NCBI GenBank assembly: GCA_902569115.1
Contig: CACFTI010000010.1
Coordinates: 1 to 64,000 of the forward strand
Origin: an uncultured Verrucomicrobiota bacterium
GTDB lineage: Bacteria > Verrucomicrobiota > Verrucomicrobiia > Opitutales > Seribacteraceae
Reading direction: 5' to 3'
DNA: 64,000 bases
Positions 1-64,000 of the stretch are shown one piece after another. Both the position numbers and the translations under genes were made by a program. The notes beneath the pieces are model-generated. The model saw only the letters and a program-made list of their open reading frames with translations. It did no database searches and was not told the origin of the DNA. Position 1 is the stretch's first letter; every line of letters begins with the position of its first letter.

Positions 1-1
1 T

Positions 2-787
2 AAAGGGAATCTGGAGAATCATGCATTCATCTCCAAGGAAGTTTTTTCTGTGAGTAATGCAAAAAATGATATGGGCCAACTTTGGCCTAACCTTGAAAAC
101 ACTCTTAAGTCGATAAGTCCAGCTCTTCACCTTCTTGTTACTTCTCAAATTCAGGCTTTTGAAGATCAATCAGAAGTTGCAATCAGATCTGATTTGTTTG
201 GTTCGCTCGGGGATGAAGTGGTCACTCTTTCGTACCTCAATCAGGAAAATGATGAAGCTAAAGCTTTAGCTTCTCCGTCCTCCTCAATCTATGCCATTAG
301 ATTAAGAGACCCGAAGTTGTTTGGAAGGACTATGAGGGCAATGGTTGATTCAGTGAGTCAGGGGAATGAACTTTTTGAAGAAACCGAGCATAAAGGGGTA
401 ACCATCCGCTCAATGCGCGGTTTGGAAGCGGCAGGATTGTCCATAGCTTACGCGATTACCGATGACTGGCTTTTGGTTTCAATGGGTAAATTGCACTATC
501 TTAACCAAGTCATTAATCAGATGAAGAAAAGTAAAAATTCATTGTGGGATAGTTCTTTTTTGGAAGATGCCATGGCAGACCTTCCGCGAGGCATACGGCA
601 GGTGGATTATGTCGATATCAGTAAAATGTTTTCCTTTTTTGAAGTTATGTTAGGAGCGATTGATGAGGATGAATTTGATTTTATTCCTGAAGATTTTGGA
701 GATTTTCCCTATTTCCTTCTCGGGTGGACGAAGGACACAGATGGTGGATTAGTTTCAAAAGCTAAGTTTTACCCTTTTTCCGAGTGA
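2..787 (+). CDS. DUF3352-like hypothetical protein, 5'-truncated
   Basis: The reading frame is open from the left edge of the window, so the gene almost certainly begins upstream. A GTG at position 50 is preceded by AAGGAAG, but the codons before it read as normal protein. The visible part has the motif LFGSLGDEVV (near residue 66 of the visible part), which I recognise from long Verrucomicrobiota/Planctomycetota proteins of the DUF3352 type. That assignment is from memory and the role is unknown. No membrane segment is visible in the retained C-terminal part. The stop overlaps the GTG start of the next gene by 4 bases, so the two are probably translated together. The ankyrin protein at 29344-31806 has a comparable N-terminal region. 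Confidence 0.7.
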   Translation, partial: KGNLENHAFISKEVFSVSNAKNDMGQLWPNLENTLKSISPALHLLVTSQIQAFEDQSEVAIRSDLFGSLGDEVVTLSYLNQENDEAKALASPSSSIYAIRLRDPKLFGRTMRAMVDSVSQGNELFEETEHKGVTIRSMRGLEAAGLSIAYAITDDWLLVSMGKLHYLNQVINQMKKSKNSLWDSSFLEDAMADLPRGIRQVDYVDISKMFSFFEVMLGAIDEDEFDFIPEDFGDFPYFLLGWTKDTDGGLVSKAKFYPFSE

Positions 788-3054
788 ATTATTTTTATTT
801 AAGAATTCCCCTCTATTTTTTATTGATTACCGCAGGGCTTTTTCGAAGTCAGGCAAAGCCTTTTGCTTTGGCCAAACCGGAAGTTCTTTTAACCGGATGG
901 AATGCTCGCTGTCTTACTCATGCTGACTTAAACGGCGATGGTTTGGCGGATCTGGTTTATTTTAATCTGGATAAATCTTATCTCGAGATTCTTTATCGAA
1001 CTAAAAAAGGAGAGCTGCCTCAAAATGTACGCCCGGTTCGCAAAAATCGTTGGGAACCAGTTCTTGAAGATTCAAAATATCAGACAGAAAGAATTTTTAT
1101 TTCCGGAAGCATTACTGATATTACGGTTGGAGATCTAAATTCTGATGATGCTCCAGATATAATTACAGCTAGTCCGGAAGACGGAGTAAGAATATACTTT
1201 AGAGAAAATAATGCTTCTTGGAGCGATGCTCTTGAAATTGAATCTGATAAAATCCGACCCTATTCTAAAAGTCTTCAAGTAATCAATAAGCACAGTCGCA
1301 ATGATCTATATCAGATCTCTTTTGTAAAAGGTCAACCCCAGTATCCATCTTCTTTGTATCGGGAGGGAGACAAGCGTGCTTATGGGGTTGAGTTAATTGA
1401 TCTCAATAATGATGAAATCCTTGATTGGATGTACCTGGTTCCAGGCGACGATTTTTCACTTAAAGTGCGGTTGGGGCAGAAGCAAGGTTTTGGTCCGGAG
1501 TTATCTTTTGATATCACTCTCGCATCTTTTCCCACTCCTTTCCCTGACTCCTTTGCTACAAACAGCCAAAAGTTTTGCTCGATTGATGCCTTATCCAGGG
1601 AGGCGGTGGTTTTTTCTTTTTCACTTGAAAATAAGAAATCATCAGTCCAACCGTTTGAAGTAATTTCATATGATATATTCTCTACTACCAATAAGGAAAG
1701 TTGCTGGACCATGGGAGATTTTAACAATGATAGTATTACTGAACTGGTCACGGCCTCCTCGGAAAATGGCGAGGTTTTACTATTGGAATCAAATCGAGAT
1801 GGATTTTCCGGATTGGTGGATTCATCGCCATCTCTAAGAGGAATTACCCAACTTTCTTCCATAAAGCAAGGGGGGCAAACGAAGTTGCTTGTTCTAAGCA
1901 CTGAGGAAGAAGTGCTGGGCGTTTCCGATTACAGAGAAGGGAGTGGTTTTAGTTTTCCTTCGATGATCAAAGTGGATGGTGTGCCGATGGCGGCAGAGCC
2001 ATCCATTACAGATAAAGAAACAGATGATAAAATTTTGGTGCTTTGTGAAGAGGATTCAGAATATGTGCTTAAGACTTTTGAAAGTTCCGGAAATGATTCC
2101 GGATATGAAGTTAAGAATCAGTTTAAAGTTGAGGAACTGAGACGAGAACCGAGTTCTCTTTTTACCTGTGATTTAAATGGAGATAATTTTGAGGATGTTT
2201 TGATCCTTTCAGGTCGTGATGCTCCCGTCATTTTATTAGCTGATAACAAGGGGGGGTGGAAATCTTTCGCCCAGGACTCGGTGGTTAGGAAAAGTTTTAT
2301 GAAAGGAGTGGAGGTGGAGAATCTTTCAAAATTGAGTTCCCCCAATTCTCAAAAAGATGAACTGCTCATTGCGGGTGATGGTTTTGTTCGTATCATTGCC
2401 TGGGAGGCAGATGAATTAAGGGTTTTAGAACAATTTAATTCGAAGGATCAGGCTGGAGAATTAACCACGCCAATTAAGATTGATTGGGAAGGGAAGGGAG
2501 TTCATGAAATCTTCGCATTTCACGAGGATGGCTACTGGGAGCGATTGCATACGGAGAAAAATGAAGTAAGCATGGCAAACCGGTGGGAAGGCTCATTTCT
2601 TGTCCCGAATGAGGTAGCCACTTTCCGTGTATCCGGAGGTACGAAGTTGTTAGCATTGGGTGATAGTGGTTTTCAGGTAATTTCACCCAAGGATTCCCAA
2701 AAACTTTCACTTGAGGTAGAGACAAGGCATCTTACTGATCTTCCAAAAATTCGTCACCATGGAATCGAATGTGGGGATTTTAATAACGATGGAGTTATCG
2801 ATTTGGTGTGTTTAGATGGCAAGAAAAACCTTCTCGAATTTCTAAAGTTAGACGAAAAGACCCAAAGTTGGGAAAGCACTTTGCACTTTGAAGTATTTGA
2901 GAAGAATCTACATTATCAGGGAAAGAAAGGTGGGCTTTACGAACCTCGTGAGGGATTGGTTGTGGATCTGAATGGAGATGAGTTGGACGACCTTGTGTTT
3001 CTTGTTCACGACAGATTGCTTCTCTATAAGCAAATTGATTCTTCAGGAAAATGA
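784..3054 (+). CDS. Exported FG-GAP/VCBS repeat protein
   Basis: A 756-residue protein with an N-terminal signal peptide (hydrophobic residues about 5-20, likely cleaved near QAK). At least seven D-x-N-x-D-x-x-x-D calcium-binding loops of the FG-GAP/VCBS type are spread along it: DLNGDGLADL at residue 48, then DLNSDDAPDI, DLNNDEILDW, DFNNDSITEL, DLNGDNFEDV, DFNNDGVIDL and DLNGDELDDL near the C-terminus. Such repeats fold into a beta-propeller and are usually on the cell surface or in the periplasm. No enzymatic domain is visible. It starts with GTG inside the end of the upstream gene and its stop overlaps the next ATG (ATGA), so it sits in the middle of a coupled three-gene run. The ligand is unknown. 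Confidence 0.85.
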   Translation: MNYFYLRIPLYFLLITAGLFRSQAKPFALAKPEVLLTGWNARCLTHADLNGDGLADLVYFNLDKSYLEILYRTKKGELPQNVRPVRKNRWEPVLEDSKYQTERIFISGSITDITVGDLNSDDAPDIITASPEDGVRIYFRENNASWSDALEIESDKIRPYSKSLQVINKHSRNDLYQISFVKGQPQYPSSLYREGDKRAYGVELIDLNNDEILDWMYLVPGDDFSLKVRLGQKQGFGPELSFDITLASFPTPFPDSFATNSQKFCSIDALSREAVVFSFSLENKKSSVQPFEVISYDIFSTTNKESCWTMGDFNNDSITELVTASSENGEVLLLESNRDGFSGLVDSSPSLRGITQLSSIKQGGQTKLLVLSTEEEVLGVSDYREGSGFSFPSMIKVDGVPMAAEPSITDKETDDKILVLCEEDSEYVLKTFESSGNDSGYEVKNQFKVEELRREPSSLFTCDLNGDNFEDVLILSGRDAPVILLADNKGGWKSFAQDSVVRKSFMKGVEVENLSKLSSPNSQKDELLIAGDGFVRIIAWEADELRVLEQFNSKDQAGELTTPIKIDWEGKGVHEIFAFHEDGYWERLHTEKNEVSMANRWEGSFLVPNEVATFRVSGGTKLLALGDSGFQVISPKDSQKLSLEVETRHLTDLPKIRHHGIECGDFNNDGVIDLVCLDGKKNLLEFLKLDEKTQSWESTLHFEVFEKNLHYQGKKGGLYEPREGLVVDLNGDELDDLVFLVHDRLLLYKQIDSSGK

Positions 3055-3869
3055 AAATCCTGGCTCTTGGTGACATTGTCGGAAGACCCGGCAGGAATTT
3101 TCTTTCTCAATATTTGCAGTCCTATATTGAAAAGGAAGATATTTCTCTTTGCATTGCTAATGGAGAGAATGCTGCCGGCGGAGCAGGGATTACGGCTAAA
3201 ACTGCTAATGAAATCAAAAATGCAGGAGTGGATGCCATTACTCTTGGTGACCATGTATGGGATCAAAAAAACTTCGAAAATGAAATCGATCAATTGGATT
3301 TCATCTGTAGACCTGCAAATTTGCCTGAGTCAAACCCAGGGAAAGATCATCTTATTTTAAAACGAGGAAATGTGAGAGTAGGTTTATTTACCGTTCTTGG
3401 TAGATCATTTATGGGTCCCAAGGTTTCCTGTCCTTTTACAACAGCCGACAGAATTGTAAACGATTTAAAGAAGCAAAATATTCAGCAGATCATATGTGAA
3501 ATTCATGCTGAAACCACATCTGAAAAAGAATCAATAGGCTGGCATTTGGATGGCCAAGTTAGTCTGGTGTTTGGAACCCACACTCATGTTCCAACTGCTG
3601 ATGGCAGAATTTTACCTAAAGGAACTGCCTATCAGACCGATTTAGGAATGACGGGTCCGAGAGAATCAGTCTTGGGAAGAGATATCGATGCGTGTGTCGG
3701 GCGATTTTTGGATGGCATGCCTCGCAAATGTCCTGTTGCAGAGAAAGATGTTGGGATGCAAGGTTGTATGATCGAAATAAGTGATCACACACCCTACAGC
3801 ACAGTCAAATTTCAAAGAATTGAATTACGTGAAGATGCTGGCGGGCTAGTCTCGACGCCCACCCAATAG
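3051..3869 (+). CDS. YmdB-like metallophosphoesterase (TIGR00282 family)
   Basis: A 272-residue protein matching the YmdB/TIGR00282 phosphoesterase family over its full length. Visible metal-site motifs are GDIVGRPGR at the N-terminus, ANGENAAGGAGIT, LGDHVWD, and GTHTHVPTADGRILPKGTAY near residues 180-200. Characterised members hydrolyse 2',3'-cyclic nucleotides and affect global expression. The exact substrate here is not shown. The protein is cytoplasmic, with no signal peptide. The ATG overlaps the stop of the FG-GAP gene, which couples a cytoplasmic phosphoesterase to an exported propeller. The 3' end runs 24 bases into the convergent peptidase gene. Confidence 0.9.
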   Translation: MKILALGDIVGRPGRNFLSQYLQSYIEKEDISLCIANGENAAGGAGITAKTANEIKNAGVDAITLGDHVWDQKNFENEIDQLDFICRPANLPESNPGKDHLILKRGNVRVGLFTVLGRSFMGPKVSCPFTTADRIVNDLKKQNIQQIICEIHAETTSEKESIGWHLDGQVSLVFGTHTHVPTADGRILPKGTAYQTDLGMTGPRESVLGRDIDACVGRFLDGMPRKCPVAEKDVGMQGCMIEISDHTPYSTVKFQRIELREDAGGLVSTPTQ

Positions 3870-4556
3870 ACCCAGTCTAAACATCCAATAGAGTAGGGTG
3901 ATCAACGAAGTGATAAAAGCCGCCACATAGGTCATGGCTGCTGCGTTTAAAACTTTTCTCGCTCCATCCAATTCTTTTTCAGATACATAATTTCCTTTTT
4001 GTAAGCATTTCAAAGCACGGCTGCTTGCATCAAATTCCACAGGCAAGGTCACAAGAGTGAAAACGGTTGTGCATCCAAAAAGTAACACGCCAAGCCAAGC
4101 CAAGGATGCACCGGTTGCAGACTGGGCTCCTCCAAGAAAAAAAGCTAGCATGATTACGATCATGGAAAGACCTCCGCCCATATTAGCTACAGGTACCCAA
4201 GCAGAGCGAAATGAAAGCATAGCGTAGGACTTTGCGTGTTGAATCGCATGTCCCACTTCGTGGGCCGCGACACCAAAGGCAGCCATACTATTTGAATCGT
4301 GAACCGATTGGCTGAGTCGAAGAGTTTTCGTGCGGGGATCGTAATGATCAGATAATTCACCACCTACCCGTTCAATTCGTACATCACGGATATTGTTGTC
4401 ATTTAAGATACCCCGGGCAACCTCCGCACCCGTCAGTCTGGACCTTGTGGTGTACTGGCTGTACTTACGAAATCGGCTCTTGGTTACGCTGGAGGCATAG
4501 AAGCTAAGTGCCATACCTATTCCAATAACTAGCAGATAAAAGGGATCAAAAATCAT
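3846..4556 (-). CDS. Membrane zinc metallopeptidase (YugP/Zn_peptidase_2 family)
   Basis: A 236-residue membrane protein of the neutral zinc metallopeptidase family PF04298. It has an N-terminal hydrophobic segment (residues 5-22), the zinc-binding HEVGH motif at residues 99-103 in the context AAHEVGHAIQH, and three or four hydrophobic segments after about residue 120. The length is normal for YugP-like proteins. The family has no well-established substrate but is expected to cleave membrane or exported proteins. The 3' end overlaps the convergent phosphoesterase by 24 bases. Confidence 0.9.
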   Translation of the reverse strand: MIFDPFYLLVIGIGMALSFYASSVTKSRFRKYSQYTTRSRLTGAEVARGILNDNNIRDVRIERVGGELSDHYDPRTKTLRLSQSVHDSNSMAAFGVAAHEVGHAIQHAKSYAMLSFRSAWVPVANMGGGLSMIVIMLAFFLGGAQSATGASLAWLGVLLFGCTTVFTLVTLPVEFDASSRALKCLQKGNYVSEKELDGARKVLNAAAMTYVAAFITSLITLLYWMFRLGLLGGRRD

Positions 4557-4588
4557 CGGTTAAAATAAGATTGTGAATTGAAACTTGG

Positions 4589-5029
4589 TTATTTGGATTC
4601 GTAGATTTTCTGAAAAGTAAGTATGCTAGTCTTCAAGTTATTGGCTGCACTCGCTTCCGTGGATTGTTTGCACTTCATTGCGGCAACCATTACAGAGTGT
4701 GCACCTTTCAAAAGCTTTTCATAATTCTTGGCAGTTGATTTGATCCGCTGGGTTAGAAAATATTCAGCGATGATCTTCTGGATTTTAGAAGCATGTGATT
4801 CCTTGGTTGCAACCCAGCGGGCAAGTTGGTTTTTGGACTGACCGTCGACCTTGCTTGAGAGTTCCAGGATGAGTTTACTGGATTTTTCAATAGTGGTTTG
4901 GTCTTCGAGCATTTGCATAAATCGCAAATCGTCCGTGTATACACCACAAGGCACTTGGCAATGACCAAAAGAAATGTTTGCAAACAAAAAGGATATTAAG
5001 ACATAGCTGATTAGATAGATATTTTTCAT
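4589..5029 (-). CDS. sodN: Exported nickel superoxide dismutase
   Basis: From the ATG at 5029 the product is 146 residues with a Sec-type signal peptide (residues 1-22). The next residues are the nickel hook HCQVPCGVY, with His23, Cys24 and Cys28 as expected Ni ligands. In NiSOD the mature protein must begin with this His, and signal-peptide cleavage after FG would expose it exactly. The rest is an alpha-helical bundle consistent with the roughly 117-residue mature enzyme. An in-frame ATG at 5056 would add nine residues ahead of the signal sequence and is less likely. Known enzymes are processed from a propeptide, often by a dedicated SodX protease. No sodX is next door, so general signal peptidase processing is inferred. 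Confidence 0.9.
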   Translation of the reverse strand: MKNIYLISYVLISFLFANISFGHCQVPCGVYTDDLRFMQMLEDQTTIEKSSKLILELSSKVDGQSKNQLARWVATKESHASKIQKIIAEYFLTQRIKSTAKNYEKLLKGAHSVMVAAMKCKQSTEASAANNLKTSILTFQKIYESK

Positions 5030-5179
5030 ATTTTGTGATTTAGCGTGTTTAAACAATGTAATTGTTTATGAGGGATATTCGTTTTGCCAAGCAAAAGACC
5101 ACGAAAAGAATAAACTCTTTGTTTGGTGTGGCTTTGACATTGCCCAAAACTGTACATGTATTTATTTTGAACAATTGTT

Positions 5180-5256
5180 GCGGGAGTAGCTCAGCTGGAT
5201 AGAGCATCGGTCTTCTAAACCGAGGGTCGTGGGTTCGAATCCCACCTCCCGCGCCA
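5180..5256 (+). tRNA. tRNA-Arg(TCT)
   Basis: A 77-base cloverleaf including an encoded CCA. The acceptor stem GCGGGAG (5180-5186) pairs with CTCCCGC (5246-5252), followed by discriminator G. The anticodon stem TCGGT/ACCGA closes the loop CTTCTAA, giving anticodon TCT at 5214-5216, which reads AGA. The T arm GTGGGTTCGAATCCCAC is canonical. Confidence 0.97.
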
Positions 5257-5263
5257 TTTGTCA

Positions 5264-5292
5264 AAAAAGCCTTCCCCCATGAGTATGGGGGG
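5264..5292 (-). terminator. Probable terminator downstream of the Hsp20 gene
   Basis: A GC-rich hairpin, CCCCCAT (5274-5280) with ATGGGGG (5285-5291) around a four-base loop. Read on the - strand it is followed after a short spacer by a run of six T. It lies just beyond the stop of the - strand small heat-shock gene and just after the + strand tRNA-Arg, so it may also trim the tRNA transcript. The spacer before the T run makes it imperfect. Confidence 0.45.
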
Positions 5293-5310
5293 CAGACTCT
5301 AAGATTTTTT

Positions 5311-5730
5311 TCAACTGATTTTAATGCTTCTGCCTTTGGCTTTTGCGAAGACGGGAATTGTGACTGTAAGAACTCCTTCTTCTAGCTTAGCATTAGTTTT
5401 GGCCGTATCCAATTGTTCGCCAAGAAGAACTTGGACATCCAGTTCTTTTGATTGAAATAACCCACCCTTTTCTTTTTCTTTGGAAGGATTCGCGGTAAGT
5501 TGTAATTTCTGATCCTCAATCGATAGTGATAATTCGTTTTTCTTCCATCCTGGAACCAAAAATTCAATTCTAACTTGTTTTTCCTCATTTCTGATTCTTA
5601 CATTTCCATAATCGGGAGTACCGGAGGAATAATTGGAAATAGGAGAATGATTGTTCCTGGTTAGAAGAGAAAAAAGGGAATCAAAGGTATTCCCAAATGG
5701 ACTGATTTCGTATTTGTCATTAATTTTCAT
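5311..5730 (-). CDS. Hsp20/alpha-crystallin small heat-shock protein
   Basis: A 139-residue protein with an alpha-crystallin domain over residues about 45-139. Its family hallmarks are FLVPGWKKNELSLSIEDQKL in the first half of the domain and a C-terminal L-x-x-G-V-L-T-V-T-I-P segment (LEEGVLTVTIPV). It is an ATP-independent holdase that binds unfolding proteins in the cytoplasm. AAAGGAAAAC directly upstream of the ATG is one of the clearer Shine-Dalgarno sequences in the window. The 217-base gap upstream probably carries its promoter. No CIRCE-like inverted repeat was seen there. Confidence 0.9.
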   Translation of the reverse strand: MKINDKYEISPFGNTFDSLFSLLTRNNHSPISNYSSGTPDYGNVRIRNEEKQVRIEFLVPGWKKNELSLSIEDQKLQLTANPSKEKEKGGLFQSKELDVQVLLGEQLDTAKTNAKLEEGVLTVTIPVFAKAKGRSIKIS

Positions 5731-5942
5731 GTTGTTTTCCTTTGGTTGAGAGTTAATTTCCTATAATTTTGCAATTCTTATACCAAAATCTAAATATTGA
5801 TAATCATGGATTTATGTAATTTATTGTTCATCATTAGTGACGGAAATACACACTAAAGGGATGGCCGTAAATTATGAGAGACAAATTGACTCAATTAAGG
5901 CAAGGATTGAACTGATAAATTATATTCTTTAGGGGAAAGAAA

Positions 5943-5959
5943 CCTGATTAAAAATCAGG
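5943..5959 (-). terminator. Weak hairpin overlapping the purK stop codon
   Basis: CCTGATT (5943-5949) pairs with AATCAGG (5953-5959) around a three-base A loop, and the - strand continues into TTTCTTT. The purK stop codon lies within the stem. It is plausible as the terminator of the purEK operon, but the stem is short and AT-rich. Confidence 0.35.
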
Positions 5960-7102
5960 AAGATTTAATTCTTTTCGTATTGAGCGGGTTTTCAAGAGGC
6001 ATTCCTCGGTGGAATCTCCCATTATCGTGATATGCCCCATTTTCCTACCTTGCCTGGCCTTTCTTTTGCCGTAGAGATGGAGGGAGGTACCCTTCATTTC
6101 AAGGATTTTTTCCCAATCGGGTGGAGTAAACTCATCTTTCCATACATCACCCAATAAATTCATCATAATAACGGGAGACACGAGTTGCGTTGAACCAAGG
6201 GGAAGTCCGCAAACAGCCCTTGCCTGTTGTTCGAACTGGGAACAGTGGCAGGCATTGATCGTGTGATGCCCTGAATTATGAGGGCGGGGGGCAAGTTCGT
6301 TCACTATCAACCTGCCATCAGATGAAATGAAAAATTCAACCGCAAGCATTCCCACATATTCTAATGAATTGGCTATTGCCAATGCAGTTTCGCTCGCAAG
6401 TTTTTGATAGTTTTCAGTAATTCTTGCTGGAGCAATCGAAAGATCAAGAATGTGGTTTCGGTGAATATTTTCAACAGGATCGTAATGAACCATTTTGCCT
6501 TCAGGATTTCGAGCAACAAGAACAGATAATTCTGCCTCTAAGGTGATACATTCTTCGATGACTACTCGGCCACCCTCGAATTGTTTCCAGGCATCGTCAA
6601 TGTCTGTTGCGGAAAGCTTTGCAGGTAACCTGAGTTGGCCTTTCCCGTCGTATCCAAATTCAGCAGTTTTGATGATCACAGGGGAATTGATTTTACTTAG
6701 CCCTTCAGTGAAGGAATCAAGGTCGTGAGCTAAACTGAAATTGGCACAGCCAAAGCCATTGTCTGAAAGAAATCTTTTTTCTCTTTCTCGATTTTGGCAG
6801 ATCGAAATTGCATGACTTCCAGGGCGTAAAGGGATTCTATCCTCAACTTGTTTAAGGGTGTCGATCGGAAGATTCTCAAATTCAACGGTGGCAACCCGAA
6901 CCGAATTTGTAAATTCCTCCATTGCATCTGAATCATCAAAAGACTGATCTATTATTCGATCGGCAGTGCTTGCTGCACCTGAACGATCACCACCTGTCCA
7001 AGCCAAAACATGAAAGCCCATTTTTCTTGCGGACAGGGAGAGCATCCTTCCCAGTTGCCCACCACCCAATACGCCAATCCAAGCGTCTTTTCCAGGATTC
7101 AT
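5948..7102 (-). CDS. purK: N5-carboxyaminoimidazole ribonucleotide synthase
   Basis: A 384-residue ATP-grasp enzyme converting AIR, bicarbonate and ATP to N5-CAIR in purine synthesis. It has an N-terminal GVLGGGQLGRMLSL nucleotide-binding loop (residues 10-23), an ATP-grasp core with IKTAEFGYDGKGQ, and the metal/ATP region FFISSDGRLIVNELAPRPHN. The length is typical. It lies 4 bases downstream of purE on the same strand and is surely co-transcribed. The paired PurE and PurK show use of the two-step bacterial route rather than a class II PurE alone. Confidence 0.96.
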   Translation of the reverse strand: MNPGKDAWIGVLGGGQLGRMLSLSARKMGFHVLAWTGGDRSGAASTADRIIDQSFDDSDAMEEFTNSVRVATVEFENLPIDTLKQVEDRIPLRPGSHAISICQNREREKRFLSDNGFGCANFSLAHDLDSFTEGLSKINSPVIIKTAEFGYDGKGQLRLPAKLSATDIDDAWKQFEGGRVVIEECITLEAELSVLVARNPEGKMVHYDPVENIHRNHILDLSIAPARITENYQKLASETALAIANSLEYVGMLAVEFFISSDGRLIVNELAPRPHNSGHHTINACHCSQFEQQARAVCGLPLGSTQLVSPVIMMNLLGDVWKDEFTPPDWEKILEMKGTSLHLYGKRKARQGRKMGHITIMGDSTEECLLKTRSIRKELNLPDF

Positions 7103-7106
7103 TAAA

Positions 7107-7613
7107 TTACGAAGAGGAAGGGAGTATGCTTCCTTCGATCTTTTCCTTTTGCTGCGCTCTGAATTCTACTAATTTTCTGGAAAGATCTGCATCTCCATTT
7201 GCGGCAAGCATGGATACGGCAAAAAGAGCGGCATTGGTGGCACCAGCCTCACCTACGGCAAAGGTTGCGGTGGGAACACCCGCAGGCATTTGTACGATGG
7301 AAAGCAAAGAGTCCACTCCATTGAGTGTTCTAGATTTAACGGGTACTCCAAGGACAGGTAGTGTCGTCATGGATGCGGTCATACCAGGCAAATGAGCAGC
7401 TCCTCCTGCACCAGCGATGATACATTTTAGGCCGCGATCTTCTGCTGTGGTTGCATATCGATAAAGCAAATCAGGAGTGCGATGGGCACTGACCACCTTA
7501 GCCTCCCAGGCAATTCCAAATTCAGAAAGTGTTTGGGTGGATTTCTCAAGGGTGGGCCAATCGGATTGGCTTCCCATAATAACACCGACTACAGGTGAAT
7601 CGTTATTCGACAT
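7107..7613 (-). CDS. purE: 5-(carboxyamino)imidazole ribonucleotide mutase
   Basis: A 168-residue class I PurE that moves the carboxyl group of N5-CAIR to give CAIR. It shows the active-site segments [11 protein letters not shown] (residues 14-24), [10 protein letters not shown] with the catalytic His, and [11 protein letters not shown]. It is the first gene of a purEK operon. The upstream 120 bases separate it from a divergently transcribed nucleoside carrier, so de novo synthesis and uptake genes share one intergenic region. Confidence 0.96.
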
Positions 7614-7760
7614 TTACCTATTTGATAAGAAGCCATCCGTTTCAAGCAAGTTCATTCATGAAAATTAAAAGATTCTCTATTTTGATTCGAACTGAATAAA
7701 AGGAGGTCATTGCAAGTAAGTAATTATTTTCATTGATTGATATCCCACTCCCTTACTAGC

Positions 7761-9038
7761 ATGAATGAAATTACTTTGCCTATGAACAGCTCATTGACCG
7801 TCCGCTTTTGCTTATTGATGTTTTTCCAGTTTTTTATCTGGGGTGTCTGGTATGTCCCAATGTGGTCGTACCTTGGGACGCTAGAAGTGGAAGCAAGCCT
7901 TCGAGGAACTGCCTATGCTGCCACAGGGGTAGCTGCCATGATTTCCCCCTTTATTGTGGGGATGATAGCAGATCGTTTTTTTGCCACACAGAAAGTCTTT
8001 GGTGTACTGCATCTTTTAGGTGGAGTTTTTCTTTATCTTGTGGGTCAGGCAAATGATTGGAATGAGTTTTACCCCTTTCTGCTGCTGCACTTGATCTGTT
8101 ATATGCCGACCTTGGCCCTTTCTAATTCATTGTGTTTTCAGAATATGGAAGATCCTCAAAGGCAATTTCCACCGATTCGCACCCTTGGCACAATCGGATG
8201 GATTGCATCTGGAATTTTGGTGGGGAGTAGTTTCTTTTTTGAGAATCAATTTCATGCAATGTGGCCAGCCTTCCTTGGAGGAGGCGTTCCGCCAACTGAA
8301 TGGACTTCCATATCGATGACATCGCAACCGTTTATGATCGGTGCAGGGGTATCGATTCTTCTAGGGTTATATTCTTTTTCTCTTCCGAATACTCCTCCCA
8401 AATTAAAAGGAAAGAAAGTGACCCCTGCTGAATTATTGGGTTTGAAAGCACTGGCTTTGATGAAGGATAAATCCTTCGCCATTTTTATTATATGTTCTTT
8501 TTTACTCTGCATCCCTCTTTCTTTCTACTTCCAGTCTGCCAATGGTTTTCTAAAAGAAATGGGAGTGGCGAATTCCGAGGGAGTGCTTACCCTAGGGCAA
8601 GTTTCTGAGATCTTTTTTCTTCTGCTAGTACCTTGGTTTTTTCGTAAACTAGGAGTCAAGAAAATGCTTTTGATTGGTATGGCATTTTGGGTTCTACGAT
8701 ATGTTCTATTTGCTCAGGCAACTCCCGAGGCACACATTCTACTTTATCTTGGAGTACTTTTCCATGGTATTTGCTATGACTTTTTCTTTGTAACCGGACA
8801 ACTTTATGTGGATAAAGCTGCCCCTGATGACGTTCGCTCAAGTGCTCAAGGTTTTATTGCCTTTGTTACTCTTGGTGCAGGAATGTTTGTGGGGGGAATC
8901 CTCAATGGTTGGTGGAACAGTAAGCAAACAGTCGAAGGGTCTTTAAATTGGGAAAATGTATGGTATTTCCCCGCCGTACTTGCGGCGGTGGTACTTGTCA
9001 TTTTCTTTCTTACCTTCAAAGACAAAGAGACCGTGTAA
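7761..9038 (+). CDS. Nucleoside:H+ symporter-like MFS transporter
   Basis: A roughly 425-residue membrane protein with about 12 hydrophobic segments. The N-terminal segment FFIWGVWYVPMWSYLG is typical of the Nuc_H_symport/NupG-like branch of the major facilitator superfamily. It probably imports nucleosides, though related sugar carriers cannot be excluded. I chose the ATG at 7761; an upstream TTG at 7737 would add eight residues. A perfect AAAGGAGGT at 7698-7706 lies too far upstream to serve either start. Divergent neighbour of purE, so joint purine control is possible but no operator was recognised. Confidence 0.8.
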   Translation: MNEITLPMNSSLTVRFCLLMFFQFFIWGVWYVPMWSYLGTLEVEASLRGTAYAATGVAAMISPFIVGMIADRFFATQKVFGVLHLLGGVFLYLVGQANDWNEFYPFLLLHLICYMPTLALSNSLCFQNMEDPQRQFPPIRTLGTIGWIASGILVGSSFFFENQFHAMWPAFLGGGVPPTEWTSISMTSQPFMIGAGVSILLGLYSFSLPNTPPKLKGKKVTPAELLGLKALALMKDKSFAIFIICSFLLCIPLSFYFQSANGFLKEMGVANSEGVLTLGQVSEIFFLLLVPWFFRKLGVKKMLLIGMAFWVLRYVLFAQATPEAHILLYLGVLFHGICYDFFFVTGQLYVDKAAPDDVRSSAQGFIAFVTLGAGMFVGGILNGWWNSKQTVEGSLNWENVWYFPAVLAAVVLVIFFLTFKDKETV

Positions 9039-9085
9039 GGCACAAACCTTTGCAGGTTGTGAAATTGCGTCTGAGGTAGATTACT

Positions 9086-10228
9086 TCAGGCAGGCATTAG
9101 TTTGCCCACAGATTCTATCTCATCCAAGACGGATCGTACTTCGGATCTAAGTGTTTGGATTTTAGCTTTTGATAGATTGATTTTTGTTTTAGCCGCTTCC
9201 TGCAATTCATTCGTAACTTCGGTGAGCCTTTCGCTCAAATCTTCGAGGGTAGAGAGAGCCTGAACGACGAGTTCGTTTGCTGAATCCGTGATGGACTCCT
9301 GAAAAATAGTAATTTGGGTATGCAACTGTTTTTTGGTTTCTTTGGTCTCAGCCAAGAGGATTCTTTCTCTGGGAACGCGTTTAAGTTCACTGGTAAGACC
9401 AAATTTAGAGAGAGTCCAAATAATCCATTTGGAGGGATCCAACTGCCAGGGTTTTACACCATTGCGGTAATCCCATTGAAACTCGTGATGATAGTTGTGA
9501 TATCCTTCACCCATAGTGAAAATTGCGGCGATCCAACTATCTCTGGCACTGTGGCTGGTTGAGTAGGGACGCTTCCCGATCATATGACAAAGGGAGTTGA
9601 TGCAAAAAGTAGCGTGCTGAACCATCACAACGCGGGCAACCCCTGGTATGAGTAATCCGCCAAGGGCACCTGCTGTGGCAGACAGGTTACCTGTGTAAAC
9701 TGCGTAGATGTAGCCAATCAGTGCGGGTAATCCGAAGCTCATAATAAAGGAAAGTGGATGCACGAATAGATGCTGAAAATATACTAATTTATCCTTTTTT
9801 AGGTCTTCTACATTATCGAGAGGTGAGGCGGGTTTAAGTTTGAACATCAGCCATCCCATATGAGCCCAGAAAAATCCCTTTGTGATATCGTAGGGATCAT
9901 CGTCGGTGTCGACATGTTTGTGATGCCTGCGGTGTTCAGAGCTCCACCACAAAGCTGAGTTTTCAAAGGCAGCTGCTCCAAAAAGTAGAACATATAGTTT
10001 TACCGGCCATTTGGCCTGAAATGCCTTGTGGGAAAAAAGTCTGTGGTATCCCACCGTGATGCTCATTCCAGTTGAAATGTAAAAGTATAAAAATACCGCA
10101 AAAATAAACCAGTCCCACCCATAGGTCCAAAAATACCAAGGGACAGCAGTTACTGTTAATAAAGCGGTGGCTATCAAAAATCCGCTTGTTACCCATTCAA
10201 CTCGATTAAAAGGTATGTTCTTAAACAT
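9086..10228 (-). CDS. Acyl-CoA/acyl-lipid delta-9-type fatty acid desaturase
   Basis: A 380-residue integral-membrane di-iron desaturase. The three histidine boxes are present: HRLFSH (62-67), HRRHH (99-103) and HNYHH in the GEGYHNYHHEF context. Four hydrophobic segments surround them. It introduces a cis double bond into fatty acyl chains and so sets membrane fluidity. After about residue 285 there is a roughly 95-residue extension rich in Leu, Glu, Lys and Thr that reads as an amphipathic coiled coil and is absent from typical bacterial desaturases. No hydrophobic segment is in it, so it should lie in the cytoplasm. Confidence 0.9.
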   Translation of the reverse strand: MFKNIPFNRVEWVTSGFLIATALLTVTAVPWYFWTYGWDWFIFAVFLYFYISTGMSITVGYHRLFSHKAFQAKWPVKLYVLLFGAAAFENSALWWSSEHRRHHKHVDTDDDPYDITKGFFWAHMGWLMFKLKPASPLDNVEDLKKDKLVYFQHLFVHPLSFIMSFGLPALIGYIYAVYTGNLSATAGALGGLLIPGVARVVMVQHATFCINSLCHMIGKRPYSTSHSARDSWIAAIFTMGEGYHNYHHEFQWDYRNGVKPWQLDPSKWIIWTLSKFGLTSELKRVPRERILLAETKETKKQLHTQITIFQESITDSANELVVQALSTLEDLSERLTEVTNELQEAAKTKINLSKAKIQTLRSEVRSVLDEIESVGKLMPA

Positions 10229-10392
10229 CCGTTTATTATATCAACAATACCCAAAATAACGAATACAAAAATTATTGTCCTTTGAAACTCCTTGAGAATG
10301 TAAAATTTCACTTGTCGAATTAGGTTCAATCGTTTGAGATGGAGAAGTTCGATTAAACTTAGTCACAAACAAAACTCATTGATTTATTTATT

Positions 10393-10548
10393 ATGAAATT
10401 CACAAAAATTCTTACCGCACTATTACTCACTTTTGGAATTCTTTTTGCCTCAGGCTGCTGGGTAACCAAAACCGGAACTTACATCAAAGATAAAAGCAAG
10501 AGTGCTTATTCCTCGACAAAATCTGCTCTTGGTTTTGACAAAGAATAA
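10393..10548 (+). CDS. Small putative lipoprotein (51 aa)
   Basis: An ATG-to-TAA frame of 51 residues. A basic N-terminus and hydrophobic stretch end in FASGC, a good lipobox, so a mature lipoprotein of about 31 residues is predicted. The tail is Lys/Ser/Thr-rich and hydrophilic. It lies 27 bases before the ThuA gene on the same strand and may be in its transcript. No Shine-Dalgarno is visible. I do not recognise the family, and the function is unknown. Confidence 0.6.
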   Translation: MKFTKILTALLLTFGILFASGCWVTKTGTYIKDKSKSAYSSTKSALGFDKE

Positions 10549-10575
10549 CAAAAGGTAATTTTCTTATTTTGGCTC

Positions 10576-11622
10576 ATGAAAGTTTTCCTCTCAATCCTTC
10601 TTATACTTTCAATTTCCTCTCTTTTTGCCGAGCATCACGAGATTTTGCATCTTCCCGGCAATGATGATCCGGAAAAGGGGAAGACAATCGTTTTGGTTGC
10701 AGGGGATGAAGAGTATCGGACAGAGGAAAGTATGCCAATGTTGGCGAAAATCCTATCCCAAAAACATGGGTTTGAGTGCAAGGTTCTATTCCCTTGGGAT
10801 AAGACTGGGAAATATATAGACCCAAACAACCAGGAGGGAGTTCGTGGTTGGCATCATCTAAAAGATGCCGACCTCATGCTTATCGGAACTCGCTTTCGCC
10901 GTCCTTCTGCCGAGGAAGCCAAGCATGTCACTGATTTTCTCAATGCCGGGAAACCGATCATTGGTATTCGCACTTCTACGCATGCTTTTACCGGTAGCGG
11001 AAAATTTGGTGATGAAATTTCCTATGGCCAGTTTGGACCTCTCATCATGGGGGAAGGCTGGGTGAGTCACCACGGAAGACATAAAGTTGAAGGTGCTCGC
11101 GGGATTGTTGAAGCAGCAAATGCAGCTCATCCTATTTTAAAAGGAGTGACGGATGTATTTGGACCATCCGATGTATATGGGATCAAGCGTTTGACAGACG
11201 AAGATACAATTCTGATGAGAGGTGCCGTTACGGCTACCCTTGCTCCCGACTCTTCATTTGTGGATTCCAAAAATGATCCGATGCAACCGCTCGCCTGGTT
11301 ACACCCATACACGGCTCCCAACGGTAAGAAAGGAACTACCTTTTGTACCACAATGGGAGCATCCGTTGATCTTGTGAGTGAAGACCTGCGTCGCCTGATC
11401 GTGAATGCAGCCTTCTTTTTGACAGGTCAGTCCGTTCCCGACCACGCGGATGTCGCCTATGTGGATCCTTTTTATCCATCTTTTTATGGATTTATTCGTG
11501 ATAAGGAACACTGGCCTTCCCTTGACATGCAACCAAAGGATTATGGATTGGGTAAATATCCCACGGCACCTGAACCTAAAGGGTCCCCACAATGGGACTA
11601 TCGGGATTTTCCGAAAAAATAA
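10576..11622 (+). CDS. Exported ThuA-like domain protein
   Basis: A 348-residue protein with a signal peptide (residues 1-18) and a ThuA-like, class I glutamine amidotransferase-type fold. Visible are VLVAGDEEYRTEESMPML near residue 38, the flavodoxin-like segment ADLMLIGTRFRRP, and KPIIGIRTSTHAF. ThuA-like proteins are abundant in Verrucomicrobiota and Planctomycetota, and some are linked to trehalose or other sugar oxidation. No activity can be assigned from sequence. The tail contains several Trp/Pro-rich segments. It probably acts in the periplasm. Confidence 0.85.
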   Translation: MKVFLSILLILSISSLFAEHHEILHLPGNDDPEKGKTIVLVAGDEEYRTEESMPMLAKILSQKHGFECKVLFPWDKTGKYIDPNNQEGVRGWHHLKDADLMLIGTRFRRPSAEEAKHVTDFLNAGKPIIGIRTSTHAFTGSGKFGDEISYGQFGPLIMGEGWVSHHGRHKVEGARGIVEAANAAHPILKGVTDVFGPSDVYGIKRLTDEDTILMRGAVTATLAPDSSFVDSKNDPMQPLAWLHPYTAPNGKKGTTFCTTMGASVDLVSEDLRRLIVNAAFFLTGQSVPDHADVAYVDPFYPSFYGFIRDKEHWPSLDMQPKDYGLGKYPTAPEPKGSPQWDYRDFPKK

Positions 11623-11623
11623 G

Positions 11624-11959
11624 TCAGTTTTTCTTTTCTACCGATCGGTTGGAATCTTGACTTAATTCTTCCCGAGTTTTATCAGCGAGTTTTTCATATC
11701 GCCTCGCCTCCCTTTGGTAAATCGTACGCATGTGTCCTTGATTTCGTAGGGATGGAATACCCTTGTGGGTTGAAAAGGAAAAGGGCGGACTTAATCTATG
11801 AAAATCAGAAAGTTTATGGTAGTGTCGTGCCTTTGATTCAAAAAATTCAATCTTTTGTTGCGTAGATTTCGTTTGGTGATTTGAACAACCTGTAATTAAA
11901 CAGAATATTACAGCTGTTCCACCTACTAAATTTCTCAGTCTACCAATGTGCGGGGACAA
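11624..11959 (-). CDS. Short lipoprotein behind the CehA/McbA-like gene
   Basis: An 111-residue product if it starts at the TTG at 11959, placed 1 base beyond the upstream gene's stop. This start gives an N-terminus with a basic patch, a hydrophobic stretch and the lipobox LITGC. Earlier in-frame ATGs at 12076 and 12004 would overlap the upstream gene by more than 40 bases and bury the lipoprotein signal, so I prefer TTG. The mature part is short, strongly basic and rich in His, Arg, Tyr and Glu, with a probable helix near the C-terminus. No family is recognised. Its placement implies co-expression with the hydrolase. Confidence 0.55.
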   Translation of the reverse strand: MSPHIGRLRNLVGGTAVIFCLITGCSNHQTKSTQQKIEFFESKARHYHKLSDFHRLSPPFSFSTHKGIPSLRNQGHMRTIYQREARRYEKLADKTREELSQDSNRSVEKKN

Positions 11960-11960
11960 T

Positions 11961-14459
11961 CTACTCGATTGGAACGCCTGCCTTGCTAAGTAAATCTTTT
12001 GCATTTTCAACCGATATCCTACCGGAAGGAAGAGGGAAGCCAAGAGTATCGCCGTTGGGCGTGAAACCGTCGCCATCTAAATCGACAAAAATCGGATTAT
12101 TATAGGCACAGGGTCGAATTCCTGCCTGCCCACTACTTCCGTATCCTATTTTTAGATCTGAATTCGTGCCATAAGCAACCACGATTAGGTGAGCATCTTC
12201 ACTCAGGGGGATTGAAAGGGTACGGTCAAATTTTACTACACCATCGGAAAACCAGTCTTGATGTGACTTGCGGGTAAAATTTAGGTTTTCAACTGCTCGG
12301 CCATTCACCAGTACCTGAATCCGGTCGATATCGATCCAAGAAGGACATTGAACACGAACCTTTAAGTCGATGGAATCATTTGCACGGGCTAAGCCGCCGG
12401 AAAGTACTCCGTCAGAGGTAGTCACTTCAAGGTAGGGACCGGTTGTAAGGATCATCTGGCCGCCCTTGGCTCGGCGGCTAATTTCTCTCCAGTCAATTTT
12501 TGAAGGATCATCCGTAGAGCATCGGACATAGGTTCGCCATCCACCGACTCCGTTTCCATGCACTGTATGAGCATCACTTACTGCAATTCCCCATGTTTTC
12601 ATTCCCCGGTTCAGCATCTGTAGCCAGACAAATTCCCGCACAATATATACCTGTTCACGACTAGCTCGTCGGGAAATTTTATAAGGGGCCCGGTGGAGAA
12701 TTTCTGCTGCCCGGTAATTTTCGGTTTCAATGGCATCAATCAGGGAAAGGATACCCGGGTATCCACCATCGGGGTTACCATCCTTGTTTCGGTCGATAAA
12801 GTTTTCGATCATATCCGGGTGGTTAATGTGTATCCATCCGCTTGGGTGATGCCCTGAATGATTTTTTAGATTGAGGGCATTGATTCTCGGATCTTTAGTC
12901 CAAGTTGGGGCACCTCCATCCTGGTGATGATGCTTGGGGGTAAGGGGAAAGGCATTCAAGTGAGGACCCGATCCCGTAAGTTCCATTCCGGGGATGGTGG
13001 AGATTTCATTCACCAGTCCCAAAGATTCGATTGTCGGGGTCCAATCCATGATTCGGTTATGCTCGGTGGTTGGCGCGAACTCGATATGTTCAGCTGCCAG
13101 GTTGATGAGCCGGTCGGGTGTTCCACAGATATTATCTCCACTTGGAGTGGAATGATTGTGAAAGTCAGTACTTACCCATCCGGGGGTTTTAACCGATCTG
13201 GTGAGGGATGTCTGGATTGTCTCAAACTTACCTTTTTTGATCTCCAGCCTTTTTTCAAAATGATCATGCTCGATGCCTCGGGTGACAATGATGTTGTATT
13301 TCCCGGGAGCTAACCCAATCGAAAATTTTCCATTCTCAGAATGGTATTGGTCATTACATCCATGGGCCCGGTCTACAGGACCAAGTTTGGGACTGTTCGT
13401 TCCTTCAATTCCTATAATTTGTGCCTTGCAGGGTGTTGGATCACCGTTTTCCTTGGTAATGGAAAAGTGTACACCGGACCGTGCACCCAAAGTCATCTTT
13501 TCATTGGTTACTTCGTTCTTACTGATAACGATTTTTCTATCCAGGGCTTCCCGTCCGTTATCTTTGGCGGTTAGTTGCCATTCGCCAAGCGGAAGAGAAA
13601 TTTCGATGATTCCTTGGGCATCCGGATAAGCCGGAATCGACTTTCCATCTCGTTTGAAATCGACCCGTGCAGTGGAAATAGCATTTCCTTTTGAGTCCGT
13701 AAGGCTCAGATATAATTTACCCACTTCGCCCAACTTAGCCATGGCCCTTCCATAGGCTTGGGCGGGAGATGTTCCTACACAGAGAAACCGTTCAATAATA
13801 ACCTCTGTACCTGGTTGAAAGGTCTTTGATTTTGGTGGTGTTTTTCCGTCTTCACCCGGAAGCCAAACATAAGCATAGCCACATTTATGGGAAGGGTCGA
13901 CGGAGTCAGCCCATTCCACCAAGCCAAATTTTCCTGATTCACGAAATCTCGTCCAACTATCATTGATTGGGCCAGAAATTTTTTCTTTGGTCCCATTGAA
14001 TAACTTGGAAGTCACGGAGATGCCATAATCTCCCTCTTCAATCGAATAGGTGTGAGTTTTGGTGAGCCCGCCGGACAGGGCAGGGGATACATAGGTAATG
14101 ACCGATTTTTGATCATCCCCAATTCTAATGTAAGAGATACGTCCCTGTTGTTTACTGGGTGAAAAAATGGTCAATTGGTCGTTTTTAGTACCACGCAAAG
14201 TCAGGTCATAGAGACAGCCCGGGGTCACCCCGTTTGCTCCCCAGAAGGCACCCATATTGGCTTTCCGGTTAGGTGCTCCACCACCAATAGTCACTTCGAT
14301 CAGGGAATTTCTTAGTACAAAATCACCAATGATTCCATCTGCCTCTTTACCGCCAGGTAGGTCCGATGTGTTTTTTGGGGATATTTCGATTACCTCTGCC
14401 TTGGCAAAAAGAGCTGGGCCAGCGGAAAGAGTAAAAATGCAGAGCAATAGTTTTTTCAT
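11961..14459 (-). CDS. Exported CehA/McbA-family metallohydrolase
   Basis: An 832-residue protein with a signal peptide (residues 1-21), a roughly 400-residue N-terminal part with carboxypeptidase-regulatory-like beta domains, and a C-terminal PHP-type hydrolase. Metal-ligand motifs are DFHNHSTPSGDN near residue 433, TEHNR near 467, HINHPD near 546 and SDAHTVHG near 631. CehA and McbA were first described as carbamate-hydrolysing enzymes, but in environmental Bacteria the name marks a PHP subfamily of unknown natural substrate. Periplasmic action is inferred. A small lipoprotein gene follows directly. Confidence 0.85.
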   Translation of the reverse strand: MKKLLLCIFTLSAGPALFAKAEVIEISPKNTSDLPGGKEADGIIGDFVLRNSLIEVTIGGGAPNRKANMGAFWGANGVTPGCLYDLTLRGTKNDQLTIFSPSKQQGRISYIRIGDDQKSVITYVSPALSGGLTKTHTYSIEEGDYGISVTSKLFNGTKEKISGPINDSWTRFRESGKFGLVEWADSVDPSHKCGYAYVWLPGEDGKTPPKSKTFQPGTEVIIERFLCVGTSPAQAYGRAMAKLGEVGKLYLSLTDSKGNAISTARVDFKRDGKSIPAYPDAQGIIEISLPLGEWQLTAKDNGREALDRKIVISKNEVTNEKMTLGARSGVHFSITKENGDPTPCKAQIIGIEGTNSPKLGPVDRAHGCNDQYHSENGKFSIGLAPGKYNIIVTRGIEHDHFEKRLEIKKGKFETIQTSLTRSVKTPGWVSTDFHNHSTPSGDNICGTPDRLINLAAEHIEFAPTTEHNRIMDWTPTIESLGLVNEISTIPGMELTGSGPHLNAFPLTPKHHHQDGGAPTWTKDPRINALNLKNHSGHHPSGWIHINHPDMIENFIDRNKDGNPDGGYPGILSLIDAIETENYRAAEILHRAPYKISRRASREQVYIVREFVWLQMLNRGMKTWGIAVSDAHTVHGNGVGGWRTYVRCSTDDPSKIDWREISRRAKGGQMILTTGPYLEVTTSDGVLSGGLARANDSIDLKVRVQCPSWIDIDRIQVLVNGRAVENLNFTRKSHQDWFSDGVVKFDRTLSIPLSEDAHLIVVAYGTNSDLKIGYGSSGQAGIRPCAYNNPIFVDLDGDGFTPNGDTLGFPLPSGRISVENAKDLLSKAGVPIE

Positions 14460-14596
14460 ATGGAAATCTGGTTTTGGGCTGTGATTTGTGTAAGCTCACA
14501 CAAGTACACAATATTTAGGCAACCATTATGAAGCAGTTTGGCAATCTTTTTGGATTTAGACTGACTCAGATCATCCAAATAGGTAAAGGTAGATTT

Positions 14597-15235
14597 ATGC
14601 ATAGCAAAACAGAAGTTACTCTAATCCGGCATGGAGAAACGGAATGGAATCTTAGCGGCCGATGGCAGGGACATGCTGATTCCCCGTTGAGTCATCGTGG
14701 GGTTGAGCAAGCCAAAGCATTGGGGGAAAGGATGAAGGGTGAGAAAATGGATTACTTTTACTCCAGTGATCTGGAACGGGCCCGCCATACCTCAAGGTTG
14801 GTAGGAGGCCCCTCCGGTTGGGAAGCCGATTTTATGGAATCCTTGCGTGAAAGAGATCTGGGATTGCTCGAAGGGATGACCACGGAGGAGATGCTGGTTA
14901 AACGTCCTTCGGAGTATCAATCCTTTCGCAACGAAGGACCGGAGTACCAGGTGCCAGGAGGAGAGAGTTTTCGTCAATTTTATGACCGCTGCTCGGGTGC
15001 ATTGGAAGACGTCGCGAGTCGACATCCAGGGAAAAAAATAGGCGTTGTTACTCATGGTGGCTTTCTCGGTGCGATTTTCCGATATGTATTAAGCATTCCA
15101 CTCGATGCGGAGAGAAACTTTGTATTACTTAACTGCTCGGTTAACCGTCTTGAGAAAAGCGATACTGGCTGGAATTTGGTGAGCTGGGGAGATGTTGCCC
15201 ACCTCGATGGGCTCGATTCTCTGGACGACGCTTAA
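14597..15235 (+). CDS. Histidine phosphatase family protein
   Basis: A 212-residue cytoplasmic enzyme of the phosphoglycerate mutase-like branch. The catalytic segment LIRHGETEWN is near the N-terminus from the ATG at 14597, with GRWQGHADSPLS after it, SDLERARHT around residue 60, and GVVTHGGFL with the second catalytic His near residue 150. An ATG at 14528 would add 23 residues ahead of the fold and is less likely. The substrate is uncertain: broad-specificity phosphatase, cobalamin pathway phosphatase (CobC) and phosphoglycerate mutase all look like this. Its end overlaps the convergent isomerase-like gene by 4 bases. Confidence 0.9.
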   Translation: MHSKTEVTLIRHGETEWNLSGRWQGHADSPLSHRGVEQAKALGERMKGEKMDYFYSSDLERARHTSRLVGGPSGWEADFMESLRERDLGLLEGMTTEEMLVKRPSEYQSFRNEGPEYQVPGGESFRQFYDRCSGALEDVASRHPGKKIGVVTHGGFLGAIFRYVLSIPLDAERNFVLLNCSVNRLEKSDTGWNLVSWGDVAHLDGLDSLDDA

Positions 15236-16335
15236 GCTTTCTTTCTGCCCATTCCCAGTTTCTTTCGGCAGTACGAAAAACTTTTTTCCAGTTCTGACAG
15301 CTGGTAGTCCCGTTGGGCTTTTTTCTTATCCGCATCGTCGGGTGCTGAAAAAGGAGACAAAGTTTTTCCCTTCCTTGCGAGAGCGAGGAAACGGGAATAA
15401 TCATCGGCTCGGATAGTGGAGTAGGGGGGCCAGAAATCCTTTTCCAAGTATGGGAATTCTCTGGCGAAACCGGAAATTGTTTCGATTTGTACAGGTGTTT
15501 CAGGACACCGTTCACTCCATTCCTTAAAAAGAGTACCCATATCCACACAACCTTCCCCCATGGCGGTCCATTGAACCTTTACTCCCTTTTCACTTGGCCA
15601 AACCATAGAGTCACGAATCCCGCTACAGACGGCATAGGGAGAGAGGTTACGAAATGTTTCGACGGGATCCTCCAAGGTCCAGGTTGAATTACCTGTATCT
15701 ATGGTGGCACCCACAAAGTCAGGTCCGGCTTTTTCGATCAGTTCCACTAATTCCTTGCTGTGCATATCGCCGGCATGATTTTCCACCGCAATCCGGACAC
15801 CTGCATCAATAGCCTGCGTTCGGACTTTCTTTAAGGTTTCGATAGTGCTCGCCATATGCACCCTGATCCCTCCCTCGGTCTTGCGATCTTTGCTCGAACC
15901 TAGGTAGCAGCGTGCGACCGAGGAACCCACTGCTTCTGCAACCTTAATCAATAAACGGAGATGTTCTTCCGCATTACCATATTTGCCCTTGAAACTCTTC
16001 GAAGTTGGGCAGATACCTCCAGTCCCAGCCTGCAGGATAATTTTTTGTTTTTCTACCTCCTGCCTTATTTCTTTTAAATAACCTATGTCGTGAGTTTCAT
16101 AGACATCCAAGTCAGAAAAAAGTAAGGCATCCACCTTATGCTTGGCAGCATATTCGATTAATCTGGGAGCTTTCCAACCAAAAGCACGGATCGAAAAGTT
16201 ATCAAAGCCTAGCAGAAGTCTTTGAGACTTTCTTTCTTTGCCCGAAAGACTGGTTATTCTGACCCCAGCCATGCAGGCAATCGATTTGGTGAAATTTCTT
16301 CGTGAAAGGAGTGAATGTCGATCATCAATGTTCAT
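15232..16335 (-). CDS. Sugar phosphate isomerase/epimerase-like protein, Tat-type N-terminus
   Basis: A 367-residue protein of the xylose isomerase-like TIM-barrel (AP_endonuc_2) superfamily. The motifs VAVENHAGD-like (RIAVENHAGDMHSKE), IDTGNSTW and a late IETISGF match the metal-binding strands of this family. The N-terminus carries SRRNFTKS, close to the twin-arginine consensus S-R-R-x-F-x-K, with a weak hydrophobic stretch, so Tat export is plausible. Such exported TIM-barrel proteins are common in Verrucomicrobiota and Planctomycetota. Sugar or sugar-acid epimerisation is the likely chemistry, with substrate unknown. Its tail is Lys-rich. Confidence 0.8.
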   Translation of the reverse strand: MNIDDRHSLLSRRNFTKSIACMAGVRITSLSGKERKSQRLLLGFDNFSIRAFGWKAPRLIEYAAKHKVDALLFSDLDVYETHDIGYLKEIRQEVEKQKIILQAGTGGICPTSKSFKGKYGNAEEHLRLLIKVAEAVGSSVARCYLGSSKDRKTEGGIRVHMASTIETLKKVRTQAIDAGVRIAVENHAGDMHSKELVELIEKAGPDFVGATIDTGNSTWTLEDPVETFRNLSPYAVCSGIRDSMVWPSEKGVKVQWTAMGEGCVDMGTLFKEWSERCPETPVQIETISGFAREFPYLEKDFWPPYSTIRADDYSRFLALARKGKTLSPFSAPDDADKKKAQRDYQLSELEKSFSYCRKKLGMGRKKA

Positions 16336-16503
16336 ATCCTAATTTCGTAGATTCTAGTATTTAAGATCAAGATCAATGAGTAAGGGTAGATATTTTTTAA
16401 TCAAATAGAAGGAAAAGATTTTGGTTTAGGCCTCTTAATGATGCTGGAGATTTCTCTTAAATTTTTTGAAAAATGGCATATTTATCGGTATATTAGTCTA
16501 ATA

Positions 16504-16746
16504 ATGAAAAAAGAACGCGAAGCACCATTAGAAGAATTCAAGTTTCATTATCACTTGGGAAATTCTGTAGGATCTTCGGATAAATATTTTATGGCTCACG
16601 ATTTAGACGAAGCCAGTGAAATGTTTACATATGCTTGCTCGAAAAGGCACTTGGATCCCCACTTAACCAGAGTAGAAAAATGGAACCGTTGGAAAAGGGA
16701 TTGGGAAAATATTGAGCCCCTTCCTCCCTGCCCAACCTTGAATTAA
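16504..16746 (+). CDS. Small unknown protein, paralogue A
   Basis: Eighty residues from the ATG at 16504, the start matching its paralogue at 17740-17982; an in-frame ATG at 16438 gives 102 residues with a hydrophobic front end. Both proteins start MKK-acidic and then have an F/Y-x-Y-rich beta-hairpin-like part, an alpha helix with A-x-x-M-F-x-x-A-C (A-S-E-M-F-T-Y-A-C here), and a C-terminal V-x-x-W-N-R-W-x-x-x-W-E. Conservation at this spacing argues that both are real proteins. No known domain is recognised. Its end overlaps the convergent phosphatase gene by 4 bases. Confidence 0.65.
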   Translation: MKKEREAPLEEFKFHYHLGNSVGSSDKYFMAHDLDEASEMFTYACSKRHLDPHLTRVEKWNRWKRDWENIEPLPPCPTLN

Positions 16747-17600
16747 TTATTTTCTGCAGTAACGGTAGCCTTGATCAAATTCGAGGCATCAACTGACTCT
16801 GCACCATTGTGGCGATACCCCCAAAGGGTTTTGTCACAGGTTACACAACCATCCAAGCAAACAACCTGCCCGTTTACCTTGGGGACGGAAGGCGGTAGAC
16901 AGTAATGCCCTATAAACACGGGCCTTTCATCCTTTAGGTATGGTTGAAGCACGGTAAGTTCTTCATCGGTGGGTCCCTTATCGTCAATAACAGGCACCAT
17001 GGGTGAGAAAAAACACTGTCCATAAGGCTTACCCCTTAAATCTTTCCACCATTTCAGCCGGCCTTTGGCTCTTTCGACGCCAAATCGGTCCTTTAATTTT
17101 AATTCTTTGGGGATACTTATTTTAATACCCGATAGAATTTGATCCACTGCGAGTTTGTATGAACTTTTTTTCTCCAGAGTATCCAAAATAAAAGAATCAT
17201 CATCCACATTTTTTCCTCTGAGTAATTCGATCGATGAAAAGTGCCAGGCCGCATGCACCATTCGCAGGGTCTTCAAATCGAGGAAAAGAGGTAGAGTCCT
17301 CAACCACGGAATGAATGCTTTATATTCCTGTGGTATTTCTTTACCCGCGACCCAGTTTTGAATCAGTCTAAATTCATGGTTACCCAAAACGGCAACGGCT
17401 TTGCCGCTTTCACAAAGTGATTTTACTAAAGTTAGCACTTCAACCGATTGAGGACCCCGATTGATAAAATCACCCACAAATCCTAGTTTTCGATTTTCTG
17501 GATGATTGATTTCATCTTTCGTATAGGAATAGCCCAATATTTTAAGAATTTTTTGAAACTCTAGATAATGACCATGAATATCGCCAATTAAATCAATCAT
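16743..17600 (-). CDS. PP2A-like metallophosphoesterase
   Basis: A 285-residue calcineurin-type phosphatase with the signature sequence GDIHG near residue 6, GDFINRGPQ near 43 and GNHEF near 73. The second motif has Asn where protein phosphatases usually have Asp (GDxVDRG). Later His residues (MVHAAWHF, FIGHYC) probably complete the di-metal site. The protein is cytoplasmic, with no signal peptide. Its substrate may be a phosphoprotein, a dinucleotide polyphosphate or another phosphoester and cannot be told from sequence. It lies on the opposite strand between two small paralogous genes, overlapping the first by 4 bases. Confidence 0.85.
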   Translation of the reverse strand: MIDLIGDIHGHYLEFQKILKILGYSYTKDEINHPENRKLGFVGDFINRGPQSVEVLTLVKSLCESGKAVAVLGNHEFRLIQNWVAGKEIPQEYKAFIPWLRTLPLFLDLKTLRMVHAAWHFSSIELLRGKNVDDDSFILDTLEKKSSYKLAVDQILSGIKISIPKELKLKDRFGVERAKGRLKWWKDLRGKPYGQCFFSPMVPVIDDKGPTDEELTVLQPYLKDERPVFIGHYCLPPSVPKVNGQVVCLDGCVTCDKTLWGYRHNGAESVDASNLIKATVTAENN

Positions 17601-17739
17601 CTTTTGGTCAGGGATTTATAGAATACTCTATCATTATATTTATTATTGCTAATGAACTGAAATGAGGACTTACTTTAACTTTTTAGATGAAAAATCGAAA
17701 ATAATAGGAAATATATTCTTAAGTAGAGTATGTTCATAT

Positions 17740-17982
17740 ATGAAAAAAGATGAAGAAAGTCTAAGTGTTAATGATTATAGGTTTAATTATCGACAAACAG
17801 GAGACGAACTTTTTTCGGAAAGGCATTTTTCAGCCCCAAATCCGATTGTTGCACGGCAAATGTTTGACCTAGCCTGCAAGAAAGATGATCTTGTCGCGGA
17901 TGAAGTTGATATGGCTGTATGGAATCGTTGGGCAAACCGGTGGGAGGAAGTTTCCACTGAAGAATTATCAGATACCGATTGA
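17740..17982 (+). CDS. Small unknown protein, paralogue B
   Basis: Eighty residues from the ATG at 17740, aligning end to end with the 16504-16746 product: acidic start, an R-F-N-Y-R strand-like part, A-R-Q-M-F-D-L-A-C helix, then V-W-N-R-W-x-x-R-W-E-E. Longer in-frame starts begin at 17662, but the shared MKK start and end points favour 17740. It is acidic and soluble, and no family is recognised. The two copies have diverged, so the duplication is not recent. Confidence 0.65.
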   Translation: MKKDEESLSVNDYRFNYRQTGDELFSERHFSAPNPIVARQMFDLACKKDDLVADEVDMAVWNRWANRWEEVSTEELSDTD

Positions 17983-18051
17983 TTTAGTCGCCTAATCTCT
18001 CCCTTTTTCTTATTTTTGCGGAATGTGTGTCTCGCATTTCACAAAATAAAT

Positions 18052-19185
18052 ATGAAAAGTTCCTTTATTCTTGAGAAGAACGATGTAGTCGGTGGTCCTC
18101 GGGCAGGCATGCTGACTCTGCCCAGCGGAATCGTTCCCACCCCAGTATTCATGCCGGTGGGTACCCAAGCTACGGTGAAAGGGACATTGCCACAGGATCT
18201 TCACAAGGTTGTGAAATGTCCCATTATTCTCGGAAATACTTATCATCTAAACTTGCGTCCTGGTGTGGATATTGTCCGTAAGGCGGGGGGCTTGAGTAAA
18301 TTTATGAACTGGAATGGACCAGTCCTTACTGATTCAGGAGGATTTCAGGTCTTCAGCTTATCTAAACTTAGGAAAATTGATGATCAAGGAGTTCGCTTCC
18401 GGTCTCATCTGGATGGAATGGAAATCTTTCTTGGACCCAACGAGTCCATTGATATTCAGGATGGTCTGCATTCTGATATTGCAATGTGTCTGGATGAATG
18501 TCCAGCCGCGGAAGCCACCCGCGAGGAAGTGCAGGCAGCCACTGACCGTACCACCCTGTGGGCCGGGCACTGCTTTCAGCACTGGCAAAATCAAAAATGT
18601 AATCAGGATGGCCGTATGCTTTTTGGAATAGTCCAAGGGGGGCGGTTTGAAGATTTACGGATTAAGTCTGCCGAAGAATTGATTGCTTTTGATTTTCCCG
18701 GATATGCGATTGGTGGTGTCAGTGTCGGGGAGACGGAAGAGGAAATGCTCGAACAGGTAAAGTGGTGTACCTCCGTCCTCCCCGAGGGTAAGCCCCGATA
18801 TGTAATGGGCGTGGGCACCCCACCTCAGCTTTTATCTATGGTGGGAATGGGGGCGGATATGTTTGACTGTGTAATGCCCAGTCGTGCAGCTCGTCATGGT
18901 ATGGCTTTCACGAAGGATGGAACCCTCAACCTACGAAACGAAAAATTTAAGGAAGATCTTTCTCCACTCGATCCCTCCACAGACTGTTATGTATCCAATG
19001 AATTTACCAAGTCCTACCTGCGTCATTTAATCATGGCCAAGGAATCTTTGGCTGGAGTGCTTCTTACCCTTCATAATCTGAGGTTTTTTGTCGAGTTGAT
19101 GGAGAAGGCCAGGGAACGAATTGTGAACGGAACTTTCTCCGATTGGTCAGCTGAATGGATCGCCCACTACCTGTATGGTAAATAA
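18052..19185 (+). CDS. tgt: Queuine/preQ1 tRNA-ribosyltransferase
   Basis: A 377-residue enzyme exchanging G34 for the preQ1 base in tRNAs with GUN anticodons. The general base region DSGGFQVFSL (D94) and the nucleophile in MFDCVMPSR (D272) are present, as is SDIAMCLDECP. In the family's C-terminal zinc site (Cys318, Cys320, Cys323, His349 in the Zymomonas enzyme) this protein has Thr310, Cys312, Ser315 and His341, so two of four zinc ligands are lost. The ATG at 18052 is preferred over an upstream TTG at 18016. No other queuosine genes lie in the window. A strong terminator follows. Confidence 0.95.
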   Translation: MKSSFILEKNDVVGGPRAGMLTLPSGIVPTPVFMPVGTQATVKGTLPQDLHKVVKCPIILGNTYHLNLRPGVDIVRKAGGLSKFMNWNGPVLTDSGGFQVFSLSKLRKIDDQGVRFRSHLDGMEIFLGPNESIDIQDGLHSDIAMCLDECPAAEATREEVQAATDRTTLWAGHCFQHWQNQKCNQDGRMLFGIVQGGRFEDLRIKSAEELIAFDFPGYAIGGVSVGETEEEMLEQVKWCTSVLPEGKPRYVMGVGTPPQLLSMVGMGADMFDCVMPSRAARHGMAFTKDGTLNLRNEKFKEDLSPLDPSTDCYVSNEFTKSYLRHLIMAKESLAGVLLTLHNLRFFVELMEKARERIVNGTFSDWSAEWIAHYLYGK

Positions 19186-19213
19186 AAAAGCCGGGTCATT
19201 ACCCGGCTTTTTT
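19184..19213. terminator. Bidirectional Rho-independent terminator
   Basis: Perfect hairpin AAAAAAGCCGGGT / ACCCGGCTTTTTT with a four-base CATT loop between the convergent tgt and C-type lectin genes. A and T tracts on the two sides make it usable from both strands. It begins within the tgt stop codon. Confidence 0.9.
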
Positions 19214-19234
19214 AAAATTGATAGGAACTGAAAA

Positions 19235-19744
19235 TCAGCCTTTGGGGGCTTTTAGTTCGGAATCTTTGGGACCTGCGTCTTTCGGTGCGGTACCTTTCCA
19301 TTCGCATACATATCCCTTCACTTTTCCGGAGAAATCAGTGGTGTCTGCCCATTTTCCATTCTTTCCGCTGAGGATCAGAAAGTTATGTCCGGACGCGGCA
19401 GATGGTTGCCCTTCATCCCAGTTCTTCATTTTGAAGTCCTCACCATTATCCCAAGTCCAGGTGCCCTCCTCAAACTCATCCGTGCCACCGAGCCAGATCA
19501 GGTTTCCCTTGGCCATCCTGCGCACAAATTCATTTTCCTGTGCGGTGGTGATCACCACAAGCTCTCCCCCGATATCGTCACAAGCGAATTTAGCTTCCCA
19601 CCATGTGCTGTTGGTATCGAGAAAAGCTTTGTAATGGTTGCCACGGAAGGCTACGGCATCCTTGGGTGGTTCCACCTTGTCGGCGAACAACGCTTGAGAA
19701 AGAATTGATGAAAGAAAGAGAGTGAATACGGTTTTTAATTTCAT
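19235..19744 (-). CDS. Exported C-type lectin-like domain protein
   Basis: A 169-residue protein with a Sec signal peptide (residues 1-21) and one C-type lectin fold. Hallmarks seen are WWEAKFACDDIGGELV, WLGGTDEFEEGTWTWDNGE (the W-I-G-type core), NWDEGQP and the C-terminal GYVCEW. The motif pattern resembles bacterial CTL domains. Calcium-sugar selectivity motifs such as EPN or QPD are not visible, so carbohydrate binding is uncertain. The tail is Lys/Pro/Gly-rich. It shares a bidirectional terminator with tgt. Confidence 0.85.
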   Translation of the reverse strand: MKLKTVFTLFLSSILSQALFADKVEPPKDAVAFRGNHYKAFLDTNSTWWEAKFACDDIGGELVVITTAQENEFVRRMAKGNLIWLGGTDEFEEGTWTWDNGEDFKMKNWDEGQPSAASGHNFLILSGKNGKWADTTDFSGKVKGYVCEWKGTAPKDAGPKDSELKAPKG

Positions 19745-19861
19745 AAGTGTATAACAAGCTAATAGCTCAAGTTTTCATTTTCGCAACAAATTTTATACCA
19801 TCTTAGAGTAAATATCTGCAACAAATAGGGCTCAACAAGCTTAAAAGTCTTCACCCTTTAA

Positions 19862-20278
19862 TTACTTGATCAGCTTTTGTTTCCACCCAAGAATACCATC
19901 GTCCATATGAACAATATTTTTGAAGCCCAGCTTCCTGAATGTTTCAAAAGAGTTCGCACTTCTGCGACCACTTCGGCAATGCATCACATAGGTCGTGTCA
20001 CGATCAAGCTTCTCTAACTCAGATTCAAAGCTATCGGCTTTGTAATCGATATTTACGGCACCTGGAATGTGTCCCTCATTAAATTCAGCGGGTGTTCTTA
20101 TATCAAGCACGATAGCTTTTGGGTTTTCTTTCAGCATTTTGGCTGCTTCTACGGCTTTCATATTGGTGAACTGAAACTCTTGATTGGCGACACCTGGATT
20201 CTCATTGTTTGAGCAGGCTGAGCCAATCAGGCAGGCAAGTGAAATGGATAGAATGAATGATTTTAGTCTAAGCTTCAT
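19862..20278 (-). CDS. Rhodanese-domain lipoprotein
   Basis: A 138-residue protein with a lipoprotein signal (LIGSAC, Cys22 to be acylated) and one rhodanese domain. LDIRTPAEFNEGHIPGAVNI and the active-site loop HCRSGRRS are visible, Cys101 being the sulfur-accepting residue. The short loop is like that of GlpE/PspE-type single-domain rhodaneses. A periplasmic, membrane-anchored sulfurtransferase or thiol-handling role is inferred. Confidence 0.9.
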   Translation of the reverse strand: MKLRLKSFILSISLACLIGSACSNNENPGVANQEFQFTNMKAVEAAKMLKENPKAIVLDIRTPAEFNEGHIPGAVNIDYKADSFESELEKLDRDTTYVMHCRSGRRSANSFETFRKLGFKNIVHMDDGILGWKQKLIK

Positions 20279-20444
20279 GTACAGGATTAGAGATTAATAA
20301 AACCACCCGATCCGCCAACCCCGAATTAAACTGTCTTCATTACTGGCTGATCATAGGATAATGGTGAGGCGTTGAATTTTAAGAGGTAGTTTTCACCATT
20401 TCCTGCGTCGCATAAAAGTATGTCTAGAAAATCCTGATAGATGA

Positions 20445-20535
20445 TTGACGGATGGTCAGCATTAAAGCATTTTATAAGGATGCATACGTGCATGTTGCTC
20501 GGACCGTAGCACAGTCTGGGAGCGTACTACGCTGG
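20445..20535 (+). repeat. Diverged copy of the tRNA-Pro upstream and 5' region
   Basis: Aligned without gaps to 21132-21222, 75 of 91 bases are identical by my count. The shared block starts TTGACGGATG, contains a TATA-like hexamer (TATAAG here, TATAGT in the other copy) and a short GTGCAT motif, then enters the tRNA. Similarity stops abruptly in the anticodon loop. Confidence 0.8.
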
Positions 20536-20566
20536 AAGAGCGAAGTATAAATGTTCAGTGACACCA
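20500..20566 (+). pseudogene. Broken tRNA-Pro copy
   Basis: The first 36 bases match the acceptor strand, D arm and anticodon 5' stem of the intact tRNA-Pro at 21187. After GCTGG the sequence no longer matches, and no T arm or pairing 3' acceptor strand can be built, although a CCA occurs at 20564-20566. It should not give a functional tRNA. The end point is approximate. Confidence 0.7.
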
Positions 20567-20593
20567 GACGGGGTAGTTTATGGAGGAGTCGAA

Positions 20594-20857
20594 TTACTTA
20601 AATGGTAATACTGGACCCTTCGATGGAAGACCTTCATTTGGAGGTAAGCTCAAGGTAAGCAGGCATAATACAATCACACCAATCCCTAATACGCACTCAG
20701 TAATGATATGAACCCAAAAACTGATGGGGTCTTCCTCCTTGTAAAATTTTTTCCCAGTCTTATGAGTCTTTGTCCATTCAGAGACATATCCTCTCTTGTA
20801 GGACTTATGCGCACGCTTAAGCATCCACAGTCCCAAAAAAAAGCCTACAATTTCCAT
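20594..20857 (-). CDS. Small unknown membrane protein (87 aa)
   Basis: An 87-residue frame with a hydrophobic N-terminus (residues 2-14), a basic central part with many Lys, Tyr and Thr, and a clear membrane segment at about 50-70 (HIITECVLGIGVIVLCLLTL). A Pro-rich tail follows. No family is recognised. It lies between the two tRNA-Pro copies on the opposite strand, and I see no strong Shine-Dalgarno. It may have moved with the duplicated DNA. Confidence 0.5.
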   Translation of the reverse strand: MEIVGFFLGLWMLKRAHKSYKRGYVSEWTKTHKTGKKFYKEEDPISFWVHIITECVLGIGVIVLCLLTLSLPPNEGLPSKGPVLPFK

Positions 20858-21263
<406 letters not shown>

Positions 21264-21278
21264 AATTTTCTTTCCTAA

Positions 21279-22163
21279 ATGAGTACAAAACCAAAGATTG
21301 GATGGATCGGGCTCGGCGTAATGGGATCGCCCATGGTCTGTAATCTTCGAAGGGCAGGGTACGAGATATGCGTTTACACCCGAACCAAAAAGAGGGCAGA
21401 TGAAGTACTCGAAGTCGGTGCCCAATGGCTCGAGGATATTGAGGATCTGGCAAGCAGGGTGGATATTCTTTGTACCATGGTTGGGTATCCCGAGGATGTG
21501 GAATCGGTGGTGTTGGGAGAAAAGGGTGCGTTGGCGAGTATGAAACCGGGTAGTCTGCTGATCGATTTTACCACATCGAGTCCAGAGTTGTCGGAAAAGA
21601 TTGCACAGAGAGCATCCGCAAAGGGGGTTCTTTCCCTTGATGCACCCGTGAGTGGGGGAGATATTGGAGCGAAAAGTGGGACTCTGGCCATCATGTGCGG
21701 AGGAATAGATGAGTCTTTCACCACGGCCGAACCAATCCTGCAATGCCTGGGTGATAAAATTAAACATTTTGGCGGTTCTGGCTCTGGCCAGCGGGTAAAG
21801 ATGTCGAACCAGATTCTGATCGCATCAACCATGGTGGGCATGGTCGAATCGATGCTCTATGCGGAGACGGCGGGGCTAAAGCTTTCCGATGTGATTGAAT
21901 TAATCGGAAAGGGGGCGGCAGGTTGCTGGTCGATCAATAATCTGGGTCCGCGAATTGTTAAAGAAGACTGGGCTCCGGGATTTTACATTAAGCACTTTTT
22001 GAAAGATATGAGAATTGCTCTAGAGGATTCCAAGCGGATGGGGTTGAATTTGGAGGGATTGGCCTTGGCACAACGGTTTTATTCACTGGCCGATTCTTAC
22101 GACTGGGAAAACGATGGTACTCAGGCTTTGATGAAGATTATTCGTCAGATCAATGCATCCTAA
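21279..22163 (+). CDS. 3-hydroxyisobutyrate dehydrogenase-family NAD(P) oxidoreductase
   Basis: A 294-residue beta-hydroxyacid dehydrogenase. It has the Rossmann loop GWIGLGVMGSPM near residue 8, the substrate signature LDAPVSGGDIGAKSGTL near 126, and the catalytic-Lys region SGQRVKMSNQILIAST near residue 170. The family reduces or oxidises 3-hydroxyisobutyrate, tartronate semialdehyde, glyoxylate or succinic semialdehyde; which one cannot be told here. It starts 16 bases after tRNA-Pro. Cytoplasmic. Confidence 0.9.
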   Translation: MSTKPKIGWIGLGVMGSPMVCNLRRAGYEICVYTRTKKRADEVLEVGAQWLEDIEDLASRVDILCTMVGYPEDVESVVLGEKGALASMKPGSLLIDFTTSSPELSEKIAQRASAKGVLSLDAPVSGGDIGAKSGTLAIMCGGIDESFTTAEPILQCLGDKIKHFGGSGSGQRVKMSNQILIASTMVGMVESMLYAETAGLKLSDVIELIGKGAAGCWSINNLGPRIVKEDWAPGFYIKHFLKDMRIALEDSKRMGLNLEGLALAQRFYSLADSYDWENDGTQALMKIIRQINAS

Positions 22164-22224
22164 GAATCTGATAAAAGAGGGTTTCCAAAATTTAAGTTCC
22201 TGATAGGATATTCCATTTGAATCT

Positions 22225-23157
22225 ATGTCAACACTAGTTACAGGAGGAGCCGGCTTTCTCGGGAGTCATTTGTGTGAACGCCTTGTCAAGCAGGGCGAGG
22301 AAGTGATCTGTTTGGACAATTTCTTCACCGGTCGTCGAAGAAATGTCGCCAACCTGTTGGATTATAAAAATTTCGAAATGATGAGGCATGATGTGGTGGA
22401 TCCTTTCAAAGTGGAAGTGGACCGTATTTATAATCTCGCCTGTCCGGCATCGCCAATCCATTACCAATACAATCCCATCAAGACGGTAAAAACTTCAGTG
22501 ATGGGTGCGATCAATTGCCTGGGCTTGGCTAAAAGAGTGGGGGCAAGAATTTTACAGGCATCGACTTCTGAAATCTATGGTGATCCGGAAGTACATCCAC
22601 AACCGGAATCCTATCGGGGAAATGTGAACCCGATCGGACTACGATCCTGCTATGATGAGGGGAAGCGTTGTGCCGAGACTCTTTTTTTTGATTATCATAG
22701 GGAAAATAAGGTGGATATCCGGGTGATCCGAATTTTTAACACCTATGGCCCGAACATGAGACCGGATGATGGACGGGTGGTTTCCAATTTTATTGTACAG
22801 GCATTAAAAGGAGAAGATCTTACACTTTACGGTGATGGTTCGCAGACACGTTCCTTTTGTTATGTTGATGATTTAATCAACGGAATGGTGGGAGTGATGG
22901 AGCAGGAGGATTCGGTGGGCCCCGTCAACTTGGGGAATCCAATAGAATTTACGATTAAACAACTTGCGGAAGCAGTTCTCGATAAAGTGCATACCGAATC
23001 GAGTCTAACCGAAGAACCTTTGCCATCTGATGATCCCACCCAGAGAAAACCGGATATTTCGCTTGCTCAAAAACTATTGTCCTGGAATCCAGTCGTTGAA
23101 TTGAGCACTGGGTTGGACCGTACGATTCCTTACTTTCGAGAAATTATTAAAGAATAA
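22225..23157 (+). CDS. UDP-glucuronate decarboxylase-like extended SDR
   Basis: A 310-residue NAD-dependent sugar-nucleotide enzyme. It has the GGAGFLGSH glycine-rich loop (residues 7-15), [27 protein letters not shown], and a catalytic region in which [11 protein letters not shown] contains the Tyr-x-x-x-Lys pair. These segments are characteristic of UDP-xylose synthase-type decarboxylases, which form UDP-xylose from UDP-glucuronate. Other UDP-sugar epimerases are the alternative. It probably supplies a pentose for cell-surface polysaccharide. Confidence 0.9.
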
Positions 23158-23171
23158 AAATTCTTACTTTT

Positions 23172-26100
23172 ATGAATTTATTCAGCCCAGTTCAGTCTAT
23201 TTTAAAGTCCCTCAAGGGAAGACACCATAAAAAGTTCCTTAAAAAGTGTGCCCCGTTGGTTAATAAAATCAATGAGATTGAAAAGGAATACCAGTCATTC
23301 AGTACCGAGGAATTACAGGCTAAGACCCAGGAATTTATGGGTCGTTTTGAGAAAGGAGAAAGCTTGGATGATTTATTGCCTGAAGCTTTTGCCACTGTCA
23401 AAAATGCCGCTCGTCGCATGTGTGGACAAACGGTTTCTGTCTGCGATCATCCGATTGAATGGCAGATGGTGCATTATGATGTGCAATTGATTGGTGGTAT
23501 TGCTCTTCACGAAAGACACATTGCGGAAATGGCCACCGGGGAAGGAAAGACGCTTGTCTCGACATGTCCTCTGTACCTGAATGCCCTGAGTGGTAAAAAC
23601 TGCCAGTTGGTCACCGTCAATGATTACCTCGCCCGCCGGGATTCCCATTGGATGGGAGCCCTGTTTGAATTTTTGGGGCTCACGGTTGGGTGTATCCAAA
23701 ATAGCATGCCTTCCGCCGAGCGTCGTGAGATGTACAATAAGAATATCACCTATGGTACGGCTTCCGAGTTTGGGTTTGATTATCTACGGGACAACGGCAT
23801 GGCCACATGTATTGATGATCAGGTCCAACGGGATCATTTTTTCTGCATCATTGATGAGGCGGACTCCATCCTAGTTGATGAGGCCCGTACACCTTTAATT
23901 ATTTCCGGTCCGATGCGTGAAGATCATCCACTTCCTTTTATGGAAATGAAGCCTTTGGTGACCAAGCTTTTTGACGGGCAGCTCAAGCAGTGCAACCAGT
24001 TGGCCGAAGAGGCCAAGCGTGCATTTGCGAAAGAGGACCTGGACGATGAAGCTGCTGATGAGGCTACGGCCAAACTCTTTCAGGTAAAAAAGGGAATGCC
24101 CACGCATCGTCAATTTATGCGAATGATGGAAGATGCAGCAATTCGTAAGAGGTTTGAGAAGTTTGATCTGGATATGAATTCTGATTACAACAAAGAACGG
24201 GCACATAACCTGAAAGAAGAACTTCTCTATGTGATTGATGAGAAAAATCAGCAATCCGATCTTACTGAGAAGGGGAGATCCTTAATCAGTCCCAGTGATC
24301 CCGATGGTTTTGTAATCCCCGATCTTGCAACTCTGTATGTAGATATTGATCGGAAAAATGATTTGTCCGATGACGATAAGCGAAGGGAGAGAGAAAACGC
24401 TGAGCGTGACTTTCAGGTAAGGAGTGAGCGGATCCATACAATCTCCCAGTTGCTTAAAGCATATGGCTTGTATGAAAAAGATAAGCAATACGTGGTACAG
24501 GGGGGGAAGGTAATGATTGTGGATGAGAATACCGGCCGTCTGATGCCGGGGCGTCGATGGAGTAATGGCTTACATCAGGCGGTGGAAGCCAAGGAGAATG
24601 TTCAAATCGAAAAAGAGACCAAAACCTACGCGACCATCACCATTCAGAATTATTTTAGGATGTACGACAAGCTGGCGGGAATGACTGGTACGGCGGAGAC
24701 GGAAGCGGGGGAATTTCATGATATTTACCGTTTGGGTGTGATGGTTATCCCCACACATAGGCCCTGTGTTCGGGAAGATTTAAACGATCTAATGTTCAAG
24801 GGTAGAAGGCAAAAATTTAACCGTGTTTTGGAAGATTTGGTTGAAGCCAACAAGCAGGGACAGCCTGTCCTGATCGGAACAGCTTCAGTGGAGTCTTCCG
24901 AAGTTTTTAGTCGTATGCTTAAACGTGCCAATATACGGCACACTGTATTGAATGCTAAATTCCATGAAAAGGAAGCGGAAATCGTTGCACAGGCAGGTCA
25001 AAAAGGAGCTGTGACTATCGCTACGAACATGGCAGGTCGTGGTACGGATATTAAACTGGGAGAGGGTGTGAAAGAACTTGGCGGCCTTTTGGTTTTGGGA
25101 ACAGAGAGACATGAGTCGCGAAGAATTGATCGCCAGTTGCGTGGTCGTTGTGCCCGCCAGGGAGATCCGGGCGGATCAAGGTTCTATGTTTCGCTGGAAG
25201 ATGATTTGATGCGGCTTTTTGCTAACCAAGGAGCCCTGGCCAAGATGCTTGAAAAATCTTTTGGCGATGATGATATGCTGGAACATGGAACCCTCGACTG
25301 GTCGATTCAAAATGCGCAGAAGAAGGTGGAACAGCAAAATTATTCGATCCGTAAAAGGCTTCTTCAATATGATGATGTGCTAAACCGACAGCGAGAAATT
25401 GTGTATTCGATTCGTAATGATGTGTTACTTGAAGAGGAGCCAAGTAAAATCATTTTTGAATTGGTTGAAGAGGAATTGGATAGTCGCCTTGCAACCGTTC
25501 CACTGGAGGAATTTGGCGTGGAGGATACGGACCAAATGTCACAGTTTGAATCACTTATTGCTTCCTGGGTGAATGTAACTTTCCCATTGTCAGTCAAACT
25601 TGAAGAATTTACGGGGAAATCTTTCGAAGAAGCTCGTGAGCATATATTTGAGAAAATAAAAACCGCCTACAGTGCAAAAAGAAAGCTGGAAGATCCTGAC
25701 CAAATTCTATCCCTTGAGAGATATGTGGTGGTAAATGCAGTGGATGTGCATTGGCAGGACCATCTCACCGAAATGGAGGAGCTCAGAAGAAGTGTTGGCC
25801 TCCGTGGGTATGGACAAAAAGATCCACTTAGTGAATATAAAAATGAAGCATTCCGTGCCTTTGAAGAGATGATGGGGGCAATGAGATCAGAAGTGTGTAC
25901 AGGTTTATTCCGATCATCCACGAATCTTGCTGCTTTTGAAAATATGCTTTCTTCTCTTTCTGGGGTGGCCAAGACGACAGGCCCTGAATCCGGAAATGCT
26001 GGTTTTGATAACTTTAAGGGAGGGCAGGGCGGTTCTGCTGCTGCACAGCAGGAATTGGAAGCCCCACAAATTGCCACCCCAGTGGTGAGAGAGGCTCCAA

Positions 26101-26180
26101 AGGTTGGACGCAATGATCCTTGTCCCTGTGGAAGCGGCAAAAAATACAAGAAGTGCTGTGGTGCCGGCGTGACTGCCTAA
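23172..26180 (+). CDS. secA: Preprotein translocase ATPase SecA
   Basis: A 1002-residue motor of Sec export. Walker [31 protein letters not shown] (DEAD box), NMAGRGTDI and the [15 protein letters not shown] motif VI are present. The C-terminal [18 protein letters not shown] is the SEC-C zinc motif for SecB or phospholipid contacts. The length exceeds E. coli SecA (901), partly from an acidic insertion around residues 260-400. Its stop overlaps convergent rsmA by 4 bases. Confidence 0.98.
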
Positions 26181-27022
26181 TCCACAGTAGCGAATAATTC
26201 TCCAAGTCTTTTCCATTCTTCGGGAGGAATTTGTTCTGGCCGAGATGAGGAGGGATATTTACTTTGCTCAAGCCATGAAAGAAGAATCTCTTTGTTATTT
26301 TGATCTTCTTTTTTCGCGAGAGAACCAAGCTGCTTTCTTCGTTGTGTAAAAATTTTTCGAATCAGTGCCCGAACAGTGGAAGAAAATAAAAATGCACCCT
26401 CTTTTAAGTCCATTCTTATGAGCATCGAATCAACGGCTGGAGCCGGGTAAAAACATTGTCTGGAAACGGCATGTTTTTCGGTAAGTTCATAAGAATTTGA
26501 GATAAAAATGCTGAGGGCATGGTACTCTTTGGTTCCGGGTTGTGCCCAGATTCTCTCGACTGCTTCTTTTTGCATCATCAAGACCATCTTTCGGGGAAGT
26601 CTCTCTGTATTGAGTACGGATTCGAGCCAGGCGGATGAGATCGCATAGGGTAGGTTAGCGACTATGGCATATTCGGAGATCGACTCAGGTAGTGAACCCA
26701 GGGGGAGCTTGACTGCGTCCGCTCTTGTGAGGCATAGCTTACCTTGGTTGATGGCTTCAGTTTCGGTTTTCTCAATATTTTCTGCGAGTCGGTAATCGAT
26801 CTCAACCGAATGAACGGTCTGCCCGGCATCCAAAAGTTTTCGGGTGAGTGTTCCAAGTCCGGGGCCAATTTCAACCACATTGCCGGAAGCAGGCAGATCG
26901 GCTAACTGTAATGATTTTTCCACAATGTTTCCATCGATAAGAAAATTCTGACCGAGTTTTTTCTTGGGAAGATGCCCGAGGGCATCCAACAGGGTCGTGG
27001 TCTCGGATGGACTCAGGGGCAT
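26177..27022 (-). CDS. rsmA: 16S rRNA (adenine1518/1519-N6) dimethyltransferase
   Basis: A 281-residue SAM-dependent KsgA/RsmA enzyme that dimethylates two adjacent adenines in the 3' hairpin of 16S rRNA. It has KLGQNFLID near residue 20, SAM motif [14 protein letters not shown] near 49, and the catalytic NLPYAISS around residue 123. The length is normal. It is followed by secA in convergent orientation and preceded on its own strand by trpC 22 bases upstream, so the two may be co-transcribed. Confidence 0.96.
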
Positions 27023-27044
27023 AGGAAAAAGGGCGGAATAAAAT

Positions 27045-27845
27045 TTATTCCTCGAATCCTTTCATCTCTGCAATAAATGATTCAGTATCATCGGCCCGCA
27101 TCAGGGCTTCTCCACAAAGAACCGCATCGGCACCGGCATCTTCCACCCGCCAGGCATCTTCGGGGCAGAGGATACCACTTTCACTTACCTTGATGATACC
27201 CTCAGGAATGAGAGGGAATAATTCTTCGGTTACGGAAAGATCAGTTACGAAGCGGGCCAAGTCCCGGTTGTTTACCCCCAAGATTTTGGGATTGTGGGGA
27301 ATCGCTTTTTCGAGCTCAGCTTCAGTGTGAATTTCGTACAGGCAATCAATGTTTGCTGCATCCGCACAATCCCTGAGCCTGGTAAGTTCTTCGTCAGTCA
27401 GTGCCCTTACGATTAAAAGTATCGCTTGTGACCCGGCCTCCACGGCTTCCAAAACCTGGATCGGTTCGATGATGAAATCTTTACGAATAGTGGGAGTGTC
27501 TCTTTGGTGTTCGGATAGAAATTGATTAACCTCCCAAAGATCCTCCATCTGCCCTCCAAAGAATTTATCATCTGTGAGAACTGACATGGCATCCGCACCG
27601 GCATTCTGGTAGATTCTTGCCTGATCGACAGCCGAAGCGTTTTCTGAAATCGTTCCGGCTGAGGGGGATTTACGTTTAATTTCAGCAATGATGGATAATT
27701 CATCCGGCTTGGCTAAAGCATCATGAAAGGTAGTCTTACCCTGAAGCCTTTTCCCAAGTTGAGTAAGTTCTCTCTCAGATACAGGTCTTATTTTGGGAGC
27801 AATTTCTTTTCGCTTCCACTCCATGATTTCATCGAGTTTATCCAT
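27045..27845 (-). CDS. trpC: Indole-3-glycerol phosphate synthase
   Basis: A 266-residue TIM-barrel enzyme of tryptophan synthesis. Visible are IIAEIKRKSPSAG, SVLTDDKFFGG, RKDFIIEPIQV, NNRDLARF and VSESGI, which carry the catalytic Lys and Glu positions of the family. No other trp gene is nearby, so the pathway is dispersed. It reads into rsmA with a 22-base gap. Confidence 0.96.
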   Translation of the reverse strand: MDKLDEIMEWKRKEIAPKIRPVSERELTQLGKRLQGKTTFHDALAKPDELSIIAEIKRKSPSAGTISENASAVDQARIYQNAGADAMSVLTDDKFFGGQMEDLWEVNQFLSEHQRDTPTIRKDFIIEPIQVLEAVEAGSQAILLIVRALTDEELTRLRDCADAANIDCLYEIHTEAELEKAIPHNPKILGVNNRDLARFVTDLSVTEELFPLIPEGIIKVSESGILCPEDAWRVEDAGADAVLCGEALMRADDTESFIAEMKGFEE

Positions 27846-27889
27846 GTATTGTAAGAGAATTAGCTAGTTATGTTAGAATTCATTGCCAG

Positions 27890-28591
27890 ATGCATGAGAT
27901 AAAAGCAGAATGTCAGACTGTGAGCGAATTACAACGACTAATGGAAATTATGGCCCATCTGCGAAGCCCTGAAGGATGCCCGTGGGACCAGGAGCAAACG
28001 CATGAAACATTGACCCGCTGTCTAGTAGAGGAAGTCTCTGAGACTTTAGAGGCTATAGATGAGAAAGATATGGAGCTTTTGGAGGAAGAGCTTGGAGATT
28101 TACTTCTTCAGGTCGTTTTTCACGCACAAATTGCCAAAGAAAATGGTAATTTTGACATGGAAGATATTGCCAGGGGAATAAGCAATAAGCTGGTCAGGCG
28201 GCACCCTCATGTTTTTGGGAATGAAAAAGGCACTATCGATCAGACCGATCAAGTGGTCGATCGTTGGGAGCAGGTGAAGGCTGAAGAAAAAAAACAAAAG
28301 GGTAAGTCGGGTGATAATTCCTCTATTTTTAAAAAGCTGCCTCCGCGTTTACCGGCTTTGCTATTTGCTTATGATATTTACAAAAGAGCAGAGAAAGTAA
28401 ATGTCCATACAAAGATGACCCTGACTGAAAAGAAAATCGATTTGTTATCCCAAGACTTGGATGAAGTAAAGGCAGGGAGAGCACTTTTTGAATTGGTTGC
28501 TGCTTGCCGAAAATCTGGATTGGATCCGGAGGCGAGTCTGCGCAGTTTTGCCTCAAAACAAATGAAAGAGGTGGAGAAAGCTCTAGCATAG
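27890..28591 (+). CDS. mazG: Nucleoside triphosphate pyrophosphohydrolase MazG
   Basis: A 233-residue all-alpha NTP pyrophosphohydrolase that removes pyrophosphate from non-canonical or excess NTPs. The signature SPEGCPWDQEQTHETL precedes the metal-binding EEVSETLEAI and EELGDLLLQVVFH helices, and ISNKLVRRHPHVFG follows. A partial second MazG-like half lies at the C-terminus, as in full-length MazG. It is followed 12 bases later by a metallopeptidase gene on the same strand. Confidence 0.94.
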   Translation: MHEIKAECQTVSELQRLMEIMAHLRSPEGCPWDQEQTHETLTRCLVEEVSETLEAIDEKDMELLEEELGDLLLQVVFHAQIAKENGNFDMEDIARGISNKLVRRHPHVFGNEKGTIDQTDQVVDRWEQVKAEEKKQKGKSGDNSSIFKKLPPRLPALLFAYDIYKRAEKVNVHTKMTLTEKKIDLLSQDLDEVKAGRALFELVAACRKSGLDPEASLRSFASKQMKEVEKALA

Positions 28592-28603
28592 CTCTATTTT
28601 CTG

Positions 28604-29341
28604 ATGTCAGATAATAATCTGATCGAATCTAAAACCCTGAGTTTTGAAGGTCGGGAAGTTTGCTGCTTGATCAAAAGAAATCGACGGTCGAGACGAATCT
28701 CATTGAGGATTATATCTCGTAATCATGTGCTCCTTAATATTCCTACCCGAGGAAGTGTCACGGAAGCAAAAAGATTTCTTAGCAGTAAAACCCTGTGGAT
28801 TAAGGAAAAAACCGGCAAAATGCCGAGGCACTCTTGCTTGGAGGAGTTCTTCTCAGACCAACCACAAGTTTGGATCGATAGCCATCCAAGGAATTTATCT
28901 TTCGAGTTTTTGGGATCTCGAAAAAAAACCATTCATCAGGTAACCGCCGATTCAATCGAGGTATCTTTTCCTGAAAATCAGGACAGGGAGAGTTCCATCC
29001 TATCTTTTTTAATCAATTTGGCACGCGATTATTTACCCAAACGGCTTGAGGTTTCTAGTCGAAAAGTCGGAGTCAGTTACAGTAAAGTTAGAGTTGGGAA
29101 TCAAAAATCTCGTTGGGGTTCCTGTTCATCTCAACGAGTTATTTCGTTAAATTGGAGAATCCTACTTTTGGATTACGAAATTGGAGAATATGTGCTGTTT
29201 CATGAACTTGCTCATTTGAAGCACATGAATCACTCATCTAGTTACTGGAATTTACTGAATGAATGGGTACCTGAGGCCAAAACAGTGGACAGGCAATTAT
29301 CTCAAAAAGGTCGTGAGTTAATGCTTTTGGGTAGGCTTTAA
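28604..29341 (+). CDS. YgjP-like (M48/DUF45, SprT-type) metallopeptidase
   Basis: A 245-residue soluble protein of the YgjP/DUF45 family. The zinc motif HELAHLKHMNHSSSYW near residues 205-220 has HExxH plus the downstream His and aromatic residue typical of this family. KVRVGNQKSRWGSCSS is a second conserved segment. The N-terminal basic region is variable. Family members are predicted zinc peptidases, and UTP pyrophosphatase activity has been reported for YgjP. It sits behind mazG, so a nucleotide-related role is possible. Confidence 0.85.
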   Translation: MSDNNLIESKTLSFEGREVCCLIKRNRRSRRISLRIISRNHVLLNIPTRGSVTEAKRFLSSKTLWIKEKTGKMPRHSCLEEFFSDQPQVWIDSHPRNLSFEFLGSRKKTIHQVTADSIEVSFPENQDRESSILSFLINLARDYLPKRLEVSSRKVGVSYSKVRVGNQKSRWGSCSSQRVISLNWRILLLDYEIGEYVLFHELAHLKHMNHSSSYWNLLNEWVPEAKTVDRQLSQKGRELMLLGRL

Positions 29342-29343
29342 AA

Positions 29344-31806
29344 TTAATTCAGTGGGATTCTTCCCAATTCCCAGCCTCTTCTACCTCCTAACGATTCTAG
29401 GTATGGCATGGCCTCACTTGAATCTTCACCTACATCCACAGGTGTGACTCCATCTTTTCCATAGCGGGCATTGATGTCGAGTCCGAGATCATATGCAAGC
29501 TGTACAAGTTCTTTTTTTCCAGAAAAAGCGGCAGCATGCATCATGGAATAGCCATCTTTAGCTGTAATTTTTGGGTCTGCTTTTTTGCTGAGGAGAAATT
29601 TTACGATGTCCACTTTGCCAGAAACGGTGGCGATGATCAGGGGGGTAGCTCCAAAAGCATCTTTTTCGTTTATAGATCTTCCATTCTTGATCATTTTTTT
29701 GATAGTCTTGAAATCACCCTTACCCGCTGCCGAATGAAAGGGATGATTGTTTTTAACATTTAAGGAATCAAGGATTTTAAGAATCTCAAGGTGACCTCCC
29801 GCTGAAGCAAGATCATATAGATTGGAACCATGAACATCAGTAGCGTGCGGGTCGGCTGACAACGAAAAGAGGATTTCAATTAAGTCCTTCTCTCCGCGAA
29901 GAGCCGCAGTCATTGCCGGCGTTTCACCCTCATCAGTTTTGGCATTCACATCGGCCCCATCTTCAAGCAAAACTTCAGCTACCTTTAGGTTTCTGCCCCA
30001 AGCAGCACTGTGGAGTGGAGTAGAAAGGTGCTTACTTCGGGCGTTCGGATTACCTCCATTTCGTAAGAGGAAATCAACAAACCCTTCGTTCCCTTTGTAA
30101 GCCGCGTAGTGAAGTGGGGAGTGACCAAAATGATCATTAGCGTTAATCAGGGCACCCATCTGAACTGCTTGTTGTAATGACTGAAAATCATTCTGTGCAA
30201 TTGCCTGATAGAGGCTTGCATTTCGACGATCAATAATTTCCTGTCCTAAAAAATCAAGAATTGTATGGAATGGATTTGCATTTGCATCATGCATTCGGAA
30301 TTGAAAATTCAGTGAATTATCCTGCGAGAAAACCCTGACATTTTTAAGGTTTTCGATCCAGTCAAGCATCTTGAAATAATCATAAGGCAGATTGCGGTTT
30401 CGACGAATGGAGTTGGTGAGTGGAAGAACCTTCAGGTCAATAGCGAGGTCGTGGGATGTAAGAAATTTCTTCCTTGCTTCGGGTAATGTGCGAAGCGGTC
30501 TGTTAAAACGAATTTCTCTCACATACTCGGGGCTTGCAAACCATAGGTGACTTTCTTTTTCGATAACCTCGATTTCTCTCATGCGGAGGATCGAAGAAAG
30601 AATGTTGGATGCTTCCATTCCAGTAGAAAACTTTCTCTTTGTTTCCTTATTTTTAATCCCAAAACCACTTGCTATAATCGGATTAAGCAGGACTTCACCT
30701 GAGGGTAATCTTTCGCTTGGGGGGATGGTCACTGTATTAAATCCACCGAGTCCAAATACCCAATTCCCATTGGGGGCATTGACAAGTTCTTCTGCAGTTA
30801 AATTAAAACCGGGGATTTTGAAGGAGAGATCGATTCTTCCCCCAGTTAAGGCATTCAGACTTTTCTCAAACCAATTTATACCAGCTTCTCTAAGTCTAGT
30901 CAGGTCAAAGTTAAACTGTGCAATTAAAGGCGAGTCACCAGATATCAACTCGATGGCTTTTTCATTTGAGTGAGATCGATTTGCATCGGGTGATTTGGTT
31001 TCAAACAGGTTTCTTGCCTCCACTTTGAGGGAACCGCTTTTGGCTTGAGCGTAAACACCGACCGAACGATTGGTGATGATATCAATAAAGGGTGCTGCAC
31101 TATGCCATTGGTTGCTAGGCCAAAAAGCCTCAGCAAGACGAACTAAACCGGTGCCATCCAAATATAAAGAAACATCTTTTAGTTTAGAGAAATGACTGTT
31201 TAATGTGGCAGGCATTTTTGTTGATGAATTCTTTCGAAGGAGAGAATTAATGATCTCGTCCAGGTAGACATCGTTTGGCAATTTCCCTGTTTGATTTGAC
31301 CTGCTGATAACAGCGATAAAATAAACGAATTTGTCTTTGCGACCAAATTCATAAGGTAATTTATCACTACCGAAACGAGCAAATGAACTTGGTTTCTTTT
31401 GGATATTAAAATTTTCAGCGATGGCAGAGAGGGAGGAGTCAGCAAGTTCCGTATTTCCTACGGAAGCAAACATACCGATAAGTATATCGGGTTTTTGGAG
31501 GCCTTTGAGCGTGGAGAAAAAATGAATTGGATGACCTAAGTTTAGACCACTTGAGTTTGGGTCTATAAAAAACTCCAGAAGTTCAGGTTTTGAATTACTC
31601 CAGTCATTCAGGATGGGAGTCCAGGTCGTAGATTCTTTGATAAAGGTTTCTGAAATTAGTTTTTTGGCTTTTACGGATAGTACAATGTAAGAATCCGGCG
31701 GTACCTGTTTCGAATGGAAAGGAACGGCACTCATGGTGGATAGAAAAGAGAAACAAAGAATAAACAATGCAGATCTAAAGGAATAAAATTTGGTGGATTT
31801 AATCAC
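29344..31806 (-). CDS. Exported DUF3352-like protein with C-terminal ankyrin repeats
   Basis: An 820-residue protein with a Sec signal peptide (residues about 12-30). Residues 30-510 resemble the DUF3352-like proteins of this phylum (compare the gene at the left edge of the window). Residues about 535-800 hold seven to eight ankyrin repeats, with clear TPLHSAAWG, GHSPLHYAAYKG and GYSMMHAAAFSG starts. Ankyrins mediate protein contacts, and an exported one points to a periplasmic or surface partner. It converges with the preceding YgjP-like gene, and the two stops are 2 bases apart. No enzymatic motif is seen. Confidence 0.8.
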   Translation of the reverse strand: MIKSTKFYSFRSALFILCFSFLSTMSAVPFHSKQVPPDSYIVLSVKAKKLISETFIKESTTWTPILNDWSNSKPELLEFFIDPNSSGLNLGHPIHFFSTLKGLQKPDILIGMFASVGNTELADSSLSAIAENFNIQKKPSSFARFGSDKLPYEFGRKDKFVYFIAVISRSNQTGKLPNDVYLDEIINSLLRKNSSTKMPATLNSHFSKLKDVSLYLDGTGLVRLAEAFWPSNQWHSAAPFIDIITNRSVGVYAQAKSGSLKVEARNLFETKSPDANRSHSNEKAIELISGDSPLIAQFNFDLTRLREAGINWFEKSLNALTGGRIDLSFKIPGFNLTAEELVNAPNGNWVFGLGGFNTVTIPPSERLPSGEVLLNPIIASGFGIKNKETKRKFSTGMEASNILSSILRMREIEVIEKESHLWFASPEYVREIRFNRPLRTLPEARKKFLTSHDLAIDLKVLPLTNSIRRNRNLPYDYFKMLDWIENLKNVRVFSQDNSLNFQFRMHDANANPFHTILDFLGQEIIDRRNASLYQAIAQNDFQSLQQAVQMGALINANDHFGHSPLHYAAYKGNEGFVDFLLRNGGNPNARSKHLSTPLHSAAWGRNLKVAEVLLEDGADVNAKTDEGETPAMTAALRGEKDLIEILFSLSADPHATDVHGSNLYDLASAGGHLEILKILDSLNVKNNHPFHSAAGKGDFKTIKKMIKNGRSINEKDAFGATPLIIATVSGKVDIVKFLLSKKADPKITAKDGYSMMHAAAFSGKKELVQLAYDLGLDINARYGKDGVTPVDVGEDSSEAMPYLESLGGRRGWELGRIPLN

Positions 31807-31885
31807 ATATGTCAGGTTAGTTTTGAGTTTCGTAAGGTCAAATTATCTTTCCACTTAGCTTAAAAAGCGTATTGATTTACTTACT

Positions 31886-32488
31886 ATGTTTACGGGAATT
31901 GTAGAAGGTGTTGGAAAAGTAGAATCGCTAGTCGAAGAAAAGGAATCATGGTGTTTAACCTTATCTCTTCCTTTTGAGGAAAATGATGGCCTCGAGGCGG
32001 GTGCCAGTTTGGCAGTCAATGGCTGTTGCCTTACTTTTCGTAAGCAGGGAGGGCAAACGGGAGAATTTGATCTACTTGAAGAAACACTTAACAGAACTAA
32101 TCTTGGTGATCTGAAAACAGGCGACCTCGTTAATCTGGAACGTTCTGTCCCTGCAAACGGGAGAATGGGGGGCCATTTTGTAACTGGACACATTGATGGG
32201 GTAGGTGAGGTTAAAATATTCGAGGAAAGAGGGAAGAATTTGTATTTCCGAGTTTCTTTACCGGAAAAGTATTCCTGCTATTTGGTTGATAAAGGCTGCG
32301 TCTCAGTAGATGGATGTTCACTCACAGTTTGCGAGGTGGAACAGGATTCCTTTGCGATTTGGCTGATTCCTCATACACTTGGGAAAACTAACCTGCAGCA
32401 AAAAACTGTGGGGGACATGATCAACCTGGAATTTGATATTTTAGCCAAGTATGTTGAAAAGTTTTCTTTACCGATTTTAGGAAATTAA
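31886..32488 (+). CDS. ribE: Riboflavin synthase alpha chain
   Basis: A 200-residue enzyme of two lumazine-binding domains that dismutates 6,7-dimethyl-8-ribityllumazine to riboflavin. The N-terminal MFTGIVEGVGKV and the inter-domain GGHFVTGHIDGVG motifs are diagnostic. It leads a compact + strand run with the uracil-DNA glycosylase gene (5-base gap) and thiamine pyrophosphokinase gene. No FMN riboswitch was recognised in the 79 bases upstream. Confidence 0.96.
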   Translation: MFTGIVEGVGKVESLVEEKESWCLTLSLPFEENDGLEAGASLAVNGCCLTFRKQGGQTGEFDLLEETLNRTNLGDLKTGDLVNLERSVPANGRMGGHFVTGHIDGVGEVKIFEERGKNLYFRVSLPEKYSCYLVDKGCVSVDGCSLTVCEVEQDSFAIWLIPHTLGKTNLQQKTVGDMINLEFDILAKYVEKFSLPILGN

Positions 32489-32493
32489 GAGCG

Positions 32494-33408
32494 ATGAATT
32501 TGCAAGTTGCTACTCAGGCTGTGCTCGAAGAATTATCGAGGATGCGCTCCGAAGGAATAAGCCGTGTTTTTATTCAGGATGAAACTCTTGGGATCCTGGA
32601 AGATTTACTCAGCCCAAATTCTTTCATAGATAAACCTGTTCCTGAAAATAAAGTATCCAAAGATCGAACTAATGCTCCTGAACCCTTGAGACTGGAAGAG
32701 CCCTCACCCTCTCAAGTTTCCTCGCCTAAAGATATTGAAATAGAAACAAAATCTCTTCCGCCACCACCCGATTTTGAATTACCAGAGGGGACTAAAGAGA
32801 GCAGGTGGGAGTGGTTGCAAAAAAAAGTTTTAGACTGTGATACATGTAATGCAGAACTTAACCCGAATGGAAAAGTAGTCTTTGGCGAAGGCGATTTAAA
32901 TGCAGATCTTTTTCTATGTGGTGAGGCACCGGGTGCGGAAGAGGAAGAGGTTGGATCCCCCTTTATTGGTCCTGCGGGTGAGTTGTTGATGAAGATACTT
33001 AGTGCGATGGGCTTGAAGCGGGAGCAAGTTTACCTTGGCAATATTTTAAATTGGCGACCCAGACACAATCAGGCATTCGGGAACAGACCACCGAGGCAGG
33101 AAGAGATGGAATTTTGCCTGCCTTACCTCAAGGCTCAAATAGAAATTGTTCAACCAAAGGTGATAGTGGCTCTTGGTAAGACCGCCACGGATGGATTGAT
33201 AGGGCGTGATGTCAAAAGAAGACTAAGTCAGGTAAGGGGAATATGGAACGAAGTTTCGGGGTTTCCTGTGATGGTAACCTATCATCCTTCGTATCTTCTG
33301 CATAACCCTAGCAAGGCAAGTAAAAGAAAAGTTTGGGAAGACTTTATGTTAGTTATGGAAAAGTTGAAGATGCCTGTTTCCGAAAAACAGAAGGCTTTTT
33401 TCCAGTAA
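32494..33408 (+). CDS. Uracil-DNA glycosylase, type 4/5-like
   Basis: A 304-residue protein. Its first ~100 residues are low complexity, rich in Pro, Ser and Glu, and the C-terminal two thirds match family-4-like glycosylases. Active-site segments are GEAPGAEEEEVGSPFIGPAG, YLGNILNWRPR, and VMVTYHPSYLLHNP. Family 4 enzymes hold a 4Fe-4S cluster with four Cys. Here Cys115, Cys118 and Cys208 are present, but the third position is Trp187. It removes uracil from DNA. It is co-transcribed with ribE and thiN. Confidence 0.88.
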   Translation: MNLQVATQAVLEELSRMRSEGISRVFIQDETLGILEDLLSPNSFIDKPVPENKVSKDRTNAPEPLRLEEPSPSQVSSPKDIEIETKSLPPPPDFELPEGTKESRWEWLQKKVLDCDTCNAELNPNGKVVFGEGDLNADLFLCGEAPGAEEEEVGSPFIGPAGELLMKILSAMGLKREQVYLGNILNWRPRHNQAFGNRPPRQEEMEFCLPYLKAQIEIVQPKVIVALGKTATDGLIGRDVKRRLSQVRGIWNEVSGFPVMVTYHPSYLLHNPSKASKRKVWEDFMLVMEKLKMPVSEKQKAFFQ

Positions 33409-33414
33409 TTTTTT

Positions 33415-34062
33415 ATGGATGACACCTGTTTGTTGGTGCTGGCCGGAAATCCGCCTTCTGAGGAACTTCTAAGTTGGCGAGTTGAGGAGGCGAGCGTTAC
33501 GATTGCCGTTGATGGTGGTATCCTTCCTTTTATAAATGCCAGTCTAGGTCTTGTGCCTCATATCATCCTCGGTGATTTGGATTCTCTACCCGATTTAGAA
33601 AATACTATTAGTGAATTCGCTGATGTGGAACTCGTTCAAATGAAAGCACAAGATACTACAGATTTTGAGAAGGCGTTGCTTTGGGTGAAGGGGAACACAA
33701 ATCTAAAAAAGTTAATAATCTTGGGCGGTTTAGGCAAACGAACGGATCATTTGATAACTAACCTATTAGTTGCATCGGTTGCTGATGAATCATTACAGAT
33801 TACCTTTGATGATGACTGCGAGTGGATTCAACGGGTTACTCCTTCTTGCCCTCTTCAGCTGAATGGTCGTAAAGGTTCAAACCTAAGTATTCTTCCAATT
33901 CGTGAATCAATTGGTGTTCGCACTAAGGGCTTAAAATGGGAACTTGATGGTGAAATAATTGGAGGTTCAAGAATTATTGGTCAAAGTAACTTATGTCTAT
34001 CGGATTCAGTTGAGATTAGTTGTACCTCGGGAAGCTTCTATGTGTTTCTCGAAAAAGGTTAA
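33415..34062 (+). CDS. thiN: Thiamine diphosphokinase
   Basis: A 215-residue enzyme converting thiamine and ATP to thiamine diphosphate. IAVDGGILPFI, ILGDLDSLP and KAQDTTDFEKALLW carry the Mg/ATP Asp residues of the TPK catalytic domain, and GLGKRTDHLITNLL completes it. A C-terminal beta-rich thiamine-binding domain follows. Third gene of the ribE run, and followed by a terminator. No TPP riboswitch seen upstream. Confidence 0.92.
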   Translation: MDDTCLLVLAGNPPSEELLSWRVEEASVTIAVDGGILPFINASLGLVPHIILGDLDSLPDLENTISEFADVELVQMKAQDTTDFEKALLWVKGNTNLKKLIILGGLGKRTDHLITNLLVASVADESLQITFDDDCEWIQRVTPSCPLQLNGRKGSNLSILPIRESIGVRTKGLKWELDGEIIGGSRIIGQSNLCLSDSVEISCTSGSFYVFLEKG

Positions 34063-34070
34063 TTCCCACA

Positions 34071-34104
34071 AAAAAACCTCGCCCATTTTCACGAGCGAGG
34101 TTTT
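34071..34104. terminator. Bidirectional Rho-independent terminator
   Basis: AAAACCTCGC pairs with GCGAGGTTTT around a roughly 12-base loop, with A and T tracts outside the stem. It lies between thiN and the convergent TRASH-like gene and can end both transcripts. Confidence 0.85.
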
Positions 34105-34123
34105 CTGAAAGAAATGAAAGTAC

Positions 34124-34573
34124 TTAACTTTTAAACTGGGGGAGATGTCCTTTATCGAAAGCTTCCTTGAAGTAGGCGTCCGGATCACGTTTCCAACGAC
34201 GTTGTGCACTTGATGACCAGAGATAGATAGTCTTACCCTTGTATTCAACAGTTTTTGAATTTGGGTTGATGAAACGCTCTGGATAAATGGGACAGACTCG
34301 TTGATCGAGAAGTTTAACTTTATCAACGCCAAGTTTTTTCTTTTCGGCATCGGTATATTTTTTGGCTAGCGCTGGGACTGCCTTTATGTAATAAGCAGCA
34401 GCACCATCGAATGCTTTTACGCATGAACCGCAACAAAAGTAAATCTTCTTACCTGTGCTTTCAGAAAATTCTTCTGGATCAATCTCGTCGCCTAACATGA
34501 TGGCACATTCCTCTCCTTGAAGCGGAAAATTGATAAGAAATAGAAAAAATAGTGAGCTTAAGATTTTATTCAT
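34124..34573 (-). CDS. Exported TRASH/YHS-like metal-binding protein, two domains
   Basis: A 149-residue protein with a signal peptide (residues 1-20). The first half has a C-A-I-M-x-x-x-I-D start, then YFCCGSC near residues 45-51, the Cys pattern of TRASH/YHS-type metal-binding domains. The second half repeats the plan (CPIYPERFINPNS, then YKGKTIYLWSSSAQRRW and DPDAYFKEA) but has lost the F-C-C-x-x-C cluster, keeping one Cys. Heavy-metal binding or sensing in the periplasm is inferred from the domain, and no partner is adjacent. Confidence 0.75.
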   Translation of the reverse strand: MNKILSSLFFLFLINFPLQGEECAIMLGDEIDPEEFSESTGKKIYFCCGSCVKAFDGAAAYYIKAVPALAKKYTDAEKKKLGVDKVKLLDQRVCPIYPERFINPNSKTVEYKGKTIYLWSSSAQRRWKRDPDAYFKEAFDKGHLPQFKS

Positions 34574-34694
34574 ATTTTACTAATGTCCTGAAAAGGAGAT
34601 TTTTTCAAGGTTATCATAGTATTTTTCCAAAAAAGTATTTTGAACTATATTCTTACCTGTTTTCACATGAAATTTTCTACAAACCTTAAATCTA

Positions 34695-35024
34695 ATGGAT
34701 CCAAGTATGCAAAAAGAGTACCTCAACAGCTTAGAGCAAATTTTGCAAGAGGTAGAAAACTACCTTGAATCAAGTACAGATGCTGCCGCTGCAGTTGAAC
34801 CAGATAAGGGACTGGGTCGATTGTCGCGCATGGAGGCTATGCAAGATCAGCAACTTGTGATGGAGATGAGAAGACGAAAAAAGCGTCAGCTTGCTGATGT
34901 CAAATCAGCTATTTCAAGACTTGAAATGGGGAATTATGGCACCTGCATCTTCTGTGGAAAAGAAATTTCGCCTGAAAGGTTAGCTGTGACACCGGAGGTA
35001 CAAACTTGCATGAGATGCAGTTAG
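34695..35024 (+). CDS. DksA/TraR-family zinc finger protein
   Basis: A 109-residue protein with a coiled-coil N-terminus and a C4 zinc finger, CIFCGKEISPERLAVTPEVQTCMRC, formed by two CxxC pairs (C94/C97 and C115/C118 in a longer numbering). DksA-like proteins bind the RNA polymerase secondary channel, often together with (p)ppGpp. It is shorter than E. coli DksA (151), and the tip Asp pair is not clear, so it may be a TraR-like variant. It has its own 120-base upstream region. Confidence 0.85.
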   Translation: MDPSMQKEYLNSLEQILQEVENYLESSTDAAAAVEPDKGLGRLSRMEAMQDQQLVMEMRRRKKRQLADVKSAISRLEMGNYGTCIFCGKEISPERLAVTPEVQTCMRCS

Positions 35025-35035
35025 AGACCTATGTT

Positions 35036-35317
35036 TTAGTTGATTTCTAAATCAAGCCTAAGTGCCTGAAATTTTTTTCGATGTTTGTGACTTATTTGGC
35101 TGGCCCGAGCACGCCATTTTCTAAAACTGGATGATTTTAGATTCTTTCTCATAATCCGAATTACATCAGACTCTTTTTTGCCGGTAATTTTATAAATTTC
35201 CTCGAAGGTAATTCGATCCGCCCAGGCTGCCCAGATGATCCAATCTTCCGTACCTTGGGGGGGCATGGGTTTGCACGACTTGGTAACAGGGAAATTACTT
35301 TGCTTCTTTTTAGACAT
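35036..35317 (-). CDS. TIGR03643 family protein (DUF2805-like)
   Basis: A 93-residue basic cytoplasmic protein with a helix-turn-helix-like middle (ITFEEIYKITGKKESDVIRIM) and a conserved K-S-S-S-F-R-K-W-R-A-R patch near residues 62-72. It matches the TIGR03643/DUF2805 family from memory. No function is known for it, though DNA or RNA binding would fit the charge. The stop faces the DksA-like gene 11 bases away, and its start is separated by 1 base from the upstream alcohol dehydrogenase stop. Confidence 0.75.
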   Translation of the reverse strand: MSKKKQSNFPVTKSCKPMPPQGTEDWIIWAAWADRITFEEIYKITGKKESDVIRIMRKNLKSSSFRKWRARASQISHKHRKKFQALRLDLEIN

Positions 35318-36367
35318 TCAGGCAGCAGAGATACTTTTCATATCAATTACGAAGCGGTACTTAACATCGCTTTTTACGAGTCTTTCAAATGCTTCCTGGA
35401 TTTGGTTCATGCGAATCACTTCCACATCAGAGATAATGTTATGCTCTCCGCAGAAGTTAAGCATGTCCTGTGTTTGTTGGATTCCACCGATTAAAGATCC
35501 TGCGAGTTTTTTCCTGCCAAACATGAGTTGAGCCGCATTTACCTGACTTAAGGGTTCAACCGCCCCTACCACGCACATGGTGCCATCCACTTTAAGAAGA
35601 TCGAGGTAGGGGTCGATCTTGTGGTCAACCGGTATGGTGTTGAGAATAAAATCAAATTCACCAACCTCCTTGGCCATGGCGTCAGTATCGGTGGATACAA
35701 GGACCTGATCAGCTCCTAGTGACTTGGCATCATTTCCTTTCTCAGGAGTAGTGGTAATCATGACCGTGTGGGCACCCATGGCATGAGCAAATTTGACCCC
35801 CATGTGACCAAGTCCCCCTAGACCTACTACACCGACCTTCATGCCTTTCGTAACGGACCAATGTTGAAGAGGTGAGTAAGTGGTAATTCCAGCGCAAAGA
35901 AGGGGAGCAGTTCCAGTAAGTTCGAGATTTACAGGAATTTTCAGGATGAAAGATTCATCGGCGACAATTCTCTGCGAATAGCCTCCATAGGTAAAACCAC
36001 CAGGATCATCGATTGGGGAATTGTAAGTTGCTGTAAAACCAGCATGGCAATACTGCTCATTTCCTGTCTCACATGATGCACACTTTCCACAGGCATTAAC
36101 CATGCATCCGATAGCTGCTGTATCACCAACCTTGAATTTAGAAACTGAAGACCCTACTTCGGTTATTTTTCCGACGATTTCATGACCAGGGACCACTGGA
36201 TATTCGGTCATGCCCCAATCATTATTAACGAAATGTAAATCTGTATGGCAAACTCCACAGTAATCAATTTCAATTAAAACATCCTTATCATGGAGTTCCC
36301 GTCTCTCAATCGTGTATGGGTGTAAAATATCTTTGGCTGCTTCTGCAGCGTAACTCGCAGTTTTCAT
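35318..36367 (-). CDS. Zinc-dependent NAD(P) alcohol dehydrogenase
   Basis: A 349-residue medium-chain dehydrogenase of the cinnamyl alcohol dehydrogenase-like group. The catalytic zinc region is YCGVCHTDLHFVN and GHEIVGKITEVG. The structural zinc Cys cluster is seen in CGKCASCETGNEQYC, and the NAD(P) loop is VGLGGLGHMGVKFA. It probably reduces aldehydes. Its end abuts the TIGR03643 gene, so the two may be co-transcribed. A 402-base gap lies upstream. Confidence 0.93.
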   Translation of the reverse strand: MKTASYAAEAAKDILHPYTIERRELHDKDVLIEIDYCGVCHTDLHFVNNDWGMTEYPVVPGHEIVGKITEVGSSVSKFKVGDTAAIGCMVNACGKCASCETGNEQYCHAGFTATYNSPIDDPGGFTYGGYSQRIVADESFILKIPVNLELTGTAPLLCAGITTYSPLQHWSVTKGMKVGVVGLGGLGHMGVKFAHAMGAHTVMITTTPEKGNDAKSLGADQVLVSTDTDAMAKEVGEFDFILNTIPVDHKIDPYLDLLKVDGTMCVVGAVEPLSQVNAAQLMFGRKKLAGSLIGGIQQTQDMLNFCGEHNIISDVEVIRMNQIQEAFERLVKSDVKYRFVIDMKSISAA

Positions 36368-36769
36368 TAAATCATTATTGTAGGCTTATCTTGGAATAAC
36401 AAGCCAATGGGTTAAAAAGCATTTTAGTATTTAACTACTTTTGACTTGTTTAAAGATCGTTTCGGTTTCGGATACTACAATGTTGCCAAGACTTTAGGAA
36501 TCGGGTCGTAAATCTACGAACTCAAGAATGCAGGGACAGGTTTTAAAAATTACTTTTGTCCAGTATTCATGTTTTTTGTATATTTTCTGCTTTAGCACAT
36601 AGTCAGATACATTAGTTCCTGATCTGCCTTGCTGAGACTTCGCAAATCTAATTTAATCGTTTAGACCACTACTTGAGCTACTTGAAGGAATTTGGACGAG
36701 ATCGGATTGGATGAGCTTGGGGAACATTTTCGATGACATTTCATCGAGGTCTCGAATATTTAAATCGCA
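36368..36769. other. 402-base gap between rph and the alcohol dehydrogenase
   Basis: No coding frame of credible length is seen in either strand; a 24-codon frame starting at 36527 has no support. The only structure found is the short perfect hairpin CGATGA (36731-36736) with TCATCG (36741-36746). It could hold the dehydrogenase promoter or a small RNA. Confidence 0.5.
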
Positions 36770-37546
36770 TTAGCTCAACGAAGCTTGTTGTGCAATTACT
36801 AGTTCATTAATTCCTTTTTCTGCCAGATCCAGCATTTCATCCAGTTGAGATTTGTTGTAAGTCGCTTCCTCTCCGGCAGATTGTACCTCAACAAACTGAC
36901 CACTTCCCGTCATTACGATGTTAGCATCAACCGAGGCATCCCGATCTTCGGGGTAGTCAAGATCAAGAATGCAAGTATTTTTATAGATTCCAACACTTAT
37001 GGCGGCTAGGTTATCGATGATGGGGTCCTCATCGAGTTTTCCTCTTGAAAGCAGATTGTTAATAGCGATACGAGCAGCAACCCAGGCTCCTGTTATAGAT
37101 GCGGTTCTTGTACCCCCATCCGCACGCAGCACATCACAATCAATCCATAGTGTCTTGTCAGGAAACTTTTTCAGGTCTACGACCGCACGCAGGGATCGAC
37201 CAATTAGCCGCTGAATTTCAATGTTTCTTCCATCTTGCTTGCCTTTGCTACTTGGACGATCTTTCCTTGTTAGAGTAGAATAAGGAAGCATATTGTATTC
37301 TGCAGTTAGCCAACCTCCCTCCACTTTTTGCTGTCGCATCCATCCTGGAATGCGATCTTCTATCATCGCAGCACAAATAACCTGTGTGTTGCCAAATGAG
37401 CAAAGAACGGAACCGTTGGCATGAGGTGCAATACCTGTTTTGAATTCAACCTGCCTCATCTGATTGAATTCACGACCAGAAGGACGGGTGAAAGCTTCAT
37501 TGAGTTGATCAGCAAGAGAGTGATTATCTAACGATTCAGATGTCAT
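36770..37546 (-). CDS. rph: Ribonuclease PH
   Basis: A 258-residue phosphorolytic 3' exoribonuclease that trims tRNA 3' ends. Conserved PH motifs are ANGSVLCSFGNTQVICAA, EYNMLPYSTLTRKDR, DGRNIEIQRLIGRSLRAVVDL and DCDVLRADGGTRTASITGA. A short N-terminal extension precedes the domain. It is the last gene of a - strand run with apaG and a beta-CASP nuclease, and its start overlaps the nuclease stop by 11 bases. The three form a compact RNA-related group. Confidence 0.95.
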   Translation of the reverse strand: MTSESLDNHSLADQLNEAFTRPSGREFNQMRQVEFKTGIAPHANGSVLCSFGNTQVICAAMIEDRIPGWMRQQKVEGGWLTAEYNMLPYSTLTRKDRPSSKGKQDGRNIEIQRLIGRSLRAVVDLKKFPDKTLWIDCDVLRADGGTRTASITGAWVAARIAINNLLSRGKLDEDPIIDNLAAISVGIYKNTCILDLDYPEDRDASVDANIVMTGSGQFVEVQSAGEEATYNKSQLDEMLDLAEKGINELVIAQQASLS

Positions 37547-38888
37547 AGGTTTTTAAAGGTTCAGGGTCGTAAATGCTAAAAGGTTCGTTTTCTAAGTTTT
37601 GCTTGAACCAATCGCGTGCTTCCGGATCTCCGTGATGTAAAATGACCGCTCGTGGGGATATTTTTTTGGCGTAGGCAGTGAGTTCGTCTCGGTTCGCGTG
37701 ACCACTTAAATCAAATTTAGATACTTTAGCTTCTATTTTTTGGAGGACATCTAAGGCGTCAAAGTCAAAAGTATCTCCTCTAGATGCCTCTAAAAGCTTG
37801 CCTCCTGGAGTACTTGGGTCGCAATAGCCCACAAAAAGAATGGAATTTTTTGATTCTCCTAAAAGACCCGAAGCCAAAACATAGGAAGGAGTTTTTTCAA
37901 CCATCATTCCACTGCTAACAAGAAAAATGCCTTCCATCGGGGGTCTTCTTCCCGGTTCAATTTTCTTAGGTAAGGGTCTTGCTCCTATAGCCCTGAGCAC
38001 TTTTCGATTAAACCTAACACGATTTGTGTTTTTAGAAATTTCGTGGAAATGGTTGACCAAATCCATGCCCAAGCCGGAACAAAAAACTGGAACCTTGGGT
38101 ATAGCCTTTTTGCGAAACGCTTCGTCCAAAATCGCGAGCATCTCTTGCATTCGTCCGAGTGCAAAAACGGGTATCAATACGGAGCCTTGTTTTGCGAGCG
38201 TTGAATGAATCGTCTTGAGCATCCGAACGATTTCAGACTCTCTAGATTGGTTGCGGGGAATTTCGGTGGAGCCACGTGTGGTTTCAGTAACTAAAATATC
38301 TACTGGTTCTTTAGGTAAATTTGCCCCATCCAAAGTTCGCTGGTCATTGAATAAAATATCACCAGTAAAAAAAGTGATATTTCCTTTATATTTAATACTA
38401 ACTGAGACTGCACCAGCAACATGTCCCGCATGATGTAGAGTAAGTTCAATATGCTCACCGTTTTTCTCCAAGCGATAAGGAGTGTGCAATGGAGGAGTCT
38501 TGAAACGGTCATAGAGAGAGGTAAGATCACCTCTGCCGTAATAGGGAAGTTCGGGGATGTTTAATTCCGTTCGCTGCCTTTTCATTACGGAAATTGAATT
38601 TGAAAGCATTCTGCGGGCTAGAATAGAGCTGGCATAGCTTAGAATGACAGGAGCGTCGGGTTGTTGCCTGGAAAGAAGGGGGAGGCTTCCAAGGTGGTCA
38701 AGGTGGCAATGAGTGAGGATAATGAAATCGAGGGAAAACCTTTCGATTTCTTCGTGTTTGGGCAGGGATTCAGAACCAGCAAATTTTGGGTGTAATCCTG
38801 AATCAATCACAAACTTAAAAGGACCGATTTCGCAGAGGCTACAGTTGGCTCCGATACCACCTTGCACATTTAAGTCAGTAAACTTCAT
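37536..38888 (-). CDS. Beta-CASP metallo-beta-lactamase RNA-processing nuclease
   Basis: A 450-residue MBL-fold protein. Motif 2 is LTHCHLDHLGSLPLL (residues 57-71) and motif 3 is HHAGHVAGAVSV. Motif 4 lies in FTGDILFNDQ. The beta-CASP domain and an RMMBL-type end follow, with SGHANRDELTAYA and VILHHGDPEARDWF. The family contains CPSF73-like and RNase J-like endonucleases and exonucleases. Operon neighbours rph and apaG support an RNA role. It overlaps both partners by 11 and 4 bases. Confidence 0.9.
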   Translation of the reverse strand: MKFTDLNVQGGIGANCSLCEIGPFKFVIDSGLHPKFAGSESLPKHEEIERFSLDFIILTHCHLDHLGSLPLLSRQQPDAPVILSYASSILARRMLSNSISVMKRQRTELNIPELPYYGRGDLTSLYDRFKTPPLHTPYRLEKNGEHIELTLHHAGHVAGAVSVSIKYKGNITFFTGDILFNDQRTLDGANLPKEPVDILVTETTRGSTEIPRNQSRESEIVRMLKTIHSTLAKQGSVLIPVFALGRMQEMLAILDEAFRKKAIPKVPVFCSGLGMDLVNHFHEISKNTNRVRFNRKVLRAIGARPLPKKIEPGRRPPMEGIFLVSSGMMVEKTPSYVLASGLLGESKNSILFVGYCDPSTPGGKLLEASRGDTFDFDALDVLQKIEAKVSKFDLSGHANRDELTAYAKKISPRAVILHHGDPEARDWFKQNLENEPFSIYDPEPLKTYDI

Positions 38889-39325
38889 GAATGCACCGGG
38901 TCGATGTTGGCCCCGCCGGGAATATCCAAGCGGAAGGGTTTCATTCTAATGTGAATACGGTTTTGGAATTCATCCACTCCATGGAAAGAACCAAATGCCT
39001 CAGCGGAAAGATGGGTTACATGATAGCTGTTGTAAGAGAATGTTTCTCCTGGAGGGATTTTGGGAGATTCCCCTACAATCTTTTCACCTTCTACTACTGT
39101 CTTGGTTCCATCATCATTGGCCAATACCCATTTTCTACCAAGCAGGGTGACCATGCGATCCGAAAGGTTAGAAATACTGATAAAATAAATAAATGCGTGT
39201 AAATCAATACCCTCCACTTTTGATTTCTCTCGGTGATGAACCAATTTTTCCAACGAGGCCTGCAATCCCTCTAATTCTATACTTTCCTCCTTCAAAATAG
39301 ATTTAGCTACCATATCACAGATCAA
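38885..39325 (-). CDS. apaG: ApaG/DUF525 domain protein
   Basis: A 146-residue protein with an ApaG fibronectin-III-like domain over residues about 25-146. Family segments GRKWVLANDDG, VGESPKIPPGETFSYNSYH and a late FGSFHGV are visible. The function is not established. ApaG proteins bind pyrophosphate-containing molecules in some studies. First gene of the compact - strand run with the beta-CASP nuclease and rph. Confidence 0.9.
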   Translation of the reverse strand: MICDMVAKSILKEESIELEGLQASLEKLVHHREKSKVEGIDLHAFIYFISISNLSDRMVTLLGRKWVLANDDGTKTVVEGEKIVGESPKIPPGETFSYNSYHVTHLSAEAFGSFHGVDEFQNRIHIRMKPFRLDIPGGANIDPVHS

Positions 39326-39418
39326 ATAAACACCAACGATTATTTAATCTCATAAGATTTCTCTAATTGTGAATGAATTACGCTTGCTCAAGTGGAGAGA
39401 GCATACAAAACGGAATGA

Positions 39419-40978
39419 ATGCAAAAGTTTGCTCTCTTATCAGTTAGTGACAAAACCGGGATTGTTGAATTTGCCGAGGCTTTGGTCAATGAATTCGGAT
39501 ACACTCTTTTATCAACGGGTGGCACGGCGAAACTTCTTCGTGATCAAGGCATTTCAGTCACAGATGTAAGTGATCATACCAAATTTCCTGAAATGATGGA
39601 TGGCCGGGTTAAGACCTTACATCCAAGGATTCATGGGGGTCTGCTATGTTTGCGTGACAACCCCGAACACCTGAAGGCGGCGGAAAGTCATGAAATAGAA
39701 ATGATAGACCTTGTGGTTGTAAACTTATATCCTTTTGAAGATACAGTGGCCCGGGCAAATGTGACTTTCGAAGAAGCAATTGAGCAAATAGATATCGGTG
39801 GTCCTTCCATGTTACGTAGTGCTGCAAAAAATCATAAAGATGTTACCGTGGTTTGCGATCCCTCTGATTACACCAGAGTCATTGAGTCGATTGGTTCGGG
39901 ATCAGATAATGTTGAGTTCAGAAAGGAATTGGCTTTGAAAGTGTTTACTCGAACAGCGGCCTATGATGGTGCAATTCGTAACTATCTGGTAACTCAATCT
40001 CAGAGTGCTCAGGATCACTTTGATATGGATTCGGTTTCCGGTTTCCCTTCAGTACTTCACATTGAAAGTAACAAAGCCAATAACCTTCGCTATGGAGAAA
40101 ATCCTCATCAACAAGCTGCTTTGTATGGAGATTTTTTAGATTATTTCGACCAATTACAGGGCAAGGAATTAAGTTACAATAATATCATCGATATCTCTGC
40201 GGCTGCATACCTGATAGGAGAGTTTGAGCGACCAACTGTTGCCATTCTTAAACATACCAATCCATGTGGTGTCGCCAGTGCAGATAACATTTCAGAAGCA
40301 TGGGATTCAGCTTTTGCAACCGATAGGCAGGCACCTTTTGGCGGTATTATAGTCGTCAATAACACTTTGGATATAGATTTAGCCAAAAAGATCGGAGAAA
40401 TATTTTGCGAAGTAATCATTGCACCTGGTTTTACAACGGAAGCCAGGGAATTCTTTGCGAAGAAAAAAAATCTACGTCTTTTACATTCTAAGGTTGGCTT
40501 TGGTCCGGATACTTTACAGGAAATAAGAACTGTACCCGGTGGACTTCTTGCACAGGATCGCGATCAGAAACGGATTAATCCGAAAAATTTTGAAGTAGTG
40601 ACTAAGCGTCAACCCACAGATCTTGAATTCCGGTCTATGTTATTTGGGTGGAGGGTGGTACGACATGTAAAAAGTAATGCGATCGTATATGCCGGTGACG
40701 AAAAAACTTTGGGGGTTGGAGCCGGGCAGATGTCAAGGGTGGATAGTTCTAGGATAGCCGTATGGAAGGCCGGGGAAGCCAGCTTATCCCTTACAGGTTC
40801 TACAGTTGCATCAGATGCTTTTTTTCCATTTGCCGATGGATTGTTGGCTGCTGCTGATGCTGGTGCAACCGCTGCAATTCAGCCAGGTGGAAGCGTAAGA
40901 GATGAAGAGGTTATTGATGCCGCTAATGAAAGAGATATGGCAATGATTTTTACTCGTACTCGTCATTTCAAGCATTGA
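39419..40978 (+). CDS. purH: Bifunctional AICAR formyltransferase/IMP cyclohydrolase
   Basis: A 519-residue enzyme for the last two steps of IMP synthesis. The N-terminal MGS-like cyclohydrolase part shows LLSTGGTAKLL and DGRVKTLHPRIHGGLL. The formyltransferase part has the catalytic KHTNPCGVA and LRYGENPHQQAALY. The C-terminal QPGGSVRDEEVIDAAN is typical. The length is normal. It complements purE and purK in the same window, though the three are not in one operon. Confidence 0.97.
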   Translation: MQKFALLSVSDKTGIVEFAEALVNEFGYTLLSTGGTAKLLRDQGISVTDVSDHTKFPEMMDGRVKTLHPRIHGGLLCLRDNPEHLKAAESHEIEMIDLVVVNLYPFEDTVARANVTFEEAIEQIDIGGPSMLRSAAKNHKDVTVVCDPSDYTRVIESIGSGSDNVEFRKELALKVFTRTAAYDGAIRNYLVTQSQSAQDHFDMDSVSGFPSVLHIESNKANNLRYGENPHQQAALYGDFLDYFDQLQGKELSYNNIIDISAAAYLIGEFERPTVAILKHTNPCGVASADNISEAWDSAFATDRQAPFGGIIVVNNTLDIDLAKKIGEIFCEVIIAPGFTTEAREFFAKKKNLRLLHSKVGFGPDTLQEIRTVPGGLLAQDRDQKRINPKNFEVVTKRQPTDLEFRSMLFGWRVVRHVKSNAIVYAGDEKTLGVGAGQMSRVDSSRIAVWKAGEASLSLTGSTVASDAFFPFADGLLAAADAGATAAIQPGGSVRDEEVIDAANERDMAMIFTRTRHFKH

Positions 40979-41035
40979 TATAAAACACCTTTTCATTTGT
41001 GGTACAATGAAGTGTTCATACCATAATATTTAACG

Positions 41036-41803
41036 ATGAGGAAACTACTACATTCTTGGGCATTATTGCTATGTTCTTCGGTGTCTACATTGTTATTATC
41101 CGGTTGTGGCGTTGCCATGATGTCTGATGAACGGTTGGCGAGACAATCAACGGCGCAATTTACTCAGTTGAAGAAGAAGGATCCAGTATCCAAAAATCGT
41201 GTTTACCAAAAGATGATTGAAAGAATTGGCAAAAGGATTACTGATGTGGCCAAAGTGGATGTACCCGGAACGGACTGGGAATTTGTAGTTTTTGATAAAA
41301 GTGAGCCAAACGCCTTTGCAATGCCTGGTGGAAAAGTAGGGGTTAATGCCGGACTAATTGAACTGGCTAATGAAGATGAAGACGAAATTGCTGCTGTGAT
41401 TGGACATGAGGTTGCTCATGTGGCTAAAAGGCATAGCAACAAAAGAATGAGTCAAGGTGTTGGAGTTGCTTTGGGTGGAATCCTTTTAGACACGGCAATG
41501 CGGAATAAAAGCTCGAGTGACCGAGCCTTGGCAAGGGGTGCTTATGGAGTGGGGGCTACGGTTGGAGCTGTTTTGCCTTTCAGTCGTTCTCAGGAAAGGG
41601 AAGCTGATGACCTCGGGTTGATTTATTCAGCCAAGGCTGGGTATGATCCGAGAGCGTCGATCCGTTTTTGGCAGAAAATGATGAGTAAGAGCAAAAGAAA
41701 GATGCCACAATTCCTTTCGACGCATCCAGATTCCGGTAAAAGAATTGAATTTCTGAAGTCAAGAATGCCCTATGCTATGGCTTTATATAAAAACGCAAAA
41801 TAA
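41036..41803 (+). CDS. M48-family metalloprotease lipoprotein
   Basis: A 255-residue protein with a lipoprotein signal (LLLSGCG, Cys about residue 25). It has the zinc motif HEVAH in AVIGHEVAHVAKRHSNKRM near residue 123 and the third ligand in SQEREADDLGLIYSAKAGYDPR. It resembles the BepA/LoiP type of periplasmic M48 proteases that maintain outer-membrane proteins. No TPR repeats are present. Lipidation should anchor it to a membrane. Confidence 0.92.
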   Translation: MRKLLHSWALLLCSSVSTLLLSGCGVAMMSDERLARQSTAQFTQLKKKDPVSKNRVYQKMIERIGKRITDVAKVDVPGTDWEFVVFDKSEPNAFAMPGGKVGVNAGLIELANEDEDEIAAVIGHEVAHVAKRHSNKRMSQGVGVALGGILLDTAMRNKSSSDRALARGAYGVGATVGAVLPFSRSQEREADDLGLIYSAKAGYDPRASIRFWQKMMSKSKRKMPQFLSTHPDSGKRIEFLKSRMPYAMALYKNAK

Positions 41804-41826
41804 AACATAGGAAAAAATTCTAAATC

Positions 41827-43209
41827 ATGAGCGACCTACTTGACGACCCCGTTAAAGCCTTAACTGAATATGTTAGTTTCCCAAGTGTTTCCGCTGATTC
41901 TTCTTTTTCAGATGGAATTTGTGGTGCCAGGGAATTTGCTACAGCAAGAATGAAAGACCTAGGTTTCTCGGTCGAAACAATTGGCACCCCAATCCATCCA
42001 GTTTTATTGGGAACCCGGGGCAACCCATCTTGGCCAAGATTAGTCATTTATGGGCACTATGATGTTCAACCCCCTGATCCGATTGACTTATGGAGCTCGG
42101 ATCCTTTTGCGGCTTCTGTAAGGAATGGCAGGATATACGGCCGTGGTGCAGCGGATAATAAAGGACCCCAAATTGTCCACATGTGTGCACTCCATCGTGC
42201 ATTAAAAAAGAATCCCGATCTGCCATTACATATTACCTACCTAATCGAGGGAGAAGAAGAGATAGGTAGTCCCAGTTTTCGTCCTTTTTTAGAGCAAAGG
42301 AAAGATCAGCTCGCTGGTGACATGCTTCTGGTCTCAGATACAGGCAGTCCAGGTTCAGACCAATTAGTTGTTACGACGGGGCTGCGAGGACTCACTGCGA
42401 TGGAAGTAAAACTCACTGGGCCCAAGCAGGATCTGCATTCTGGTGTTCATGGTGGTGCCCTAAGAAACCCTTTACAGGCACTGGTCCAGATTTGCTCTAC
42501 TTTACACGACGAATCAGGAAAAGTTTCAGTAGAAGGATTCTACGACGATGTGCTTGAGCCCCAAGCATGGGAGAGAGAGGAGCTAAATAAACTGCCTACC
42601 AGTGAAGAAGAATATCAGAGGTTTCTTGGTGTTCCTAGATTATCACCGCCCCCTGGATTCAGTGCACTGGAAGCAATCAGGTTCTCCCCCACATTGGAGT
42701 TCAATGGTTTGGGTGGTGGTTATCAGGGAGAGGGTTCCAAGACAGTTATTCCCGCTGAGGCATTTGTCAAAATAACTTGTAGACTCGTACCCAACCAAAA
42801 ATCTGAAGATATTGCCCGCAAGGTTAAAAGTTCAATAGAATCGGCTTGTCCAGATTCTATAAAAGTTGAAGTTGAGTTGAAGGGTGGGGGAGATCCCTAT
42901 GTTGTCATTCCGCCCGGTAAACCGGGTTCATCTGGTGACGAGTCACCTCTGCTGAATAAAGCCTTCCCGCTTCTTGAAGATTGTGTAAACAATCAATTTG
43001 GTACAAAGCCGATATATCTAAGAGAGGGTGGAAGTATTCCGATTATTCGGGATTTACAGGAGGTCGCCGGTTTGGAAGCGTTGATGCTGGGTCTCTTTAC
43101 CAATGAGGATAATCTTCATGCCCCTGATGAGAGCTTTAATCTGAAAATAATGAATCGGGCTATCGATTCATTCGAATCTTTTTTCCTTAAGTTAGGAGAA
43201 GATTCTTAA
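41827..43209 (+). CDS. M20-family dipeptidase-like metallopeptidase
   Basis: A 460-residue zinc exopeptidase. Metal-binding segments are YGHYDVQPPDP near residue 77, RGAADNKGP, EGEEEIGS with the general-base Glu pair, and DTGSPG. A dimerisation domain lies between residues about 190 and 330. It cleaves dipeptides or N-acyl amino acids in the cytoplasm, the substrate being unassigned. It follows the M48 lipoprotein gene by 23 bases. Confidence 0.92.
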   Translation: MSDLLDDPVKALTEYVSFPSVSADSSFSDGICGAREFATARMKDLGFSVETIGTPIHPVLLGTRGNPSWPRLVIYGHYDVQPPDPIDLWSSDPFAASVRNGRIYGRGAADNKGPQIVHMCALHRALKKNPDLPLHITYLIEGEEEIGSPSFRPFLEQRKDQLAGDMLLVSDTGSPGSDQLVVTTGLRGLTAMEVKLTGPKQDLHSGVHGGALRNPLQALVQICSTLHDESGKVSVEGFYDDVLEPQAWEREELNKLPTSEEEYQRFLGVPRLSPPPGFSALEAIRFSPTLEFNGLGGGYQGEGSKTVIPAEAFVKITCRLVPNQKSEDIARKVKSSIESACPDSIKVEVELKGGGDPYVVIPPGKPGSSGDESPLLNKAFPLLEDCVNNQFGTKPIYLREGGSIPIIRDLQEVAGLEALMLGLFTNEDNLHAPDESFNLKIMNRAIDSFESFFLKLGEDS

Positions 43210-43215
43210 ACAAGA

Positions 43216-43827
43216 TCAAGATCCTTTAGTTACTACAAAAGCAGCTCTGCGGTCCAATTTAGCCTGGTCTCCATCTGCATTAGGAATTGCTGATTCATCA
43301 CCGATAGAGACTGTATCTATGCGGGATTGATCGGCACCTAATTCTGTTAGATAAGACTTCACCGTAGTAGCCCGTCTGTCTCCCAACGATTTATTGTAAG
43401 CGGGTGTGCCTTTCCAATCGCAATAACCTTCGATTAATAGCCTAGCATTTGGGTTTGTTTTCAGAAAATCTGCAATTTCAGCTAATTTCTCACGTTCAGT
43501 TGCGTTGATATTATACTGATCAAAACCAAAGTAAACTGGATCAAAGGGGCGGATTGTATTTAACGGATCACTAAAGGCGTCAAGTTCATTACTTCTGGGA
43601 GCCAATAAATCATCGTTTAATCCTAGCAATGTATTCCCTGCGATTGAAAACTCATCGTCGGTTCCTTGGTTAAAATCATCTGCAGAGGCAGACTCTTCAT
43701 TGTTGTTGGAATTTCTTATTAGTGCCGTGTCTGGATCAACCTTCTTAGCACAAGATGAAAAGCAAAGAAGGGACACAAGAATGGAGACGGGTATTTCTTT
43801 ACAAATTTTCATCTGAGACCAACTCAA
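43216..43827 (-). CDS. OmpA/Pal-like lipoprotein, copy 2
   Basis: A 203-residue lipoprotein (lipobox in LLCFSSCAKK) with an OmpA-type peptidoglycan-binding domain over the last ~110 residues. The motif GYCDWKGTPAYNKSLGDRRA is shared exactly with the tandem neighbour at 43824. The domain is preceded by an acidic linker ending in a conserved PFDPVYFGFDQYNI. It binds peptidoglycan from the outer membrane, perhaps as part of a Tol-Pal-like system, though no tol gene is here. It overlaps the upstream copy by 4 bases. Confidence 0.9.
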   Translation of the reverse strand: MSWSQMKICKEIPVSILVSLLCFSSCAKKVDPDTALIRNSNNNEESASADDFNQGTDDEFSIAGNTLLGLNDDLLAPRSNELDAFSDPLNTIRPFDPVYFGFDQYNINATEREKLAEIADFLKTNPNARLLIEGYCDWKGTPAYNKSLGDRRATTVKSYLTELGADQSRIDTVSIGDESAIPNADGDQAKLDRRAAFVVTKGS

Positions 43828-44432
43828 GAATCTCTAAGGATAAGGAAATGAGCTTTTCTCTCCAATCCCGCAGTAGTCGGATCTGCGTTTGGAGTAGCCA
43901 TTTCATCTCCCACTGAAATTATTTCAATCCTACTGGAATCAATTCCAAGGTCGGAAAGATAGTCTCGTACGCTTGTTGCACGACGATCTCCGAGAGATTT
44001 GTTGTACGCGGGTGTACCTTTCCAATCACAATATCCCTCGATCAAAATTTTGATTTCAGGATTTTGGGTCATGAAGACGGCAATATCTTGTAATTTTTGT
44101 CTTTCTTCTGTGCCAATATTGTATTGATCGAAGCCAAAAAAGATAGGATCAAAGGGACGCTCCGCATTTTGTATAGTATCAGGGTCGCTCCAAAAAGGGT
44201 CTTGAGGCATCAGTCCATCCTCTCCTCCAAGGCCACTTATAGTTGATCCGATTGGTGATAAATCATTTTCGTTTTCACCGCCGGCTAAATCATTGGAAGA
44301 GCCGGTAAATGTGCCTCGGTCAGTCCCTTTGATAAGGGCTGTATCATCAGGAGATAGACCACTTTTTTTAGAGCACGAAGTGATAAGTACCGTTGCAAGT
44401 AGTGTTGTTGCCATCCACAATTTAATTTTCAT
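43824..44432 (-). CDS. OmpA/Pal-like lipoprotein, copy 1
   Basis: A 202-residue paralogue of the downstream gene, with lipobox LITSCSKK, an acidic Gly/Ser linker and an OmpA-type domain. It also carries RPFDPIFFGFDQYNI and the shared G-Y-C-D-W-K-G-T-P-A-Y-N segment. The linkers of the two copies have diverged while the peptidoglycan-binding domains stay close. A 71-base gap separates it from the divergent CbiX-like gene. Confidence 0.9.
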   Translation of the reverse strand: MKIKLWMATTLLATVLITSCSKKSGLSPDDTALIKGTDRGTFTGSSNDLAGGENENDLSPIGSTISGLGGEDGLMPQDPFWSDPDTIQNAERPFDPIFFGFDQYNIGTEERQKLQDIAVFMTQNPEIKILIEGYCDWKGTPAYNKSLGDRRATSVRDYLSDLGIDSSRIEIISVGDEMATPNADPTTAGLERKAHFLILRDS

Positions 44433-44503
44433 AATAATATTTCCCGCTTAATTAACTTCATAACAGCTTCCCAACTGTTTTATATAAATTTGTCCTTCAT
44501 TCC

Positions 44504-45349
44504 ATGACTCGTCAAATGGAAAAATTAACTTCACAAAATTTTTTTTTAGTCGATAACGGTTCTCTTAGACCTGAATCTATTCTTTATATCCGTGAAATAG
44601 CAGATGATTTAAATAAATCTACCGGAGTTTCGATTATTCCAAGTGGTATAATGCATTCGCATAAAGTGGATGCGTCGAAATTAAACGGAATGCCCTCCCT
44701 TTCAATGGACTCCCTATTTAATGAGAGGAATGGTGATGCATTTGATTCTTTGGCAATTATCCCACTGTTCTTCGGGCCAAGTTTGGCCATCACTGATTGG
44801 TTGCAAAAAAAACTGGAAGAATGGCAGAGCCTCGGAAGCAACAGGGAATTTGTTGTTGCCGACTGCATTTATCGGCACGGAGATGAAAGAATTGCTGAAG
44901 CCTTAACGGAAAATGTGGTCAGTTTTATTTCAAAAAAAGACAAATCAAAGCCATTTGTTATTTTAGTTGATCATGGAACTCCTCTTCCAAGTGTAAATCT
45001 TGTCCGAGAGCAGTTAGGGCAAATAATGGTGAAGAAATTAGACGGTTTGATTTCAGGCTTTTCGACAGCATGCATGGAAAGAAGACCAGATTCTAAGTAT
45101 GATTTTAATGATCCGTTATTAGGGCAGTTACTTATCGATGTCCAAAATCATGGACACAAAAAGGTTATTCTTGCACAGTTGTTTTTGGCACCTGGTCGGC
45201 ATGCAGGAACCAATGGTGATATTGCCGAAATTTGTGAGCCGTTTGTAAAAAATGGATTGGATGTCAGAAGAACTCCGGTCTTGGGAAAACATCCTTTAGT
45301 GCAACAAGTCCTCTCAGAAAGGGTGCAGGAAATATTGCGAATAGATTAA
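44504..45349 (+). CDS. CbiX/SirB-like chelatase domain protein
   Basis: A 281-residue protein with two CbiX-type halves. The first begins FLVDNGSLRPES and the second VILVDHGTPLPSVN, where the usual His of the H-G-S motif is Asn in the first and His in the second. A late LAPGRHAGTNGDIAEI is the typical strand carrying the second metal-coordinating His. Family members insert Co or Fe into sirohydrochlorin. No cobalamin or siroheme genes lie nearby, so metal and substrate are unknown. Confidence 0.8.
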   Translation: MTRQMEKLTSQNFFLVDNGSLRPESILYIREIADDLNKSTGVSIIPSGIMHSHKVDASKLNGMPSLSMDSLFNERNGDAFDSLAIIPLFFGPSLAITDWLQKKLEEWQSLGSNREFVVADCIYRHGDERIAEALTENVVSFISKKDKSKPFVILVDHGTPLPSVNLVREQLGQIMVKKLDGLISGFSTACMERRPDSKYDFNDPLLGQLLIDVQNHGHKKVILAQLFLAPGRHAGTNGDIAEICEPFVKNGLDVRRTPVLGKHPLVQQVLSERVQEILRID

Positions 45350-45358
45350 GGCCACGAT

Positions 45359-46246
45359 TTAAAAAGAAGTTAGCCAAACCCCGATTAATAATAAAAGGGC
45401 TCCGATCATTCTCCTCAAAAAAAGTGATGCTGAGGAATGACCCTCCTTCAGACCTAGCCATCCTCCAAAAATCACTACGAGAATAACCGACCAAAAACCT
45501 CGTCCTGCATAAAAAATATTTGCCTCTGTCGGAACTTGGTAAAGACCAATAGCCATAGACATACAGATAGCTTGTCCTCCCATAGGTAGAGCCGAGAGCC
45601 AGATCCAAATGTCTGTTCCTTTTCGATAGGGTAAGAAAGATCCCTCAGTCCAAGGGATTATGATAATTGATATCAAGCCAACAGATCCAAAAACGATGAA
45701 GAGCAAAAAGAAAGGATCTGAATTATGGGTGAAATAAGGAACCAGTGAGTCGAGAAGTCCAAATCCAGCAGCACCGGCGACTGCTAGGAGTAATCCTTGA
45801 ATTGAAAAAACGGACCCTTTACTTGGCCACCCGATTAATCCTATGGACAAAGTGGAAAGTCCCACGGCAACCCATGTAGAGATTGTTATCTCATTAGGTA
45901 CAAGGTTGAATAATACTACGAAAAAAGCCACAAAAACTGGCTTGGTTCCCATTATTGGAGTCATGAGGCTTGCATCGCCCCGTCGAAGAGAAAGAAAGCA
46001 AAGCATTTGGGATAGGAAAAAAAGAATTCCCAAGAGGAAACCAGAGAGAATAAAGTCCAAGGAAAGCTTTTTCTCAGCGAGAAAAGGATAGGGTATAAAG
46101 CAAGCCGACATAAATATATTCGAGAAGACCAATGATCTCAGGGTTCCGGATCCAAGCTCGAGACCTCTTTTGCAAAGAAGGGCACTGCAAGCATACAGAA
46201 AGCCTGCGGCCAAAGCTAAAAAATATGCAGGCGAGTCTTCGTTCAA
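45359..46246 (-). CDS. EamA-type drug/metabolite transporter
   Basis: A 295-residue membrane protein of about ten hydrophobic segments, formed by two EamA repeats as expected for the DMT superfamily. The first repeat begins near ALAAGFLYACSALLC and the second near LLLAVAGAAGFGLLDS. Substrate cannot be told from sequence. It converges with the CbiX-like gene, with 9 bases between the stops. Confidence 0.9.
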   Translation of the reverse strand: MNEDSPAYFLALAAGFLYACSALLCKRGLELGSGTLRSLVFSNIFMSACFIPYPFLAEKKLSLDFILSGFLLGILFFLSQMLCFLSLRRGDASLMTPIMGTKPVFVAFFVVLFNLVPNEITISTWVAVGLSTLSIGLIGWPSKGSVFSIQGLLLAVAGAAGFGLLDSLVPYFTHNSDPFFLLFIVFGSVGLISIIIIPWTEGSFLPYRKGTDIWIWLSALPMGGQAICMSMAIGLYQVPTEANIFYAGRGFWSVILVVIFGGWLGLKEGHSSASLFLRRMIGALLLLIGVWLTSF

Positions 46247-46275
46247 ATCAGGTTATTTATGATTGGAAACGACAA

Positions 46276-47226
46276 TTATAGCTGATTCAGGAATTTGGAT
46301 GAGTAGGATGAACAATCTTGAGGAGATAATTCTTTTGTTCCAAAAATTAGTCTGTACTTTACATCCAAAGGACGATCGGGTGTGACTGAACTTTTGAAAT
46401 AAGAGCCAAATCGACCGTAGTCTCTTTCGCTGTAAAAACTAGGTTTTGGGTTATTTTTATGGTCAAGATAAAGAGTGAAATATCTCACATTTCCAATGAC
46501 AACGCTTTGAGCCTTCCAATTCAAATTTTTCATATCTTTGTTTTGAGGCCAGTTCTTGGTGTTGCCCATGGAATCTTTTCCGTCATTGGGGCGAATATAA
46601 TAAGTTTTCTTGAATGTTGATTCGGCTACCTCATTAGATGCTCTAAACTGAAATCCTGCGTGTTGGGGATCTCCATCTAAAGTAACTTTTGGTTGGTTCG
46701 TGGATAAAGTAGAGTCAAAGTCAATTTGTAAACGCCCTTCCTTGTTAAATTGAAAAGTCAGTTTGCGTCTTTCCGTAATAAAAATGGTTCCGTCGTCGAC
46801 CCGCCAGGCAATTTCACTTTCCAGAAAGGCTTTTCGTGCATCCGCATTATGACTTATTATTTTTTCGTGCGTTTGAAATCCTCTTTTGCAGTGCCAGGTA
46901 TCAACATTAACCTGCTCTCCGTTTTTATTCAGAGCAGAGCATTTGGAGAATCCAAAATAAATGCCACGATGGTGAGTGAATTTTCCTCCGGGTCCTTTGG
47001 TGACAAATTTTTCGCCTTTCTTATCATATAAATGAAAGAAGGGTTTGTAAGTTCTTTCTCTATCTTGAGGGTCCATTCGTTCGTAAACATAGCGGGCAAC
47101 CTTTTGGTCTCCCCATGAAAGATCGAAATTCTTTCCTTTAGTTTCCATCCATGAAAACTTTGCCTGTGCTACACACAAAGGAAAAAAAATGAATAGGTAC
47201 TTAGTTTTATTTGAAAATTCTTGCAT
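46276..47226 (-). CDS. Exported DUF6807/PmoA-like protein
   Basis: A 316-residue protein with a signal peptide (residues about 10-22). The conserved patch PGGKFTHHRGIYFGF near residue 80 and a late NPKPSFYSERDYGRFG match the DUF6807 (PmoA-like) family, which is frequent in Verrucomicrobiota and Planctomycetota. The biochemical role is not known, and the name does not imply methane oxidation here. It is probably periplasmic. Confidence 0.82.
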   Translation of the reverse strand: MQEFSNKTKYLFIFFPLCVAQAKFSWMETKGKNFDLSWGDQKVARYVYERMDPQDRERTYKPFFHLYDKKGEKFVTKGPGGKFTHHRGIYFGFSKCSALNKNGEQVNVDTWHCKRGFQTHEKIISHNADARKAFLESEIAWRVDDGTIFITERRKLTFQFNKEGRLQIDFDSTLSTNQPKVTLDGDPQHAGFQFRASNEVAESTFKKTYYIRPNDGKDSMGNTKNWPQNKDMKNLNWKAQSVVIGNVRYFTLYLDHKNNPKPSFYSERDYGRFGSYFKSSVTPDRPLDVKYRLIFGTKELSPQDCSSYSSKFLNQL

Positions 47227-47350
47227 CCCTTTCTTTTACCTTTCCCATGGTTACTGTTCCAAGCTAAAAGACTTGGGTCTATTGAAATTAATATTCAGTG
47301 GTGCAATGAATTAGTCTCGTATTTTTGCATATGATAAATAGATCAAATGA

Positions 47351-48301
47351 ATGCGTTTAGATTACTGGCTGTGTCTATGTCTTTTTTCATCGAGTCTTTC
47401 TGGTGTTATAGATTTCAAAAATAATGTTTGGCCGATACTTGAGGAAAGATGCATTGAGTGTCATCGTGCACCCTATGAAAGGAATGGAGTAATTAAAAAG
47501 CCGAAAGCTGGACTCAGGCTTGATGGGGCAGCTCATATTATGTACGGCAGTGATGAATCTCCCGTTGTGGTAGTGGATCATCCAAGCAGAAGTTCCCTCT
47601 ATCAAAGAGTAATTCTTTCTCCAGATGATTCAGATCATATGCCGCCCAAGGGTGAACCTTTAACTAAATCGCAAAAAGAGATCCTCAGAATGTGGATTGC
47701 CCAAGGTGTGGATTTTGGTTCTTGGGTGGGGGCTACCGATGGGATTCAGGATCTGACGGAAAGAAGAAAAGCGGATCAAGTTCTACAAGCAACTTATTTA
47801 AAAGAATTTGATGTTTTGGCAGAGGGGGTTGTTGCTGTAGAAGGCAATTTTGTGAAAGAAATTGCTCTTTCAACTGGTTTAATGATTAGACCCTTGGGGG
47901 TGGGTTCAAAGCTTTTGGAGGCACGGGTTGTTACCGAACCTAGCCAGGTTGGAGACAATTCGGTCAGGAAACTTCTTTCCCTTAAAGACAACCTGGTCTC
48001 ATTAGATTTGAGGAATACAAATGTGACGGATGACTCGTTGAAAATCATCTCTTCTTTCCCTCGATTAAAAAAACTTAACCTAATGGGGACGCAAATTAAT
48101 TCAGATGGGCTAGGTTCTTTAAATAGACATAAAAATTTGGAAACCCTCAACCTCGTAAATACGAGTGTTACGGATGAGGCAACTGACATCCTTATTTCTA
48201 TGCCTCTTTTGAGAAGAGTTTATTTGTGGAAATCTGCTTTTACAAAACAAGGGATTTTAACCCTGAAAAAAGAAATGGGTGATCTGATTGTTAGTTATTA
48301 G
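47351..48301 (+). CDS. Heme c domain protein with leucine-rich repeats
   Basis: A 316-residue protein with a signal peptide, then the heme-binding CIECH at residues 34-38, and the surrounding NNVWPILEERCIECH and HMPPKGEPLTKSQKEILRMWI that define the Planctomycete cytochrome c (PSCyt1-like) domain. Residues about 165-310 form leucine-rich repeats (VSLDLRNTNVTDDSLKIIS; LKKLNLMGTQINSDGL; LETLNLVNTSVTDEA). It would carry one heme c in the periplasm. Its stop overlaps the convergent propeller gene by 4 bases. Confidence 0.88.
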   Translation: MRLDYWLCLCLFSSSLSGVIDFKNNVWPILEERCIECHRAPYERNGVIKKPKAGLRLDGAAHIMYGSDESPVVVVDHPSRSSLYQRVILSPDDSDHMPPKGEPLTKSQKEILRMWIAQGVDFGSWVGATDGIQDLTERRKADQVLQATYLKEFDVLAEGVVAVEGNFVKEIALSTGLMIRPLGVGSKLLEARVVTEPSQVGDNSVRKLLSLKDNLVSLDLRNTNVTDDSLKIISSFPRLKKLNLMGTQINSDGLGSLNRHKNLETLNLVNTSVTDEATDILISMPLLRRVYLWKSAFTKQGILTLKKEMGDLIVSY

Positions 48302-49515
48302 AGATTATTCTTTTTACTGAGTTTCCAAAGAGCTCTGTCTGACCGAACAAAAATTGAGCCTTTATCCGCAGCCGGAGTGCAAAGAATCGTATCTTTTAGA
48401 TCGATTTCTCTAATAACTTTAGCTTCAGACTCTTCTTTTATATCAATAATTTGACACAAACCTTCTTCGCTAAAAATAAAGAGCAGGTTTGAGGTAACTA
48501 TTGGGGAACCACTGATAGGACCTTTCATTCTGAGTCTCCAATTTATTTCACCGGTTTTAATAGATGCAGAAGTGAGAACATTAGCTCGGTTAATGACAAA
48601 AACTTGATCGCCTGAAATCGCGGGGCTTCCCGTTCCGGGAGCCAACTTATTGTTTCTCCATAGTTGTTCAGGATTTTGTCCATATTCAGGCGTTCTGAGT
48701 GCAGTTAAACCATTTGATGGCACCAAAAGGGTTTTGTTCTCAAAACTAATGGCACTTGAAGGTATGGTTGAAGCTCCATCCTTATACTGCCACATAAATT
48801 CTCCATTTACTGGCTTGAGAAAGGATATGCCTTCCTTTGACTGAAGACCAACCCATTCAAATGATTTGTTTTTAAGAACAATGGGCGAAGTCCAATTGGC
48901 ACCTCTGGGCCTGTCTTTTTTCCATAGGGTAGTACCGTTTTTTAAGTTTAAGCCAAAAGTAAAGGAATCAGCATCGTTTTCCACTTGGGAAACCAAAACG
49001 CCTTGTGCAACAACGGGGGAGGATGACATCCCAAGTCCATTCGCAATATTGGGATAATCGAAAGTAAGACCCCGAAGCCAAATTAAATTTCCTTTGAGGT
49101 CGAGGCAGAAAATGTCGTTGGATGAAAACTGAGCTACGACCACATTCCCATCGCTTACCATCGTTGAAGCGGCAACACATGTTTTATTGTGACAAATTGT
49201 TCTGCCAGTGGCACGAAATATTCGCTCCCAAACTTTGTTTCCATTGACTGTCTCATACGCAAGCACATGAAGGTTGGACTGTTGTGAACCGCTTGATGCG
49301 GTTACAAAGAGCAAGTCTCCCACCACGATGGGGCTGGATAATCCTCTTCCTGGAAGAGGGACTTTCCATGAATCTTTGGAAGTTTGAGATAAGGTTGCAG
49401 GTATTTCCCCCTTGCTTAAGCCATTACCTTCAGTTCCTCTGAATCCCCGCCAATCAGCATTCAAAAAGTATGTTGTCCACGCCAAGGATGTAATGAGTAG
49501 AAATTTTTTTTTCAT
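48298..49515 (-). CDS. Exported PQQ-binding-like beta-propeller protein
   Basis: A 405-residue protein with a signal peptide and several outer membrane assembly-like / PQQ propeller blades. The start WRGFRGTEGNGLSKGEIP is a conserved opening in Verrucomicrobiota and Planctomycetota outer-membrane propellers. Blades include LSSPIVVGDLLFVTAS, MSSSPVVAQGVLVSQV, GSPAISGDQVFVIN and SGSPIVTSNLLFIFS. No catalytic Asp/Glu/PQQ-ligand set of a true dehydrogenase is obvious, so binding or scaffold function is as likely. Its ATG lies 1 base past the stop of the upstream gene. Confidence 0.85.
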   Translation of the reverse strand: MKKKFLLITSLAWTTYFLNADWRGFRGTEGNGLSKGEIPATLSQTSKDSWKVPLPGRGLSSPIVVGDLLFVTASSGSQQSNLHVLAYETVNGNKVWERIFRATGRTICHNKTCVAASTMVSDGNVVVAQFSSNDIFCLDLKGNLIWLRGLTFDYPNIANGLGMSSSPVVAQGVLVSQVENDADSFTFGLNLKNGTTLWKKDRPRGANWTSPIVLKNKSFEWVGLQSKEGISFLKPVNGEFMWQYKDGASTIPSSAISFENKTLLVPSNGLTALRTPEYGQNPEQLWRNNKLAPGTGSPAISGDQVFVINRANVLTSASIKTGEINWRLRMKGPISGSPIVTSNLLFIFSEEGLCQIIDIKEESEAKVIREIDLKDTILCTPAADKGSIFVRSDRALWKLSKKNNL

Positions 49516-50613
49516 TTAATTTAAAGATTGAAGTTTGGTGCCGCTTAAGTCGGTTATTCTGAAGCAAAATTCCCATTGTTTTGTCCAGCTTTCAGTTTGT
49601 TCATTTTGACATACTTTAACCAAAATGCGGTTTTTACCCTTTCGTAAATTACCATCCAGTATGAATTGATCCACTCTTGTTGCCCCGCGATGATATTCGT
49701 CCCGTGCAAAAATCAACTCATCGTTTATCCATAATTTCCAAGCATTTTTAGATCCAATACGAAATTGAACCATTTGATCCTGCATTGAATCAAATTCGGC
49801 GTATGCGTAACAAAGCACCTCTTTAATATGCCCAAAGGGTTGATTTAAATCGAGTAGACCAAGTCGATCTGAAGTCGAAAAAGTTTGCCATGCAACAGGG
49901 CCATTTTTCCCCTCATGTTTTTTATTTATCGAATCCAGAGTGTTTTCTGGTGAGTAAGGAATATTGAAACCATTCCTAGAGGAGTTATCAAATGGACCAA
50001 TCACTTTCCATTCTGTTAGGAATCCCATTTTTTGGGCTAAATCGATTTGCTTGCCCAAACCTTTGAGCTCTTTGCATGCGTATTCTATTTGATCAACATC
50101 ACGGGCTTTTCCTAATGCATATTCATATGCTTCAATGGCTTGCAGTTCATTTTCGAGGTCGCCAGCCTGGTTTAAAAGTAGTTGAACCCCTTCACGTCGC
50201 AAGGACGGTTCTGGGTCCTCGATAAATGTTGGAATCAGGGATTCTGCAATTTGCGGAACAGCGGAAGAAAGAAAATCAAACGCGGAACGACGGGAGCTTC
50301 CTTCATTATTATAATCTTTTATGAATTTAATAATTTCTTCCTTAGGAAGTGAATCACCGCCCGATTTTTCTATTATTTCAAAAATAGCTGCTCTTATCCA
50401 GTTGTCGCCTAGATCGTTAGCCTGATTCATAATATAAAAAAATGAAGGGATATCGGCAGAGCTCATTTTTTCTACAGATGACCATTGTTTTACTAAATTC
50501 TCGTTACCTGAACCTTTGGGACCTAGTTTGATGATCGCATCAAATAAGTCATCATTGCAAAAAACAGGATGCATCAAAATACAAAACAGTAGAAGAAACA
50601 GATACTTGAACAT
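49516..50613 (-). CDS. Exported HEAT-like repeat protein with C-terminal beta domain
   Basis: From the ATG at 50613 (M5 of the longest frame) the protein is 365 residues with a signal peptide. Residues about 30-190 are alpha-helical with HEAT-like pairs (for example IPTFIEDPEPSLRREGVQLL). The C-terminal ~170 residues are beta-rich, with a jelly-roll-like WKLWINDELIFARDEYH and LRKGKNRILVKVCQNE; this pattern occurs in exported Verrucomicrobiota/Planctomycetota proteins beside PQQ propellers. The stop directly abuts the propeller gene, so the two are coupled. Confidence 0.7.
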   Translation of the reverse strand: MFKYLFLLLFCILMHPVFCNDDLFDAIIKLGPKGSGNENLVKQWSSVEKMSSADIPSFFYIMNQANDLGDNWIRAAIFEIIEKSGGDSLPKEEIIKFIKDYNNEGSSRRSAFDFLSSAVPQIAESLIPTFIEDPEPSLRREGVQLLLNQAGDLENELQAIEAYEYALGKARDVDQIEYACKELKGLGKQIDLAQKMGFLTEWKVIGPFDNSSRNGFNIPYSPENTLDSINKKHEGKNGPVAWQTFSTSDRLGLLDLNQPFGHIKEVLCYAYAEFDSMQDQMVQFRIGSKNAWKLWINDELIFARDEYHRGATRVDQFILDGNLRKGKNRILVKVCQNEQTESWTKQWEFCFRITDLSGTKLQSLN

Positions 50614-50707
50614 GATAAAGATCAAAGACTTTCACATCAAAAATCACAAAGAAAAAATTCTCTGTTTTTTGCTTTCCTTTATTTAATCTATGGTAAACAT
50701 CCCTGCC

Positions 50708-51604
50708 ATGAGAAGTAAGAAATTTTATTCATTTTCAGTTTTGGGTTTTTGCTTAAACTTATTTTCTTCTGAGCCCGAAATTTTTCAGTTGTGGCCAACC
50801 GCCGTTCCAGGTGAAATAAAGGGAGAAGTTGGAGAAGAGGAATATCGGAAACCGAAGCCTGGGAGTAATGATGTGCTACGGATTGCCAATGTGTCTGAAC
50901 CTACCATCTCTCTTTTCAAACCCCGGGCTTCTAAATCCATTGGAACTACAGTGATTGTATGTCCTGGTGGGGGATACAATATCCTCGCCTATGAACATGA
51001 GGGTACTCAAGTTTGTGAATGGCTCAATGATTTGGGAATCACGGCTGTGCTATTGAAGTACCGTGTTCCTCGCAGGAAAAATCGCCCTCCACATGAAGCT
51101 CCGCTACAGGACTTACAGAGAGCCATTGGTTTAGTTCGGGAAAATGCCAAATCGTGGAAAATTGATCCTGAAAAAGTTGGAGTACTTGGATTTTCGGCTG
51201 GAGGTAATTTAGTTATGATGGGACTGACTTCCTTTGATGAAAGGAGTTATGCTCAAGTTGATAAAGCAGATAAGTTTTCTTGTAGACCGGATTTTGGGAT
51301 TTTGATCTATCCTGCCTACCTCGTTGATCGTAAGAAAAGAAATGAACTTTTACCTGAGATTCAAATCACCTACAATACGCCACCTTGTTTTTTTGCTCAT
51401 ACTGGCGACGATCATGTCCCAGGGGAGGGTAGTGTTTTGGCTTACCTTGCTTTGGAAAAAGCAGGAGTAAAGGGGAACGAATTGCATGTTTTTCCTTTTG
51501 GTGGTCATGGTTATGGGATGCGCAAAACAAATAATCCGGTATCTCAATGGCCCAGCCACGCCGCGAAATGGATGGAGTCAATGAAACTAATAGAACTTAG
51601 ATGA
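50708..51604 (+). CDS. Exported alpha/beta-hydrolase, acetyl-esterase-like
   Basis: A 298-residue protein from the ATG at 50708 with a signal peptide. It has the oxyanion-hole segment VCPGGGYNILAYEHEG, nucleophile elbow VLGFSAGGNLVM, a late Asp region, and the catalytic His near GGHGYGMR. The BD-FAE/Est-like pattern suggests deacetylation of plant or algal polysaccharides. An upstream in-frame ATG (50690) adds six residues and is less likely. It overlaps the next gene by 4 bases. Confidence 0.87.
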   Translation: MRSKKFYSFSVLGFCLNLFSSEPEIFQLWPTAVPGEIKGEVGEEEYRKPKPGSNDVLRIANVSEPTISLFKPRASKSIGTTVIVCPGGGYNILAYEHEGTQVCEWLNDLGITAVLLKYRVPRRKNRPPHEAPLQDLQRAIGLVRENAKSWKIDPEKVGVLGFSAGGNLVMMGLTSFDERSYAQVDKADKFSCRPDFGILIYPAYLVDRKKRNELLPEIQITYNTPPCFFAHTGDDHVPGEGSVLAYLALEKAGVKGNELHVFPFGGHGYGMRKTNNPVSQWPSHAAKWMESMKLIELR

Positions 51605-52617
51605 ACTTTACTAACAAAGCAGTCAGGTACAAAGAACATGGAGACCCCAGTGATGTTTTATTTCTTGAAGAATTGTCGGTTGAAAAACTGGGGTCTAGAG
51701 AAGTGCGTATTGAGATTGTTGCTTCCTCGGTACATCCCTCGGATATAGGTTTAGTTCAGGGGAGTTATGGAAACTTAAAAAAACTGCCTGCAGTTGCAGG
51801 TAGGGAAGGAGTTGGGAAAGTAATTGAAGTTGGATGTGATGTCCCAAAAGATGTAATGAATAAGATCGTTGCTGTTCCAGATACAACCGGGGCATGGCAG
51901 AGCTATTGTAATGCATGTGTGGATGATTTGATTCTGCTACCTGCACTTGTGCCTTACAATCAACTTGCGGTAAGCATTTTAAATCCAATGACCGCCTGGC
52001 GTTTGCTTAATGATTTCGAATACTTGCGGGAAGGAGATACCATAATTCAAAATGCCGGAAATTCTGCGGTTGGCTTAGCGGTTATACAATTCGCAAAAAG
52101 AATGGGTCTTACTTGTATAAGTCTTGTGAGAAGTGAAGATAGGCGAAAAGATTTGGAAAATTTTGGAGGTAAAGAAGTATGGCTGGACGACGAAGATGTA
52201 CCTCATCGTGTTCGAGATTTTACCAACAATAAAAGCTGTGTTATGGCTCTAAACTCGGTGGGTGGTCGAAGTGCCATTCGTCTGGCTAAGTGCGTAAGTC
52301 AGGGTGGAGTGCATATAACTTTTGGTGCGATGGACTCTGCTTCAGTGCGTTTTCCCACCCGTAATTTGATTTTTGATGATATCCGTTTTGTAGGTTTCTG
52401 GCTTGATCGATGGAAAAGTCAAAAAAGCCCGACCCAACTTAGAAATGCGATCGAAGAGGTATTACAACCGCTTGCATTGAATGAAATAAAGTATCCAATT
52501 GACTCGGTATTTTCGATGGCTGATTTTTCCTCAGCAATTCAGCGAAATTCAGAATCGAGGTTTGGAAAAGTTATCCTCACTAATGACATAGAAAATTTGG
52601 AAAAGTCTATGAACTGA
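51601..52617 (+). CDS. Medium-chain dehydrogenase/enoyl reductase-like protein
   Basis: A 338-residue zinc-free MDR protein. The segments SSVHPSDIGLVQGSYG, LPAVAGREGVGKVIEVG and the NAD(P) loop QNAGNSAVGLAVIQFAKRMG match mitochondrial-type 2-enoyl thioester reductase (MECR/ETR-like) proteins. The typical structural zinc Cys cluster is absent. It may reduce enoyl thioesters or quinones; the substrate is not known. It starts in ATGA overlap with the esterase stop. Confidence 0.85.
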   Translation: MNFTNKAVRYKEHGDPSDVLFLEELSVEKLGSREVRIEIVASSVHPSDIGLVQGSYGNLKKLPAVAGREGVGKVIEVGCDVPKDVMNKIVAVPDTTGAWQSYCNACVDDLILLPALVPYNQLAVSILNPMTAWRLLNDFEYLREGDTIIQNAGNSAVGLAVIQFAKRMGLTCISLVRSEDRRKDLENFGGKEVWLDDEDVPHRVRDFTNNKSCVMALNSVGGRSAIRLAKCVSQGGVHITFGAMDSASVRFPTRNLIFDDIRFVGFWLDRWKSQKSPTQLRNAIEEVLQPLALNEIKYPIDSVFSMADFSSAIQRNSESRFGKVILTNDIENLEKSMN

Positions 52618-53479
52618 TCCGTTTCCGAATAGAGGATAAAGAAAAGTATTTTCCGGGACAAACTGTGTGGTTGGGATGTAGCACCTTATGGGTGGTTACC
52701 TGATTTGGAGTTAGTTGACATTTATTCATTAGGTATTCGCAAAGACCTTCGAGACTTTTCATCTGTTTTTCCGTAGGAGAACGAAGTTCGAAATTTCCGA
52801 TAAGGCATATTCCGATGCTTGTTTTATTATCAGAAAGCTTTTTCATGTGTCCTCCATCCAGTTGACCTTTCCACCTTCCGCCTATGTAGATCTCCCCATC
52901 GTAAGCTTTTCTTGAACCGTTTGAGATTACAAAATGGTACGCAAGACCATTTTTCATTCCTCTAGCTTTATGCACCCTATGCATATTTAAGGCATCATCT
53001 ACCGGAGTGGCTGAATGATGTATGACAATTTTTTTCCACCGTCCAGATCTCGTTTTGGTTTTATTAAGAGAACTGATTGTGCTGCTGGATAAAAGTGAGT
53101 TTGGCTTCAAGGAAGAGCCTTTAAGCGGAATGAGTAGTTTTTGCCCAATTTTGATGAGATCTGGCCTCTGGATTTTGTTTACATCGATTAGCGTAGATTG
53201 CTTGACCCCAAATCTTGCTGCAATGGATCCAAGACTATCTCCTTTACGGATTTCATAAGTAATCTTTTGAACATCACCTGATGGGATTTTCAGTTTTTTT
53301 CCGACATAAAGTAGGTTCGGATTACTTATTTTGTTTAATGCCTGTAATGCGGAGGTTGAAACACCATATTTTTTTGCAATACCCCCCAAAGTCTCATTTT
53401 TTTTGACCACATGAGTAACCTCGCCGAAAAGAGACAAGCAACAGGACAAAAATCCCACCATCAGAATTAACTTCACCAC
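52607..53479 (-). CDS. LysM-containing N-acetylmuramoyl-L-alanine amidase
   Basis: A 290-residue exported protein with a signal peptide, two LysM repeats (residues about 22-66 and 73-117, with NETLGGIAKKYGVS and GDSLGSIAARFGVK), and an Amidase_2 domain. Zinc and catalytic residues are visible in IVIHHSATPV, GLAYHFVI, and HKVLHPNHTVCPGKYF. It cleaves the amide between muramic acid and the stem peptide. It overlaps the convergent MDR gene by 11 bases. Confidence 0.94.
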   Translation of the reverse strand: MVKLILMVGFLSCCLSLFGEVTHVVKKNETLGGIAKKYGVSTSALQALNKISNPNLLYVGKKLKIPSGDVQKITYEIRKGDSLGSIAARFGVKQSTLIDVNKIQRPDLIKIGQKLLIPLKGSSLKPNSLLSSSTISSLNKTKTRSGRWKKIVIHHSATPVDDALNMHRVHKARGMKNGLAYHFVISNGSRKAYDGEIYIGGRWKGQLDGGHMKKLSDNKTSIGICLIGNFELRSPTEKQMKSLEGLCEYLMNKCQLTPNQVTTHKVLHPNHTVCPGKYFSLSSIRKRISS

Positions 53480-53589
53480 AATATCCTTGTAGGCATTTCA
53501 TCCCTTTTATGGCAACTACGAATTCGATTTTTTAAAAGACAGAAAGCTTTGGTTTGTGCGGGTGAAACATTTAGGTTTTAATTAGATCA

Positions 53590-53982
53590 ATGAATTTGAT
53601 AACAAAAGCTTGGTTGGTCTCTCAGGGATTGTTGGTTTTAACAGCCGTAATCATTCAAGCGACTTTCTATCGTGAAATCAAAGTTGGTCCTATGCTGGGC
53701 ATGCAAAAGCGTGACTATTGGGACATTATCAAAAATGTGGAACCGCAAATCCCCAAATTTGCTATTGAAAATAATCTTCCTCCGAAAAGGTATGATGCGA
53801 GGTTAGAGCTTTCTCAATCTGAAATAGAACGTGCCAACCTCGGGGCTTATCGTAAAGCTTATCGACAGGAGGAAGGAATTAGAATGGCATTTAAGGGAGG
53901 TATTTTGGTTAATTTGATATATTTTACTCTTTATCATTTGCTTGTTCGTTACTTTAAGAAGCAATTAAGAAGAAACAACTGA
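53590..53982 (+). CDS. Unknown membrane protein (130 aa)
   Basis: A 130-residue protein with hydrophobic segments at about 8-25 and 105-120 flanking a hydrophilic 70-residue loop rich in Lys, Arg and Glu. The topology would place the loop on one side of the membrane. No domain is recognised. It precedes the outer-membrane protein gene and may share its transcript. Confidence 0.6.
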   Translation: MNLITKAWLVSQGLLVLTAVIIQATFYREIKVGPMLGMQKRDYWDIIKNVEPQIPKFAIENNLPPKRYDARLELSQSEIERANLGAYRKAYRQEEGIRMAFKGGILVNLIYFTLYHLLVRYFKKQLRRNN

Positions 53983-54041
53983 CTAAATCTTTGTTCCTTT
54001 ATTGTTGCATTACTCTTTTGAACAGGTTGCATAAGAGGAAA

Positions 54042-55058
54042 ATGCAATCGTTCAGAACTACATTCTTTTTGACAATTTTTTTGACGGTGAAAGTCTTCGG
54101 TCAATCCGTCTCGAATCAGCAATACACGACCATTTCTGAAAAGTCGGTTACAGATTATTATTCTGGAATGGACGATAAAAGTTCAGTCCAAAAATACAAA
54201 ATCAAAAACTTGAAAGGGGAGTTGAACAACTACTCTGGGAGGCTTTTCGATCTTCAAAAAAGGTTTGATCAAATATTTTATGGGCTATCTACGAGCGGAA
54301 ATCATAGAAAACCGTTCGATCTGTCTGAAAGCCAAAAAGAAAATTTATCCAAACGCAAATATTGGTATGATTCCAATTTTACTAGGTTTCAGGATAGATC
54401 AGACCTGGCAAAGGAGACTACTATAGCTTCATTTCCTGAACAAGAAATCCCAGTCTTTCAGGAGAAAGTTGAAGTTGAAAGTACGATGCCAACCCCGCCC
54501 GTTGAGAATAAAGTGGAACCGGTTCCAGTGGTTGAAGTAAGCAATGGATTTGGGAAATATTTAATTTTACACCCAGGAGTTTCCTTTCCTTTTAATGTTC
54601 ACAATGAATCGCCAGAACCAGGCGAAGCACGTCGAGAGTATGTCCCCGGCGTTTCCTTAAATCTGGCAACAGGGATCGAGGGCGAAACTTTCAACCTGGG
54701 TTTGGGAGTTCAATTTAAAAGAAACTCCTTGGACACTGCTTCATACTACAACGATCCAAGTTTGGGTGCAGAAAGTATTTCGGGTAAGAGTCATACATTC
54801 GCCTTTTATCTTGATATGGGCTTTAAAGCAGAAATAAACCAGCACTTGAAAGCCTATTTTGGAACTGGTCTTGGATATTATAACACGAGATATAACGGAC
54901 ATCTTAAAGACTATGATGATGGTCTTTACGGAACAGGTGCGATTGGTTTGGAGTGGTTATTGTCCGAAGCAATAAAGTTTAGATTTGGCTATCGTTACGC
55001 ACACGAAGAGGAAGTTCCTTCGCATATTTGCGAGGCAGGTCTGAATTTCGCATATTAA
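54042..55058 (+). CDS. Outer-membrane beta-barrel protein
   Basis: From the ATG at 54042 the product is 338 residues with a signal peptide (residues about 5-20). Residues 20-160 are a Ser/Pro/Glu-rich linker without fold signals. The C-terminal ~170 residues alternate hydrophobic and polar residues in strands such as FNLGLGVQFKRNS, SHTFAFYLDMGFKAEI and AYFGTGLGYYNTRYNG, and end in an aromatic residue (NFAY), as expected for an outer-membrane barrel. I prefer this start to the TTG at 53991, which has no signal-like front. Confidence 0.75.
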   Translation: MQSFRTTFFLTIFLTVKVFGQSVSNQQYTTISEKSVTDYYSGMDDKSSVQKYKIKNLKGELNNYSGRLFDLQKRFDQIFYGLSTSGNHRKPFDLSESQKENLSKRKYWYDSNFTRFQDRSDLAKETTIASFPEQEIPVFQEKVEVESTMPTPPVENKVEPVPVVEVSNGFGKYLILHPGVSFPFNVHNESPEPGEARREYVPGVSLNLATGIEGETFNLGLGVQFKRNSLDTASYYNDPSLGAESISGKSHTFAFYLDMGFKAEINQHLKAYFGTGLGYYNTRYNGHLKDYDDGLYGTGAIGLEWLLSEAIKFRFGYRYAHEEEVPSHICEAGLNFAY

Positions 55059-55062
55059 ACCG

Positions 55063-55740
55063 ATGTCCCCTAGTGCCCAAGGGGTGGGATCTATTCCTTA
55101 CAAGCAAGGGTTCCTATTTCGACTCCTTCTTTTCCCTGTTGGTTTGGTTTATCGTTTGTGGACACGCTCTATTCGATTTGATTACACTATCGAAAATGGA
55201 CTTAAAGAACTTTCAAAATCAGATACGCCACTAGTCTTTTTTCTTTGGCATAACCGGTTATATCTAGCTGGTGAATGGCATCGGCGTTTCCGGAAAAAAA
55301 GAACCTGCTATGGTTTGATCAGTGCCAGTCGAGATGGTGCATGGTTGGAAACTTTTTACGGTTGGGCTGGGATTTTGCCAGTGCGTGGTTCTCAAAATCG
55401 AAGAAGTACTCAGTCCGTCCGTGAATTGATAAAGGTAGTGCGTAAGGGAAATGATGTGGGAATTACTCCCGATGGATCAAGAGGGCCAATTTATGAAGCT
55501 AAGTCAGGTGCAACTGTATTAGCACGGATAACGAGAGCACCAGTCTGCCTTCTTGCTTTTGAATTTTCTTCTCACTGGAAACTCAAATCCTGGGATCGTT
55601 TTGTAATTCCTTTTCCTTTTTCCAAAGTCAGGGTAAAAACCAAAATTATAGCTTTGGATAAACTTTTCGCTGATGATTGTGATGAGAAAGCCACGCAAAT
55701 TGCACAAGATGAACTATTGGCAATTACAACCGACCATTAA
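55063..55740 (+). CDS. Lysophospholipid acyltransferase-like protein (DUF374)
   Basis: A 225-residue protein with an N-terminal hydrophobic helix and the DUF374 LPLAT plan: FFLWHNRLYLAGEW, ISASRDGAWLETFYGW and the very typical VGITPDGSRGPIYEAK near residue 150. DUF374 members resemble late acyltransferases of lipid A or phospholipids and are membrane-associated. The acyl donor is not known. It overlaps no neighbour but starts 4 bases after the barrel gene stop, so an envelope operon is likely. Confidence 0.88.
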   Translation: MSPSAQGVGSIPYKQGFLFRLLLFPVGLVYRLWTRSIRFDYTIENGLKELSKSDTPLVFFLWHNRLYLAGEWHRRFRKKRTCYGLISASRDGAWLETFYGWAGILPVRGSQNRRSTQSVRELIKVVRKGNDVGITPDGSRGPIYEAKSGATVLARITRAPVCLLAFEFSSHWKLKSWDRFVIPFPFSKVRVKTKIIALDKLFADDCDEKATQIAQDELLAITTDH

Positions 55741-55792
55741 GATATTTTTTCTTAATAATCGCTTTAAGTCTTGAGTAATATAAAAATTTTAA

Positions 55793-56542
55793 TTGTGTGA
55801 GTCCACTTTGAAGCCCATTTTACAAACCGACAATCTAACTAAACGGTTCTCTCGCGTTTTAGCTGTGGATCACCTAAGTTTTACTCTGGGGCAGGGTACA
55901 ATTACCGCTCTATTAGGCGGAAATGGAGCAGGTAAGACCACCACATTGTCGATGCTTTTGGGTTTGCTTACTCCGAGCTCAGGAAGTATTCGCTTATTTG
56001 ATCAGGATTTTATTGGTAACCGATTTTCTGTTCTAAGAAAAATGAATTTTTCTTCACCCTATGTAGATTTGCCTCAGCGACTTACCGTAAGGGAGAATCT
56101 AACTGTTTATGCCAAATTATATGGGGTCCAAAATGTGGCAGAAAGGATCGATCAAGTAAGTTGTGAATTTCGACTGAATGAGTTGCTTGATCGTCGACTC
56201 AGAAAACTTTCATCAGGGCAGAAAACGAGAGTTTCCTTGGCGAAAGCTCTTATTAATCGTCCTGAGTTTCTTTTACTCGACGAGCCAACTGCAAGTTTAG
56301 ATCCTGATACTACCTCATGGATTAGGGATTTCCTCTCAAATTATAGAGATTCCCGTGAAGCTACTATTTTATTTGCAAGTCATGATATGAGGGAGGTCGA
56401 ATTACTTTGCGATAATGTGTTGTTAATGAAAAAAGGAAAGCTTGTGGAACAGGGCTCTCCCTCTCAGTTGCTTGATAAGTATGACCGCGAAAATCTTGAG
56501 CAGGTCTTTCTTGAGCTATCAAAGGAAGAAACTGGGGCATGA
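55793..56542 (+). CDS. ABC transporter ATP-binding protein
   Basis: A 249-residue ABC ATPase. Walker A GGNGAGKTT, the signature LSSGQKTRVSLAKALI, Walker B FLLLDEPTASLD and the switch His in FASHDM are all present. It matches the ABC-2 exporter type (CcmA/NatA-like). I used the TTG start at 55793, which gives the earliest frame before the domain. The stop overlaps the next ATG by 4 bases, coupling it to the permease. Confidence 0.92.
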   Translation: MCESTLKPILQTDNLTKRFSRVLAVDHLSFTLGQGTITALLGGNGAGKTTTLSMLLGLLTPSSGSIRLFDQDFIGNRFSVLRKMNFSSPYVDLPQRLTVRENLTVYAKLYGVQNVAERIDQVSCEFRLNELLDRRLRKLSSGQKTRVSLAKALINRPEFLLLDEPTASLDPDTTSWIRDFLSNYRDSREATILFASHDMREVELLCDNVLLMKKGKLVEQGSPSQLLDKYDRENLEQVFLELSKEETGA

Positions 56543-57339
56543 TAGCTGGCGCATCCTTGGGTAGAATTTCTGCATTGCTATTGAGGTATCTCTACTTGTT
56601 AAGAAGCTCATGGCCAAGAATTATCGAAATTGCATATTGGCCAACAATGCAGATGGTCATTTGGGGCTTTGTTTCCCAGCATTTTTCGAGCTCCAGCCCC
56701 GAGCTTACTGCCGGGGGTATTCTTATTTCCGTAGTTTTGGTATGGGATTGTCTTTTCCGTTCTCACATTAGCTATACCTTATCTTTTTTGGAGGAGTTAT
56801 GGTCTCGTAATTTGGGCAATTTATTTGTTTCGCCTCTCCGTCCATCTGAATTAATTGTTGCACTGGCTTCGATTTCCATGATGAGGACATTGATTGGCAT
56901 GCTGCCAGCTGCTTTTCTTGCTATACCCTTTTTTGATGTTTCAGTTTTTGAAATGGGTCTGCCTTTGCTGGGATTTTTTCTTAATCTCGTATTAACTGGC
57001 TGGGCTATATCTCAGTTTGTTACAGGAATATTGATTAGGTATGGTCTTGGTGCAGAGAGTTTAACTTGGGTTATACCTTTCCTTATCGCTCCCTTTTCTT
57101 GTATCTATTATCCGCTTTCAACGCTTCCTTCTTGGATGCAGTCAATCGCAGTATACATTCCTACGACTTATGTGTTCGAAGGAATGCGAGCACTTTTGGT
57201 GAACGGTGTATTTAAGCCGGACTTGATGCTGCAGGGCTTTATACTGAATATAGTATACTTAATGGTGGGCGTTGTTGTTTTTTTTATATCATTCCAAGCT
57301 GCTCGTCGGCACGGTTTGCTACTTCAATCCGGTGAGTAA
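56539..57339 (+). CDS. ABC-2-type transporter permease
   Basis: A 266-residue membrane protein of about six hydrophobic segments, resembling ABC-2/NodJ-type permeases. The segment IEIAYWPTMQMVIWGFVSQH near residue 35 is typical of this group. It partners with the ATPase directly upstream to export lipid, polysaccharide or another substrate; the cargo is not known. A convergent repeat (GTAATC/GATTAC) follows the stop but lacks a T tract. Confidence 0.88.
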   Translation: MIAGASLGRISALLLRYLYLLRSSWPRIIEIAYWPTMQMVIWGFVSQHFSSSSPELTAGGILISVVLVWDCLFRSHISYTLSFLEELWSRNLGNLFVSPLRPSELIVALASISMMRTLIGMLPAAFLAIPFFDVSVFEMGLPLLGFFLNLVLTGWAISQFVTGILIRYGLGAESLTWVIPFLIAPFSCIYYPLSTLPSWMQSIAVYIPTTYVFEGMRALLVNGVFKPDLMLQGFILNIVYLMVGVVVFFISFQAARRHGLLLQSGE

Positions 57340-57402
57340 TCAGCATCGATTACCGGTTGCCAATTATTCAATAGAAGCCATTGTTGTAGTTTTTTAAATT
57401 TT

Positions 57403-58626
57403 ATGGCTAGAATAAACACGAATTACGATAAATTAGCAGCGGGTTATCTTTTTCCTGAGATTGCCCGGCGCACCAACGCTTTTCTCGAAAAAAATTCGGG
57501 AGCCCAAGTCCTAAGACTTGGTATAGGAGACACCACTGAACCGATTGTTCCTGCTGTCCTTGACGGGTTGCATGCCGGGGTTGATGCTCTTGGTAAAACT
57601 GAGTCCTATTCGGGCTACGGACCATCGGAGGGAATTAATTCCCTGAGAGAAGGATTAGCCAGCCTCTATGCAGAGCGAGGTCTAACGCTAGACCCCTCGG
57701 AGTTCTTTGTCAGTGACGGTGCCAAATCTGACTCAGCAAACATTCAGGGTATCTTTTCAGATGATTGTGTGGTAGCAGTACAGGATCCTGCCTATCCGGT
57801 TTATGTGGACAGTAATGTGATCTCGGGACGAACGGGGAAAGCATATGATAATGGGTACGAAGGTTTGGTTTATATGCCATGCACAGAAGAGAACGGATTT
57901 TTCCCTGATATTCCAGATCGTAAAGTCGATTTGATCTATATTTGCAGCCCAAATAATCCCACGGGTGCGGTTGCCACAAAGGAACAACTTAAAACTTTTG
58001 TGGATTATGCGAATCAAAATAAAGCGATAATTTTTTATGATTCCGCTTATGCCTCTTTCATCACGGATCCCGAATTACCGCGTTCGATTTATGAAGTCGA
58101 TGGTGCAGAGAATTGTGCAATCGAATTTAATAGTTTTTCCAAAACGGCAGGCTTTACTGGAGTAAGACTCGCATGGACTATCGTGCCGAAAGCTTGTGTG
58201 ACGGAAGATTCTGAACCCGGGAAATTGCATGCTCTTTGGACAAGGCGTCAAAACACATTCTTTAATGGTGCAGCTAATATTGTCCAAGCGGGTGGGGTTG
58301 CTGCCCTGAGTCCAGAGGGTCGAAAGCAAACCGATGAACAAGTTTCCTTCTATCTTGAAAATGCAAGAATTATCAATGAAGGACTCAAGTCTCTAGACAT
58401 AACAACTTACGGTGGTGGAAATGCACCTTATGTATGGTTGAAGACACCGGGTGAACTTTCATCATGGGACTTTTTTGACAAACTGCTGAATGAATGTCAT
58501 GTGGTGGGCACGCCGGGTTCTGGTTTTGGACCTGCCGGAGAGGGCTTTTTCAGACTTAGTGCATTCGGCCACAGAGAAAATGTGGAGAAAGCGGTTTTTT
58601 CAATTCAGGAAAGCTTGAAAATTTAA
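57403..58626 (+). CDS. dapL: LL-diaminopimelate aminotransferase
   Basis: A 407-residue PLP-dependent class I/II aminotransferase that makes LL-diaminopimelate from tetrahydrodipicolinate in one step. [45 protein letters not shown] and the PLP Lys in [17 protein letters not shown] fit DapL closely. DapL is used in Chlamydiae, Verrucomicrobiota, some other Bacteria and plants, so it supports the proposed lineage. It feeds peptidoglycan and lysine synthesis. Confidence 0.95.
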
Positions 58627-58652
58627 ATAATTAATCGCGAGGGTTTAGAAAA

Positions 58653-59396
58653 TTAAACAAAAGATTGCTTGGCTGGCTTAATTACAAGCTCTGGTATGTG
58701 CACTCTATCGGGAAGCTTGCAAAGAGTAAGTATTACTGAAGCGACATCCTTAGGTTGCAAAATGTTTGCTCGATGCTCCTGACTCGGGGGAGATTTCCGA
58801 TTATCCAAGATGGGTGTATTAACTTCGCCAGGATAAAGGTTGCTGACGCGTATTCCATTTTCTTTTTCCTCTTCGGCGATGCCCATACCTAATCCACTCA
58901 TTCCGAATTTAGAGGCGTTGTATCCAATGCCTCCGAGAGGCACAGATCTTCTCCCTGCAACTGAATTAATAAGAATGATTAAGCCTTTTTTGCGCGACCT
59001 CATTCTTTCAAGTGCAAGACGGGTGACATTATAACTTCCGGTCAGATTAATCTCAATCAGGCGATCCCAGTCCAAAGGAGTAAGTTCTTGCATCGATCGC
59101 ATAGCTACATTTATGCCTGCTGCATGAATGAGTATGTCTAATTCACCAAATTTTTGATCGAACCAAGAGAACAACTCATTTAAGGAGTCGCGATTGGTCA
59201 CATCTACCTCTTTTGCTGTAATTTTATCAGGAACTTCTGACTTAGAAATCGTCGAATTGAGTGCATCCATTTTTCTCCCTGATATCAGGACATTTGCCCC
59301 ATGATCAGCAAGTGAGAGAGCTGTTGCTTGGCCCATTCCCGACCCACCACCGGTCAGCAATATATTTTTTTTACATAAGCTATCTGAATTATCCAT
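58653..59396 (-). CDS. Short-chain dehydrogenase/reductase
   Basis: A 247-residue classical SDR. It has the glycine-rich loop TGGGSGMGQATALS near residue 16, HAAGIN, the catalytic Ser in LINSVAGRRS, and Tyr-x-x-x-Lys in GYNASKFG near residue 160. Substrate unknown. It converges with dapL, with 26 bases between the stops. Confidence 0.92.
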   Translation of the reverse strand: MDNSDSLCKKNILLTGGGSGMGQATALSLADHGANVLISGRKMDALNSTISKSEVPDKITAKEVDVTNRDSLNELFSWFDQKFGELDILIHAAGINVAMRSMQELTPLDWDRLIEINLTGSYNVTRLALERMRSRKKGLIILINSVAGRRSVPLGGIGYNASKFGMSGLGMGIAEEEKENGIRVSNLYPGEVNTPILDNRKSPPSQEHRANILQPKDVASVILTLCKLPDRVHIPELVIKPAKQSFV

Positions 59397-59446
59397 AAAC
59401 TAGTAGGAATGGCTTAAGGAAAAGACTCGTACAATCTAAATATACT

Positions 59447-59527
59447 TTAGATTCCTGGGATAATGGGTACGCCACAACCTACAATAAAAAGAAGGATGAA
59501 CGAAAAAATAACTATTTTGAGCATCAT
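59447..59527 (-). CDS. Tiny putative lipoprotein (26 aa)
   Basis: A 26-residue frame that starts MMLKIV and has a hydrophobic stretch, then the lipobox FIVGC, then a short V-P-I-I-P-G-I tail. GGAG lies 10 bases before the ATG, a good Shine-Dalgarno by the standard of this window. A mature lipoprotein of about ten residues would result. It resembles tiny entericidin- or LptM-like lipoproteins in plan only. Coding status is not proven. Confidence 0.5.
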   Translation of the reverse strand: MMLKIVIFSFILLFIVGCGVPIIPGI

Positions 59528-59623
59528 ACTTTGCTCTCTCCAATAAAACTAAAAGGCAAGAGAGAAATTTCTGAAAGCAAAGATTGACCAGAATGAATTT
59601 TAAAACCTAACTTAAAGTTACAG

Positions 59624-60964
59624 ATGAATCTAATAGCCTTAGCTGAAATTAACTACTCAATTCCGCGAGCACTGTGTGGAATAATTGGATTATTGGCTGT
59701 AGCATTTTTACTCAGTACCGACCGAAAGAGAATTAATGCACGAGTTGTTCTAGGAGGCCTCGGTTTACAACTTATTATTGCATTTGGTGTTTTGAAAATT
59801 GCTTGGGTTGAGGCTCTGTTCGGATGGATAGCTCATCTTTTTTCCGTTGCCCTACAGGTATCAGTGGATGCTTCAGGATTTGTATTTGGAACACTCGCAG
59901 ACTTTAATAAAATGAACGAAGTTTTTGAGGGTGAAGGGTTCGTTTTTGCATTCATGGCTCTTCCAAGCATCCTCTTCTTTTCAGCATTTTCCTCTATTCT
60001 TTATTACTTTGGTATACTTCAGTTGGTTGTGCGGGGAATGGCTTGGATAATGAGTAGGGTTATGCGATTGTCGGGTGCAGAAAGTTTAGCGGCGGCGGCG
60101 AATGTCTTTGTAGGCCAAACAGAAGCTCCGTTAATCGTTAAGCCATATATTTCAAAAATGACCCGATCTGAAATGTTAGCCTTAATGGTTGGTGGCATGG
60201 CTACCATTGCTGGTTCAGTCTTCGCTATCTACATGGGCATGCTTGGGGGATCTGATCAAGAAAGCAGGCTTCTTTTTGGGAAATTTTTACTTTGTGCTTC
60301 TGCGATGAATGCACCGGCAGCTCTCCTGTTTGCAAAAATTTTGATTCCGGAAACTGAAGAAGTTGATCGAGTAGTTAAAGTTAATCGTCAGGAAATAGGC
60401 CGTAACCCAATAGACGCACTTGCCAATGGTACAACTGAGGGGCTGAAACTTGCTTTAAATGTGGCTGCAATGTTGATTTCTTTTTACGCGTTTATTTTAC
60501 TTATTAATTATTTTCTATCTTTCATCGGAGGTTTTTCGGTAAACTCAGAAGCAGACCTGAACCAGTGGATCTCGAAAGCGACAGATAGTCGTTTTGTTGA
60601 ACTTAGCTTACAAGCTATATTTGGTTTTCTCTTTGCACCTATTGCTTGGTTGATAGGAGTCCCTTCGCACGAAATTCTTGAGGTTGGCCAATTAATCGGC
60701 ACAAAATTATTTGCTACAGAATTTTTTGCATTTGCTGATCTTGCTACATTGCAGGCCAATGGCTTGAGTGAACGGTCTGTTTATTTATCAACCTTTGCTC
60801 TTTGCGGTTTTGCTAATTTCATGTCGATCGGTATTCAAATCGGGGGAATTGGTTCGTTGGCTCCTGAACGTAGAACAGAATTAGCTTCTTTAGGGATCAA
60901 AGCACTTGTGGGGGGAACCTTAGCCAGTTTACTTTCTGCATCAATAGCCGGACTTTTCCTATAA
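59624..60964 (+). CDS. Concentrative nucleoside transporter (CNT family)
   Basis: A 446-residue membrane protein with the CNT plan of N-terminal helices, a gate domain and a core domain. GQTEAPLIVKPYI and SVFAIYMGMLG-like segments match conserved CNT parts, and the later SIGIQIGGIGSLAPERR is typical of CNT C-terminal cores. It would use a Na+ or H+ gradient to import nucleosides. It is the second nucleoside carrier in the window, from a different superfamily than 7761-9038. Confidence 0.92.
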   Translation: MNLIALAEINYSIPRALCGIIGLLAVAFLLSTDRKRINARVVLGGLGLQLIIAFGVLKIAWVEALFGWIAHLFSVALQVSVDASGFVFGTLADFNKMNEVFEGEGFVFAFMALPSILFFSAFSSILYYFGILQLVVRGMAWIMSRVMRLSGAESLAAAANVFVGQTEAPLIVKPYISKMTRSEMLALMVGGMATIAGSVFAIYMGMLGGSDQESRLLFGKFLLCASAMNAPAALLFAKILIPETEEVDRVVKVNRQEIGRNPIDALANGTTEGLKLALNVAAMLISFYAFILLINYFLSFIGGFSVNSEADLNQWISKATDSRFVELSLQAIFGFLFAPIAWLIGVPSHEILEVGQLIGTKLFATEFFAFADLATLQANGLSERSVYLSTFALCGFANFMSIGIQIGGIGSLAPERRTELASLGIKALVGGTLASLLSASIAGLFL

Positions 60965-61032
60965 ATTTAATTTGTCTAATTTGTAGAATAAAATCAACAG
61001 TTTGACCTTTCTCTTCTTTCCAACAAATTGTT

Positions 61033-61716
61033 ATGTATATGTCTTCCGAATCTTTCGATATTCCTAACGAACTTCCTGTAATGACATTACGAGGGGTTGT
61101 TCTTTTTCCCAAAGCGATGATGCCTCTACGCATTTTCGAGGAGAGATATCGTCAAATGCTCGATGATGTTTTAAACACGACCCGTATGTTCGGAATTGTA
61201 TGCGAACGAGAGAATGTCGCAGAAAATGAAGTACATCTTGAACATCCTTACAGCGTTGCCACTGCTGGTTTGATCCGAGTTTCCAAAAAACATGATGACG
61301 GTACATCCTTTGTGCTACTTCAAGGAATTAAGCGTGTGAAAGTCTGTGATATTTCCCAGGAATTACCGTATCGGATCATCAAAACTGAAGAAATCGATTC
61401 GATCCGTGATGATTCATCTAGGCAAATTCGTAGAGAAATAGAGCAGGCACTTGAGCAAAACAAATTGCTTGGAGGAGATGTCACAGATGAGATGCTCGAA
61501 TTCCTCAACCCAATGGAAGATGACGATACTTTTGTAGATCTTGCTGCCTTTACTCTTTGCAAGCATGTTTTACGCAAACAATCTTTGCTCGAAGTGCAGG
61601 AGTTAAGTAAAAGGGCAAATATGCTTTTGACCGACTTACATCGTGAAAATGACCGACTTGCTACGATTAAGCAAATGACCAGGCAATCAGAAGAAGAAGG
61701 ATCCGAATTTAACTAG
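61033..61716 (+). CDS. Lon substrate-binding (LonN) domain protein
   Basis: A 227-residue protein with one Lon-N (PUA-like) domain, beginning ELPVMTLRGVVLFPKAMMPL, with FEERYRQML after it and IKRVKV in the middle. The ATPase and protease domains of Lon are absent, so it is a stand-alone LonN protein. The C-terminal part (residues about 160-227) is helical. A role in recognising degradation substrates is possible but unproven. A small membrane protein gene follows 8 bases later. Confidence 0.85.
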   Translation: MYMSSESFDIPNELPVMTLRGVVLFPKAMMPLRIFEERYRQMLDDVLNTTRMFGIVCERENVAENEVHLEHPYSVATAGLIRVSKKHDDGTSFVLLQGIKRVKVCDISQELPYRIIKTEEIDSIRDDSSRQIRREIEQALEQNKLLGGDVTDEMLEFLNPMEDDDTFVDLAAFTLCKHVLRKQSLLEVQELSKRANMLLTDLHRENDRLATIKQMTRQSEEEGSEFN

Positions 61717-61724
61717 TCTAATTT

Positions 61725-61973
61725 ATGTCTCGCACACAGCCTACACCTCAACAGATGGCCCAAAAAGTGACTCATTTTCGCCGGGTAATTAAATTTCGTT
61801 CTTATTTTGGGTGGATATCTGCACTGGTAGGTGCTGGGCTTTTTGTAGTTGGAGTTAAAAATGGAAATATGCTATTGATCATGATTAACGGAGTTCTCTT
61901 TTTCGGATATGGTCTGTTTATGGTGTGGCAATCTAAGAGAGCGCTTGAACGCCTGGAGCAGGGGGGGAGCTAG
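61725..61973 (+). CDS. Small membrane protein (82 aa)
   Basis: An 82-residue protein with a basic N-terminus, two hydrophobic segments (residues about 30-45 and 50-68) and a charged C-terminus. No family recognised. Probably co-transcribed with the LonN gene. Confidence 0.7.
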   Translation: MSRTQPTPQQMAQKVTHFRRVIKFRSYFGWISALVGAGLFVVGVKNGNMLLIMINGVLFFGYGLFMVWQSKRALERLEQGGS

Positions 61974-61979
61974 ACTTTT

Positions 61980-62342
61980 TTACATATCCTGCCAGATGCT
62001 TGGATGAAGTTTGGACGCTTCCGGGGGATCATTTTCGGAAAAATAAATACCCATGCGAAGATAAGCCAATCGGTATTCTGGGGTTTCAGGCTTTAATTCC
62101 TTAATTTCTTCCATCAAGCTTTCAGCAGACCTACCCTGTAATTCGTAGATCTCCTTAATTCCTATATCAATAAGATCGCGGGCTACTCTTAAATCCATGC
62201 GAGGAATCCGCATAATCGCAGATTGCATGGCTTCCCGGTCGACTTTCTTTTTCTTCCTATTTCCACCTGTATTATCTTCATAAAGTGGATCTTTTTTTTT
62301 CCCAAAAAGTGCATCGATAGGAATTATGTCATCAAAAGCCAT
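61980..62342 (-). CDS. Cdd1/helix-hairpin-helix-like protein
   Basis: A 120-residue soluble protein with a basic N-terminal tail and, from residue about 45, a helix-hairpin-helix-like region (IMRIPRMDLRVARDLIDIGI) and EIYELQGRSAESL, as in Cdd1-type proteins. The late YLRMGIYFSEND segment also fits. DNA binding is plausible from the fold. It lies beside tRNA-Phe on the same strand, 30 bases after the tRNA 3' end. Confidence 0.65.
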   Translation of the reverse strand: MAFDDIIPIDALFGKKKDPLYEDNTGGNRKKKKVDREAMQSAIMRIPRMDLRVARDLIDIGIKEIYELQGRSAESLMEEIKELKPETPEYRLAYLRMGIYFSENDPPEASKLHPSIWQDM

Positions 62343-62372
62343 TGAGATAGATTATGTTTAGAAAGTCTTTGG

Positions 62373-62448
<76 letters not shown>

Positions 62449-62593
62449 AAGTAATTGATTATTAGTCATTTACACCACCAAAAAATCATTTCGTTTGACA
62501 TTGATTTTCAGAAATGGAACACTTTTGTTCCATCGAGATGATCGTGACTCATCTCTTAAAACATCTAACGACAATAAAGGAGACATTAGACAT

Positions 62594-63859
62594 ATGAAGC
62601 AATTATGGGACATTTCTGCAATCAAAGAACCGAAATACAACCCAGACCGAAAGGTTTGGGAAGTGTATGGAGTTTTGCCAAAACGAGACGCGAATGGCAA
62701 ACGAAAAAGACTGAGGAAAGTATTCGATACCAAGGAACAAGCTATCGCTTTTCGAAAATCTCAGCAGGACGAATGGAAGGTTTATTCCTTACAAGGTAAT
62801 GTAAGAAAAACGCGACTAACTGAGGAGCAAGAAAGTGACGCTATCAATTCACTTAAATTGATCCGCACTAAGTTTCCTGATTCATGGGAATCGATTAGCT
62901 TGTTCAATGCAGTCAGCTTTTACTGCAATCAATACGATCCGAATCACAAGATCATGTTGCTGGACGATGCAATCAAGAGATATCTTAAAAGTCCAAAGAT
63001 AAGTCGTAGCTCAGACCTTCACCAAAAGCAGACTCGTAACAAGCTGGAAACATTCAGAGAGCATTTCGACAATAGAGAAGTCAGTGATTTTACCGCTGAT
63101 GAGATGGAGGAATACATCTATGATGAGAACAAAGATTGGGCTGATAAAACGAGAGCCAATCATTATGCGATCCTGCACACCTTCTTTAACTTTTGCCTGA
63201 AGAAGGATTTGCTTCTCAAGAATCCTGTGTCGAAGGTTGATAAACCAGCTCCTGAAAATCTTGAGCCTGTCGCACTTCGCATTCCTGAAGTGGAGAAGCT
63301 CATGAAGATTGCTGAAGAGGTAGATGCCGGATCAATGATTCCATATTTCGCTTTAGCTATATTCTCAGCGGTTCGACCATCTGAGATTCTTAGGCTCAGA
63401 TGGGAGAAGTTTGTATGGGATGATGATAAACCATGCTTTGTTGTGGAAGGGAAGGGCAAGCGTAGAAGATCAGTTGATATGCATGAGACTTGTATCAAGT
63501 GGATTAAACCACTTGCTCAAGAAGAGGGTGATGTTGCTCCTGCAAACGCTAAGAAACTATTCAACCTGATACGAGCAATCGCTGGTTACAGAGTCAGCCG
63601 TAGCTCTATTGAGATCGCAGAGGCTGAAGAGTGGGAAAGTAAGCTCCAGGATCTTGATAGCGAAAAGAGACCTGAGTGGGTCAGAGATGTGATGCGTCAC
63701 ACAGGTATTACTTACTATCACAGACTCATTAATGATAAGAATCAGGTGGCAAGCTGGGCTGGTAATTCACCGCAAATTATCGATTCAAATTACCGGGCGG
63801 TTGATGGAGTGACAGCATCTACTTGCAAGAAGTTTTGGGATATATTACCAAACTACTGA
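62594..63859 (+). CDS. Tyrosine recombinase/integrase
   Basis: A 421-residue tyrosine recombinase from the ATG at 62594, which is preceded by AAAGGAGA, a good Shine-Dalgarno; a TTG at 62495 would add 33 residues. It has an N-terminal arm-binding-like part, a SAM-like core-binding domain (about 120-230) and a catalytic domain with Arg261 (SAVRPSE), Arg368 and Tyr400. The usual His of H-x-x-R is Asp365, and the second His/Trp position is Asn in SWAGNSPQ. It is the hallmark gene of the element bordering tRNA-Phe. Confidence 0.9.
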   Translation: MKQLWDISAIKEPKYNPDRKVWEVYGVLPKRDANGKRKRLRKVFDTKEQAIAFRKSQQDEWKVYSLQGNVRKTRLTEEQESDAINSLKLIRTKFPDSWESISLFNAVSFYCNQYDPNHKIMLLDDAIKRYLKSPKISRSSDLHQKQTRNKLETFREHFDNREVSDFTADEMEEYIYDENKDWADKTRANHYAILHTFFNFCLKKDLLLKNPVSKVDKPAPENLEPVALRIPEVEKLMKIAEEVDAGSMIPYFALAIFSAVRPSEILRLRWEKFVWDDDKPCFVVEGKGKRRRSVDMHETCIKWIKPLAQEEGDVAPANAKKLFNLIRAIAGYRVSRSSIEIAEAEEWESKLQDLDSEKRPEWVRDVMRHTGITYYHRLINDKNQVASWAGNSPQIIDSNYRAVDGVTASTCKKFWDILPNY

Positions 63860-64000
63860 ATGAAAACATCGAGTAAAATATTCATAGTGGTAGCCATAAT
63901 CTGTCAGTTGATTATGTACTTCACTCCTGAGCGTCAGCTTTTTGAAGAAGGTGATGTTACCGCAAAACTTGCTGGTCTTGTCCTTATCTTCTGCATCATT
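63860..64000 (+). CDS. Unknown membrane protein, 3'-truncated at the window edge
   Basis: An ATG directly after the integrase stop (stop and ATG are adjacent) opens a frame of 47 residues to the end of the window. It has a hydrophobic N-terminus (residues 7-21), a short polar loop and a second hydrophobic segment near residues 37-47. No Shine-Dalgarno is visible other than bases inside the integrase gene. It cannot be identified without the rest. Confidence 0.5.
   Translation, partial: MKTSSKIFIVVAIICQLIMYFTPERQLFEEGDVTAKLAGLVLIFCII

Follow-up and report, generated by a model that had tools for sequence, protein, structure and literature searches.

Lineage-wide loss of structural zinc ligands in a tRNA guanosine(34) transglycosylase of Verrucomicrobiota

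The tgt gene and its zinc-site residues

The DNA that was analysed (the window) is a stretch of 64,000 nucleotides from an uncultured Verrucomicrobiota bacterium of the order Opitutales. It contains a tgt gene, encoding tRNA guanosine(34) transglycosylase (Tgt), which is listed together with its neighbouring features in Table 1. Residue numbers are counted from the ATG codon with which the gene starts; the mechanically derived open reading frame begins at a TTG codon (18016). The protein scored 465.7 bits with the TIGR00430 equivalog model, for which the curated cut-off is 306.75, and 488.3 bits with PF01702. It was the sole Tgt match in the window genome (G000; 70% complete, 97 contigs), and most genomes of the window's family likewise have a single Tgt. 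We also considered that a second, zinc-bearing Tgt might make the window copy dispensable, and dropped this idea because of the single match, found in a genome that is 70% complete.

Upstream of tgt, two small open reading frames flank a metallophosphoesterase gene. A comparison of the two showed homology (28% identity, E 1e-10), and neither had a Pfam match. A stem-loop flanked by A/T runs, recognized by eye directly past the tgt stop codon, might act as a bidirectional terminator for tgt and a converging gene for a C-type lectin. A scan for promoters and terminators gave no more than was obtained with shuffled sequences, and the stem-loop was not among its results.

Table 1. Positions of tgt, of its catalytic and zinc-slot codons, and of neighbouring features in the window
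Feature	Position	Strand	Remark
Small open reading frame	16438..16746	+	Flanks metallophosphoesterase gene
Small open reading frame	17662..17982	+	Flanks metallophosphoesterase gene
tgt, tRNA guanosine(34) transglycosylase	18052..19185	+	377 aa from ATG; TIGR00430 and PF01702 matches
Asp94 codon, catalytic acid/base position (Zymomonas Asp102)	18331..18333	+	Invariant, n = 48
Asp272 codon, catalytic nucleophile position (Zymomonas Asp280)	18865..18867	+	Invariant, n = 48
C-terminal (zinc-type) subdomain, residues 296-377	18937..19182	+	AF2 model
Thr310 (ACA), replaces zinc ligand 1 (Zymomonas Cys318)	18979..18981	+	DNA and alignment
Cys312 (TGT), aligned with zinc ligand 2, Zymomonas Cys320	18985..18987	+	DNA and alignment; Ser in 3/25 family sequences
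Ser315 (TCC), replaces zinc ligand 3 (Zymomonas Cys323)	18994..18996	+	DNA and alignment
His341 (CAT), aligned with zinc ligand 4, Zymomonas His349	19072..19074	+	DNA and alignment; His in 25/25 family sequences
Stem-loop, flanked by A/T runs	19184..19215		Seen by eye
C-type lectin gene	19235..19744	-	Converges with tgt

In Zymomonas mobilis Tgt, the zinc ligands are three Cys and one His, which we take, following the preliminary description of this DNA, to be Cys318, Cys320, Cys323 and His349. A phmmer alignment, gap-free over this stretch, placed T, C, S and H of the window protein opposite C, C, C and H of the Zymomonas enzyme (slots 1 to 4 hereafter). The DNA and the alignment therefore agree with the preliminary description, which had put Thr310, Cys312, Ser315 and His341 at these places with an offset of 8, and a C-x-C-x2-C...H zinc site was not found in the window Tgt (T310, C312, S315, H341). 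Both the window protein and other Tgt without a complete site (site-less Tgt) pass the TIGR00430 cut-off, which indicates that the curated model needs no zinc site. The two catalytic residues, Asp94 and Asp272, had been described as kept, and were indeed invariant over 48 sequences; their roles as acid/base and nucleophile are those given in PMC4425180.

Thirty-two loci group with the window's family, i.e., L001-L014 (L001 being the window's own) and L031-L048, some of which probably represent the same genome from two collections. L031-L048 were placed with the family by 63-86% identity, and four representatives also by a tree. None of the 32 loci has a Cys at slot 1 or slot 3 in the alignment. 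The preliminary description had named a Thr/Ser pattern shared across the lineage as support, and as regards the loss itself this support is given. The Thr/Ser pattern mostly holds in the window's family, where Thr or Ser, next to an acidic residue, prevails at slot 1 and Ala, Gly and Leu are found there as well; it did not extend to the other Opitutales families, which mostly have Leu/Met-x-Asn-x-x-Cys...His. The residue at position 311 is acidic in most of the family loci listed.

A shift of the ligands to other positions had also been named as a point to be checked. Over residues 285-377 of 25 family sequences, a mostly conserved Cys or His was confined to three columns, namely 312, with 22 Cys and 3 Ser, and 325 and 341, each with His throughout. 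The zinc-site Tgt that were read also have His at 325, and the other His of this region were at position 356 (10/25) and position 372 (3/25). A displacement of the ligands was therefore rejected, no replacement Cys or His having been found in these 25 sequences.

Distribution and history of the loss

Genomes were scanned for the intact site with an exact DNA pattern that fixed the three Cys, the Tyr, the His/Tyr and the His-Asn at their spacing. The reversed pattern, used as a control, had no match among the rows listed; an exact pattern may miss an intact site with an unusual neighbour. The intact motif was present in none of the 15 genomes of the window's family and in 48 of the 177 genomes of the order. 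Of these 48, 38 were in eight other families (f6, f9, f12, f15 and f25-f28). The other 10 were second copies in f13 and f19, as found by comparing positions with those of the Tgt matches. In an 88-row tree, the main Opitutales clade comprised 58 representatives, not one of which had the full site. The Tgt loci of the order that were read numbered 90 (L001-L030 and L111-L170); f3 and f15 lie outside this reading, yet the motif scan spanned all 177 genomes.

Two other observations were made on these matches. By motif and position, 10/177 genomes of the order (f13 and f19) have a second Tgt with an intact zinc site. Examples are L155-L157 (in G102, G114 and G137), where the open frame is about 700 aa long; L155, which is the copy that was scanned, combines Tgt in one fusion protein with a PF05430 (Methyltransf_30) domain, presumably MnmC-like. 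In-frame TAG or TGA codons were seen inside the Tgt matches of G009, G043, G125, G273 and G366, for which frame errors, decay and recoding are all possible.

In a draw from the whole phylum, 173 of the 240 genomes had the intact motif (154/161 outside the class, 12/40 in other orders of the class, and 7/39 in the order, the window genome being counted). Among the seven motif-less genomes from outside the class, six had no Tgt match and one had a weak match only. Within the class, the motif was found in 0/23 genomes of family f29, in 5/5 of f30 and in 3/6 of f33; all three of the latter had two Tgt matches, and the four f33 copies that were read were site-less. One f29 sequence (L200) has no zinc ligand left, with Gly, a gap, Val and Gln at the four slots. 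The motif was present in 22 and absent from 96 of 118 Bacteroidota genomes, 117 of which had a Tgt match, the remaining one being motif-less. The Bacteroidota sequences that were read came from the 30 best and 40 lower-ranked places, which is a skewed draw; the motif scan spanned all 118 genomes. Outside Verrucomicrobiota and Bacteroidota, the site was intact in 51 of 51 sequences (39 from Bacillota, 11 from Desulfobacterales and 1 from Myxococcota).

The number of ligands was four in 120, three in 1, two in 88, one in 61 and none in 12 of 282 distinct sequences. As the set was selected for similarity either to the window or to Tgt models, these counts do not represent population figures. The 12 sequences with no ligand belong to lineages other than the window's family. 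The earlier statement that the enzyme lacks two of its four ligands is thus right for the window Tgt, but it understates the loss, because Cys312 can be Ser in the family, other families have lost other ligands, and these 12 sequences retain none. By sequence comparison, the loss of the structural zinc site is real and extends across the lineage; it recurs in a second phylum, and the enzyme concerned appears to be active.

The replacement residues were compared between the two phyla. Slot 1 was a large hydrophobic residue in 54/107 site-less sequences from Verrucomicrobiota and in 33/55 from Bacteroidota, and slot 2 was Asn in 63/107 and 10/55, respectively. The His of slot 4 was retained in 138 of 162 site-less sequences and was replaced by Gln in the remainder. 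By least-change reconstruction, the large hydrophobic residue of slot 1 was gained eleven times and lost seven times, and the Asn of slot 2 was gained three times and lost four times, the alignment of both slots being uncertain in some families owing to gaps.

The trees were made with one representative per cluster (>78% identity, same motif), which retained 192 of the 282 distinct sequences. On the 192-row tree, which was built without the zinc-site columns and rooted among Bacillota, the least-change count was eight losses and zero gains, and another count also gave eight changes. The 88-row tree excludes f6, f7, f9, f12, f22, f25-f28 and the fused L155-L157, and includes 14 phylum rows and six outgroups. 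For the part comprising Opitutales, f29 and f33, the least-change number of losses was three on the 88-row tree versus two on the 192-row tree. Confining all site-less sequences to one clade was rejected (p 8e-5; 96 rows, including a selection of Verrucomicrobiota), as was one loss common to Verrucomicrobiota and Bacteroidota (AU p 4e-7; 86 rows, from which f7, f22, the fused copies and further divergent ones were excluded). A single loss was not rejected for Opitutales, f29 and f33 (AU p 0.449), nor for the site-less Bacteroidota as a whole (p 0.518; likewise 96 rows including a selection of Verrucomicrobiota). Since the joint clades were rejected and single losses within each group were tolerated, at least two losses are supported by the trees, and up to eight are suggested.

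On the free 88-row tree, Cys312 of the window's family comes out as a re-gain after Asn. A tree held to Cys312 as a relic was slightly better than the free tree and was not rejected (p 0.53); because the relic tree is no worse, a re-gain is only one option. As judged from these trees, Cys312 need not be a relic. The groups used in the AU tests were named by trait, those for the Cys312 relic and for Bacteroidota were chosen after a tree had been seen, and all trees were quick ones.

We consider it reasonably likely that at least two phyla lost the structural zinc independently and remade the joint in a metal-free form, distantly placed lineages of the tree converging on a zinc-free design with a large hydrophobic residue and Asn. 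If this is true, the rule that Tgt needs zinc would be valid for some lineages only.

Function of the enzyme and alternative readings

The dN/dS ratio of the window Tgt was 0.077 with L031 and 0.072 with L045 (0.104 and 0.083, respectively, for the C-terminal part), with synonymous sites near saturation in both comparisons; for L032 and L033, the synonymous sites were saturated across the entire gene. In the genus, QueF was present in 11/11 genomes and QueA in 8/11, with no QueA match in the window genome (70% complete) and matches in congeners. QueC was matched in 11/11, including the window genome, although two of these matches were weak only and one was split. An AF2 model of the window Tgt had a mean pLDDT of 91.0, with values of 93 for residues 301-310 and 92 for residues 311-320. 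The means of the ten-residue blocks from 301 to 370 were 92-97, and that of the last block 87. A zinc-site control (L051) gave 96 and 95 in the blocks matching 301-310 and 311-320. Superposition of the model on Zymomonas 1pud (Z 53.7, rmsd 1.4 over 371 residues) identified the Tgt fold. The AF2 input alignment contained zinc-site homologues and the model is blind to metal; the confident model of the loop therefore argues only weakly for metal-free folding.

The kept catalytic Asp pair, the dN/dS values of 0.07-0.08, the preQ1/Q genes of the genus and the Tgt fold are all in line with the opinion, already voiced in the preliminary description, that the enzyme is probably active. We infer this activity, for which the Q-pathway genes of the genus count as indirect evidence. 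As judged from sequence and model, the window protein is probably an ordinary, active Tgt, the C-terminal subdomain of which holds together without structural zinc. It would exchange preQ1 at G34 of tRNAs with a GUN anticodon. The loop 305-318 and the helix of His341, which are tied to each other by zinc in the Zymomonas enzyme, would be held by packing and hydrogen bonds, and the homodimer and the contact with tRNA are presumed to be unchanged. The loss may have come about by drift after stabilising changes, or by zinc saving.

The window assembly is incomplete, with its 97 contigs, which would speak for a lone mutation, a mis-assembly or a sequencing error. This reading has a negligible probability and was ruled out, because the same four residues are present, with some different synonymous codons, in two other MAGs (L031 and L045, 85-86% identity) and because slots 1 and 3 are without Cys in 32/32 loci. 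That the gene is decaying, or that the protein has lost its Tgt activity and taken up another role, might be suspected from the disappearance of residues from a site deemed a hallmark of the enzyme class in an excerpt of PMC6165067. This is nonetheless very improbable in view of the low dN/dS, the invariance of both catalytic Asp, the full length of the protein, the fact that most genomes of the family have a single Tgt and the presence of Q-pathway genes in the genus; a pseudogene was ruled out by the dN/dS values and the conservation.

Cys312 and His341 are retained in the window protein and have Asp311, Thr310 and Ser315 nearby, so that weak or partial metal binding may persist. An altered, weaker metal centre, made of Cys312 and His341 with Asp311, Thr310, Ser315 or water and possibly shared across the dimer, is favoured by the conservation of Cys312 and His341 and by the acidic residue at 311 in most of the family loci listed. 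We find it unlikely, as some family members have Ser at 312, slot 1 is variable in the family and the 12 sequences from other lineages have no ligand at all. Furthermore, Asp311 is no replacement ligand, since Asp is also common at this position in zinc-site Tgt (CDC).

The loss could also belong to a wider saving of zinc that is not restricted to Tgt. This would be compatible with a Tgt that holds together without zinc, and we regard it as rather unlikely. In its favour, the bL31 domain of the genus has one Cys in 5 copies read out of 7 found (L335, L337, L338, L340 and L341), unlike the zinc form of bL31 with its four Cys, which is one of two forms of this protein. Moreover, GluRSs without a putative zinc-binding domain are listed for Verrucomicrobia, including Akkermansia muciniphila, in an excerpt of PMC4381286. 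Against it, QueC of the window genome (L331) retains its Cys cluster, and the Tgt site is missing across an order with mixed genome sizes. bL31 had no match in 4 of the 11 genomes of the genus, including the window genome, and the count rests on five of seven matches. The zinc-saving signals are thus mixed, with a kept Cys cluster in QueC versus one Cys in bL31. A Tgt holding without structural zinc, whatever the cause of the loss, remains our preferred reading.

Comparison with known systems

In published work, the barrel and the zinc-binding domain are presented as the two hallmarks of Tgt (PMC6165067), the zinc residues as highly conserved (PMC4425180), and zinc as required for Tgt activity (PMC9508795, with reference to the study of the E. 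coli enzyme by Chong et al. 1995). No description of a Tgt without zinc ligands was found in searches of the open-licence PMC literature. If whole lineages run Tgt without zinc, the metal would be a replaceable brace, and natural pairs of Tgt with and without the site would allow a direct test of how a structural metal is given up by a protein and of the effect on Q synthesis when zinc is scarce.

The window Tgt resembles Zymomonas mobilis Tgt (1pud and relatives) in its fold, with 44% identity in the structural alignment, in its catalytic Asp pair and in its length, and differs from it by Thr and Ser in place of two of the three Cys that, with one His, hold the zinc. A complete zinc site is likewise missing from the Tgt of other Opitutales, of f29, of f33 and of most sampled Bacteroidota, which have different replacements, e.g., Leu-Asn-Cys-His, Gly-Ser-Asp-His or Phe-Asn-Cys-Gln. 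In the eukaryotic QTRT2-like accessory subunit, as described in the excerpt of PMC6165067, the catalytic Asp is replaced and the zinc-binding domain is kept. The window Tgt shows the reverse pattern, with both Asp kept and an incomplete zinc site, and was not classed as QTRT2-like. Ribosomal protein S4 has zinc and non-zinc forms in different bacteria, and horizontal transfer is named for S4 in the title of PMC3087516. The excerpt of PMC4381286 describes GluRS without the zinc motif, which is also a tRNA enzyme with a lineage-wise absent structural zinc. The enzyme and the domain are unrelated to Tgt, and the zinc-free GluRS domain proved functional at the bench, whereas the zinc-less Tgt is known here from computation.
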